From Lophium mytilinum (lineage: Eukaryota > Ascomycota > Dothideomycetes > Mytilinidiales > Mytilinidiaceae): 64,000 nt of DNA. The notes beneath the pieces were generated by a model, which had not been told where the DNA came from, made no database searches, and saw only the letters and a program-made list of their open reading frames with translations. This document shows positions 1-64,000 of the stretch, piece after piece (the stretch's first letter is position 1; each line of letters starts with the position of its first letter). Position numbers and translations under genes: made by a program. Where the stretch lies: NCBI GenBank assembly GCA_010093605.1, contig MU004201.1, positions 197,216 through 261,215 on the forward strand. Direction: 5' to 3'.

Positions 1-3000
1 AAGCTTTTCTAGGATTAGCTAATTTCTACCGGCGTTTTGTACACGGATTCTCCAGGATCGTACACCCGCTAACATTAATAATGCGAACCTCTAGCGACAA
101 TACACTAAAGAAGAATAAGAAAGGAAGAGTCTAGCTACGTTTCTACTAGGCTAACGCTTGCGATACAGCTTTTAGAATCCTTAAAGAAGCGTTCGTCTCT
201 ACCCCGGTCCTGGCTTATTTCTAATACGGCAAGAAAGTGTATATTGAAACGGACGCCTTGGACTATATTATTGCCGGTGTTATATTATAGATAGGCAACG
301 ACGGCTTACTATATTCTATTGCTTTCTTCTCCACTAAGATGATACTATAAGAGACTAACTACAAAATATATAATAAGGAACTGCTTATAATTATTAAAGC
401 TTTTAAATAGTAGAGGCCTAAACTAGCTAGTGCGGATCTAGAGAACCCCACCGAGATTCTTACTAATTACTAGAACCTAGAATAGTTTATAACCACTAAG
501 TAACTAAATAGGAGGCAAGCCCGCTAGGCAGAGTTTCTTACTAGGTTCAACTTCAAGATTATATACAGGCCAGGCGTATTTAGTGTTAAGCCTAATAGCC
601 TTACTAGACGCTTACAGGATCTGCCCAGCGGACCCGATAACCCACGCACCCAGTATTAGCACTAGACTATACTAAAGAGCCATAACCTAGGCGCGGGCGT
701 TGCGCCGGTTGTCGCTAACCATAAATTGCATTATTATAATAATAAAGACCTTTATAACCTTACCAAGCAATTAAGCTATATAATAAGCGGCCCGTCGGCC
801 GACTTAGCGCCTAGCTTATTATTTAAGAAACTCCCTTGCCATCTTATGCTCGACCTATTGCTAGCCGCAAGCCTCCATCTTAACTTCTTCTAGCTCGCTC
901 CCGCCGCTATACAAGAAGACGGCGCGCTGCCCGCAGCGGCACCTAAACCTGGTGCCGAGCCTAAACAGTTACTTAGTAACCTAATTAACGACGCGTATTA
1001 ATTACTATTGCTACTAGAGGAACTAATAGACCCTGCAGTGCACTTGCTAATGGCGCTAGTACGGAACGAAGCGCGCACTCTCCCTGCGGAACTACGGCAG
1101 TTGCTTGGCAACCTTAATATAGGCGCGTTTAAAATTATTATAGGTAGCGATAACTAGAACGCCCGCTTATACTATTACGGCAGATTATATATTCTAGACT
1201 ACGCTGCGCTACGCCTACGTCTACTCTAGGTCTCGCATATAGTACTAACCAGCGGCCACCTAGGAAAACACGGAACATATAAACTCCTCTAGAGGTATTA
1301 CTTCTAGCCTAAGATAATAGATTTAGTTAAGTAATTCACTTAAGCTTGCTATGGCTGTTAACGAGCTAAGGCCTCCAGGAGTAAGAAACAAGGCCTACTT
1401 CGCAGCCTGCCTGTCGGCGAACATTGCTGGACCGACATTGCGTTCAACTTTGTTACTAATCTTCCTCCCTGTATTAGGAACGGCATTAAGTATACTTCTA
1501 TCCTTGTAGTTATTAACTATTTATCTAAGCAGCGCTACTATATTCCTATGGCCGGCATAACGGCAAAAGACGTTGCTAATATATTTATCCGCGAAATCTT
1601 CCATTTGCACGGACTTCCATAAAGAATCGTTAGCAACTTAGGCACTAATTTTACCTTAGATTTCTAGCGCCGCGTCTGCACGCGCCTAGGTGTTAACCTA
1701 TAGATGTTAACGGCGTATCACCCTAAGATAGATAGATAGACTAAGAATGCGAACTTATTTATGAAAGCCTTTCTATAGCTATTTGTTAATTACTAGCAAA
1801 GTAACTAGGTTAACTAGCTACCTATTAGCAAATTTATTGCAAATAACACAGTCAACGCCTCTATAGAATTCTTACCCTTTTTCTTTAACTATAGCTTCCA
1901 TCTAAGGCAAGGTATAGAACCGCTAGCTCTATTAGAGTAAGGCCTTGTACACTACACCCGCATAAACTTAACGCTTGCTAACTAATATATTACTTATCTG
2001 CAAGAAGTGCTTACAGAGGGATAGCAGTAAATAACTTGGGCTAAGAATAAACAAGCTAAATTTATAAATCGACACCGTAATCCACCACCACTAATAAAAG
2101 TAAATAATTGGGTCTAGCTTAACGCCCGGAACGTTAAAATAAAACGCAAGAACAAGTCCTTAGACTATAAGAACATTAGACTATACTAAATTAAGAAAGT
2201 TATTAACTACAGCGCCGCATATAAGCTTAGCTTCTATAGAATATGCTAGCTAAACGGGTCTAGCCGGTTTTCTTACCGTACTTGCTACACCTCTATAACG
2301 CCTAACCTATTAAGAGGCAACAACAACCCGAGCCACCGCCTGTTGTAGTTATTAATAAAGGAGGAAAAGAGAACACAGAATACCCTATTAAAGACATTAT
2401 TGCTAGTAGATAGTAATAATACGGACGCTACTAGGAACTATAATATAAGCCCTGGTGGACCGGTTACACTGCACTAAGTAATTAGGAAAACTGGAGCTGC
2501 TTTAAGGGAGAAGGCGCTTGGAAACTAGTATAGCGTTTCTATTAATTACACCCATAAGAAGATAGACCCTATAAAGACTTTCTAAAACCTCCGGAAGAAT
2601 AGCGCTATAACAAGGACCCGGACTTAAACAATACGCCTAAGCAACCAGCCGCGCGTATAGTAGCCCTACGGCTAGAATTAGTTAAAGTTAACAGCTTAAA
2701 GATTACAACGTGAGCTATAAGGTCAGCTAGCTAATTAAAGTAAGACCAAACTCTTTGCTTTAGAATTAGATCCTCCGCTGCACGGTTTCCGCTAAGTCGT
2801 TAGAGGAGGTTATTACCCAGTAACGCCGTAAGCACGCCGCTGCAAGATATTAAGTTTATCTATAATTACAGGTTGTAGTGCAGTGCGTACTAATAACTCT
2901 AAAGCTAAGTATACTAAGGTTATAAAGCTACTAATATATAGGCAAACGCTTACCAATATTTAACTCGACAACCTATAGTTGCACAGCCTTGCTATTACAA

Positions 3001-3368
3001 CTAGCCTTTCTATTACAATCAGCCCTTCCATTATAATTAACCCTTCCGTTAACAGCCGCTTTCTATACACTCTCTACGGCCCTAAGGCTTATAGTTGCTT
3101 CGTCTTACGGTTTATACAACTCTTATTTAGAGGAGGGGGGTTTTCTTTTTAAAGGGGGGGGTAGTATAACAGATCTAGGCCTCTTTTCCTAGCTATTACG
3201 TGCTCGCTAGGAACATCGTTATTCCGCCACCGACGTGCCTCTCTAGATAGATCGCGAGCAGCCTTATACTCCGGCTTCTTGCAGCACGTCTTATAATACA
3301 ATCCTACTTCTTGTTCTATACACCTCCGTACCTTACTACCCGTAACAGCCCCTTAATTAGATATAATA
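1..3368 (+). mobile_element. E1: partial Ty3/Gypsy chromovirus-like element, 3' part
   Basis: This is a broken, mutation-laden LTR retrotransposon fossil read on the plus strand; its 5' part lies before the window. Parts in order: end of reverse transcriptase (about 1-60), RNase H (about 230-560), linker (about 600-1130), integrase zinc-binding region and core (about 1180-1900), integrase tail (about 2080-2250) and a chromodomain-like segment (about 2390-2570). A 3' noncoding stretch, a purine tract (3151-3164) and the 3' LTR follow. The family call rests on the order RNase H then integrase and on a typical post-RT motif at the very start. It sits inside the integrase region of E2, so it is younger than E2. 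Breaks are numerous. Age: old enough for heavy RIP-type change throughout. Confidence 0.85.
3165..3368 (+). repeat. 3' LTR of E1
   Basis: The repeat starts right after a purine tract (A3G8 then TAG), at a TATAACAG terminus that matches the usual TGTAACAG with one transition. The end near 3368 is set by where minus-strand integrase text of E2 resumes. The partner LTR is outside the window, so the end and the target duplication cannot be verified here. Its start resembles the E4 LTR start, suggesting related families. Confidence 0.6.
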
Positions 3369-6300
3369 GTATATAGATAGCCTTCCTTACACTAAACCTA
3401 TTTAATAAATACTTAGACAACTGGCTTAACTTCCGTAGAATTAAGCGGGATAAACTTTCTCTTCTTAGATAGTTAATTAACTACAACTATAATATGCTTG
3501 TATTGCCTACCCCATTATTTATAGATAGGCAGCGGTCTAATAAAGGTAACTAAGATGTCATGCTAGTAGTAATGCGGAATTAGCAGTAGGCGGAGAAGGC
3601 CTTACTTACTTTCTCTAGAGTGCTTTAAGTGGCGACAGGTTATGCAAGCGCCTATATACTAATTACCGTCGGAGGTTATAAGAGGCTAGTAGTAGTGGTT
3701 ACTTAACCTAGCATATATAGAGGTTATTTCTGTATAACTAGCCAGTTTAGGTTTATGTATAGAATAGATAATAGTAGTACATAATTTTAGTACAGCTAGT
3801 ATGTAGAGTTTCTTGCGGACGTAGAGAAAGTTATTAATTATATTGCAGTTGCCGAGTTTAATTTATAGGTAATGATCGCGATAAAATTAAGCTAGTAGTC
3901 GTCGCTTATTGCGGCGCTTAGCGTACTTAACTGCTTGTATAATAGGATTAGCCCAAGAGGCTTTCTTTACTCGGCGGAGGATTTAATTACTTATTAGGAC
4001 TGGCTTTAATGTATTATATAGCTTAGCATTAGAAGCTTATCTATTATTAGTAGGAGAATCTTTTATCTTATCTCTTGCTATAGAGGTAGGCCTAGAATCC
4101 TTTATCTCTAGGGGCTCTAAGTGTAATCTTATTCGTTGCGTGCGTGTAACAGCAAGCCGTGGCTTATTATTAGGTTAATTAAACTCGCTTAGGTTGTATA
4201 TTATAGAGGCTAGGTCTATAATAGTATACTTGGGGGCGTTATCTATAAGGATGTAAGCTAGATTAATAGCGTAGTGCATATTAGGCTTATAGTTAGTAGG
4301 CTTAAGTATAACTTGCTCTTAATATTTATAGTAAGCGTCGCCCTCGGAAGGCTTATTACCGGGGCGCCTAGTAAGTAGATCTAGTTTATTGTTAAGCTTG
4401 CCCGGTTTATACGTGATTTTAAAGTTGAATTTAGCTAAGAACTTAGCCTATCGGGCCTAGCGGCGATTAAGGCGCTTGGTTGTTATAAAGGTTTAAAGGT
4501 TCTTGTAATCTAAAATAATATTAATAGGGCTGCTGTATTCCTAGCCTTAGCTGGTAAGCTCTAGGCGCCAGTCTTTAAATGCTAGGATAATAGCGAGTAG
4601 TTCTTTATTATAGATGGCATAGTTAATTTACTATAGAGTTATCTATTATAATATAAAGGCGACTAGATATAAAGTGCTGTCTAGTTAGACCTATAATAGC
4701 ACGGCCGCTACTATATAATCTAAGAAATTACATTTAACCTATATCTTATAGTCTGGGTTCCATAGGGCTAGCTAGGGGGCGTTCCGGAAACATTCCTTAA
4801 TGCGGGTAAACGCGCGTGCTTTATTGCTATTATCTTTCCAGGGGATTTTAAATGATTTCCTGGCGGATAATATAAGTGTGGAGAGAGGTGCTGTAAACTT
4901 AGAGTATCTAGCAATAAAATAACAGTAGAAGTTGCAGAAACCTAGAAAAGCTTAGACGTTCTTAAGGTTTCTAGGGGTGGGCTAGTTAAGTACTGTTTAA
5001 ACCTTGTATAGGTCTGTACGCACGCCGTTAACGCCCACAATAACGCCTAGGTACTTAACTTTCTAGACTGCGAATTGGGACTTATAATTATTAAGGAAGA
5101 GGCCAGCGTCTTTTAGTTTTATAACTATAGAGATAATATGTTTCTTATACTCTTCTAGGCTATTACTAAAGATAAGCACATTATCTATATAGGCCGTATA
5201 ATACTAGTTAAGATCCTCGCGTAGTATGTTATTAATATAGGCTTAAAATAAGCTAGGTGTATTATATAAGCCGAATGGCAGGACTAAGAATTTAATTAGA
5301 CCCTATCTTATTAAGAACGCTATTTTATATTTATTACCTTCTTTAATATATAGAGCGTTGAAGGCGCTAATAATATCTAGCTTAGTGTAGTATTTAGCTT
5401 TAGCTAGTAGGGCTAACATGTTCTTAACTAGGGGCGGCATGTTGCAGCTCTTAATTATAATATTATTTAGTCCTCTATAGTCTATATAAACATGCAGGCC
5501 CCTACTAGATTTCTTAATAATAAGTATTAGGGCGGCAAAAGAGGATAAACTCGGCGGAATAAAGCCTTTAGATCGCATTTTATTAATAAATGCTTTAACT
5601 ACGGCGGCTTAATCTCGTAAGAGACTATAGACCTTCCGTGCTAGTGGCTTGCTGTTAGGCCCAATATTAATTACGTAGTCTATTTCGCGGTAAGGGGGCA
5701 GTATATTTGCTACTCGTAGGTCCTATGCGTTATAGAGGTAATAGAGCCAATCTAGTAGTAGCTATTTAATCTTATTATTAGTAATAGGTGGTCTATTTAT
5801 TTTATTAAAGATTTTCCTGTAGTTAGCGGGGTTAATTGCAAAGAGATTAGATGTAAACGCAGCTTATTCCTAAGCCAGGGCCTTATTTAGCTTATTAAGT
5901 CTATAGAGGGCTAGGTTGTTAGCTATAGTATAAGTAGCTTTATTCTCTTAGGTATTAAGGCGGCAAAGCCTATTAAAGTCTTTATCTTATAGTTAGATAA
6001 TAGCGTCTTCCTTACCCTTGCGGGTGAGCTTATACTATTTAGCGAGGAAGTTGTTAGCTTTATTTAAGTTGAGGCCAAGCTTGCGGTAATAGTCGATAAT
6101 TTTGTATAGGGCACTGTTGTATAGCTTCTTTCCTTTGCGGGTAATATCTTAGTCGCGGCTATTACTCTAGACACGTCGGCAGCTGTCTATATATAGATAA
6201 TGGCTTACATAGTAGTTAGAGTTAAAATCTAGTGCGTGCTCTCCCTATATAGAACGGGGCTTATAGTGTTTAAACTAGGGCATACTAAGAATAATATTAT

Positions 6301-9065
6301 AGCCTTAAAGGTTAGTAATATAACACTATAGATATTTAATGTAAGCGCTAAGTAATAGCGTAATCTAGGCTTTATGCGTAACTATTAGTATAGAGCGACT
6401 ATTAGTAAGCTATAGAGGTATTAGTTTAGCGATTGCAATAGTTATAAGCTTCTAGGCCTTTGCAAATATCCGTAATATAAAGGCTAGGCATAAGTAACTA
6501 GTATCTATAAGATATCTGCTATTAATAGCGCCTATAGTAGTATAAATCTAGCACTTAAAGTTTAATTACTTGCCTTGCGTAACTTTCTTAGAGGAATTAA
6601 TAGCGCAAGTAGAGAGCCGGAGTTTGTCTAGCTTAGGGGGTGGTTGCTCTAGCTCGCGGATGCGGGCAACTAGTGCACTTAGATAAATCTCTACTAGACT
6701 CTAACTGTAACTGTGGTTAGAGCCTAGGGAAAATCCATACTATCTAAGTCTAAAGAGTTTCCTTATGCGGTGTTGTCGTTGCTACTTTTATTATTAACAG
6801 CGGCTAGGGCGTTACTAAGCTTAATATTGGATGCGGAGTTATCTATATAGTAAATTACAGAGAGCTTTAGGTTAAGCCCTTTCTAGAAGCGGGTAAGGCG
6901 TTAATAAACTATCTCTTTAGAGGGAGGAGCGTTCTTTATATAGAGATAGTTGCAGTCTAATACGCGATGTCCTATCTTAAGATAGTTATAGCAGACGTCC
7001 TTATCTTATTTACTAAGTACTTTGGTTACTGCAGGAGGGAGATAGATGCAGCGGGTATTACTATTATAGTCTTAGCGGCGTAAGCCGTTATCTACTACAG
7101 GGCGTAATAAATACGTCTTTTAAGTTACGGTTAAAGTCTTATTAGAAGCTACAATTAGACTTATTAGTAAATAGCTTATTAGTGTATTTTAAGCCATTAC
7201 TATTATTCCAGGAAGGGCCGTTAGAACATTGCTGCTTACGGGCGCGTTCGCGCTCACTAGCGAGATAGGAAACTGCGCGGTTGATAGCGGCGACAAGTTC
7301 TAGCTAAGATATGTAGTTGTTGGCGGCTCTAAAAACCTAACCCCTAAGTTTAGAGGTAATAAGGCGCTTAAGCTATCCTTTCTATTTAATAAAGTCTATA
7401 TCCTTGTTAGAGTCTATAGACACTATCTCCTGGAACTAGAGAAGAAAGATAGTCTATTTCTTATTGTATTTTATATACGCCTGCTAGCTGTAAAGCTTAT
7501 TATTTATAGCTATAGCTTTATTATTAATTATAAAATATAGGTCTATTACTTTAAATATTTCTTTAATTATTTTAAAGTTGTTGCTTATAGGGCGGTCCTA
7601 TTAAGTACAGCTACGTACAACGCTCTCAGCGTATTTAACGCAGTATAATTTAATATACTTAAGCTTTGCTTGCTTATTACGGAAGTCTTAAGGTTTATTC
7701 CGGAAGATAGCGTAGGCGTAGGCTTTCTATAATTTATACTTAGACATATTATTACGTCCTTTAAACTCCTAAAGGTTGCGGAACTTAGTATAGAGTTAGT
7801 GTAGGCTAGCGGCGAGTTGGGCGTTTAGATTGTATAAAAAGTCGGGCTAGGCAAAATAATCGCAGTTAGAAGGATTGTTGCCGTCGCCTTTATCGGACAG
7901 GTAGCCATAGTCACCGCGCTTAGCTGCGTTATCTTATTAAGAGCGCGCTTAGGGTTATTACTATATAGCTTATTAATACTTCTTTTTATACTCTATGCTC
8001 TAAGCGCGAAAGGTATTACGCTGCTATTAGTATTAGTCGCGGTAAAAGGTAACTTTAGCTACTTTAGTAGTAAGGCCTTTAACCTTAATATATAGCTTAG
8101 CGTTAAGGATAGTCTTAGCATTAGTCTTCTTACGCTTATTTTCTAGCTGCTTAGTAAGGCTGTCGCGTTTATTAGTAAAGTTCTTAGCGTTAGTACGCAT
8201 TTTAGCTACTTAACAATGGAGCTTAGCGGCTTAGTCTTTAAGGTTATTAATTGCAATACTATTTTATATACCTTATTATCCTTAAAGTTGTGCAATCTTA
8301 TTATCTTTCTATTAAATAGCTGCTACTATATTCCTAACGTCTTTATGCAACTCGCCTAGTTCTTAGCGGCAGTTAAGTAGTGCAGCGTAAATACTAATAT
8401 ATTCATCTTAAGCTACATCGCGGAGCTCTTCTGCGTTGTTAATAGTAATATTAATAGGTTAGCTGTTACTAGCTTAGTTAATGCTAAAGACTATGCTGCT
8501 ATTATTATCTATAAGGAGGGACTGTTAATAATTAGGTGGTTGGCCGCTAGTTCTAGCGGAACTTGCGCCTGCGTTAGCTATATTGGGCTGGTGTTAGTAG
8601 GGCAGGTTAGGGTAGGTATTTAGAATTATAATAGTATTAGTAGTAGAGGTGATAACCTAGTCCTCTAAGGTAATTAGAGTTTAGAAGGAGGATAGGGTAG
8701 TTAGGTTAACTAGGGGTTTAGTAAATTAGACGGCATAAGATATAGATGTTTTAGCAAATAACTTAAAGTCTTCTTTATCTTTACCTTCGCCTTCTTATGC
8801 GTAGGCGTTGTTGTTAGTGTCCTACTTAGTAGAGTTAGTAAGGTCGTGCTAGGCTTAGCTTTATAGTAGGTCAGTGCCGATTTAAGTTAGTGGGAGGTGA
8901 ATGTCTAGTCCTAGATTACTAAATTTCTTAGCGCGTGCAGCGAGAGCTTCCGGGGTTACAGTTAATTAATGTTATAATACTCCTCCGCCGCCTATTTTAC
9001 AGGCAGCCTCCTTTTCTCGGCGGTTAAGCTTGTGCGTCTCTTAAGAGTTAGACGTAAGAGTAAAT
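3369..9065 (-). mobile_element. E2 (main part): Ty3/Gypsy element, family A
   Basis: A broken minus-strand Gypsy fossil. Reading right to left: gag (about 9065 down to 6750, with a zinc-knuckle-like region near 6960-7020), protease (about 6700-5950), reverse transcriptase (about 5900-4850; the most readable fragment is 5303-5578), RNase H (about 4790-4330) and integrase (about 4330-3369). E1 interrupts the integrase; the rest of the 3' end lies left of the window. The text at 9065 continues at 18050 on the other side of E3. This is confirmed because E8 at the window's right end carries the same gag stretch uninterrupted. Breaks are many and RIP-type change is heavy. Confidence 0.85.
9061..9065. 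repeat. Left target-site duplication of E3 (TAAAT)
   Basis: TAAAT stands directly before the E3 left LTR and again directly after its right LTR (18045-18049). A 5-bp duplication is normal for Ty3/Gypsy integration, so it fixes both ends of E3. Confidence 0.9.
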
Positions 9066-9265
9066 TATTAGGGCTTAAGGTTGGAACGTTAGAATTATTA
9101 GATTAAATAGTATTGATATTAATAAAAGATAAATATAAGAGAGAAAGAGGTTCCTAGGATAGACGTTGTAATAACCTAAAGGGCGGAGCAACGTTCGCCC
9201 GTTCCGCAGAGCCTCCATCACGTAACCTCTAGTCACGTGTTATGCGCAATTATGTAGCTATAATA
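9066..9265 (-). repeat. 3' LTR of E3 (left copy)
   Basis: This 200-bp copy matches 17845-18044 over its whole length with about 18 differences, almost all transitions. On the minus strand it follows a short purine tract. It contains a run with two CACGTAA/CACGTGT-like E-box cores near 9221-9240. Confidence 0.9.
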
Positions 9266-9475
9266 CGTCTCCCCCATCTAAAGAAGCCCCCTAGTTAAAG
9301 CTTTTATAAGAGAGAGTCCTTTCTATGCTAGAGTATCCGTAACCGCTTAAATATCTATTAAATAAAGTGCCTAATCGTGTTTTAGCCGTAAGTAAATAAA
9401 GGAAATGAATTAATTTATAGAGGATTATTCATCTTTCCTATTTTTATGCAGCCTGCCGCAGTTTTACCGTTTTAG

Positions 9476-9580
9476 TGTGGTAGTATTGCCATGCGCAGTA
9501 TTACCATGCGCAGTATTATTATGCGCAGTATTGCTATATGCAGTGTTATTATACGTAGTATTACTATGCGCAGTATTTGC
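9476..9580 (-). repeat. 15-bp minisatellite in the E3 C-terminal region
   Basis: About seven head-to-tail copies of a 15-bp unit (consensus ATGCGCAGTATTACC on the plus strand), six of them full units at 9491-9580. The period is five codons, so in the coding direction it would give a five-residue repeat. It lies between the integrase tail and the 3' LTR of E3. Confidence 0.9.
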
Positions 9581-12500
9581 TATAAGTGGCCTTATTTATT
9601 TAAACTAGGGCCGGCTATAACGGGGCTATAAGAAGCTGTATAGCCTTTATAGCTGCTATCCTGCTACTAGGTGCTTGTAATAATCTGCGCTATAATATCG
9701 CATTTAATTATCGCGCACGTCCGCGGTTAGGCCTCCTTAATAAATTAATTTAACCGCCGGTCTAGTAATTAAATTACATAGCTTCCGCAGCGTTACTTAT
9801 ATAGAGGTCTATAGCGGTAAGAATAGCAGCTAAAGTTAGCTCCCAGTCTAATAGTGGTTTGAATGACAAGTAAGGGCCTAGTTTCTTTGGGTATTAATGG
9901 TGGAAGTCTACTACAAGGTGTAGATAACTGTCGGCGTAATTATAGTTGTCCTATTAGGGTTTATTGTTCCACCTAATAAACTTAATTTTATATTATAGCA
10001 TGCCTCTTTTACTAGTAGTTAGATTAAGGCGTCTTCTATCCAGGCGGCAATTAATAACTTTCTTAGCGTTGCCTTCCTAGTATATAGGCGTTGTCTAAAT
10101 AGGCGGAGGCTTAGGATTGCGTTGTCCTTTTATAGGAACGGCGTTGGCTGGATAAAGAAGCTAAGGATAGAACACCAGGTGTAAATTCTCCATGCCTTTA
10201 GGCAAATCGAGCTTATAGGCGCTGCCGTTTTTGTAGCTCTTAAGGACTCTAAAGGGGCCTAGCTTTTTAAAGTTAAGTTTCTTATTCGGGCGGTTCGTCT
10301 TAATAAATTGTCTGTTAAGCATGACTTAATTACCTAGATAATATATGTAAGCTAGTTATTATCCTACGTTAGTATATTTCTTTTATTTAGCCTAGGCCCA
10401 TTTAATTTCTATGCGGAGGAACGCGCGCAACTTATCTATTCTAGTAACGAACTTATCCGCGAGTTTCGTGAGACGGACTATCGGTGCGTTCGCGTTCGCG
10501 TTCTTAGGCAATCGCACAGCTAGCGCGGTGCCCGCACTAGGAATATAGCCTTTGGTGGCTATAAAGGGCGCTACTCTAGTAGAGGCGTTCTTTAATAAGT
10601 TAGCCTTAAATTTAGTAATAGTAAGGAAGTTAACCTAGTTATCTTGCTAGTAGTTAATATAAGCTTAAAGGTATTACTTTAGGCCTATATTAGCGATTTC
10701 CATTTATCTGTCTATTTTAGGATAGAAAGTAGTAGAAAGCTTTAGCTTTATCCTAATACGCTTATACAGGTGGGACTAGAAAGTTAATATAAACTATAAT
10801 CCGCGATTGGATATAATAGACTCTAGGTATTCTTTAGTGCGCTAGACCTACTCTAGAAAGGCTTATACTACTTCCTCTGCGTCTATTATTACTATAGGAA
10901 TAAACTTGCGCATCTTATAGAGTCTATTAATAACTACTATAATGTATTAATAGTCTCTTTTAAATCGCGTGCATCTAGGTAGTAGGCCGATAAAGTTAAC
11001 CGTAAGATTAGTCCAATACCTTTCAGGAATTAGCAGTAGTTTAAGGAAACCTTACTTTGCGTCTCGTGCGTGCTTAATACAATCGCATAGTTAGCAGGCC
11101 TTAATATAACAGTCCACGTCGTTTATTATTCTTAGCTAGAAGTAGTGTGTTAAGACATAATTATATATAGAGGTGGTACTACTATAGCTAACCGGTAGTG
11201 GCTTATAAAGGCTCTTAATAATAGCTAACTAGAGTTCCTCTTTAGTAGGAACGTATAGGCGGTCCTTTTAAATAAAGATAAGGCCGTTGTAGATTATATA
11301 ATTATAGAGTTTAAGCTTAACCCCGTAGTTCTTAACAATATCTATTAGTAGGCGGCGTAGCTTGGCTCCAATGGCGTCTTTAATAGCGTTGCCGACGACG
11401 TTATTAATAAGGGTTTCTTGTATGTAATCTACAATGTCTTGGTCTACAGTATTACTAGCAGGGTTACTCTATAACTCCTCCTGCGTCAATAACTTCTATA
11501 GTTCTTATTGCATGCGATTTAGTATATCTTACTCTGCGGCACTATCGGCAGGGTTACTCTATAAATCCCCCTGCCTTAGTAGCTTCTATAGTTCTTTATT
11601 AAGGTTACTCTAAGACTTCCCCTAATTAAGTTCTACTTTGCTAAGGTTGTATAATATCGCTGCGAGGGAAACTACGTTATAAGTGACGCCGTCGGTTATA
11701 ATGTGGGCCAGTTTAATAGCGTAACGCATTCCTGGTTCTAGGTTATAGTCCTTAAGGATAGTCTATTACTAAATTTTATAGCGCTTATTGTTCTTATCTA
11801 GGACATTACCTAGGCGTCTAGTTAGCAAATTAGCCTTGCTATTATCTTTGCCTGGTCTGTAAGTAATTCGGAAGTTAAACTTAGAGAGAAATTCAGCCTA
11901 TCTAGCCTATTATTAGTTAAGCTACTTAGTCTCTATAAAGTATTATAAGGTCCGGTAGTCTAAGAGGACTTTAATTAGATTACTATGTCTATAGCCTGCA
12001 AGCTCTATGCGCTATTCCTTAAAGGCGCGTATAATTGCTAGAAGCTCTTTATTATAGATCGAGTAATTAAGTTAGGCTGCGCTTATATAATAAGATATAA
12101 ACGCAACAGGATGGAGGACCCCGTTAGCCTGCATTTAAGATAGTATAGCAGCTGTAACAGTATTAGATGCATTGTATTCTACCCACGTCTCTAGATCTAG
12201 ATTAAAGTGGGCCATCTAAGGAGCGTTAATAAATACTTATTTTATTTATTTAAAGGAGAAATCCTCTAAACTACCTTCCTACTATAGGAAGGCGAACTAC
12301 TTATAGACCTCTGCTCTAGTAAGTCTTGTAAGTAGCCCTGCAATGTCTAAGTAGGCGACAATAAATCGCCGGTAGAAGTTGTAGAAGCCCAGGAATGCTT
12401 ATACATCGCGGAGGTTCCGTAGTTATAGCTAGTTAACGACTGTCTTAACTTTAGCTAGATCTATTTTGAGGCCGTTAACGCTAATAATAACGCCTAAGTA

Positions 12501-13700
12501 TTTAACTTCTTATTTATGGAATTCACACTTAGTAATATTAAGGAAGAGGCCAGCCTTATAAAGTTGCTAGAGAACCTTTTTAATGTGGCCTACGTGTTCC
12601 TCCAACATTTTACTAAAAATAAGAATATCGTTAAGATAGGCTGTATAGAAGTTGCTAAGGTACTCTAAGAGTATATTATTAATAAAGGCCTAAAAGGTTA
12701 CTAGGGCGTTGCATAGGCCGAAGGGCAGGACGGTGAATTCAAATAAACCGTATCTTGTAAGAAACGCCGTGTACTTTTCATTACCCTCCCGCATTCTAAT
12801 AGCGTTAAAAGCGGCAATAACGTTGAACTTTATATAGTATCGAGCGTATTTTAGGAGTGTAAGAGTATTCTTTATAGCGGGAGGTATATTGCGGGCCTTA
12901 ACAGTAACTGCATTAAGTCCGCAGTAGTCAACGCAGATACGCAAGCCTCCTCCAGGTTTGCGAATAATAATAACTGGAGCAGTATACTAACTGTTACTTT
13001 TACGAATATATCCTTTTCTATACATCTTGTTGATAAATGTTTTAACGACTAGTGTTTTGTCTTATGAAAGGCCGTAGACTTTGCGGGCTAGGGCCTTAGT
13101 TCCTGGTTTAATGTTAATATAGTAATTAATATCCGTGCCGTTTTTAGCCTTGCGGCGTAGTAGTAACTTATTAGCTTCTTTTAGGTCCTATATATTAAGG
13201 AAACCCTAATACTCTATAGGTACTAGTGCCTTAAGCTTATTGCAAGTTATTAGTGTGCGCTCTATTTTTTTAAAGAACTTTTGTTAATCGTCCTTAGATA
13301 TTATATAGAGGCTAATAGCTGCTAAGTTATTAGTAAAGTTGGCAGGGCCTATAATAATGTTACCTGTTTTATATGCCCGTCCGTTAGCACGCACCTGGGC
13401 TTTAGCTTTCTTATCGCCGAGCGCTAACTTAAAGTATTTAGGCTAGATATAGATAGTGTCCTCTTCTAGCAACTATTATAAATTATATAAGCACTTGTCG
13501 CCGGAGACGGCGTTAATATTAAGGGCTTTAAAGGCCGCAAGCTGGGCGTTAAGTTTCTACTAGAATAGGCGCTTACTGGTGCGGGCTATAGGGTCCTTTA
13601 ACTAAACGTAGATAGGTTTATAGTTAACTAGGCATCGGGAGCAATAGTAGTTAGAATCTAGCTGCATTATACAGGTACTAAATTTTATATAGGCGTTGTG

Positions 13701-13920
13701 TGTTATAGCCGTAATGCAACCTCTATCGCGATACGTTCCTAACACACGTAACGGCGTTACGTGCCCTCTAGCACGTAATTACCGTCACATAACCAGGCTT
13801 GGCGCCAGCCTTGCCTACCTCTTAGCCGGCGCTCCGCGCCCTTCTCTTTTTCTTATAGCTACTTTATCTATATATACTAATATTAGGTCTTCTCTTATAT
13901 TCCGCTATTGCACCGTAACA
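13701..13920 (-). repeat. Solo LTR of family A inside E3
   Basis: A single 220-bp LTR, which as written on the plus strand reads TGTTATAG ... CCGTAACA. It is flanked on both sides by TTGTG (13696-13700 and 13921-13925), so it is a complete insertion reduced to one LTR, most simply by recombination between two LTRs. It matches the LTRs of E2 (18785-19004) and E8 (62952-63171). The orientation follows E8, where the same strand reads from LTR into leader; a symbol of plus would be equally fair if E8 is used as reference. It contains the perfect 19-bp palindrome CACGTAACGGCGTTACGTG at 13745-13763. Confidence 0.9.
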
Positions 13921-16900
13921 TTGTGCATTACAAGCTAATCTATACCGAGAATAACATTGTAGCCCTTAAGGTTATAGATTAGGGCCTAGAATTTATTATA
14001 GTAGCCCTCGATCTGCATAGTAACTTGGGCTGCTTTATTAATAACAGAGGTGGAGCTATTTAGTAGCTTAATGTTTTATAGAGTAGCCTTATAGATGTTA
14101 AGCTTATAGTATTTAGTAAAGCTTATAGAGATAAATATAAAACCTCCGCATCTAGAATCTATAAGGACTATAGATTTAAGTATTCTAGTTAAAGTCTTAA
14201 TCCTATAGTTAAAGTCTATCTATTTACTTAATAATGGGGCAAGTCCAACGGCGCAAGCTAAGAGTTCGATGTCGGGGGGCTTTAGAGGGGGTAGCTCGAG
14301 CTCTTAGATATATGCGAGAGCTTAAGCTAGCGTGTCTTCTAACTATCTCTAATAACGACTTTCGTTAGAGATTAAGCATTTCCCGAATCGTCGGAATAAA
14401 CCCCTTAGTCGTTGTCTTATCCTTATTTATTCTTGTATTTATATTTATACTAACACTCCTAGTTACTACTATAGTTAAAGGCGTTAAGTTCTATACTGTT
14501 AATGCTAGCGGCAGCAAGACGCTTATCGCGCTAAGTCTCTATTATAGTCTTTCTAGCTATAGCGCATTTAGGGTCGCTAGCACGGTAGTTTTTCTTAAAG
14601 TAGCTAAAGCAGCGTTCTTTTTTGCTTAGGCGCAAGCAAATATGTAGTAGGACGCTCGGTAATAGAACTATAGTAGTCTTCTTAACTATAATGCAATTAT
14701 TAGTCTTAGTAGTAGACACTTTACGCTAGGCCCGGTTAGAGTTGCGACGAGCTTAGTTGAAGTCGCGACGGCCGTTCTGCGCGTGCGCATTGTTTAAGCG
14801 GCGAGCTAAGATTTATATAGTAAGGAGTTCTTTATTAGCTCGCTTTTCGCGTTAAATATAGTAATAGTCCTTGTGTAGAACATTATCTTTTACCTAGTGC
14901 TAGGTTAATAAGCTAAAGTTAATGTATTTAGCGAGATTGGTGCGCAGTGTTTCCTTAAGGTAACGGTATTAAGTCGCAAGACTGTTGTTAATTTTACCGT
15001 ACTTAAGCCCGTTAAGAACAACGTTAAGGCGTTATAGAAACTTAGATATCTTTTTATTATAACGCTGTTTTATGCCTTTACTATTAAGTTAGTTAAGAAG
15101 GTAATTACAACGAACAGCGTTACTTTCTTAGAATGTGGCGTCCAGGTCTTAGATAAGTTCCTTAAGTAATTAATACGGGTTAGTAGACGTAAGGAGACTA
15201 CAGTCTTCTATAACCTTGTATGCACGCCCTTTACAGTGGCTAATAGCGAGCTGTATCTAGGTTATAGCTGTAGGGTAAGTCTACTAGTCTACTTAGACTA
15301 AGTAAATTAGGTAGTTCTTCTAGGCTGCGTATACTAAAGCTCCTAATTTAAAGTCCCATAAGTGGGTATACTTAGGTTAAGGGCCTTATCTAAATTAAGG
15401 ATAGACGGGCCCGTAGACCTATAGCTAGGCAAAACCGCCTAGTTAGCTTAGATCTAGGTTACCCCCTCCTCCTCTGGCTGTAGCAAAGTGTTAACCTGAA
15501 ACACAGTTGCGTTGGAAGTTATCTAGGTTAAGGGTGTATAGTCCCACTAGTAGTAGAGGAGAAGTGTTATTGGCAGAATTATAATTAGAGTAGTTGTGCA
15601 GGTCCGCGTATAGATTATTAGGTCGTTCTGCTAATATATTCTATCGGGCTTAAGCTTTAAGCTAGGTAATTCGCGTTAAGGCTTATTAGTGTCTAGCTTT
15701 AAGGTCGTCGAGCTAACGGGTTTAGGCTTAGAAGTTAGCGTGCTTTTTATTACGTAGGCGGCGTACGCAGGCTAACTCTATTTATTTAGCCTTAAGTTTA
15801 TAGTTAAGGGTACGGACTTAGGTCCGGAGCTCGGCGAGTTTGCTGTTAGTAAGTAAATATTTTTTATTTAGCTCTTTAACGTTAGCGTTAGTAGTATTCT
15901 ATTCTTAGGTGGCGATATTTATTCTATACTTATAGTTATTGCTATCTTAGTAAGCTATTATATTACGGTTCCACTACTATTCTAGTGCGAGTTAGACGTC
16001 TTTAATAAGGTTCTGTGGACCTTGTAGTTTATATTATTAGTAGACGCCGTCTCCGTAGCGCATCTTAAAGATAGAGCTATTAGCGCGCTACGCAATTGCA
16101 AGATGTAACCGCTAACAGTCCTCCGCGTAAATTATAGTATAGTGTCTATTACTCCATCCTATACCCGCTGCTTACTGGGCTAGGTTAGGAGTATTAAGTC
16201 CGGTAATGGATTTGACGCGGGTAGATTAGTATTGTAATAGAGATATATTAGGCAAGGAAATACTATAAATAGGTGGTATTCTTAGATATTTAGGGTCGCC
16301 TAACTAATATAGCTTAGGAACGGTGTTATAGTACGCCGTGGCTTTAGGAGTATTAATAGTAACGCCTTAATAGGCTGTCTTAAGCTTATTAACCTCGTCG
16401 TCCGCGTTAGTACTAAACTAGCGTTCCTCCTCTTAACGGTTATATTTATCGGCCGAATTAAAATTAGAGGAGGAGTCCTTATTATAGGCGGCAGTTATAT
16501 TATCTAGACCGGCAGTTATATTGTTAAGGCTGGCAGTTATATTATTAAGTTTGTTAGGTAAATTAAAGTTGCCTGGTACATAGCTACTAACACGGGAGAG
16601 CGGGAGTGTGGTTTCCTCTGCGGTTAGAAGGACTAGAGTAATTAGTGGAGGCTTGCCTATAGTGCCGAACTTAGTCTAATAATATTGCAGCTTAGCGGGT
16701 GTAACTAGAGGGACTAGTCTAATAGATGGAGCTAGTTAAGAGGTGGCAGCTAATGTCTATAACTAGGATTAAGTCGCGCCTTAGGAGGGTTAAACAAGAG
16801 GAGGCTGCGGGCTGTAATTAATCTGCGTTATATTATTGTTGTTGTTCCCTATAAGAAGGTATTACAGGTTCGGGGCGCCTTCTTAACGTAATATAATGCT

Positions 16901-17331
16901 AATGCGGCAGGGGTTAATAGTAATAGGAATACTATTAGCGTCGCTAAATAGGCGTCTAGCCGTGGAGCGTCTACTAGAGACGGAGTTGCTAAACTATAGG
17001 GCTTTAGCGCGGTTAAAAGTATAGCGGTTAGAGTTAGCTATATAAAGAGGTGGAAAAGAATTAGTATAGGAGGAAGAAAACTTAGAGGAGTAAGGTGTTA
17101 AATTTATATGCGAGGGCCTATTAAATTTAGATTATTTACTACGCGCTTTTAGACGCGTGGAAGGTTTAAGAGGGCGGTGCCTATAGTGCTAGTGGCACCG
17201 GTCGCGGTTAGCCGTAGAACTGCCTAGAGGGTTATAGTAAATAATAGGTTTTAATATTTATAAGACGCGGGTAGTATATAGAAAATAGGTAGTCTATAGA
17301 AAATAGATAGTCTGCAGCTATTTATTCTATA

Positions 17332-17490
17332 ATGCTAGGCATGCGCTTAGGCTGCTATTATTAATACTAAGCCTTCCGAGCATTAGTCTCTATATGGCAA
17401 TGGCAATTAATTAGTAATACTAGGCGCGCGCACGCGCTGTTATCTAAACTAAGCTTTCCGGGCGTTAGTCTCTATACGGCGATAGCAAAA
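17332..17490. repeat. Imperfect direct duplication in the E3 leader
   Basis: Two diverged copies of a roughly 70-bp unit, each ending in a similar TTAGTCTCTATA(C/T)GGC stretch (near 17380-17400 and 17463-17485). A shorter repeat of an ATAGGTAGTC-type unit precedes them at 17280-17320. All lie between the 5' LTR and gag of E3, in noncoding leader. The copies differ by several substitutions, so the duplication predates most of the decay. Confidence 0.6.
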
Positions 17491-17844
17491 TAGAAGAAGA
17501 AGTCGCAGAGCCGTTAAAGTAATTAACGAGAATTAGTAAGGACTTTCTAGGGTGCTGTCACTACCCCTCTATTATAGGGGCTCGCAAGTGCTGCTACGGT
17601 TGTAAGGTCTATTATCTAACTTCGCGCATAATAGTTAGATCGCTTTATTAGGGGCCCGCGGCGCTACTAATAGGAGTACTATATTATTAAGTATAGTCTT
17701 TATTAGGGTCCGCAACGCTACTAATAGTTGCTGTATAGGAAGGTATAAGTATACTATAGCTTATTGTAAGAGCGCACTCCATTACGGAAAATTTTCTAGG
17801 GGTTGCTTCCGTTACTCCCGGAAGCTAGGAGGGTATTTATCTTA

Positions 17845-18044
17845 TGTTAGGGCTTAAGGTTGGAACGTTAGAATTGTTGGATTAAATAGTATTAATATTA
17901 ACAAAAGATAAATACAAGAAAGAAAGAGGTTTCTAGGACGGACGTTGTAATAACCTAAAGGGCGGAGCAACGTTCGCCTATTCCGCAGAGCCTCTATTAT
18001 GTAACCTGTAGTTACGTGTTATGCGCAATTATATAGCTATAATA
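17845..18044 (-). repeat. 5' LTR of E3 (right copy)
   Basis: A 200-bp LTR that begins TGTTAGGG on the plus strand and is followed directly by the TAAAT duplication at 18045-18049. It keeps the original TG terminus where the left copy shows TA. It pairs with 9066-9265. Confidence 0.92.
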
Positions 18045-18384
18045 TAAATTAAGTAGCTTATAATTATAAGCCGGGAGGGAGGGCAGGAGTATAACTAAGG
18101 ATAACTAGACGCTTATTGGGGTTACCGCCGGGAGGCAAACCTATAGGCTGCGCGCTGGATATAGCTGCACTGCATAGTGTTAGAGTTTTTCTACTATAGC
18201 TTAGTATAGCTAGTTATAGGGGCATTATATATATCTTTACTAGTAAGCGCTATTAGACTATTTAAAAGGAAGAAAAAGGTTAGTATAAGGTAGAGGGTGT
18301 AGGTCTTCTATAAAAGCTTAGAAGTAGGCGTGCTTTCTAGGGCGGCTAGTGCCGTGCTTGGCGGCTACCTTTAATTAGTAAATA

Positions 18385-18600
18385 AAAATAGGATAACTGC
18401 GCATAGATTAGTTAGTTGCGCGTAATAGTTAGTAAGTAGGTGCGTAGGGCCTGCGCGCTAGCCTATTGCTAACAGGGTATATATAGTCCTTACTCTATTA
18501 TTAGAAAGTAACTGCGCTTATATTAGTTAGTTGCGCGCAATAGTAAGTAGGTATATAGGGCCTGCTCGCCTCTAAGCGGCGGGGTATATAGAGTCCTTAC
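18385..18600. repeat. Two-copy leader repeat of family A
   Basis: Two neighbouring units, each running from an AACTGCGC-containing stretch through TTAGTTAGTTGCGCG and AGTAAGTAGGT to TATAGTCCTTACT. The same doubled unit is seen in E8 (about 63350-63560), so it belongs to the family and is not a local duplication. Confidence 0.7.
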
Positions 18601-18784
18601 TATAAGGTTATAGAGCCTTCTTTTAAGTCTTTCTTTATTAATATAGAGGTAGTTAGGCTTATATATTAAAATTTTATGCCGGTTAAGGTGGCTTCCAGGT
18701 TAATTATAGGGTCGCCCGTATAGGTAGGTAGGTAAAAAAGAGCGCTTCTAGAAACTCCTAGAAGCTAGAAGGGTAGCTACTTTA

Positions 18785-19004
18785 TATTACAGTACAATAG
18801 CGGATTGTAAGAGAAGACCTAATATTAGTGTATATAGACAAAGTAGCAATAAGAAAGAAAGAAGGGCGCGGAGCGCTAGCCAAGAGGTAGGCGAGGCTAG
18901 CGCTAAGCCTGGTTATGTAATAGTAATCACGTGCTAGAGGGCACATAACGCTATTACATGTATTAGAAACGTATTACGATAGAGGGTGTGTTACAGCTAT
19001 AATA
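18785..19004 (-). repeat. 5' LTR of E2
   Basis: A 220-bp LTR matching the solo LTR at 13701-13920 and the E8 LTR at 62952-63171. On the plus strand it runs from TATTACAGTACAATAG to ACAGCTATAATA. The outer neighbour is ATGCC (19005-19009), which should be one copy of the target duplication; the other copy lies left of the window. It marks the insertion of E2 into H1. Confidence 0.87.
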
Positions 19005-19725
19005 ATGCCTAGAATTATATTATATTATCTAGTATTAGTAACATAGTAGGTAATAGTATTATAGTAGTTATCTATATAGAAGGTAACATCTACTATATAA
19101 TCTAGTGTAATTAAGGGCTTACTATTAGCAAGCTTAAGAATAACAGGCTATAAGAGGGGTCGGGTGGGTATTTTATAAAGACGCGCGGTCTTTAAATAAA
19201 GGAACTAAGAGCCTAATCCTATATTAGAAAGGATCTTACTAGTAAATAAATTAGAATTAAATTAGAGGATTCTACCTAAGAAGCTAAACTGTTCGCTATT
19301 AACCGGTTAGAGCGTAAGAGCAGATATATGCACAATAACTAGCTTAATTTCTTATTCTAAAATAGCAATTCTATCTATAACTGCTCTTAATTTTCCATTA
19401 TTAAAGGCCGTTGGGGGTTCTTAGTAGTAACTATTACTAAGGACTAAGTATTTCCCGTTATCTTATTATAGGTAGAGCTAGTATTTATAGCGCTAATATC
19501 TACGCCGGCAAGGTTAGTCTTATTAGCAAGACCGCTAACTTTATAGATAGGAACTAGTTATTAGCTAATATAGAGGGCGTTGCTGTTAGCTATATATCCG
19601 CGCTCTAGATAGTTCTAGCAGCGGCCTAGCTACTTAAGGCGCGCAATAGTGCAATAATCGCAACTAAAGAGGCCTAGAGAGTTTTTTACAGCGCTAGGAG
19701 TACTACAAGTAGCGTTGCCGGTATT
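19005..19725 (-). mobile_element. H1 (left part): older Gypsy-type element, protease to zinc-knuckle region
   Basis: Minus-strand fossil text that resumes at 27691 after E4. The right end (about 19600-19680) looks like a gag zinc-knuckle region when read on the minus strand, and the stretch to its left is in the position of protease. It is interrupted on the left by E2 and on the right by E4, so it is older than both. Identification as Ty3/Gypsy rests on order and context more than on clear motifs. Broken in many places. Confidence 0.55.
19721..19725. repeat. Left target-site duplication of E4 (GTATT)
   Basis: GTATT precedes the E4 5' LTR and recurs directly after the 3' LTR at 27691-27695. 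The exact match fixes the E4 borders. Confidence 0.9.
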
Positions 19726-19974
19726 TATAATAGATTACGCCCTGCCCTCTAGTTATATATTTACCTGTTACTGGCCACCGGCCTTCTACTTCTACATCTA
19801 TTACGTTACCTAGCGCCGCCTACGCGCTAGCCCGCCTAGCGCCTACGCGCCTCTCTCCTCTATATATATAGCTCCTTTCTAGAGGCCTCTCTTTCTACTT
19901 CTTATACAACCTCTTAAAATTAACCTATCTAGTTACCTTGTACTACTAAGCTTCTCTAAACCGTAACTATAATA
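19726..19974 (+). repeat. 5' LTR of E4
   Basis: A 249-bp LTR matching 27442-27690 end to end. It starts TATAATAGATTAC where the 3' copy reads TGTAATAGATTAC, a single RIP-type transition at the terminus. It contains the shared block CCTAGCGCCGCCTA followed by two GCGCTAGCC-type units. Confidence 0.92.
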
Positions 19975-21354
19975 TTAGGTACTAATTCTTTTTTACTATT
20001 ACTACTTTAACCCTTAAACATTAATTCTTATTTACTAAGCTATCTAATAGCTTAGTAAGCGTACCTATATAACTATATATATAATACTAAAGGGCATACA
20101 GCTATACTACCCTGCCTTACTAAGCGCTATTACTATATCTTTTGCAATAAGCGATCTACCGCCTCCACCAGGCGCTGGAATAGGACCTAGATGTTCTAGG
20201 CGCAGCGGCTTATAACTAGCCTCCTACTTTCTATAATCTTATCTATAGTCCCGCGCGCCCTCTAAGTCTCCTTATAAGACTCTAAAGAGCGCGCCCCTTT
20301 AAAAGCTAACTAAAGAAGATACTTAATAGTCTACCTAAATAATACGCGTAGATAACACTTAGCAGCCTACTTAAGAGAAAGAGAATTAGCTTACCTAGGA
20401 TAAAGACGCCACTAAAGATAATAACATCGATAATTCTATACGCACCCCGGACCTAATAATCTACAGCTCCATTATTAAGTACTATACTCCTAGCTGGGGC
20501 CGCAACCCGGGCACGTTTCTTAACACCCTTAATAACAGTACTAAATTCCTAGAGTATTTACTCCTTTCTAGTAATAAGTAGTTTAACGGCGTAATTAAGA
20601 TTACGGACTCTTAAGACTTCCTTACGCAAGTCTAAGCTAACTCTATCTACTTTTTCCGCATTCTTAGAAGCTATTAAGCTATAACTAAGATTCTCTAGTA
20701 AATACATAAGGATAACTAGAAAGCGCAGTACAACCTCTAAGATAAGATTAGAGTCCTTAAGGACGAATATAATAAAAGGACAATAATTTAGAAGCCGCGT
20801 ATAAGAAACTTAAACGCCTCCTTAATATTAAAACTAAACTAGAAGAGTGTAAAAATAAACTCCGTACCTATAAGGACACAATCGCTTCTCTTAACATAGA
20901 TATTAAAGCCTAGTAGAAGAACTATATTTAAGCTAATAAGTAATCTATAGAGCGAGGAAAGATTATTAAGCGCCTTATAGCTAACCTTACTTAAGTAGCC
21001 GAGGATAAATATAAATATAATACTTATCTTACTATATTAGAAAATAAAATTAAGACACTATAGACGCTCTAGTGTACTATTACACCCGCGCTAACTATAT
21101 AAGCCGCTCCTACAACACCTATAGTGCCCCGTCTAACCTATTCTATTACGCCTCTACTACCTATAGACCCTATTACTGCAGCGGCCGAAGATCTACTCGC
21201 CTCCCTTAACGGGGCAATTAAATTAGAAGAAGTATAAGCGGATAACAGCTCCTTAGCAGGCCGCAATACTAATAGCTATAATGCTAATTAATCTCGCCGC
21301 ACTATAGAATATATAACTAATAAAAATTAAGCTTACTGCACTATAGAGCACGTT

Positions 21355-21530
21355 CGCGGTCGCTATAACTCTAGCCCGCCCTTATCTAATAACGGAAGCT
21401 CCCCTTGCCGCCGCGATCGCACGCGTAGCCCATCTCGTCGTTGTAACCGCTCCCGTAAGCGTTGCTCTTATTAACGCTTGCACTTACGCTTACACTTACG
21501 CTTACGTTTTTAAAACGCGAGCCGTTACTA
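21355..21530 (+). pseudogene. Arg/Ser-rich basic stretch in E4 gag region
   Basis: A fossil coding stretch rich in arginine and serine (for example RSPSRRCNRSRKR), followed by a short tandem of (C/T)TTACGCTTACA-type units at 21476-21510. It lies upstream of the capsid-like part. Basic tracts of this kind are common in gag proteins and may bind nucleic acid; the role here is inferred from composition only. Confidence 0.5.
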
Positions 21531-24500
21531 TTACTATTACTAAGACCCCTATATTAAGACATCTAAAGATTATTAAAACCTTAGTATTGCTCTAAATAGA
21601 GTTCTTTATATAGAAGATAAGTTCTAGCCCTACCTAGATAAGTTTAGAGGTAATAAAGATAAGTACCCTAAGTTCTATTATAGATTCCTAAATAAAGTTA
21701 ATTACGGCAGCTATGCTATAAAATCTAGCGAACCCTTATATCTTATCTACCTTAGTAAGCAACTTACGGGCATACCCCTTAAAGGCTTCCGCGCTTAGTA
21801 AGATAGCTACTAACCCTTTCTTACCGTCTAGGAAGCTATTGCATTCTTAGACTCCTAATACTATAACCCTAATAAAATTAGTACTACTAAGGACAAGCTT
21901 TGCAAGCTTGTCTAGACGAGCAGCATAATACCTAACTGCATGTAGGAACTAATAAAATTATATATAATCTACCTCCTAGGCTATAAAGGCTATAGCAACG
22001 TCTATAACCTCAAGTAGAAACTCCGCCTAAATATTATTGCCGGCGCTATTTCAGGTAAAGGCTTTACTACTGGCCTATAGTATATTAGCGCTGCACGCAA
22101 ATAGCTCCGCGATAATAGTATTAATAAGAACGCGCAACCTACTAAATATAGCTTTAGTAACTTTAACCGCAACTAGCCCTAAGGCTTTAATTGCCGCAAC
22201 CGTAATTGCAACAACTATAATTGCAACCGTAACTATAACTATACTCCACGCCCTTTAACCGCAGCTGCCGTCTCTACAACTAAAGAGGATATTAAGATTA
22301 CCCCTTCTTCCAACTAGGTTCCTCCTAATAAACTCCGTAAAGGCGATAGAGAAGCGCTTATAAAAGAGGGTAAGTATTTCCGCTACTATCTTTCTAAGTA
22401 CTTTGCCTAAAACCTATACTGCCCTATAAATTAACTTAACAAACTAGGTTTTACTACTTATTAGATAGATTCATCCTTAGCACCCCGCCTTAACAATTGT
22501 GCCGCCCGCGTTGAAGAACTCTTAGATAATAACAACGACAGCTTTAATAACTACAAAACCCTTAATAATAAGCGAGGTTCTAGTTACTCTAAAGGTAAGG
22601 GTCTAAAGGGAAAAGTAAGGTTATAGACTATAGTCGCGGTCTATAATATAATAAGAACTTAGTTATAGAGAATCTTTAATACTAAAGGCTTATTATTTTA
22701 GTAGCCTCTCTTAGTAAAGCTTGACAGAAACTAATTTAAAATAAAGATAGAGGATTTAACGTTAAGCGGGTGAATAATATAGTCCTTTTAGTAATAGTAT
22801 AAACCTATAAGAAAGACTAACCTATAGGAATAATAAAAATTAATTCTTATCTTAATTATAGAGCCACTAATTTATTTACTAGTACTAAGCTCGCGTACCT
22901 AGCAAATCTACCTTGAAAACCCCTTAAGAAAGCCCGAGTTCTTAAACTAGCCAACGGGTTAGCCGTTGCCCAAAAAGTAATATATAAAGCCCTTCTTAGT
23001 ATAGATATAAACGGCTATTAGAGCCGTTATTAGGCCTACATTACTAACCTTAGAGACTACGCTATTGTTATAGGCCTTAACTAGCTTTAAGATTATAATC
23101 CAGCTATTAACTAGAAAGCAGGCCGCCTGGACTTTATTTGCTCTTGCTATAAACTATGCTAGAACTATGTATACCGTTTTAACCGCAACTTTATTACTAT
23201 CTAGGCAAACGGCATGCGTTCTTGCAATGTATCTAATTATTACTATAACCTTATAAATTAGAAACCTATTAGTGCAGAGGCCTGTATATAAATTGCCTCT
23301 ATTTCTAAGTGTAAAGAATAGAAACTTAAATAATTCCGCGCCACGTTGTGGAAACTTTAGAAAATAAGGACGAGGACTTTATTATTGCGTGTAACGGCTT
23401 GCAGGTTATTACCTTTTAGAGGGGCGATGACATCCCTTTTAAAGCACGTAAAATATTAGCTAAGGATATTAATAAGTTTATGCACACTAAGAAGCACCTC
23501 TTATAAGAAGAGATAGAATAATAACTTCTAAAGCGCCTACGCTGTTACGTCCATGTATTTAATTAAGTTAAGGCGAACATACTACCTCCGCACCGACCCG
23601 GAATTAATTACAAAATTAACCTTATTAAAGGAGCCAGTAAACTGCCTAAAGCCCGGCCATATAGTATATTAAAAGAGAAACTTAGAGTTATTAAGAAATA
23701 GATTAATAATAACCTTAATAAAGGATTTATCTATAAGTTATAATCCTCTACGTCCTCTTCTATAATTCTTATCCGCAAGCCTAGAGGGGGCGTTCGTTTC
23801 TATATTAACTATAGGGCTGTTAACGCTATAATAGTTAAAATAAGATACCCGCTGCCACTTATCTAAGAAACACTCTAAAAGCTTAGTAATGCTAAACAGT
23901 ATTCTAAACTAGATATTATTTCCGCGTTTAATTGAATTTAAATGCGGGAAGAATATATAGGTCTTACGGCCTTCTCTATATAATAGGGATAGTACGAATC
24001 TATTATTATCCTTTAGCGTCACGGAAGGCCCCGGACAATTCCAATCCTTTATTAACCGGATATTACACAATTACCTAGACAATTTCTATTTAGCCTATAT
24101 AGATAATGTTCTAGTCTATATAAATAGTACTAAAAAAGAATATAAAGAGCATGTTGTAAAAGTACTAGAAAGGCTTAATAAAGCTGGCCTTAATTGCAAC
24201 TTTACTAAATGCGAATTTAATAAAATAGAAATTAAGTACCTAGGTCTTATTATTACAACAGGAGGCGTCTAAATAGACTCTGAAAAAGTCGCCGCAGTTA
24301 TTAATTAGAAAACCCCTACCTGCCTATAGGATATATAAGCCTTCCCTAGGTTTACTAACTTCTACTAACGCTTTATACACGCGTTCTCCCGCATTATTAG
24401 CCTACTTATATTAATAATAAAAACTATAGACGGCAAGAAGACTAAGCTAAAAGCACAGTTTACCTAGAACAATAAATGCAACGCCGCTTTCTAAGCACTT

Positions 24501-25204
24501 AAGACGGTGTTTACTATAGTACCTATCCTTTACCACTTTTAATACAGCAAGAAGGTCTACATTAAAACTAATACTTTAAACTATGTCATCGCTAGCGTTA
24601 TATATAAGAAAGCGAAGACGGCCTACTCTATTCTATCGCCTTCTTCTCCTCTAGGATAACCCCCTAGGAATGTAATTATAAAATCTATAATAAGAAGTTA
24701 CTTACTATTATTAAAGCCTTTAAAGAATAGAGACCTAAATTAGCTAGCGCTAACCCGGACAATTCTACTAATATACTTATAGACTATTATAATCTGGAAT
24801 ACTTTATATCTATAAAACACCTTAATTGCCGGCAAGCCTACTAGGCCGGCTTTCTCGCTAGCTTTAACTTTAAAATTATCTATCGACTGGGCATATTAGG
24901 GGAAAAGCTAGATAGCCTTACTAGATAGTTATAAGACCTTTCTACGGATTTAAATAATCTACGCTATTAATTTTAACACTAAACAATCCTTAAATTATAT
25001 AACCTAGGCCTAGGCGTTGCACTAATATATTTACTAAATGTTAAATTAAGCTTACCTAACAACGGCCCAGGCTGCAAACTAAATCTAATTAGGCTAGTAC
25101 CTTACTATAAAGAGTTAGACCCGTTAATAACTATAGAGTTGCCACCGTTAAAGATATACTCTTAATTTCTTCTTGCACCTGTAACGCTGCGCAGTCACAC
25201 GCGC

Positions 25205-25252
25205 AACCCTAACCCTAACCCTAACCCTAACCCTAACCCTAACCCTAACCCT
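25205..25252 (+). repeat. Interstitial telomere-type repeat (AACCCT)8 in E4
   Basis: Eight perfect AACCCT units with no interruption, the plus-strand form of TTAGGG, the usual telomere repeat of filamentous ascomycetes. It lies in the linker between RNase H and integrase of E4. In the local reading direction the six-base period encodes alternating Asn-Pro. All units are perfect although the surrounding element is heavily altered. AACCCT on one strand contains no CpA, which may explain its survival. Confidence 0.95.
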
Positions 25253-27441
25253 ACTTCTCCTCTCGCGATTAAACTAACCCCCGCAAATAACAATAATCTC
25301 TACGCAGAGCCCAACCCCGTCTGTTAGTATATACTTACTGAGCTGTTTAATAAAGGCTATTACAGCCCGCTATAGAACTTACTAGAACCGCTATTTAATT
25401 CTATACTCTATAAACTTAATACTCTTATATAAGACGGCGAGCGCGCGCTCCCTTAATCTCTACGCGATATTGTTAGTAACCTAGCCATCTTAGAATTTAA
25501 AGTCCGCCGCAATTAACTATATTACTACGGCCGGTTGTATATACCCGCGTACAACAACTTATAACTTAAGCTCCTGCAGCTTACCTATAATACTACTATT
25601 AGCGGACACCCGGGAAAGCACAGTACATATAAACTTATCTAACGTTACTACTTTTAGCTAGGTATACGCGACTTAGTTAAAGACTATATAAGCGCCTACT
25701 ACGGCTGCAAATAATTAAAAGCCTTCCGCGATAAGAAATAAGGACTGCTACGTTTACTTAATATACTAGAATAGTAATAGACTAATATCGCTATAGACTT
25801 TATTATAGAGCTTCCTCCCTATAAGCGTAATAGTTAAATTTATACTAAAATTCTTATTATCATCTACTATGCTAGTAAGGAATATTACTATATTTCTATA
25901 AGTAGTACCTTTATCTATAATATTATTAATACTTTTCTCCGCAAAATCTATTATCTCTACGGCCTCCCCCGCGTTATTATTAGCGATCGCGATCTACGCT
26001 TTATCTTAGACGTTTAGAGACAAGTCTATAAGCATCTCGGCGTCTACTAGAATATTTCTATAGCCGCCTACCCTAAGACTAAGAGATAGATAGAAAACGC
26101 GAACGCTATTATAAAAGCCTACTTTAGGCAGTTTATTAATTACCGCTAGAATAACTAGGTTAATTACTTGCCTATTGGCGAGTTTTTAGTAAATAACTAA
26201 GTTAACACTTTAACTATAATAACGGCTTTCTTTATTAATAAGGGCTTTTACCCGCGTTCTAGCCTTAAGCCTCTACTAGGCGCAACAAATAACACCGCAC
26301 CCGATCCTCTGCCTACGCCCGTTCTCGACCCTCTGCCTACGCCCGCTCTTAGTACTAACGCTGCCATCCGTCGTCGTTAGCTTAAAGGTAATAAGCATGT
26401 TAACTAGATAAAGGAAATTCTAAATAAATATAAGGCTATAATAATATAGGCATAAACTAAATAAGTAGACTACACGAATTAGCACTATAATCCTCCGCTA
26501 AAGCTCTAAGTTAACGACTAGGTGTAGCTTAACGCCTATAACGTTAAGACTATCTAACTAAATAAGTTACTTAATTATAAGAACCTCGGCCCCTTCTATA
26601 TTACTAAGATTATTAATAAGAGTTACGCCTTCTAGCTTAACTTTATAAATATAAGCCTTAAAGGCTCTTAAACGCACTCTATCTTCTACCTATACCTTCT
26701 CTATATAGATAGGTTCTATCTACTACTAGGCTAATGCTAGCCACTACTACCTTCTATCTAGGTAATCGACCCCGTTACCTCTAAATCCGTCAAACAACAC
26801 CTAATTACGCGCATTATCGACAGCCGCTGGCGCGGCCGCGGACTAGAAGGACGCCGCTACCTTAAATATAAAGGACTTTATAAGGGTTATACTACACTAT
26901 AGAAATAGTAACCGTAGAAATACTTTATACCTAAAGCTGCGGATCTAATTAGTAAATTCTACAATCTTTACTCCGACGCCGACGGTCCTTATCTAGACTT
27001 CGAACTGAACAATAACTAGCGCGCGCGCCTTACTAATAATAATAACCTCTTTGCTAACTATCTATAATTACGATTACTCTATATAAGCTACGTCCTTATC
27101 TTATATAATTACCTCGCTATATCTTTATACCGCAATTAATAGCCTTATATAGTTTATTACAACTTTATATATAATAACTATAATAAGATCGGGATCCTTA
27201 GCTGCACGAAGTGGGCTAAGCCGTTATAACGGGAAAGCCCTTATAAGTAACGCCTTAAGCACGCTAGCTTCTTACATATTAGTATACAACTAATAATTAG
27301 TAAACTGCGCTATATAATTTACTGCACTAGATAACTGTTTACGCCCTTATATTTAAACCCGACAAGGCCCACAACACTATTTTCTTTTCCTTTCCCTTTT
27401 TCTTTTTATTTTTCTACCAGCGTTCCTAAACAGGGGGGTAG

Positions 27442-27690
27442 TGTAATAGATTACACTCTAGCCTCCAGTTATATATTTACCCGTTACTAGCTACCAGCCT
27501 CCTACTTCTATATCTATTACGTTACCTAGCGCCGCCTATGCGCTAGCCCGCCTAGCGCCTACGCGCCTCTCTCCTCTATGTATATAGCTCCTTCCTAAAG
27601 GCCTCTCTTTCTACTTCTTACACGACCTCTTAAAATTAACCTACCTAGTTACCTTATACTACTAAGCTCCTCTGCACTATAACTATAATA
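27442..27690 (+). repeat. 3' LTR of E4
   Basis: A 249-bp LTR that begins TGTAATAGATTAC right after a G-rich purine tract (CAGGGGGGTAG) and ends ...CTATAATA. It is followed by GTATT at 27691-27695. It pairs with 19726-19974. Confidence 0.93.
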
Positions 27691-30057
27691 GTATTATTCT
27701 TAGACATGCGCTCGGCGTTAGTAAGCGGGCAATAGGGCGCAGTGGAGGTTAAGCCGGTGCCTATAGCCTTACGCGTATTACGCATGGACTTAAAGGTTTT
27801 CTTATTCTTGCAGTTATTCTTATTTAGTTTAATAATATTAAGCTAAGACTCTAGGGTCTAGAGGAAGGTGATAAAGGTTATTATATTACTATATTATCTA
27901 TTAGCAGCCTTATATTTAAGGCTGTTGGTAAGATTACGCTATATATAGTAGATCTTCTTAGGGTCTTTAAAGTAGAGGGAGGCTACGCCGGTATTAAAGC
28001 GTTCTACGTAGGTTATAATGCGCTTGTCTTTTTTCTATATAAACTTACTATTATGTAGATTAGTATACGCGTTAGCTACTTTATTAAAAGGTCCGTAGAC
28101 CTTATTTAGATTATTAATTAGTTCTTCTATAGAGAGGTATAGCTTATTACTATTAGGTTTAGCGTAATAGAAGATTATGTTAAAGGCTTCTTTTTTAAGC
28201 CTATTGCGGACGTATACTTTATAATAGTGCGCGGTAGCGTATAGTAGTGCGTAGATATCTAGCTTACTAAGTACCTGCATGCGCTACTGCTAGTAGAATA
28301 GCTTATTCTTATTACTGCTACTAGACTTATCTAGATTAGGGTAGCGATATATTGCCGCGTACGCGCCGGGGTCTTAAATAGGCGTAAATAGAGTAGTGGA
28401 CTTACTCTTAATAGGTTTAAACTGTAGAGGCTAGCTAACAGGATAACACTAAAGTGGAACTGCAGGCGTAGGAGAATAAGTACTGTTATTATTATCTAAA
28501 TTACGGTTAGGGTCTAAGAGCTATAGGCGAGCCTATTAATAAAGCTATTATTTAAGCTTCTTGATATAAGTAGTAAGCTTCTTGCATATCTCTTTAAGAG
28601 TCTAGTACTCGCCACACTAGTAATTATAGCGTAGGCGCATCTAGTTAAGCTTAAAGTTAGCCTAATAACTACTTGCAACTTACTATAGCTACTTAGCGTA
28701 ATAGGCCTCCAGTTCTTATTCTACTATAGCCGTGTTATTAGTGGTGTTCTATTTATACTTTTAGTATTTATTCTAGAGTTTATTATAAAGCTTATCCTTA
28801 TTATTAGCTTCTTTAAAGCCTACTTTATACTCTATATAGAGCTTTTAGAAGGATTCCCACTATACTAGATTATTCTTAATTTACTATAGTAGTAAATTTA
28901 GTCTTATTAGTAACTATAGTGTTGACTATTATTATACCATCGCTATAATAGTTAAGGAGCTAGACCGGTAGCTATATATAGCGCTGTAGGTTAGTTTCTT
29001 ATAGTCCCTCTAGAATATCTATATACTTAGGTTTAGCGTCTAGAACCTATTTAGTCTTATAGCATGCAACTAAAATAGAGGCTTATTAATCTACTATAGA
29101 TACTTAGTAATAAGCGGCGCGCGGCTTACCGCTACTAGCTTAAGGGTTATGCATGTTGTCTTCTATAACGAATTAGACAGCGCGCTTACCTAGAATGTTT
29201 ACGCTAGGTGTAATAAAGCCGCCTTTATTATTAGAGTTACAGTCCGGGTTAAGTTTATTAGTAACGTTCTAGTTTAAGGTTCCGGCAGCGTTAACTTAAT
29301 TATCTGCTAAGCGTTTAGGGCGCTAGGTGTTAGCGCGCTAGGCGTCGGCGCGCTGGGTGTCGGCGCGCTAAGTATTATCTATAGTCTGTAAGAAGGCTTA
29401 GGTCTCTTCTTAGGTATTTAAAATTAGTCTTCTAGTTCTATACCGGAAGCTAGAAATAATAGCTAGAGTAGAAGAGCCTTTAGTTGCGCCTTAAAAGCGC
29501 GTAAGTTGCGCGGCGCGGTGTACTTTCTTATTACTGGCGGTTAATAGAGTTATAGGAGTATAGGTAATAGGTAGTCCTTCTAAAGTATTTAGGTTAGCGC
29601 TACTTATAGCGCCTAGAGTCTTTAGATCGCCTTAAAGCCTAGTTATAAAATTAACTAGCTTATTTAAAGGAGGTAGTGCTGGATTATAGTCCGCTAGGTT
29701 AGATTTAGGTGCCGCGCGTAGCTATATAGCTAGGCCGGCTAGTTTAATTAGTTTTAGTAAAAACGCCTAGATCTTGCGATAGAGTTCTACAAAAAATTAA
29801 TAAGATTCTAAGCGTGGAAAGGTAAGCTTAGATTATATAGGGGGCTGATATAATATAAGTAATAAGGTATATTAACTATTATAAAAATCTAAGCTAAGAA
29901 GGAAAGAGAGAGCTAGGAGCTCTTAAGAGGTTGTAGTTTAACGCCGGCGCACGGGCCGCAGCCTAGTGCCTCGGGCTAGTGTCTTGCTTAGGTCACGTGA
30001 GGGGCGGCATGTAACCTTAGCATGTAATTATTATAATCCTAGGTTTATACTGTAATA
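27691..30057 (-). mobile_element. H1 (right part): gag and 5' LTR of the older minus-strand element
   Basis: Continuation of H1 after E4. Minus-strand gag-like text spans about 29800 down to 27700; the clearest open fragment is 28035-28280. It is followed outward by a putative 5' LTR (29846-30057). A low-complexity run of GGCGCGCT-type units occurs at 29325-29375. It is heavily altered and broken. Family is inferred as Ty3/Gypsy from the LTR form and from continuity with 19005-19725. Confidence 0.55.
29846..30057 (-). repeat. Putative 5' LTR of H1
   Basis: On the minus strand this segment would start TATTACAGTATAAACC, which fits TGTTACAG with one transition, and end TATATCA just before gag leader text. 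The length of about 212 bp fits the other LTRs here. The partner LTR is not in the window, so borders are tentative. Confidence 0.5.
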
Positions 30058-30404
30058 ATTTTAATAAGTATCTTATTTAGTTAATAATAAAATTAGTACT
30101 TTGTACCTAAAAACATCTAAGTTCTTTAAACCATATCATAAAAATTATCATTATAGAGAATAAAGTATGTTAGGTAGGAATAATTTATATTAAATAAGGG
30201 TATGAGGGAATTGAACCCTTAATTTCTAATTTGCAGTAAGAACGCAGAACTATCTACGCATATCTAATTAAATGTTTTATATAAAGGTGAAACTTAAAGT
30301 TTTATAACTATTTTAGTTTTTTTTAATTTATATTCTTAAAGTTTTACTATTATTTTAGTTTTTTTATTAATATTCTTTATTATTATTAATATTCTTTTTA
30401 AGTG
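30058..30404. other. AT-rich stretch, left flank of M1, with tRNA-like trace
   Basis: A low-complexity AT-rich sequence with T-runs and ATT repeats. Apart from the tRNA-like trace at about 30198-30270 I see no gene. It was once continuous with 39573-40040 on the other side of M1. Its composition differs from the RIP-altered elements: here A/T runs dominate, not alternating TA. Confidence 0.6.
30198..30270 (-). tRNA. Degenerate tRNA-like sequence, possibly Cys (GCA)
   Basis: On the minus strand the loop CTGCAAA gives anticodon GCA (complement of plus-strand 30232-30234) with U33 before it and a nearly complete 5-bp anticodon stem. Downstream, GGGTTCAATTCCC forms a convincing T arm (30206-30222). 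A four-pair D stem can be drawn (ATGC with GCGT). The acceptor stem does not close: the 3' ATACCCT has no partner at the 5' side. It is therefore a pseudo-tRNA or a fragment. The AT-rich surroundings would suit a nuclear copy of mitochondrial DNA, but this is inference. Confidence 0.3.
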
Positions 30405-30425
30405 AATATATTAGGGGCTAGTACT

Positions 30426-30430
30426 AGTAC
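30426..30430. repeat. Left target-site duplication of E5 (AGTAC)
   Basis: AGTAC immediately precedes the E5 left LTR and immediately follows the right LTR (38725-38729). Removing E5 and one copy restores the M1 left arm exactly as predicted from its right arm. Confidence 0.93.
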
Positions 30431-30651
30431 TATTACGGTGCAATACAGGATTATAATAGAAAACCAGATAGTATTAAGTATACAACGAAGTAGCTATAAG
30501 AAAAGAGAGTAGGGCGCAGAGCGCCGGCCGAGAGGTAGGCGAGGCTGGCGCTAAGCGAGGTCAGGTGACGGTGGCACGTGATAGAGGCCACGTGACGCTG
30601 TTGCCTGTAACAGGAACATATCGCAATAAGGGTCGCGTTACGGCTATAACA
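30431..30651 (-). repeat. 3' LTR of E5 (left copy)
   Basis: A 221-bp LTR from TATTACGGTGCAATAC to CGGCTATAACA, followed by CTACCCCCCTC, the reverse of a purine tract, which sets the strand. It matches 38504-38724. It keeps many CpA and TpG sites that read TpA in the right copy, so the two copies have been altered unequally. Confidence 0.92.
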
Positions 30652-33600
30652 CTACCCCCCTCTAAAAGAAAGCTATATACGTGCAGCCTTCCTATTCTAG
30701 TATGCATACTTGCTATTATTATAGGGCAATCCTTCTTTAATTATCTTGCAATTGTGCAGAGGGCCTATTATTCTTCCGGGTTATAGTGGGTGCTCACTAA
30801 GCCTTAGATATAAGGTTAGTAATATAGTTTAATCTTACATGCGTTACTAAGCTTTATTGCGCAGTCCACGCGGTACAGCGTTGTTTAACGTAGTCGATAA
30901 TGGCTCAGCCAACCGGTGCTGGTTGGGTTAGCAAGGCAGGGGACGAGCGTTATCCGTAGAGCGTTATCATAATTAGGGCTAGTAGTAGCTCCTAATGTTT
31001 AGGCTTCTAGAAGGACTTATAAGGTCCTTTTACTTTTAGGTAGGCATAGTAATAGTCTATAATAATATTACGGCAGTTAGTAACACTAGTGTAGGACTTC
31101 TATTAAGAATTAGCGTTCTATTTAGGGTAACCGGTGTAGAGAATCTTATACTAAAGGAGGCCTTTTTATTTAGTAGCTGGGTTGAGCATGGCGTTGTTAA
31201 TACGTAAGTTAACGATCTTGTCGACGTCCCATTGCTTGTAGCCTTCTTTGTCGATTTTAACGGGTCCTAGTTCCTCTTAGACTTGTCCTTCCAACGGCTT
31301 GTAAGTAATACGGTGGAGTAGCTATAGGTGGAAGGCATTAAACACCCCCTTTATAGTATGTGGAAGGGCTAATTTATAAGCGGCGTTATTAATAACCCTT
31401 ATAACTTTAAATGGGCTAAGCTATTTATAGTCTAGTAATTTATTTAGGCGCCTAGTTTTAATATTGCGCGCGTCTAATATAACTTGGTTACCAACTTTAA
31501 ACTCTATAGCTAGTTTCCGCTTGCGGTTAGTAAACTCTTCCTATCTAGCTTGTACCCAAATTAATTTATTATAGAGGAAGAGGCGGAGGTTATTTAATCG
31601 CTCGGCGAGCGCGTTAGCCTTCTCTCTAAGGGGCTTCTGTGGTCCTTTAACTACGGAGTCGTCGGCTGGTTTAAGATCGGAGCGCGGATTGTACCCTTTT
31701 ATTGCGACAAAAGGAGAGACGCCGGTAGTTATTTTGTCTAAATTTGCTTCTAATTCAGCGATAGGCAGGAGGTTGGCCTAGTTATCTTGCTTGTAATTAA
31801 TATACGCGCGTAGGTACTATTTAAGTGCCATGTTAGCGATTTCCATTTATCCGTCTATTTTAGGATGAAAAGCAGTAGAGAGCTTTGGCTTTGTTCTAAC
31901 TTAAGCGCATAGCTATTTCTAGAAGTGGGAGACGAATTAAGGGCCTCGATTAGAGATAATTAAGTACGGGTATCCTTCTTCTCGCTATATCTATTTAATA
32001 AATGCTTAGGCGACGTCCTTAGCCTCCATAGAGTCCATGGCGATGAACTTCCTCTTTTTTAAGAATTAGTTAACTATAACTATAATGTGTTGGAGCTTAT
32101 AACCCTATTATTTGTAGATTAGCAGGGGAGTAATAAAGTTGACGGAAATATAGTGCTAATATCGGTCTAGAATAGGTAGAGGACGGAGGAGTTCTTATTT
32201 GCCCTTACGGGAGTGCTTTAATCTCTTGTACGCGAGACAGGCGCCAATATACTAGTCCATGGAGGACGTTATTTAGGGCTAGTAATAGTGCTTATAGAGT
32301 CGCGCGTAGGTTAATATTATTCTAGCGTGTCTAGCGGGCTTAGGTTTATGCATAGATTAGATAATATAAGTGCGCAGTTGTTTAATATCTGGAACGTAGA
32401 GCCGCTTACGGACGTAGAGGAGGTTATTAATAACTTTGCAGTTACTAAGTTCTATTTATAGGTGGTAATCTCGGCAGAATTAGGCAGGAAGCCGTCGCTA
32501 GTTGCGGTATTTAGCGTATTTAACAGCTTGTATAACAGGGTTGCCTTTAGAGTGCTTTTAGACCCTTTAAAGAATCTAGTCGCCCGTAAGAACTACTTTC
32601 TTAGATAAATTATTTAGCTTATTATCTATAGGCAGTTTCTTAGTAGTAGAATTATATAGCTTATCTACTAGGGTTATCTTATTCTTCTTAGGGCGTCCTC
32701 GTGGGCGAGCTGGACTAGAGTCCTTTGTCTCATCTAGCTTGGCCGTTAGTTGAGGCGTTTTTTGAGGGCGTCCTCTTGGGCGAGCCGGGATAGAGTTATT
32801 TAGCTCGTCTGGCTCAGCTATTAGTTAAGGGACTATAGTTATCTTCTTTAGGCGGCCTCTTATGCGCACGCGTGGTCTAGAATTATTTAGCTTATCTAGA
32901 ACGGTGGGCGGAGGGCGCATGCGCGTAACTACTAACTAAACGCCTTCGTTGTCTAGGTAATTAAATTCACTAAAGTTGTACATTATCTATGCCAGTTTAA
33001 CGGGAGTGCACTCGAGCGTATTGGTTAGAATGTACGCGAGCTTAACAGCGTAGTGCATTCCTAGTTTGTAGTTAGCTAGCTTTAGCATAACCTACTCTTA
33101 GCATTTATACCAATTGTCGCCTGGGGCTAGTTTATTACCTAGTTGTCGAGTTAGCAGGTTAGGCTTTTTATTCTACTTGCCTGGTTTGTAGGTAGTTTTA
33201 AAGTTAAACTCGGCTAGAAACTCTATCTAGCGAGCTTGTTAATAGTTGAGGCGTTTAGAAGTTATAAATGTTTATAGGTTCTTGTAATCTAATATAACGT
33301 TAACTGGACTATTACATTCCTATTCTTATCTAGCGAGTTCTAGCCTCTATTCTTTAAAGGCTAGGACTATAGCGAGGAGCTCCTTATTATAGATAGCGTA
33401 ATTAATCTATTATAGTATTATCCGTCGTGATATAAAGGCAACTGGGCGAAGTATTCCATTAGGCTAGACTTGTAATAGTACGGCGGCTGTAGTGTAATCT
33501 AAAGAATTGCACTTAACCTAAGTGTTATAGTTAGGGTTCTATAGTGCGAGCCATGGCGCTACGCGGAAATATTTCTTAACGTTGCGAAAAGCTTTAGCTT

Positions 33601-36600
33601 CGTTACTGTCGTCTGGCTATGGAAATTTAAAGCCTTTTCGTACAGCGGAGGTTAACGTCGTTAGTAGAGCTGTAAACGCGGAGTAGTCGGCTATAAAGTA
33701 TTAATAGAAATTGTAGAAACTAAGAAATGCTTGTACATCCTTAAGGTTTTATAGCGTTGGCCAGTCCAGTACTATTTAGACCTTGGCTGGATCCATTTAA
33801 ACTCCGTTAACGCTAATAAGTACACCGAGATATTTGACTTTATTAACGGCAAATTCGCATTTATGGATGTTGAGGAACAGGCCTGCGTTACGGAGTTTAG
33901 TGACAACCGTGAGGACGTGCGCTTTATGTTCTTCTAGTATATTACTGTATATTAAGACATCGTCCATATATACTATGCAGAAATTATTAAGATATTCTTA
34001 TAAGGTGTTATTAATATATGCCTGGAAGGAACTGGGTGCATTATATAAACCGAACGGGAGGACCATGAATTTAAATAGCCCCTAACAAGTAAGAAAAGCG
34101 GTCTTATGTTTATTACCTTCTTTAATACAGAGGGCGTTAAACGCGCTAATTACGTCTAGTTTTATATAGTATTTAGCTTTAGCTAGCAGTGCAAGAGTGT
34201 CCTTTACTAGCGGTAGTACGTTGCGGCTTTTAATGCTAATCTTATTAAGGCCACGGTAATTAATATAGACACGGAGTCCTCTACCTAGTTTCTTAATAAC
34301 TAGGGTTAGTGCAGCGTATAAGGAGGAACTTAGTTAGATAAAACCTTTTGCGCGCATCTTGTTAACGAAGGCTTTAATAATAGCTGCTTAATCTCTTAAG
34401 AGGCCGTATACTTTGCGGGCTAGCGGCTTAGAGTCTAGGAGGACGTTAATTACATAGTCCATTAGTTAATATGGTGGAAGCTTGTTAGCTTTACAAGGGT
34501 CCCATGCGTCTACTATATAATAAAGCTAGTTAGGGAGTAACGCTTTAATCTCTATGTTGGTGATGGGAGGCCGGTTTATTTTCTTAAAGAACTTCTAATA
34601 GTCGGAGGGGTTAATGGCGAAGATATCGGCCGTAAAAGCTGCAGTTTGCGCATTGTAAAGGACGTTATTAAGCTCTGCAAGGCCGTATAAAGCTAGGTTA
34701 TTCTCCGGCATAGAGATCTGGGGGTAAGTTATAGGCTAAGGCCTTTTGCGCTTATAATCGTCTATCTACTGCAGCTTTTCCCAGTCGTTGTCTTAAAGCC
34801 GAATAATGTGGTCCTCTTTATTATCGCGCTGGAGCTTTTAGTATACTGCTATTATGTCCTTTACCTTATCTAGTTCTAGGCCGAGTTTCTAATACTTGCT
34901 AAAAATTTATTAAAGTGCGGTGTCGTATATACGCTTGCCTACCCGGGCAATATTATAGTCTTTGCCGTTACTCTATACTTGTCTGCATCCGTTGGTATAA
35001 AGGTAGTAATCGTAATAGAAGTCTTTATTAAAGTTAAGGGCGTGCTCGCCCTATATAATATTAGGCTTATGTTTCTTAAACTATAGTGTGCCTAATATAA
35101 CGTTGTATTTCTTTAGATCCGTAACGTAACACTATATATTCTCCGTGTAGGCTCCTAAGGATAGCGTAAGTTAGGCCTTGTAAGTTACAAGCTTTATAGG
35201 TATGCCATTAGCTAAGCGTAAGGGAATGGGAGTAGCTAGTGGCAGTGTTATTAGCTTGTTGGCTTTAGCATACGACCGTAAGATAAAGGCGAAGCAGGAA
35301 TAGCCCGTGTTAGTAAGGCAGCGACTATTAGTTGTGCCGGTAGGTGTATAAATTCTATATTTAAAATTTAACTACTTGCTATAAGTAATATTTTAGGTTA
35401 AGTTAGTAGAACAGGCTAATAGTTGGATTTCGCCGGGGTTAGAAGGCGGACGTTCTAACTCCTAGATATAAGCCGTAATAGCACTTAGAAAGAATTCTAT
35501 ATAGCTCTATCTATAACTATAGTTAGAGCCTATGTAAAACCCTCCTAGTTGCTGTTACTATTAGTATTGCTGAGCACACTAGAAGAGGATACTTTATTAG
35601 CGTGGGTAATGATGGCGAGGTCCTCTCCATCACTGTCGACGGAAATTAAGTCGTTATTGTCTTCGTCCGCGTAATAGATTGCGGAAAGCTTAAGTTTAAG
35701 GCCGTTATCGGCTTTAGATAGACGTTTAGTTAGCTTGCGCTTTAATAGAGGGGGTTTATTAGCGCATAGGCGCTTAGGGTTATTAGCTTAATAGCCCTTC
35801 TTAATGCAGTGGAAATAATAGCCCTTAGTGCGCAGTACTGCTGTAACTGCTAGAGGAAGGTAAATAGGGCGGTTGCCTTAGTCCTTCTTGTCGTCGCGAG
35901 TAGATAACTATTGTCCGTAGCTCTGCTTAGGGCGGCGGTCTCGGTTCTAGTAGTTGTTTAGTTAGTAATTGCCCGAGCGGTTATTACTATAGCCGTTGCA
36001 GAATCTAGATAATTAAGGGGGCTAGGTAGTTGTATTACGCTAAGCGTTGTTCTAAAGGAAAGCTTTAGCGCGGAATACTATAGCGACGAGCGTAGGCTAA
36101 TCTTGGTAGCTATTAGCGCTGCTAAATACTTAGCGGCTAAGATCTAGGCGTAGCAGACGCTTAAGCCATCCTTTCTTGGAGGCGAAAGGAATCTAGTTCT
36201 TATTATCAATGTTAGTTATTTCTTTAAAACGTAGCATATATATATTCCATAACTCGCGGCCCTTTATCTTTACCTTATTACTATAGAGGATATTATCTAT
36301 ATAGGTAGGCTTATTAAAGATAGTAAAATATAGGTCCATATAGGCAAACATCTTGTTAAGAGTCTTAAAGTTTTTATTTAGTAAGGGCTTCTTAAATTAG
36401 GTGTAGCTACGGATAGTAGCTTCCGCGTAATTAATACAGTATAACTTAACGTATTCCATCTTGCTCTGCTTGTCTAGGTAGGCTAGGCCCTTATATTGAA
36501 AGATAGCGTAGGCGTGGCTCTTCTAAGATGGGTATTAGTGTTTATCGCTCTTGCCAGCAAATTCCTAGAGATTATAGAATTTAGGCTTATAGTCTCTATA

Positions 36601-36695
36601 GAGCTGCAGGCGTGCAAGCTAAGTTATAGCGTTATTGTCTATAATAGCGAAGTTATTATAATTAGCGTTGTCGTCGTCGTCTCCTAAGTTGTAGT

Positions 36696-36725
36696 TAAGG
36701 TCGCCTGCGGCGGCGGCGGCAGCGC
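36696..36725. repeat. Short GCG-type microsatellite in E5 gag region
   Basis: A short run of GCGGCGGCGGCGGCAGCG-type triplets (near 36707-36724), preceded by GTCGTCGTCGTC at 36669-36680. In the coding direction both are triplet runs. Minor feature; noted because triplet runs are also seen in E6. Confidence 0.6.
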
Positions 36726-38503
36726 GACGTAATTGGGCGGGCGCTAAGGCTGCTATCCGGTTTACTTTTAGATTAGTGTACTGCCGCTTGTAGGTAAGGC
36801 TAAGCTCTTTAAAGTAATCGCGCTGGGTTTATAGGCGGTCTAAGTCCTATTACGCTATGGCGACGTCTTGTTGGAGGGCTTTATTTACTAAGCGTGCTTT
36901 AGTAAGAAGGAGAGTCTTAGCTTTATAAGCCTTATGTTTAGTTATAAACTATTAAGTGTGCTTAGTGTACGCTTTCTCATTTTCTAATTAAAGGCGCGTA
37001 ATGTCTTTATTTAGTTAAGCAACCTTAGCTTGCAAGTGTAAGATCTTAGGGTTATAAGCGTTAGCTTGGTCCTAGAGAGCGTTTAATTCCGCATTCTTAG
37101 CTTGCATGTCTTTTTAAAGTCCTTCTAGATTCTCTTAGAATGTAGCAACTCTATAGTATATATCCTTATAATACTTAGGAACTGCATTATAGAAGGCTTT
37201 AGCGGAGTCGAGGTTAATATTAATAGCGTTGGCAACTCTATTGCGGTTGACGTAGAATGTAATACCTTCGGCTGTTGTAGTAAAGTATAATTTTCGGCGG
37301 TTACAGCGTCCTATATCTAGTGTAGGTAACTCTAGGTTAGCCGGTGGCATAGTTGTGGTTGGGGGGCTCTACGCGGAGGGAGGTAGATTATCGGTGCGCT
37401 TAGGGTGTTAAGGAGTAGGAGTAAATAGCAGAACTAGACTAGCAGGAATAGTCTTATTTTGCTGTGCGCTAAGGAGGTCGCCGTAATTAAAGTGTACTGC
37501 TTTAGTACGGAGGTCCGTAGCGGATTAGAATTAAGTATTATCTTCCTTATTAAGTTCGTTGAGCTCCTAGTCTAGTTACTTGTTGTCTTCCTTATTGGAG
37601 GTGACACGGAACTCCTTATCCTCTAGGTCGAGAGAGCGCTTACTGCGCTGGAGGATGGTAGTTAGCTGGAGGCGGTTATAGGCAGCGGCTGCGCCTAGTC
37701 TAATAGTACCAGCTTTTAGTGTATAGAGTTTATTGCAAGCGGCTAGCTACTCTAGGGTGGAACTAACACTATATTAAGATAATTTACCTGCCTTTTTACG
37801 CAAGGCTTTAGCGTGTCGGGTCTCTTGTTATACTTACTAAGAGTTAGAGGCTAGTGTTAACTGGGTGGCTTAGCTATTAAGGGTAGGGTATAGGTTAGTG
37901 TTGCCACTCTTATCGGCGTATACGCCGCTAGAGGAAGCTCCTAAGTGCGCTGCAGCGTATTTACTGTAACTTGGTGTCGCAGGCGGGTGGTTCTAAGATC
38001 TTAGATAAGAAGGTACTAGTACTAGGGGGTTGCGCTGGTTAACCATTACTGGTTTAGCGCAGGTAAGGTAATAGTAGATAGTGTCCTAGTAGTTAGACGA
38101 AGGAAAAGATTAGTATAGGAAGAAAGGTTGTAGGGCCTTTATAAAAGCTAGTAAGTAGACGTAGCTAGTGCGCTCCTTGGCGGCCGTTCTTGGCGGCTAA
38201 GTTAATTAGTAAATAATAATAACTGCGCTGGGTTTAGTTAGTTTGCGCGTGCGCGGGTAGGAGCGCAATAGCAAGCAGGTTTATAGGGCCTGCGCGTTGG
38301 TCTATATAGGTAATAGGTTGTAGCGTCCTTACTATAAGGTTGTAGGGCCTCCTTCCGTTCTAGTTCCTTATTAATAAAGGTTACGGGAATTAAATTTTAG
38401 TGGCTATAGATAGTAGATGGCGCCGGTGTATATATATATATATATAGGTAGGTAAAAAGAGTGCTTCCAATATCTTCTAGAAGCTAGAAGGGTAGCTACT
38501 TTA

Positions 38504-38724
38504 TATTACGGTGCAATATAGAATCGTAATAGAAAACTAGATAGTATTAAGTATATAATAAAGTAGCTACAAGGAGAGAGAGTAGGGCGCGGAGCGCCGG
38601 CCGAGAGGTAGGCGAGGCTGGCGCTAAGCAAGGTTAGGTAACGGTGGCACGTAATAGAGGCTACGTAACGCCGTTGCCTATAACAGGAACGTATCGCGAT
38701 AAGGGTCGCGTTACGGCCATGATA
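38504..38724 (-). repeat. 5' LTR of E5 (right copy)
   Basis: A 221-bp LTR from TATTACGGTGCAATAT to GGCCATGATA, directly followed by AGTAC. To its left the leader begins with an AAGTAGCTACCC motif read outward, the same post-LTR sequence as in E2 (18771-18784) and E8 (63172-63185). Confidence 0.92.
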
Positions 38725-38904
38725 AGTACCCCCCCTAATTAGTGCAAGTACACCCCCTTTTTAGCGCGCATATACCCCCCATCTTGTCCAGTCTTCTAAT
38801 TGGCCCGGAGGGCTTAGAATACTACTCCGGCGCTTTATAGTAAGGCTATATAGCCTTCCCATTTTATTATGCATTCTTACTATTTCTAACAGCCTATACT
38901 TAGC

Positions 38905-39000
38905 TGCGCGTAAGGCTATAGATAAGGCTGTAGATAAGGCTATATATATAAGCTATATATAAGGCTATATATAAGGCTACTTATAGTAAGGCTATATAGT
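38905..39000. repeat. AAGGCTATA(G/T)AT tandem repeat inside M1
   Basis: Seven or so imperfect units of AAGGCTATAGAT / AAGGCTATATAT spaced 12 to 14 bp, followed by TATAG-rich sequence. It forms part of the noncoding interior of M1. Confidence 0.75.
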
Positions 39001-39572
39001 ATACCCGTTTTACTATATATACTTCCCGTTTCCTATAGTATATATAGGCTATTATATTACTACCTATATGCCTATATATCTATAAGTATGCTAAAATAGT
39101 TAAATTCTTACCTTATTACGGCCTCTCTATATTAAACCTGGCCCCCCTATATTACGGCCGCGCCTCCCTAGCTATCCTAATCTATTAACCTCTCTATTTA
39201 GCTGCAGTTTTATCTAGTTTACTATAGTACTTTACTAAGCCGTAGCCCTACGCAGAGGCGTGCGCTTGTATAGCAGCATGCGCTTCCTCTACTATAGCGT
39301 AGTAGCTAAGCTGTAGCGGCAGGAAAGCTATAGTAAGAGGTGGAGGGGGTGTATTATAGAGGATAAGGATTAGGATATAATAGATTATAGGCACGCTATA
39401 CTTAGCAAGAGTACTTAAAAATTGTGGGCGAGTTAAGCGAGCAAATCGGAGGCCTTAGAGGACCCCTCCGGGCCAATTAGAAGACTAGACAAGATAGGGG
39501 GTATACACGCACTAAAAAGGGGGTGTACTTGCACTAATTAGGGGGGGTACTAGTACTAGCCCCTAATATATT

Positions 39573-40040
39573 TCCTAAATTATATATAAATAATTAATGC
39601 ATATAAAAAAAAGTTTCCCTTTCTAACAGTTTAAATAGATATATATCTAGACTATATTAAAGGTTCTTTTTATATATGCTCTCTAAGGTCCTAAAAATAG
39701 AGATAGGTTACTGCATATAATATTATAATAAATAACCTGCGTATAATATAGTATAACTATTATCCTCTCCCTTAAAAGAGGTGTTATTACTCTATTATAC
39801 GCATTGAAAAGTTTTCAATAAATATTATTATAAAACTTAATCTTTTTCTATATTAATTTAATAATATTAAAAATATAAGGGGTTATTTCTCTTATTCCGT
39901 TTAAAAAATAAATATATAATTGTATAAAATAATTGATGTAGAGACATTATACAGCTGTAGATTTTATATTATATCTCCCGCTGTAGCCCTTAGAAAGCCC
40001 CTTAACGCCTTACTTATATTATTACCGTTTTTTTTATAGT
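39573..40040. other. AT-rich stretch, right flank of M1
   Basis: AT-rich, non-repetitive sequence with A and T runs and no coding text I can recognise. It continues 30058-30404 in composition. The transition to LINE text is near 40040 but no sharp border is visible. Confidence 0.5.
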
Positions 40041-40559
40041 GTTAAAGGGTAATCTAATTAGCTGGATTCTATAGCGAGATATTAACTAGCGTTATCTAGT
40101 AGGTAATATAGGCGGCTAAACCAAGCCGATTAACTTAAGCTATAAGTTGCAAGTTATCCCTATTAGTAGGCGGGACTTTAAGCAAGATTATTATTATAAA
40201 ATATTTACTCTCTCTACTAGGCGGGAATAGGTTTAGGCCCTCTTTAACCTTATTATACAAGGCTACTACTATCCGCATATCCTAATTATAAAAGTATACC
40301 GTTTTAGCGCTTTCTATAGTGGCCGCGTTATCCCCGCCTTAAATTTGCACGGCTCGCCACCTAGTCTTCTTAAAATTATAATAGAAGTCTCTTATCTATA
40401 GTAAGTTATTAGTAGTTACTATATTAATTTTATTTAAAGAACTTATAAGTTTTATAATAACCGCTATTACTAAGACTACTATATATATTATAAAAAAAAT
40501 ACAATGTAATTAAGCTTGCAGCATCTTAGAAACACGACCTAAGGAGGGCCTCTAGGCCC

Positions 40560-42050
40560 TACTTAAGGCCCTTTAGACGATTGTACGCAGTCTTAGAGCC
40601 CTACGAGCAGTGCTGGCGGCGTTGCAGTAGGTTAACGTATTGCGACCCCTAACGCGCCGCTCCTCTAGAACTAATAAGAATACTAACACTATTAATAACA
40701 ACCCTAATACTACCCGAAGCCCCCTTAGAATACCTACTAAGGTATCTAAGACACCCTCTATAAAGCTTAGTATATATAGGCCCGCCTATAGAATAAGCCA
40801 CCTACTCTAATAGAAATAGACTAATTCTGCTAGTTTATCTAGGGGTTTATTAGACGCGTCGTTAATAACCTATTAAGCGCGTTAGCTGAGCTACACCAGG
40901 AACTATAGGCATAATTAATAAGGAAGATAGAGGACGTAAAGAAAGAGATAATAAAAGAGGTACGCGCATTATTATTGTAAGGAAGAACGTACGCCGCGGT
41001 AGCAGCGGCTGTTAGAACAGGACTAGGGGCTACAGGCTAAAGTAAGACTAAGTAGGCCTATAGCAAGACTGCAGGAAATAGGTTATATATAACGCAGCCT
41101 TTAGAGGTCTATAAGATTACTATCTATATTAAGGATAATAATAAGTAAGCTACTACTAGAGATAATACTAACGCGACTATTATATAAAAGCTCTAGGCCG
41201 CAGGACCCCTAGACACGTCTAGAATATACAGCGTTAGAAAGCTCTAGAGTGGAGACGTAAAGGCGTACGTAGCTAATAAGGCTATAAAAGCGTCTTTGCT
41301 AAAGAGAAAGAAATAGGTAATAGTGCTAGGTAAGTTAGTACGCATATAATAGCCTGCAGTGCTTATAGAGGTGCACGGAGTACCTAAGGACGCGGATATA
41401 AGTAGCCTAGAATTTAGATACGCTATTATTAAGGGCAGCGCGCTAACCAACCCCGGCCTTACAATTAAAAAAATTACGTAGAAGAATAATAAGGGTATTA
41501 AAGTAGCTAGAAACAACCTATACTACTATACTAGCTCTACTATTATTAGCGTCCGCACGGAGCTAATAGTAGATATAGCTATTAAATAAGGACTCGCTAT
41601 AGATAGACGCCTGCTTACGGCCTCCCGGTATAAGGTAGGATTTATAGCCACGCAGTGCTTTAAGTGCCAAGGATATAGATATATAGCTAGGCACTATAAG
41701 ACGGATATATAGTGCGCGCTATATATAGGAGAATACAACACCTAATAGTGCAAGGTAATAGGACTAAAGAAGTGCGTAAACTGTAAGAGAAACTACCCGG
41801 CGTATAGTGCAGAATGTAGTATATAAAAAGGGGCCTAGCTATATGCCTTAATAAAGAAATAGACTATACTAACTTACTGTAACACTAGAGGAATAAGCTA
41901 GAACGGATACTAGGCTTAACTAGGAGAATACACAACCCAGTCATTGCAAAGTAAGAAGAGAAAGGTAAAAGATAATACACCACGCGGCGGCAGCATAGGA
42001 CCTAGCCCTATACCGGAGGTGCTTAAAAGGGCGGTAGAAAGACCCCTATT
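40560..42050 (+). pseudogene. LINE ORF1-like protein with three zinc knuckles
   Basis: A gag-like nucleic-acid-binding protein of a LINE. Three Cys/His clusters are readable: CFKCQGYRYIARHYK at about 41658 (compare CxxCxxxGHxxxxC; the Gly-His pair reads Gly-Tyr-Arg here), a second starting at CALYIGEY near 41711, and KCVNCKRNYPAYSAEC near 41770. Upstream, 40890-40980 is rich in Glu, Lys and Arg and would form a helix. In this family ORF1 packages element RNA. The frame holds many stops and is a pseudogene. Confidence 0.75.
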
Positions 42051-42419
42051 AAATACCCGGGTTAATATAGACCTAAAATAGCCCCCTATTAATAGTATAC
42101 TACATACTACCTATAATCCCTTATAGCTTTTCTATTTAATATAGCCTTCTATATAGACCTTAATTTAGTCCTTCTATTTTATAAATTAGTCTACCTATTC
42201 TATAGCTTAGTCCTTACCGCCCTTACTATCTATGTAGGCCACTTAAAATATAGTATATAGAGACGTTAGTAGACTATTATAGTTTACGCAGCAGGGCCTT
42301 ATACAGGTGCCCTCCTCCCAGGAGGACGACGTTAACCGCCAGCGGCGTAAGGAAGTAGAATAGACCGGTATAGATATAGACGCAGATTCTATAGACCTTA
42401 ATTAATAATAGAACAACCT

Positions 42420-43090
42420 AATAAACTTACTATTATACAGTATAACATTAATAAAAGCCGTAACACTTAAAAGGAGTTCCTCAAAAAGGCAGAGGTCGCC
42501 CAGCCCTAGCCGCTGGTGCTAGCTATACAAGAACTATAGAAAAATACCTAAAAGTATACTATACTGCGTATAAAATTATATTATCTACTATATAGAGGGA
42601 GCCTAAACGCTAGAATATGCACGTACGTTAATAAGTGCCTAGACTTAGGCTAGTAGACTATTAAGTACTACTCCCCGGACCTTATTACCCTCTCCCTCTA
42701 GGCGGGAGGAGAGAATATTTAAATTTACAACATCTATAACCCGAAGCCACGCAGGATTATAACTATGCTGCCCCCTATACTATATAAGGAAGTAGAGCAC
42801 GTACTTATAGGCAATATAAACCTATACTACCCGTCCTAGGGAGGAATACAGGTAGTTAGTGCGGAAGAATAGGCGGAGGAGCTTATCTGTATTACCACGG
42901 AAGCGGGCATAAACCTAGCTACGGAGGAGGGTATAGAAATGTAGGCGAAAGGAATATTATAGACTATAATTAACCTTACGTTTATAACCGGATAGCTTAT
43001 AAAATAAATAACGTCCTGCATAGTTTAAGAGGAATAGAACTATTACTTAGATTACCGCCCTATATATATAGAGTTTAATATTACACTACT
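42420..43090 (+). pseudogene. LINE endonuclease domain (APE type)
   Basis: The start reads LTIIQYNINKSRN followed by a VLAIQE motif about 30 residues on, the standard opening of the Tad1-type apurinic-like endonuclease that nicks target DNA. Farther on, GNINLYYPSWGG (about 42811-42846) matches the family's GDFNxHHxxWGG motif with Asn for Asp at the catalytic position. Several TAG codons interrupt it. Confidence 0.8.
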
Positions 43091-43639
43091 AACAGCAATT
43101 AAATAGCCCTAACGCCGACTATAGAAAAACGTCGTATGGAAGAACGTGCAGGAGCACCTAGTAGCCTAACTACTTAAGCTGGAAAACTAGAATAACCCCC
43201 TAGATAATAAAGAAGAAGAAGACCTTAATAACTTTATATATATTCTCTACTAACTTATTAAAATTACTATTAACGCTATAGTGCTAATAGCACGGCCCTT
43301 ACTATATATATTACTATCCTAGACTAAGGAGTACTTAGAGGAGGTGCACGAGACTAGGCGGGCGTATAGAATGTGGCACTTATTACGCTTAATAGAGGAC
43401 TAGATCTTATACTAAGTCTAATGCAACCGCAAGAAAAGAGCTATAAGAAAGGAGAGTACTAAGGTATAGCGCTGCATGGTGGAAAAAGTAACAAACAACC
43501 CTAAAAGGGCATAGAAACTAGCTAAATAGGGCCGTATAGTTAGAAAGAAATTAAGGCCCCCTCCTTAATTCCCTTCTCTCTCTTAGCCCGGCGACCCCAC
43601 CCTATATGCAGACAACGAGATAAAAGCATATATACTAGC

Positions 43640-44700
43640 AGAATAGTTCTTCCTACTACTAGTAGAAGCTAACCTAGCTAACCTAGAGGGGTTCTAATAC
43701 CCGGAACTATATACTACCCCTATAGAAGTTACTATAGAAGACGTACTCTTAGCACTAATAGAAATTGCGCTAGATAAGGCCCCTGGAATTACAAGAATTA
43801 CAAATAGATTCCTAAAGAAGTGCGAAATGCAACTAGTACCTATACTCGCCTGCTTCTTTATAAAGTGCCTATATAGAGGATACTACCCCTAACCGTTTAA
43901 GGAATTAATTACTATAGTTCTACGTAAGCCTTAGAAAGCGTTCTATATAATAGTAAAGGCCTATAGGCCTATTACGCTAGTAGAAATAATAGGTAAGCTA
44001 TTTAAATGCATTGTGGCTAAGAGGCTCTCTAAGATAGCGGAGGAAAAGGGCATGCTACTGCCTAGCTAGATAGGGGCACGGCCGGAACGCTCTATATAGA
44101 CAGCACTTAAGCTCCTTATAGAATAGATCTATACTGTATAGAAAGAAAACCTATAGCTTATAGTATTACTTCTTAGCTTAGATATATTAGGCGCGTTTAA
44201 TTAAGTATTACATAAATAAATAATACACAACCTACGGGTCTAGAGAGTGCTAGAATAGATAATAAAGTTTACTAGGTCCTTTCTATAGAACCGCACTACT
44301 AGACTATCTATAGAAAACTATATAGTAGAACTAATCGCAGTTACTATAGGCATCCCGCAGGGCTCTTTCTTATTACCTATTCTCTTCCTCTTCTTTACTA
44401 GCATACTACTGCTAACCCTCTAGGACGGCAACATAACGGCCTATAGGTTTATAGACAACATAAATATTCTTATATATAGTAGAACTATAGAGGCGAACTA
44501 TAGGGCTATTAAGAGAGCCTATAATAGGTGCATAGACTAGGTAAGGAAATACAGCGTTATATTTGCACTAGATAAATATCACCTAATATACTTTATAAGA
44601 GCCCGTATAGAAATTAACCTAAAGGCTATAGTTAATATATAGAGCTTTAAGGAGGGCCCTATTAAAGAACTATAAGTACTAGGAGTATAAGTAGACTCTA
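43640..44700 (+). pseudogene. LINE reverse transcriptase domain
   Basis: RT text with the expected order: APGITRITNRFLKKC (start near 43775), KAYRPITL (near 43960), ARPERSIWTA-like motif (near 44080), SLDILGAFN (near 44177), GIPQGS (near 44349) and the catalytic box near 44451, which reads FIDN where the family has FADD. The domain primes DNA synthesis from the nicked target. Many TAG codons and the altered catalytic box make it nonfunctional. Confidence 0.85.
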
Positions 44701-45494
44701 AGCTAAAGTAGGGCCTGTATATAAGTATAATAAAGAATAAAGCTATAACCTAGATAGGGGCGCTTACTAGGCTTACAGCATCTACCTAGGGAGCAAGCTT
44801 TAGGAAGGCACGCCTAATATACTTAGTAGTAATTCGGCCTGCTATTATATATAGATGCACTACCTAGTATACTACACTAGGTATGCCGGAGCAGCTTAGT
44901 AAGATAAAGGTTAAGCAGCTTAAAATAACCTAAAACTACTATTTCTAAAGGATCTTAGGGGCATATAAGACTATAAATACTAAGGTACTAGAGTATAAGA
45001 TATTATATCCTCTACTTCTATTAAAACTAGAGAAACTTATAGTAGCTTACGCGGACTATATACGCAAGAGGCTAGCACGCAAGTATATTAAAACACTATG
45101 CAGTAATATATAAAGGGAAATCTACGCTAACTATAGGCTGCTTATAAGGCTAAAGTATAGCCCTAGCCGGCAAGATATACTCTATAACCTTATAGTAAAG
45201 GCTATAAAGTTATGTACTAGGTTTAAAGAGGAATTAGAGGACGCCTATAAGCGCTTAAGGTAATTTACTATTAAGTGCAAATATAAAGAAAGGTAGGAGA
45301 AGAAGTAGAAGTCCTTCTATAAATTAGAGCGGTAAGGGCTACTAACGCCGGCCCTTAACACTAAATAGAGTAAATAATAAGAAACTTTATATAAAGGGCT
45401 TATAAATATTAAGAGTACTATTCTTATAAACCTATAGACGGAGTATATAGAACTTAACGGGTACCTGCACTATATAAGAGTGCCCGGCCACCTA

Positions 45495-45570
45495 ATACTA
45501 GCCTGCCCCTGTAAGTACGGCCTCTAATCGCCCCAGCACGTAGTAATAAGCTATAAGAGGCACGTAAAGG
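45495..45570 (+). pseudogene. LINE C-terminal Cys/His motif
   Basis: ACPCKYGL followed about 7 residues later by QHVVISYKRH. This matches the CPC...HxxxxC-type zinc motif found at the end of ORF2 in Tad1-like LINEs, with Ser-Tyr in place of the last Cys region. It marks the end of the LINE coding part. Confidence 0.7.
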
Positions 45571-45725
45571 GTAAAAGTAAACTATTTAAGAGAGTAAAGA
45601 CCTAGATGTATAAGAAAATATACAATATTAAAAAGGGACCTAAGGCGATAGCCCGCTAGTTTTTATAGAAAATAGACCTACTACCCTACCTCTTAATGGC
45701 TAGAGAGATGGAAATATAAAGGCTG

Positions 45726-46860
45726 TAGGCTTAGCCTTCCTATTTCCAATAGCTTTACTATTTCTAACAGCCTTACTATTTCTAACAGCCTATCTATAAG
45801 CCGTATACTACCTAAATAGTATATACTCTAAATACTCTATATATACTATATACTGCTATTTATCTACCGCCCCTTAGCCCTACCTCTTTTAGCTAGGCCA
45901 TAACTCTTAGCCGTGCCATAGCCCTTAGCTATGCCACGGCCCTTAGCTATACTAAGGCCCTTAGCTATACTATAAAAGCTTATACCTGCTATACGCAGCT
46001 ATAGACTCCCTATAGTATACTAGAGCTGCCCCTCCAGCTATACTCCCTATTATATACTTCCTATTCCCTATAGCCCTTCTATTTCTTAGTAGCCTCTCTA
46101 CTCTATAATAGCTACCCGTAAAGCTATATACTACCTAAACATTATATACTCTACTATAGAGCCGCCCTTTAGCCCTCCTATAACTGCTAGCTATGCTGTA
46201 GAAGATTATACTTACTACTAGCAGCTGTATACTTTCTATAGTATACTATAAGTTATATACTCTACTATATACTTCTATTATATACTTCCCGTGCCTATAA
46301 GGAATAGAATAGAATAACGTTGCTACCTAATAAGTAACTACCTAATAGGCCTTATACTACTATATGCTACATAGCCTTTCTATTCTATTTTAGCCCTTCT
46401 ACCCCCTTAGCCTACAGGGCCCCCTATACTTAATTCCTTTCCTTAAACCCGCTTTTAAGATAGAACACGCATACGCCCGCACTGCGCGCGTGCCTTTACG
46501 CTAATCCTATACTAGCTAACCGCCCCGGATTCTAATTAACCTAACCCAAATCTAGGAGGATAACTATAACCTAATCTAGATTAATTTAGAAGGATGCATT
46601 ATAATAGCTTATTCCGTGGCAGGCCTAATAGACCTACTACGCGTCCCTAATAGCTAAATAATGCTATAAGAGAGGGCGCTTAGCTTAATACACTATAGAG
46701 GACAAGGTTTTCATCTAATAGCTACTTAGTAGTAAACAGTTTCTTCTTATAACTAGCCTAGATAGAACAGCTATATAAACCCTAATAGGAGCTACACTAG
46801 CTTAATAGAATTTAATAATAATTTAATAATAATAATAATATAGCTATATATATTATTACT
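45726..46860. other. Unclassified AT-rich stretch with short repeats
   Basis: No coding text recognised. It contains ACTATTTCTAACAGCC twice (45766-45804), also seen once inside M1 (about 38880), a GCCCTTAGCTAT(A/G)C tandem (about 45890-45975), repeated TAGTATATACT-type motifs, and an AAT run at 46810-46842. The shared TTTCTAACAGCC motif suggests noncoding transposon sequence, but no inverted ends were found. Confidence 0.5.
45890..45975. repeat. Short tandem repeat GCCCTTAGCTATRC
   Basis: About five imperfect units of roughly 18 bp built on GCCCTTAGCTATGCCAC / GCCCTTAGCTATACTAAG, including an earlier variant ACTCTTAGCCGTGCC. Noncoding. Confidence 0.7.
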
Positions 46861-48260
46861 TATTAGTATACCTAGGTTAGCTAAAGTTAGAAGTAGCCCT
46901 AGGCTAGGGGGGCGGTTATAGGTAAAGGCTATTACTATCTTATTACCTAAGCATAGATAGTAGGGGAGGCCGGTACTCTAGAGGGTGTATAGCGCGGTAG
47001 TAGGGCCTCTCCTCTAATAGGTAACTTTATCCTAATTTAGATAGTTCCGCGCTAGTATAATAGTTATTACACTCTTCTACTAAAGTATAGTCGCCTCTAG
47101 AGTCTTCCTAAGCCCGGGGTAGTTAGCTAAGAATCCGCCTTTAGTTAGTTCTGCAACGAACTTATTTATAGTATAAACGCTAGCTAGCTAGTATAGAAAT
47201 AGTAGTAGTTAAATACTAAGTAGAGTAAATTTCTAGTCTACTATTAGATTAGTGTGCGTGAAATTAAAACTAAAATATTCTAGATATTCTTTCTAGAACT
47301 CCGGCATAATATATTCTTTAAACGTTCTTTAGAAGTTAGCAACTATTTCCTCTTTAGACTGTTTATTGTTAATATCTATAGTAATAACTAGGGCAGGGTC
47401 TAGCTATACCTCCTCCTATTTTACATCCGCCGCTGCTATTAGCGATTATTGGATCTAGACTGCCGCTTACTCTAGAAATATCCTATATTTCTTGAACGCT
47501 TCTAGCGCGAGGCCGTCTTTAATTAAAGGCGATTTTTAGCCTTTCTTAAAGTTTAGGTAGATATGCGCTTTTACTTTATCTTGCGCCGATATTGTATACT
47601 TAGCACCTATCTCTTAGAGACGCGCCTAGTCTATATTAGTAGTTTAGTATAGCTAGTTCTATTTAAAGCCGTTTATATACTTATATATATAGAGATAGAT
47701 AGTAATATTTTATTATCTACTTTAGTAATATTATCTACTGCTAGTTTAGCGGCTATCCTAGTAGTAGCTAAATTAGCAGAGAGAATAGTTCTGATAGCGA
47801 AGTTAGTCGCGCCCTCGCCCGGGCTCGCGTTGTGTGTTAGTAATAGACTGTAGTCTAAAGTTGCATCTAATAGAGAGCTTCCTACTAGAACCGGCGGGGA
47901 TTTAGTAGAGCTTATGTTTATAGGCTTTAGTTAGAAGTAGAGTAGTTTTCTCTTTTTTATTAATAACACCGAAACTATAGTATTATTATATTCTTTAGTA
48001 TAAGTATTTAAGACGCGCTTTCTCTATTACTTAAGTTATTACTTAAACTATAACCTAAGCTATCCTCTAAACTATTATCTAAGTTATTACTATTATATAA
48101 GGAGAGGGATTTTAGTAATTATTCTTACTTAGTATTATATTTGCCTAACGTTATAGCGTTAAGTTTAGTGCGACGCGATTTACTCTAGCGCTCCGCGTTG
48201 CGGTTAGTTTCTCCGTCCTATTCGGTATTGCGTGGCCGTTTTACTGCTAGGCGGTAGAGA
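46861..48260 (-). pseudogene. SNF2-like helicase/ATPase remnant (N-terminal part)
   Basis: Minus-strand coding-like text. The key motif is at 47136-47098: GGFLANYPGLRKTLEATIL, which fits the SNF2 motif I (GGxLADxMGLGKT) with Arg for Gly in GLGKT and Asn-Tyr for Asp-Asp/Glu. It is preceded by QxxxVYxINKFV-like text, as in SNF2 proteins. After the motif the text continues about 80 residues (CLGNKIVIAFTYNRPPS near 46950) and then stops being recognisable, so motifs II to VI are absent. Upstream is a Ser/Asn/Asp-rich low-complexity stretch (NSNNLDNSLEDSLGYSLSNN, near 48090-48030). TAG codons interrupt it at many places. Could be a fragment of a duplicated host ATPase gene hit by RIP, or cargo of a transposon. 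Moderate certainty for the motif, low for the exact family. Confidence 0.45.
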
Positions 48261-48499
48261 TAGATTAGCAAGTGCCTTTTAAGAATAATAGGTAAGATAC
48301 TTACTATTTTTAATAGCTCTAGTTACTATAAAGTAGTATATATTAAGCGGCTCTATAAAGACGGCCTCTAGCGTTACTTATAAGTAAATAATAAACCTAC
48401 CCTCTATATTTATATTCCTTATAGACTAGTTATTAAGATTTATTATTACTTTATAGAACTATATACTTATATAATCTCTAAATGCAACTAATTACACCC

Positions 48500-49196
48500 G
48501 GTTATAGTACTTAACGCCCTTGCTTATAGTATCTATAGGGGTAGAAAGGTTATAGAAATGCATTACCCGCAATAGCTTCTGCGTGCTGGTAGACTCGTCC
48601 TCTACTTATATTATAACGCTTAATTTTAGAATCTAGTCTATAGGCACCTATATTACTATTACCGCTATCTCTATTACTAATATTTTAATTATATAGGAAT
48701 TTAGCGATAATATAGTAAAGTTAGAAGGGGTAGACTCTTGCAACCGGCTGCGCTTAGGAGGTATACTATTTATAACTCGCTAGATTCTTAAGGCTTATTT
48801 AGCTAAGTACCTATCTACTATAGCTAAGGCTTCCGCTAATTTTAAATTAGGTACTTTCTTGCCTAGGTTGCTTTTAGACGTTATTACCGCCTTCTATAGA
48901 GAATTAAAGACATCTATCTATATTTCCTTACCTAAATTTAACTACTTTAATAGAGGCTTTAAATAGGTGTTAATTATCTAAGTCTTTAATTAGTCTTTAA
49001 TCTAGCAACCTTTAATCTTTTACTATAAACTACTCTATATTAGTAATATCTACTTTATATTATCTAGCACTATTATAGCTAAGCTATCTAATATCTTATT
49101 AGATTACGCGCTGCTATTACATAGGCCGATCTTCTTTATGGCCGCTTTTACGCCTAGGACCGCAGTTCTAGCCTCCTTATGCTCTCCCTTAGGCAT
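48500..49196 (-). pseudogene. Unidentified coding-like remnant upstream of the SNF2-like piece
   Basis: Minus-strand text from an ATG at 49196 (MPKGEHKEARTAVLGVKAAI...) down to about 48500, interrupted almost only by TAG/TAA codons that would be Trp or Gln before RIP. It includes NSIPPKRSRLQES (near 48770-48740), which looks like a basic nuclear targeting patch, and helical Lys/Leu-rich text. The plus strand of the same interval can also be read with few stops, so the strand is not certain. It may be the N-terminal part of the same gene as 46861-48260, but I recognise no domain. Confidence 0.25.
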
Positions 49197-49409
49197 TATA
49201 TAGTACGTACGCTACTACTATTTAGAGTATTTCTAACCTAGGCTGTAGTAAATAAATAGTAATTATAGGGTGCGCGTAAGGTTTTACGGGCGTTGCAGGG
49301 AATTAAAGGCTTAGAAGACTTCTATTATATTAGTAATTTTAATTATAGAAGAGCGCTATAGTAGCTCTTAATCTAAAGGCGACTTACTAATTACCGCAGG
49401 TACCTATGT

Positions 49410-50125
49410 TAAGGAAAAATATTCTAGCCATTTAGCGGCTAAAAGCAGCATTTAGTAGTATTTAGCTACGTTTTGCGCTATTGGCGCTGTAGCGTATATA
49501 TTCTATTTACCTGCTGCAAAATGCAGCTAAATGCTGTATTTTGCTAAACTGCTAAATATTTTGCTATATTTTACTAAAGCCTAAATATTAATGCCGCATA
49601 ATATTAAATAACTATCCTAGGTATAAATCCTTATAGATTATAGAGTTATTAGTATATAATAATACTATAGAAGCTACTAGTATAATACTATATAATATAA
49701 TATTAGAAGAAAAGGTTATATATAAAGATCTAAGGTTTACTAAGATATTTTAAATAATATTAGTAATTCGTTAAAGTCCTATATAAGTAGAGTCTTAGCG
49801 AGCTATCTTACTAGGATAGCAACTTTAGTATTAGTATTAGTAAGCATGGATAAATTATTAAATATCTATAACTTTTAATAATATTAACTTTTATAAAAAT
49901 TATATTTTTATGAAAAAGTATTTATAATTATTATTAGTAACCCAAAATTTACTATAAAGGAAAATGCATAGTATAGCTTAATAGAAACTTATTTTTTATA
50001 GAAACCCAAACCTAAAATGGCTGCCGTTGGCTGCTAATAGCGGCTAAATGCATAGAAATGCAAAAATGGCTAGTTTAGCTGGTTTGGCAGAAAGCCTGTT
50101 TAAATGGCTGGAATATTTTTCTCTA
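49410..50125. mobile_element. M2: MITE-like element with 24 to 26-bp terminal inverted repeats
   Basis: Left end TAAGGAAAAATATTCTAGCC (49410) and right end, read inward, TAGAGAAAAATATTCCAGCC (50125) match at about 24 of 26 positions through CATTTA. The interior of 716 bp in total has no coding text. Near both ends are many copies of AT(T)TAGC / GCTAAAT, also as AAATGC and TGCAGC: sub-terminal repeats in both orientations, typical of hAT-like non-autonomous elements. ATGT flanks both ends (49406-49409 and 50126-50129), shorter than the 8 bp of hAT, so the superfamily is open. Confidence 0.65.
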
Positions 50126-51145
50126 ATGTAACATGCGTAACGTATCTATATAGAGGCGATATCTATATTCTAGTATGCGGGTGCTCTATATATAAGACGG
50201 CGTATCTTATATAAGGCGCTTACTATAGCGGGGCTTAGATCTATATACTTTACCTATAGATTACGGGCCTATAGATTAACCCTAAGGTAGTAGACTAGTT
50301 TTAAGTAATTATATAGTACCTAAATAGGCGTAGATAGATTAGGTTACTATTAAGTTAGTAATAGATTATTTAGGTGTAAGCGGTTAGTGCACGCTAGAAG
50401 GTCTAGGTAAAGTAGGGAATTAATTAGGAGCGGTCTAGCTCCGCTAATAAATCTAGCTAGTAAGAGAGAGTTCTTAGGCGAGTAGTGCTAGCGATGGCGT
50501 TAAACCCTAGCTATATAATAGCTAAGAATAAACTGCTATTACTATAGCTACTATAATCTTTAGATAGAATATTTTATATAAGAACTTGTGCTAAAGCGTT
50601 AAAGTATATACGCTTAGGGATAGTTAAAGTATATAAAGTTAGAGCAGAGAGACTATATGCACACTCTAACTATTAGTTTAATAGTATTATACTGTAAAAT
50701 AATACCTTACTTTTATAAGTCTTGCTGTATTAAATTGCGCGCTACCCTGCGCTAGCCGCTTAGTCATTGCCGCATTATATAATAACTTCTCTTAGCTAGT
50801 TAATAAGAGGTAGTTTACTAGCCTGTCTAGAAACTATAGGTAGAAGTTAGTACCTCTACTACGCCCTAGAGCATTATAATAATAAATATTATTATTACCC
50901 GGCCTCTATATTAACGCAGTTAGGTTAGTAGGTTACTAAGAACGGTTCCTTTAGCACACCTAGTCTCTTTTAGTTAGCTACTTTTATATAGAGAGTATGT
51001 TTAGGGTTTTAGCCTTTGCATTTATAGAATATATTAGGCTTGCCTACTAGTATTATCCGTGTTTATATCTCTATTATAACCTTATAGATTCTTATAGATA
51101 GTTAATTTAGTTAAAGTCTTTATAGCATCTTAGGTATCTAATAGA
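50126..51145. other. Unclassified AT-rich stretch left of E6
   Basis: RIP-altered sequence without recognisable coding text on either strand. The right end (51135-51158) is ATCTAATAGA plus a G tract, interrupted by E6. Together with the G run and TGTTATAG on the far side of E6 it resembles a purine tract and LTR start of an older plus-strand element; no further support was found. Confidence 0.4.
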
Positions 51146-51158
51146 GGGGGGGGGGGGG
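51146..51158. repeat. G13 tract at the E6 insertion site
   Basis: Thirteen G residues in a row directly before the E6 5' LTR. Seven G residues (59384-59390) follow the 3' LTR, then TGTTATAG. The target was therefore a poly-G tract, and five of the G residues should be the duplication; its exact position cannot be read. Confidence 0.9.
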
Positions 51159-51325
51159 TGTTACGGTTCTGTGGATGACAGGCTCTAGCGTATAGCACGT
51201 AATGGACGCTCACATGCACGCCCAGCCGGACGTCGGCGTCCTATACGCCGGCGTAGCCCTTAAGGCAACGCCTGCTAGCTAGCTAATAGGACACCTTTTA
51301 CCTCTACATCTTGCTTCTCGCAATA
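51159..51325 (+). repeat. 5' LTR of E6
   Basis: A 167-bp LTR, TGTTACGGTTC ... TCTCGCAATA, matching 59217-59383 with seven differences by eye, all transitions. The terminal CA reads TA here. The sequence AATGGTAGCTCAGTGC follows at once, and TGGTAGCTCAG (51328-51338) is the likely primer-binding site because it starts with the TGG that pairs with the tRNA CCA end. Confidence 0.95.
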
Positions 51326-51327
51326 AA

Positions 51328-51345
51328 TGGTAGCTCAGTGCTTTT
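51328..51345 (+). promoter_or_regulatory. Likely tRNA primer-binding site of E6
   Basis: TGGTAGCTCAGTGC lies two bases after the 5' LTR, the usual position for the site where a host tRNA primes minus-strand synthesis. TGG would pair with the terminal CCA. The rest of the sequence also resembles a tRNA D-arm (GGTAGCTCAG), so the primer tRNA cannot be named from here. Confidence 0.6.
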
Positions 51346-51655
51346 CCATTAGAATTCCTTCCTGAATTCACTAGCTTTACATATCGTAAGCACCAGATCA
51401 TACGCAGGCCTCCGGAAATCATCTTAGGAGCTCTCGGTCTCGATAGGATTATCTCAACGAGTTCCTGGCGTCCGAGACTATCGCCGGCTTCATCTCTACT
51501 AGCCTACGTCGCAACAGCTTATATAAGCTAGATGTACCATTAACTAGTCCTCTATAATCCGCGTTCACGGGTACCCACGTAAGACGTCGAGAACGTCGGC
51601 GTCCTTGAAGGCTTGAACGCTGCGAACCCGCCTTATAAGCTTTAATTAACAAACC

Positions 51656-51810
51656 GTTAACGACTTCCCGGAAAGCGTTGTCTTCTACGACTTCCTGGAA
51701 ACCGTCGTCTTCTACGACTTCCTGGAAACCGTCGTCTTCTACGACTTCCTGGAAACTGTCGTCTTCTATGACTTCCTGGAAACTGTCGTCTTTCACGACT
51801 CCTAGAAGCC
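51656..51810 (+). repeat. 27-bp minisatellite in the E6 leader
   Basis: Four full units of 27 bp (51677-51784; unit starts GTCGTCTTCTACGACTTCCT) plus degraded units on each side. Each unit contains the inverted pair GTCGT...ACGAC around TCTTCT. All frames stay open through it because the period is nine codons; this explains the apparent reading frames here, which I do not take for genes. Confidence 0.9.
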
Positions 51811-52166
51811 GCCATCTTCGACGGCTTCCTAGAGCTTACCGCATTGAGGAAGCAGTACCGTGGTTTAGAGGAAGCCACGTCATTAATAAACCCCATCTGC
51901 TTTCCTCTTAAGACTACTCTCTCTCCTTCATTAACATCTCCCTCATCAACGTCTCTTCTCTCTACGTCTGCCTCATCACGTACGCCGGCGACAGGCTTTT
52001 CGACGCCGCGTAAGAACAGGCTCTCGTTGGCGAGCCCCTTAAGCAAGCCGGCAGCCAGACGTCAGCGTCCTGCAGGCCGCTGTTAGTCTCTTGCGGCCGT
52101 CTTTAGCCTTTCACGGCCGTTATTAGCCTTCTACGGCCGCCATTAGTCTGACGCCCGTGTAACCTC

Positions 52167-53950
52167 ATGTCTGGTGGTGCCCAACGCCTAGACCTCCCGG
52201 ATTATATCGTCTCGCTTGGACGACAGCTTCACGCCTTCTTAATTGCCAACCGTTGAGCTATTAAGTCGATTGAGCTAAAGGCCATCTTACCTAGCTTCAT
52301 CGCGCACTTCCTAACCTAGCCAACCGTCTCTAGTACACAAGGACGGCGATTACAGTCTGTGGACCCCTTACCGTTTCCACTAGAGTGGAACATTACGACA
52401 GCCCGTGCTGATTACGCCGTCGACCGCTTTCTCGCCGCCGCCCGACTCGCCTATCCCGAGGAGATTGCGAATATCGGCCTTAGCGCCGGTACCGGAGCGC
52501 ACAACCGCGACACGTCGCGCTCCAACAACCTCTTCAACGACTCTGTGACGTCTGCGTCACCCAGGCTTACTCCTGACAGCCGCCGGCCATTGACAGCGTC
52601 CGCCCATTCAGGGTTCACGGAGCAGGTCACCCGCAACGAGAGCGTGAACCCGTTGCCGCTCGGCAACAATAATAACAATATGACGGCCTTCTCAGCTGAG
52701 CAGACCCAAGCCCTGCGTGACCTTATTCGCGCAGTTGTTACGGAAGTCCGTGACGAGAGAGCCCCGCCATAAGGACCACCTGGTCCTCCTGGGCCACCTG
52801 GACCCCCGGGCATTCCCGGAGACGCCGCGAACGGCGGAAACGGAGGCGCAGGTGGAGGCGGCTTCCGCGTCCAGGAGATTGGGTTCTATCAGCCCAACCT
52901 GGAACTCGACGTGTACGGACCCGGTGACGTTGTCTACGTTGGGCAGGACACGTACGTCCGTGACGTGTTTATCTTTGTTGACCGTATCCGAGACGCGGCT
53001 ACCCTCCGAGGAGATGACCTGATAAAGAGCAAGCTGCCCTAGTGTTTAAGAGGCAACGCTCTCGAGTGGTACACCTCTGGACTCTTAAATCTTGAGAAAC
53101 TCGGCTTGAGGCACGGTACTATCGACGACTGGTGTAACTCTCTCATTGCTTAGTTTAAGGAGCCCCTTAGCGACTCCTTGAATAAGCTGGCTAGCAGCAT
53201 CTACTCGCTTAGAGACGCCCGGAACCGGCGCGACGCAGCCAGCTACGTGTACTCGATGATCCGGCTAGCCAGGTTGTTTAACTTGGAACAGACTCTTAAC
53301 TAATTGACGTTCGCATGGAACGGTCTCGACACCCTCCTCCAACGCGATATTCCGGCGCCCTCCACCGTAACAACGGTGGAAACCTTCGTCAGGTCTATCC
53401 AGGATAAGCGCGAGCAGTGGTATTAGCTTGCAGGTATCTATTTGGGAGAAACACGGATGTCTAACGCTACGACTACGTTACCGTCTGCGACACGCCCTTT
53501 TAATGGTTAGTATTCTTAGAACCTCCCCCGACGGACTTTCCAGCCGTTAAACCGTGGCTCTTGGAACCAGGGCCTCCCGTACAGGCAGTACGGAGGGCCG
53601 TGGAACCGAGGTGGCGGTCCCGTTAACCCTTCACGCACTTACACCCCTTAGAAGCCTTAGTACGGCCAGTATAATCGCGAAAACGCTCAGCAGACGCCGC
53701 CGACCTTGCCGCCAGCTTTGCCAGCGCCTCGACAACCGCTGCAAATCACAAGCGGCAACGTTCCTGCCTCGCGCAACCAATAGCCCGCATCGCGAGGCGG
53801 CTTCTCAGGCAGCCGAAATCAGTTTGTTGGCAACAACTAGTCGAGGTATAAGACCTACGCCAATAACGCCGACCCCGACGTTAACGTTGAGGCCGACCCA
53901 GACGCCTATGCCCAGGACGAGCAGTACTGGAATGATGTCTAGGCAGGCGT
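52167..53950 (+). pseudogene. E6 gag region
   Basis: Fossil gag (capsid) text from ATG 52167. It has a proline/glycine tract with four GPP triplets and GIPGD (52773-52820), then a Gly-rich run, then a capsid-like domain (about 52870-53400) with the common gag motif GNALEWYTSGL near 53054. The later part (about 53500-53800) is rich in Arg, Pro, Gln and Asn. In the family the product forms the virus-like particle. Confidence 0.8.
52773..52850 (+). repeat. Collagen-like Gly-Pro-Pro codon repeat in E6 gag
   Basis: GGxCCxCC(T/A/C) codons repeated four times, giving GPPGPPGPPGPPGIPGD, followed by a Gly/Asn/Ala-rich stretch. It joins the N-terminal part of gag to the capsid-like domain and is probably a flexible or extended linker. 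Confidence 0.85.
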
Positions 53951-54108
53951 TAAAGAGACTATGGCTTATATGGGCTTTACGGAACCCCAAGAGCCTTTTG
54001 AAGAGCCCCAACCAGGAGAACTAGTCGCCGAGCAGGACTCTAACCTTGTCGACTGCGGATCTGTGGACGTCTTTAACGCCGCAACTTCGCCGGCGACCTT
54101 GCAGCCTA

Positions 54109-54170
54109 GACGTACGTGTCGTACGTGTTGCCTTACCTTCCCGTTGAACAACACCTTGTTTAAACATCTA
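54109..54170 (+). pseudogene. C2H2-like zinc motif between gag and protease of E6
   Basis: CRTCCLTFPLNNTLFKHLRT followed by DC: two Cys, a FPLNN core, His and a further Cys. This is the CxxC-FxSNNxLFxHLR form known in many fungal Gypsy polyproteins just ahead of the protease. Confidence 0.8.
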
Positions 54171-54249
54171 CGTACGGACTGCAGCCCTTTGACCTGTAAG
54201 CAGCACGCGGCCGTTGATTCTTAGCACGCTGAGACGGCCGCGAGCCCTC

Positions 54250-54880
54250 CGCAAGACGCCCCGATAATTACAAGCAAGCGCGTTATCACGTCGGCCACTA
54301 AGAACCCTAAGATTGGAACCGGGGTAGCGTTTTGAGGCTTCTACTATGTCACTATGAAGGCCTCTATAAGCAACTGTCCTCTAGATAATGTTACGCCTGA
54401 CTCTAGCAACACTATAACGCTGATAGGACGGAACTTCCTGTCTAAACATGGCAACCCGTTGAAGCTCTAGAAGATAAAGGAGCCCGTTATGGTCTAAGGC
54501 GTAGGCAATCGGCTCGTTCCCTCCGACGAATTCTGTGTTGTTGACCTATATATCCCAGGACTTCTACAAGGGACTTCTTGTACGGCCGCGATGCGTTTTG
54601 AGGCCCACGTTGTCGACAACCTGCGTGCGAACCTTCTGCTTGGCACTGACGTCCTGGACCCAGAAGACGCTGTCATCGACTTTAAGTCGCGACGCCTACG
54701 AATCGGAAGCTGTTAAGACTTCGAAGCTCCAATATTGTTGCGGGCGCGCGATGACCCAACCAAGATCCGGCGCATCGTGAAGGCCAAGATCTCCATAGTC
54801 GTGCCGGCTTACAGCGTGGGGCTCGTACCTATTAACGTACGAGGGCAGCTACCTGATCGCGACTTCAGCTTCACGCTAGA
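54250..54880 (+). pseudogene. E6 aspartic protease region
   Basis: Fossil text in protease position, between the zinc motif and reverse transcriptase. Recognisable parts include LIGRNFLSKHGNPL (near 54420-54460) and NLRANLLLGTDVLDPE (near 54620-54670), the latter typical of the C-terminal half of retropepsins. Confidence 0.7.
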
Positions 54881-55214
54881 GTTCCATAGTTAGAAGCTTG
54901 GCTATGAAGGAGGCGTCTATGCCCATATCCTGGACGCCTAGTTAATGCACGTCCAGGTGCACAACGCCTCTAACCTTAACTTTACCGTCCCTAGGAACGT
55001 TAAGCTCGGAGTTATTATAGACTGCTTCTATGAGGGAGCTTACTCCGTGGACGTTGACGAGCACTCCCTCGCCGTACAGAGAGCACCCCTCTGGCAGCCC
55101 CAGACGAGCAACGGCCCTAGCTTCCCGTTGCTTGGAGCCTACAATAGCGACACCTACAGGATTGAGCTCGCTGACGTGCAGACTCCGGACGCCCATAGCC
55201 CTGAGGCGTCCGTA

Positions 55215-55319
55215 GACGTTTACGCGCCTGTAAAAGACGTTTACGCGCCCGTAAAAGACGTTTACGCGCCCGTAAAAGATGTTTACGAGCCCGTGAAAGA
55301 CGTTTACGAGCCCCTTAAT
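55215..55319 (+). repeat. 21-bp minisatellite (DVYAPVK) ahead of E6 reverse transcriptase
   Basis: Five in-frame 21-bp units at 55215-55319 encode DVYAPVK three times, with DVYEPVK and DVYEPLN as the last two. The first three units are nearly identical in DNA, so the expansion is recent. It lies in the linker between protease and reverse transcriptase. Confidence 0.95.
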
Positions 55320-55589
55320 GACATAACGCCCGTGAATAGCAACGCGCCCACGGCTACCTTTTAGATTAATCCGAAGCTAGAAACTGAGTTCGACGGTCCG
55401 TTCGGAGTCACCATCTACGGCTCATCTGTCGCGAACGCTTCTTGGCTTAGCGACGTTGTGAACGACTTCGAAAGCTTGTTTACGGACGATGGTAAGCTGG
55501 CTAACGTCCCCGAGGACTAGTGGTTACAGGTTCCTCTAGTTAGCGACCTCGGCTCCGCGAGTGCGAAGCTGGCCCACCGCGTGTATCCA

Positions 55590-56900
55590 TTAGGCCCTTA
55601 AGAAAGAGCTCTCGTCGACGCCGAATTCGACAAGCTGCACGAATAAGGCCGGATGGAGTGGTCCACAAGCTCTACCCGCTTTGGGTTCCCGGTTTTTGTC
55701 GTCTGGCGAAATGTAACTATTAACGGAGCCCTCACACGCAAAGGACGTGTAGTCGTCGACATTAGAGGCCTTAATAAGGTCACCGTGAAAGACAGCTACC
55801 CCTTGCCGCGGCAAGAGGACCTAACAAGCGTGGTAGCTGACTGCCCGTTTATTTCCACTGTGGACGCCGCCTCATTCTTCTACTAGTGGCCTGTTAGCTA
55901 TAGCGACCGCGACAAGTTCACGGTTGTGTCGCACAGGGGCCAGGAACATTTTAACGTCGCCGTGATGGGCTTTTGTGGCTCCCCTCCTTACGTACAACGG
56001 TAAATCGACCGCCTGATACGGCGGTGCAATCTGAAGGCCTTCTGCCGGGCGTATATTGACGACATTGTTATCTTTTCACGGACCCTGGATGATCACGTCC
56101 GGCAGCTATATTAGGTTTTCACGGCTTTGCAAGACGCGTGCATCACGCTTAAGGGATAGAAGTTGTACATTGGGTACCCCTCCCTCACTCTTCTAGGACA
56201 GAAGGTCGACGCCCTAGGAATGACTACCGCCGCCGAGAAACTAGCGGCCATCCATAAGCTGTCCTTTCTAGCCACTCTTAAGGACTTAGAGCACTACCTG
56301 GGCCTTACTAGATGGCTCCGTCAGTACGTAGGCTACTATGCACAGCTCTTAGAGCCCCTCCAACATAAGAAGACGCGTCTGTTGAAGGCTGCCCCTGTCG
56401 CAGGCCATGCCAGGGTTCGCCATACGCAAATAACCCGGGTTTCCGAGGAAGAGGCCGTCTACAAGTCTTACAAGGCCCTGCAGGACGCGTTCTTCTAGGA
56501 AAGGATCCTTGTCCACTACAACCCCAAACGTCGCCTGTACATCGACGTCGACGCTTCCAAGGCCCGCGGCTTTGGCGTTATGGTCTACCACGTCAAGGGC
56601 GACCCGGATCAGCTTGAGGATATTAAGCGCGTAAAGATTGAGCCCATTATGTTCCTTAGCAAGCTTCTGTCCGCTGCCGAAAGGAACTATTGGCCCACCG
56701 AGTTAGAGGTCGCTTGCCTTGTCTGGGCGATCCGACGGGTTCACCATCTTGTGTCAGCATGTGAGCACCCCAAAGGCATAATAGTGGTGACCGACCATGC
56801 GGCAACGACGGGTATTGTGAAGGCTACGTCGCTTACAAGCTCTGCGGTCGATAAGCTTAATATGAGACTTATACGCGCATTGCAATATCTCTTATAGTTT
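55590..56900 (+). pseudogene. E6 reverse transcriptase and RNase H region
   Basis: Fossil pol text. Reverse transcriptase: RFGFPVFVVW, VVDIRGLNKVTVKDSYPLPR (near 55750-55810), and the YIDDIVIFS catalytic box at 56052. RNase H follows: RLYIDVDASKARGFGVM (near 56530-56580) and RNYWPTELEVACLVWAIRRV (near 56680-56740). The order and motifs are those of Ty3/Gypsy chromoviruses. Confidence 0.88.
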
Positions 56901-57252
56901 TAATTGGACGTCCGCTATAAGCCCGGACGGCAGCACGTCGTTCTAGACGCCCTATTACGTCTTCCATCCACCGCCGGCCCTATCGACCCTAATTTAGACA
57001 CACTTAAGGAGCTCTACACCTTTAACGTGTCGCTCGTGGAGCTCGCTGACGACTTCCGCGAGCAATTAACCCTGGCGTACGAAACCGACAAGCACTTCGC
57101 CGGAATCCGAGATCTTGTAGCCGGCGCCGCCGCCGCCTAAGACGCCGTTGTGGAGAAAGAACCTGCCATCAAGAACACCGCCGCCCAAGAACCTGCCGTC
57201 GTGGAGAAATTAGTTGTTACCTAAGAACCTGCCGTTAAGAACACCGTCGTAT

Positions 57253-57312
57253 AAGACGCCGCCGTTCAAGACGCCGCCGTCCAAGACGCCGCCGTCCAAG
57301 ACACCGTCGGCA
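57253..57312 (+). repeat. 15-bp minisatellite in the E6 linker before integrase
   Basis: Four 15-bp units (AAGACGCCGCCGTCC and close variants) at 57253-57312. Looser copies of the same AAGA(A/C)C(G/C)CCGTC theme extend left to about 57120. The period is five codons. Confidence 0.88.
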
Positions 57313-57404
57313 ACGTCGACTCCGAGGCCCGCGTTACGGTCGCAAGCCGCCACGCACCTCTCAGATCTGTATACGAGAACGAGCCCACGCCTGGCGTACT
57401 ATTT

Positions 57405-58140
57405 ATGGTGTATGAGGGCCTTCTTTACCACAAAGACGCTCTGGACGGGCACCTACGGCTGTGCATACCTAGGAGCCTAGAAGGAGACGTCTTTAGGGAA
57501 TGTCACGATAGACACTCACACGCCGGCTTCTACAGGACCTACGAGCGCGTTCGCGCCACCTACTACGTTAGGCACCTGGCTAGAAGGCTTAAACTCTACT
57601 TGCTCTACTGCCTAGCTTGCCGTGAGAATACTACAGGACGCCACCGCCCCTACGGAGTCCTTATTCCATTGCAGACACCTCTAATTCCTTTCTATACCGT
57701 GTCTATAGACTTTATTGTTGGTCTGCTAGAATTTAACAGCTATAACGCTATAGTTACTGTCACCGACAAGTTCTCCAAACGCGCCACAATGGGCCCTGGC
57801 AAGGACACGTACGACGCAAAGGACTGGGCCCGCGTTGTCTTAGACCTCTTGGCTAACTGGGGCGTCCCGGCCGCTACCATTATGGACAGAGATTGAAAGT
57901 TTATGTCGGCGTTCTGGAAGGCCTTGTTCCAGCGCCTTGGGACTAAGATATTGATGTCGACGGCCTATTACCCACGAACAGATGGACAGTTAGAACGGAC
58001 TAACTAGACGGTCGAGATAGCCCTCTATTATTACCTCTCGCAGCCCGGAAATCTAGACTGGCCTGCCTTTCTGCCTACGCTCTATAGGAGCCTTAACAAC
58101 TCCATTAATGTATCTACAGGCTTGTCGCCGAACCAGGTTA
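57405..58140 (+). pseudogene. E6 integrase region
   Basis: Fossil integrase with the HHCC zinc-binding part (HDRHSHAGFYRTYERVR near 57500, then CLACRENTTGRH near 57610) and the catalytic core (FYTVSIDFIVGLLEF near 57690, [16 protein letters not shown] near 57955-58005). It would insert the cDNA and, with the chromodomain, target chromatin. Confidence 0.88.
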
Positions 58141-58199
58141 TCTACGGTTTCCAGCTTAATGAGGGCCTGCCGGCCCTCCCTGTTGGCAACGTCACAGAC

Positions 58200-58337
58200 G
58201 TCGACGACGCCTCGCTTAAGGCGCAGCCCCCCACAAGCGTCCAAGACGCCCGCGTCCAAGACGCCTACGTCGACGACGCCTCGCTTAAGGCGCAGCCCCC
58301 CACAAGCGTTCAAGACGCCCGCGTCCAAGACGCCCAC
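58200..58337 (+). repeat. 69-bp direct duplication in E6 after the integrase core
   Basis: Two nearly identical 69-bp units (58200-58268 and 58269-58337), each 23 codons, beginning GTCGACGACGCCTCGCTTAA and containing CAAGACGCC triplets like those at 57253-57312. The few differences point to a recent duplication. Confidence 0.92.
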
Positions 58338-58724
58338 GTCGACTTCCTGGACACCCGCAATAGGTTGCGGCAAGAAGCTGCAGACTCTATCGCCTTCGCC
58401 GCCGCCAGAATGAAGCTTCGCTTTGACAAGATAAGGGCGCCCCTGCAACTATAAGCCGGCGACCTTATCTATATACGGCTGCATAAAGGCTTCCGAGTAC
58501 CGGGAGTCCATTACAAGTTCGGCGCACAACGTGTTGGGCCTCGGGTCGTTAAGCGCAAGGTCGGCGAAAACGCCTACGAGGTCGACCTGCCGCTTAGCTG
58601 GAAAATCCACCCTGTGATATCTGTGGAGCAGCTTAAACCTGCCCCTGCGACTAAGGACCCGTACGGACGCATCCAAGAGGAACCCCCAGCCGTGGAAGAT
58701 AAACGCAACGATGAGATAAGCGCC

Positions 58725-58895
58725 TTCTACGAGGTACAAAGGCTGGTTAATTGACGGGCTCGTTGAATTGGACGCTCTAAGAAGCTCTTCACGGAGTACC
58801 TGGTGCAATGGAAAGGCTACGGACCCGAGGAAAATCAGTGGGTTCGACGCGAAGACGTCGATGAAGATCTGGCAAACGCCTACGACGCCGCCCAT
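58725..58895 (+). pseudogene. E6 chromodomain
   Basis: Text near the end of pol with LFTEYLVQWKGYGPEENQWV followed by RREDVDEDLANAY. The WKGY...W pattern and its position after integrase are those of chromovirus chromodomains, which bind modified histone tails. Confidence 0.88.
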
Positions 58896-59216
58896 CCGTG
58901 AACGGGCTTGATCGCCACAAGTTGATCGCTTCGGCTTGATCACTACGGCTTGATCGCCTGTTATTAAATCTTCTTACGAGCCTGTTATCGTTTACATCCT
59001 TTACAGCCTCACCGAGTTCCAAGAACCTGCCGTAACCTATTGTCTTCGCCGAGACCTGCAAACCTATTGTTCTTGCCCTCCATTGCTTACAGGCCCATTC
59101 TTACTACGACCTCAACACCTTGGTAAGTAGGATATGTCTTGGGAGGAGGATCTTGCATGTACTAGCGTTCTGTCACGGTCGTCGAGGACGACGACGTCTC
59201 TTTGTTTGGGGGCAGT

Positions 59217-59383
59217 TGTTACGGTTCTATGGATGACAGGCTCTGGCGTACAGCACGTGATGGACGCTTACGTGCACGCCCAGCCGGACGTCGGCGTCCT
59301 ATACGCCGGCGTAGCCCTTAAGGCAACGCCTGCTAGCTAGCTAATAGGACACCTTTTACCTCTACATCTTGCTTCTCGCAACA
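59217..59383 (+). repeat. 3' LTR of E6
   Basis: A 167-bp LTR, TGTTACGGTTC ... TCTCGCAACA, preceded by TTTGGGGGCAGT. It keeps the ancestral CA end and pairs with 51159-51325. Confidence 0.95.
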
Positions 59384-59525
59384 GGGGGGGTGTTATAGTA
59401 GTTTAAGTATAAGTTCTTAGGTCTTAAGTACTAGTTAACGTATCGTGGCTTATTAGTTGCCGTAATTAGCATACTACATTAACTTATAGCCCGGGGTCTA
59501 AGCAGGCACATTCTAGGGTGTAAAT
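59384..59525. other. Segment between E6 and TRIM1
   Basis: It starts with G7 and TGTTATAGTAG, which would suit an LTR start after a purine tract. I could not find a second copy, so the older element is only suspected. The last five bases (59521-59525) are the TRIM1 duplication TAAAT. Confidence 0.4.
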
Positions 59526-59597
59526 TATTGGATGAAAAAGCACGCCCCGCCTAAGATTAGGGGGACCGGAAAATAAGCGATATTATATACTCCAACA
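59526..59597. repeat. Left LTR of TRIM1
   Basis: 72 bp, TATTGGATG ... CTCCAACA; matches 59984-60055 with about nine differences, all transitions. The start reads TA where TG is expected. Confidence 0.88.
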
Positions 59598-59869
59598 CGC
59601 CCCGTAATAGAGCTATGTAAAGGTAATAGAGGTAAATAGAATGTAGAATAAGGAGGCTAAAATAGATGTTTTAAGTAGCAAAAACTGTTGTAGCTTAGTA
59701 ATTGGGGTTAAATAATTAGTTGGAAGAGAGGGATGTAAAAGCGCACCGAGATTAATGTATATATCTTTTTGTGCATATTATTATACTTATTAATTTTTAA
59801 TTGTATAGGCGGGATGAGTTTCTATATAGTTGCGGAAAATTAGAAGTTGGTCCTGGTAAAAGACTCCCA

Positions 59870-59975
59870 AGGTGCCATTGTTGCGTGTCGAACCCGTGAG
59901 TTTGGTGTTCGCGCTGGCTAGTTATGGGTGTAGTCTGGTGTGCTAACTAAGTAGACCATCCGGGGGCAACCGGGC
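59870..59975 (-). other. tRNA-like / Pol III box-like sequence inside TRIM1
   Basis: On the minus strand, GGATGGTCTACTTAGTTAGC resembles an A box and ACGGGTTCGACACG a B box, about 50 bases apart, with GGTTGCC at the 5' side. The T stem does not pair well and no clean anticodon arm can be drawn, so it is not called a tRNA. It could be a captured tRNA fragment or chance. Confidence 0.3.
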
Positions 59976-59983
59976 TTATAACC

Positions 59984-60055
59984 TGTTAGATGAAAAAGCA
60001 CGCCCCGCCTAAGATTAGGGGGACTGGAAAATAAGCGACATTATATATTCTAATA
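59984..60055. repeat. Right LTR of TRIM1
   Basis: 72 bp, TGTTAGATG ... TTCTAATA, directly followed by TAAAT at 60056-60060. It pairs with 59526-59597. Confidence 0.88.
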
Positions 60056-60060
60056 TAAAT

Positions 60061-61430
60061 AAGCTATTATAGAGTATTTATACCCTATAGGCTTACTATC
60101 CTATATATAGCATATTTACGTTAGTTATTATAGTACTTATTTTACCTAAATTATGTGGCCTTACTAGTGTTGCGGTGTTAGGTTAGAAGGCGTTCTATAG
60201 TTAGTAATAGAGTATTATAGAGACTGCGCTAATATATCTATATAGAGACTGCATGGCGCCTAGCGTAATATTACTATTATGTGCCGTATTTTATATATTT
60301 AGTATAGGCTATATAGCTATATAATTACTATACCTTAACTATAGTTTTAATAGTATATTATCTATTATATTACTAATATATCTAAGACTTATCCCTAATA
60401 GATAAGTTTAATGTTAATAATACTAGCGGCACTATTTTAGCCGTATTTAAACTCTATCCATTATTTATCTAGTGTATTAAGACTGCGGAGTAGTCCTTAC
60501 TATTTATTTTAGAAAGCCTTTACTCGGCGGTAGCTGTAATAGGCGCCTGTATAGCGCTTAATATCTTTATAGAAGTTAGGCTAGAAGTAGTAGCATTAAA
60601 GTAGCATATAAGAGCCGTGTTTACTAGAATAACTAGTAATAGAAGTATTATAAGAGAAGCTAAGTAGCTTAGTATATAGTTAGTTATGGGCTAGTATATA
60701 TAGATAATTATAATAGTATAGTTAGTTATTACGTACTTTAAATCTATTAATATTAAGGTTGCTAATAAGATCGCGGAGGGCTTTTAGAATAGAGCAAGTG
60801 CCGCTTTAGATAAGATTAATAAGCTTATATAGTATAGGGTTATACAGAGGTTTGGAATAGAGGGTGTATATATAGGCCTTATTAATAAGATGCTATAAGT
60901 TATTATTATTATAGTTAATGTTATTACCGTTGTTATTACCTTAAACTAGCTATGCTATAATAACCTTATTAGCAGCTGTAATTATAAGGCCGTGCAGCTA
61001 GTTTTACTACAGCGCCACAAAAGAGTATAATTAAGAAGCAATCTTACTTTCTAATACTAGCTACTTATACCCTTACAAGCTAATATTACCCGCAAGGCCT
61101 AACAGTAATATTCTTATTAGCTAATAGAGCTGCAAAATCTAATTAGCGTCGCCGGGTAGCGCCGCGCAGTCCTTATTAGTGCTTCTATTGCTGTTGCCGT
61201 TGTTACTAGCATAGTTATAGCTGCGCAGCCTAGCAGGGGTAAGAGGAAGGGGTAAGAGGAAGAGAGAATATATTTAGAGAGAGGATTATAGTAAGGTTAT
61301 TAGAAGAGGCTTAAGTTCCTTAGTATAAGGAACTAGGCTATTTTAGTAAAGTATATAGAACGGGCCGAGGCCGGGCTTACTTAGCTTAGCGTTGTTTAGT
61401 AAGAGTAATTTACTATTTAGCGTAACCCTA
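60061..61430 (+). pseudogene. Unclassified RIP-altered stretch with coding-like text
   Basis: From about 60430 to 61430 the plus strand can be read with almost only TAG/TAA interruptions and includes helical text (IALNIFIEVRLEVVALK near 60570; NKIAEGF and NRASAALDKINKLI near 60760-60830) and a basic patch (PSRGKRKG, near 61233). No domain recognised. The minus strand of 61000-61430 is where the linker and integrase of E7 would be expected, but I cannot recognise integrase there. 60061-60430 shows nothing beyond AT-rich sequence. Confidence 0.25.
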
Positions 61431-62951
61431 GGCCTAAACTTATAAGATTTAAGTACTATTTATTATTAAAATTAGTTTTATAGGTTCTTAGGTCCTTTAG
61501 GTAAGTCCTGTAATCGCCGTATAAGGCTATCTAGTTTACTGCCTAGAACGCCTGGGCGGTATATAATTTTAAAGTTAAATCCGGTAAGAAACTCTACCTA
61601 GCGTGCTTAACAGCGGTTAAGTTCTTTAGTAGTTATAAACTATTTAAGGTTATAATAATCTATAAGGATATTAGTTAGATTCTTAGAGTCCGCGCTTGCA
61701 AGCTCTAGTCGCTATTCTTTAAAGGCCTTAATAGTAGCGAGCAGTTCTTTATTATAGATCTTATAGTTGCATTTAGCTAGTAATATTTTAGAAGAAAAGA
61801 AGGCAACTAGGTAAAGAAGGCCGTTAGGCCTAATCTAGGTTATAACGCCGGCTATTATATAATTAAAAGCATTGGTTTTAAAGAAGACCTTCTTACTATA
61901 CTAGAAGTGTATAAGGACAGGTGCTTCTATAAATACTTTCTTAAGCGCGCGGAAGCGCTTTTTATAGGCTTCTATTTATAAGAAACGGGGTTTCTTCTAT
62001 TCTTCTTAGAGCTTTATTATATTAGTAAGGAGTTTAATAATTTATAAGAACCCGTAGATAAACTATTAGTAGAAATTAGATAGTCTAATAAAGGCTTAGA
62101 CGTCTTTAATATAATTTAGTATACTCTACTTAAAAATATTAGTAACTTTCTCTAGATCTATATAGATCCTGTTAGTACAAATAATTAATTTTAGGTAGGT
62201 AACTTCCCTTTAATTAAACGCGCACTTAGATAGGTTAACGTATAGACCTGCTACTTCTAGATATTTAGGGACGGCGGCTATATAAGCCTTATAATCTTCT
62301 TTTAAATCTCCTATATAAATAAGGATATTATCTAGGTATACTATTTAGAATTTATTAAAAAACTTATATAGCGTATAATTAATAAAGAATTAGAAGGTTC
62401 CGGGGCCCCCTATAATACTAAAGGGCATAATATAAAACTTGTATTTACTATAGCGTATTGCAAAAGCCGTTTTATATTTATAGCTAGGGGCTATATAGAC
62501 TTTATTAAAGGCCGCGATAATATTAAGCTTAGTAAACTACTAAGCTTTACTAAGGCGTTAGAGCGTTTCCTGTATAAGGGGTATAGAACAACGGGTTTTA
62601 ATAGTAAGGGTGTTAACAGCGCGGTAGTCTATATAGAAATCAACGCCGCCTTCTAGTTTATAGATAAGAAGGATTAGTAAAGAGACTTATAATTATAATT
62701 ATCTAATATAGCCTTTAGTAAGATTATTATTAACCTATTTCTTAATAACTTAGAGCTTATTAGTAGATATAGAATATAGACAGGCTTTAGGTAGCTTATT
62801 AAGGTTAACGCCGTTAACCTAGTTAATCTTATAGTTAATGCCTAGTCGGTGTAGAGAAAGCGTGTCGGCATTAACTTAGTTAAATATACAAACGTATTTA
62901 TATAGCTAGGGGGAAGTTTTATAAATATCTCTTTCTTAGTGCGGTGTTACT
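61430..62951 (-). mobile_element. E7: Gypsy reverse transcriptase and RNase H remnant
   Basis: Minus-strand fossil. Reading right to left: text just ahead of reverse transcriptase (about 62900-62720), the reverse transcriptase opening with a (Y)KLEGGVDFYIDYR-type motif (near 62680-62630), the rest of the domain to about 62000, and RNase H with its tail (about 61900-61440, ending [19 protein letters not shown] near 61570-61520). On the right it is cut by the insertion of E8; the remaining 5' part is beyond the window. Many breaks. Different from family A in this part of pol. Confidence 0.75.
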
Positions 62952-63171
62952 TATCATGGCCGTAACGCGACTTCTATCGCGATACGTTCCTAACACACGT
63001 AACGGCGTTACGTGCCCTCTAGCACGTGATCACCGTCACATAACCAGGCTTAGCGCCAGCCTCGCCTACCTCTTAGCCGGCGCTCCGCGCCCTCCTCTCT
63101 CCCTTATAGTTACTTCGTCTATATATACTAATATTAGGTCTTCTCTTACAATCTACTATTACACCGTAATA
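62952..63171 (+). repeat. 5' LTR of E8
   Basis: A 220-bp LTR, TATCATGGCCGTAACG ... CACCGTAATA, matching 13701-13920 and the reverse of 18785-19004. It contains the perfect 19-bp palindrome CACGTAACGGCGTTACGTG at 62996-63014. The expected left duplication is TTACT (62947-62951); the right partner is outside the window. Confidence 0.88.
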
Positions 63172-63349
63172 CAAAGTAACTACCCTCCTAGCTTCTAGGA
63201 GTTTCCGGAAGCACTCTCTTTTTACCTACCTACCTACATCGGCGACCCTACAATCAACTAAATAGCTGTTTTGACAGGCCTAATTTTAATATATAAACCT
63301 AACAACCTCTACATTAACATAGAGAGACTTAGAAGGAGGTCCTATAACC

Positions 63350-63560
63350 TTATAGTAAGGACTCTATATACCCCGCCCACCGTGGTCGGCGCGTAGGCCC
63401 TATAAACCTGCTTGCTATTGCGCGCAACTAACTAATATAAGCGCAGTTACTTCCTAATAACGGAGCAAGGACTATATATACCCTATTAGTAATAGGCCAG
63501 CGCGCAGGCCCTACACACCTGCTTGCTACTGTCGCGCGTAACTAACTAGTCTATGCGCAG
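63350..63560. repeat. Two-copy leader repeat of E8
   Basis: Two units ending in CTATATA and containing GGCCCTA, CACCTGCTTGCTA and GCGCGCAACTAACTA-type blocks (about 63355-63450 and 63465-63555). They correspond to 18385-18600 in E2, so the duplication existed before the two elements inserted. Confidence 0.7.
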
Positions 63561-64000
63561 TCATCCCATTTTTATTTACTAATTAAAGGCAGCCGCCAAG
63601 AACGGCACTAGCCGCCCTAGAAAGCACGCCTACTTCTAAGCTTTTACGGAGGACCTATACTCTCTACCTTACACTAACCTTTCCTTTTATAGTCTACTAA
63701 TGCTTACTAGCAAAGACATAAATAATACCCCCAAGACTAGCTATACTAAGCCGTGGCAGAAAAGCTCTAACTCTACGCGGTGCAGCTACACCCAGCGCGC
63801 AGCCTATAGGTTTGCCTCCCGGCGGCAAAGCCGATAAGCGTCTAGTTATTGCCACTCCTACCCTCCCTCCTAGCTTATAAGCCACTTAATCTACTCTCGC
63901 GTCCGACTCTTAAGAAGCATACAAGCTTAATTGCCGAGAAAAGGAAGCCGCCTGCAAGATAGGCGGCAGAGGAGTATTACAACACCAACTAACTGTAACC

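Follow-up and report, generated by a model that had tools for sequence, protein, structure and literature searches.

Copies of two Ty3/gypsy-type retrotransposon families in Lophium mytilinum carry a predicted Asn-Pro linker written in the host telomere hexamer

Two Ty3/gypsy-type retrotransposon families of Lophium mytilinum, here called E4 and F2, appear from their sequences each to have a family-wide, protein-coding Asn-Pro linker that is spelled as the telomere unit of the host. A perfect array of eight units lies in an E4 copy within the window, the 64,000-nucleotide stretch of contig MU004201.1 that was analysed. The features of this copy are as follows.

19726..19977, + strand: E4 5' LTR (direct repeat, 90% over 250 nt, edges extended two bases from the alignment)
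23961..24269, + strand: open piece of the E4 reverse transcriptase (PF00078, E 1.5e-13)
about 24611..24865, + strand: E4 RNase H domain (PF17917, E 7.3e-9, with X at stops)
25205..25252, + strand: (AACCCT)8 array between RNase H and integrase, reading (Asn-Pro)8 in frame with pol
about 25556..25714, + strand: E4 integrase zinc-binding domain, H2C2 (PF17921, E 3.1e-7, with X at stops)
27442..27693, + strand: E4 3' LTR (direct repeat, 90% over 250 nt, edges extended two bases from the alignment)

E4 has the paired direct LTRs and the order of reverse transcriptase, RNase H and integrase that are common to Ty3/gypsy LTR retrotransposons, and differs from them in an RNase H-integrase linker composed of the host telomere hexamer. 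The 5-mers flanking its LTRs, where a target-site duplication would lie, are GTATT and TTATT. Numerous stop codons interrupt the element and it is depleted of CA and TG, which is the pattern that repeat-induced C-to-T mutation (RIP) leaves. No Pfam match was obtained for two gag-side pieces, and a viral-contig search with the reverse transcriptase piece returned no relative. PHROGs and PDB were queried with an integrase piece of 25 residues, with no meaningful match. Downstream of the integrase zinc domain, at 26295-26349, lies a 24-base repeat that reads DPLPTP in the pol frame.

The array consists of eight perfect AACCCT units; Tandem Repeats Finder called it at 25205-25253 with 100% matches. 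Although the single hexamer was not clearly enriched in the window (48 occurrences, eight of them in the array, against 38.7 expected), seven overlapping AACCCT 12-mers were present against 0.01 expected in shuffled sequence, and the array is therefore not attributable to chance. The Asn-Pro reading, the RNase H domain and the integrase zinc-binding domain fall in one shared frame when stops are read as X, which bears out the preliminary description of a perfect Asn-Pro array in the coding direction between RNase H and integrase.

The assembly that contains the window comprises 43.18 Mb in 24 contigs and represents one strain, within which all comparisons of element copies were made. AACCCT telomeres occur at 12 of its contig ends, so that the proposed link between the array and the telomere unit is real at the sequence level. 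Matches to (AACCCT)3 numbered 175 in the assembly, of which 162 were at those 12 ends; the other 13 came from five loci in the interior of contigs, each with at least three perfect units. Two of the five are E4 copies, two are F2 copies, and one is at C3:155764. This last locus (L061, G000:C3:155764-155793) has five TTAGGG units in DNA without a RIP signature, and is the only such internal locus outside the two families. Variant units were seen in two telomeres: AACTCT among AACCCT at the end of C8 (L092), and units lengthened here and there by one A at the end of C3 (L004). The window array, at C21:222420, is an interstitial telomeric sequence in that eight host telomere units lie away from a chromosome end. 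Short interstitial telomeric sequences are described as a few telomere units off chromosome ends, the most studied human ones having 2-25 copies (PMC6410037); the E4 arrays differ from these in being spread by a transposon family, at one set place in the coding region and with the reading frame kept.

Inspection of the same linker in other E4 copies, which the preliminary description had proposed, was carried out by a DNA search of the assembly with window positions 24600-26100, which gave at least 48 matching stretches (40 of 90 candidates were scored). Among the matches listed, all 17 loci that cover the linker, the window copy included, carry an array at the same place, ranging from four to nine units per copy and totalling 48 AACCCT, 60 AACTCT and seven other units. 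Thirteen weaker relatives (L048-L060) had no such array; their linkers differ, and many are rich in Asn. Presence in every linker-covering locus found supports the family-wide linker among the readings first offered, and indicates that insertions of the family brought telomere-type DNA with them, as had been suggested for the spread of the element. It also rules out a private microsatellite at the window locus, and leaves capture at one locus an unneeded and ill-fitting account.

A second family was recovered by searching the assembly for arrays with AACTCT units, which produced 79 matches. By position these represent one telomere, 15 loci of E4 and 14 loci outside it. The latter 14 and a fifteenth constitute F2 (L110-L124); all 15 align with one another at 79-94% identity, and none gave a blastn match to the E4 flanks at E 1e-5. 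The F2 array, of three to 14 units, occupies one fixed place upstream of the reverse transcriptase in 15 of 15 loci. In one copy (L124), the piece downstream of the array matches the structure of the Ty3 reverse transcriptase (PDB 4ol8, E 6e-7), which marks the F2 enzyme as Ty3-like, and the Asn-Pro reading is in frame with this piece. The F2 pieces had no Pfam match; a motif in F2 is presumably that of its protease. A further F2 fragment lies beside the E4 copy in the window:

18990..19566, - strand: F2 fragment that stops short of the F2 array (82.6-89.6% in matches of L110-L124)

When Asn-Pro arrays in other codons were sought across the assembly, three short loci of the AAYCCC type were found (G000:C3:293230, C9:235355 and C11:1404174).

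Since the units are six bases long, their number cannot test whether the frame is kept, and linker length minus the array was used instead. This length was 2 modulo 3 in 16 of 16 E4 copies (134-170 bases; L047, whose match ends early, was excluded) and in all 14 measured F2 copies (71-89 bases; the fifteenth was without an anchor).

A third LTR element in the window, G3 (51150-59381), has LTR-like repeats at 51150-51323 and 59208-59381 that are 95% identical over 174 nt. It is much less affected by RIP, with CA at 0.74 of expectation, and stands as a GC-richer island within RIPed DNA. Two of its in-frame repeats are the following:

55214..55313, + strand: 21-base in-frame tandem repeat (DVYAPVK), upstream of a reverse transcriptase-like piece
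57231..57309, + strand: DAAVQ repeat of 15 bases, in frame, in the linker between RNase H (PF17917, upstream) and integrase (PF17921, downstream)

A 69-base in-frame repeat is also present downstream of the G3 integrase piece. The reverse transcriptase-like piece had no Pfam match but matched the F2 reverse transcriptase piece by BLASTP (E 1e-5); G3 protein pieces found nothing in E4 or F2 by tblastn at E 1e-3. The G3 polyprotein thus resembles that of E4 in having a tandem peptide repeat in the same linker, although its 15-base unit is unrelated to the telomere unit. The elements here are thus given to stretches between domains that have grown by repetition, the E4 linker being one with a hexamer unit.

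The main targets of RIP are CpA, TpG and CpG. AACCCT contains none of these dinucleotides, and among the eight hexamers that can encode Asn-Pro only AATCCT shares this property. The E4 element in the window is heavily RIPed, with CA at 0.35 of expectation as compared to 1.09 in the ordinary stretch around L061, and across the 17 E4 loci the ratio ranges from 0.05 to 0.39; only one other copy of the 17 is as little RIPed as that in the window or less. Of the scorable CA/TG sites no more than 150 bases from the array, the window copy kept 20 of 25 and the next best of 16 aligned copies 11 of 27, figures that are biased upward since scorable sites were picked for varying among copies. The preliminary description had contrasted an unmutated array with heavily altered surroundings. 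The alteration holds for the element at large, but near the array none of the 16 aligned copies is better preserved than this one. The lack of a main RIP target in the hexamer, and the place of the window copy among the two least RIPed, account for the untouched look of the array, and the argument built on it is weak.

Across the 17 E4 loci the share of AACCCT units falls as RIP rises (rho 0.88; 0.86 without the window copy), in a comparison that controls only partly for relatedness among copies. The trend persisted within four E4 subtypes (0 of 20000 permutations), the subtypes being drawn by eye from indels and the counts omitting the first units of long arrays; one three-copy subtype was out of order. 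Because of this trend, AACTCT units are probably decayed AACCCT, and the E4 ancestor probably had a purer telomere-type array. In F2 the corresponding correlation was not significant (rho 0.30, p 0.28, n = 15). The decay also departs from that of the surroundings, which counts against a simple RIP story: in E4 the middle C is T in 60 of 108 AACYCT units, as against 104 of 369 comparisons in which CCC elsewhere had changed, and the first C has changed in one of 115 units, as against 67 of 312 for ACC elsewhere.

We consider it probable that the array is an Asn-Pro linker of a Ty3/gypsy-type Pol polyprotein that grew by slippage, and that it matches the telomere unit mostly by accident. In the family ancestor, a brief run of Asn-Pro codons in the RNase H-integrase linker would have slipped during replication or during reverse transcription and so expanded to an (Asn-Pro)n spacer, which the copies would have inherited; AACCCT would match the host telomere hexamer largely by coincidence, and that spelling probably lasts because it is one of the two free of CpA, TpG and CpG. 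The shared place in all 17 loci, the single frame, the lengths of 2 modulo 3, the in-frame repeats of G3 and the Asn-rich linkers of the weaker relatives all argue for this reading, and from them we infer the slippage mechanism, the role as a peptide spacer and the absence of a role at the DNA level. Against it stand the unusual decay of the array, the F2 correlation that fell short of significance, and the failure to see an intact E4 or F2 copy among the loci found, which leaves a translated linker a prediction. Moreover, because E4 and F2 share the telomere hexamer without blastn similarity in their flanks at E 1e-5, the coincidence must act twice.

An ancestral element may instead have captured telomeric DNA, through a template switch or break repair, that by chance was open in the Asn-Pro frame and then spread. 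Capture would account for the exact identity of the array unit with the host unit, for the purest arrays being in the least RIPed copies and for the recurrence of the unit in F2, but no capture junction was found in any copy or relative, the arrays of E4 and of F2 alike run in the coding direction and in frame as Asn-Pro, and the G3 linker has its repeat without the telomere unit. It is mainly the habitual presence of repeats between domains, in G3 and in the 24-base repeat of E4, that leads us to prefer slippage of a protein linker, and we regard capture as unlikely.

The telomere repeat could also have been retained for a reason at the DNA level, such as binding of a telomere-repeat protein, recruitment of the element's RNA or cDNA, or service as a telomere seed. 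Its occurrence in two families, and the fact that four of the five internal loci with at least three perfect units belong to E4 or F2, would fit such a role, as would the six of 32 E4 and F2 loci found no farther than 50 kb from a contig end, an excess over random placement (binomial p 0.008). However, other gypsy copies, the weaker matches taken as controls, were not significantly different (2 of 20, Fisher p 0.46), so that subtelomeric targeting was rejected; 14 of 17 E4 loci and 12 of 15 F2 loci are more than 50 kb from a contig end. Healing of telomeres at the array was likewise rejected: of 48 contig ends, 16 contig starts are N, and when the other 32 (500-1700 bases each) were compared with the two flanks of E4, the only flanks so compared, none of the 12 telomere-bearing ends matched. 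A lone weak match (75 bases, 73%, E 9e-5) was at an end of C9 without a telomere array. The linker lengths, in keeping the frame, also speak against a DNA-level reason, which we hold to be improbable. We are similarly doubtful of a broader proposal, in which two Ty3/gypsy families independently acquired and kept a telomere repeat in pol, their insertions planting interstitial telomere seeds and their RNA resembling a telomerase template in its run of AACCCU; most seeds would later be disarmed by RIP (AACCCT to AACTCT), and live copies would have been dispersed fragile or telomere-protein-binding sites.

That RIP made the spelling, by converting an ancestral (AACCCC)n to (AACCCT)n, is disfavoured and very improbable: AACCCC arrays do have a CpA at each junction, and CA depletion is severe throughout the 17 E4 loci, but the 231 junctions between units in the two families were all free of CpA, and the window copy lacks CpA in its array while keeping most scorable sites nearby, even if the choice of sites inflates that retention.

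Among fungal retroelements, MoTeR of Magnaporthe and FoTeR of Fusarium are described as telomere-associated, their ends or junctions bearing telomere repeats, and FoTeRs as non-LTR elements (PMC7367193, PMC12857005). E4 and F2 resemble them in carrying TTAGGG/TAACCC repeats but differ in having these inside the coding region and in that most of their loci are far from contig ends. E4 and F2 do not share the habit of inserting into or beside terminal telomere repeats, with 26 of 32 loci more than 50 kb from contig ends and no E4 flank at the 12 telomeres; nor do terminal telomere repeats without LTRs describe E4, which has LTRs and an internal array. In the literature searched, mostly outside subscription journals, no title or opening of an abstract concerned telomere arrays inside the pol of an LTR element.

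The E4 case illustrates that a coding microsatellite can mimic captured telomere DNA. Work on Magnaporthe oryzae concluded that breakage is promoted by tracts of at least three TTAGGG units (PMC7367193), and it is possible that the array acts as a telomere seed or fragile site in its host. Whatever selected the unit, a mobile family with the telomere unit of its host inside it spreads interstitial telomeric tracts through the genome, and erosion of the motif by RIP could defuse such sites.
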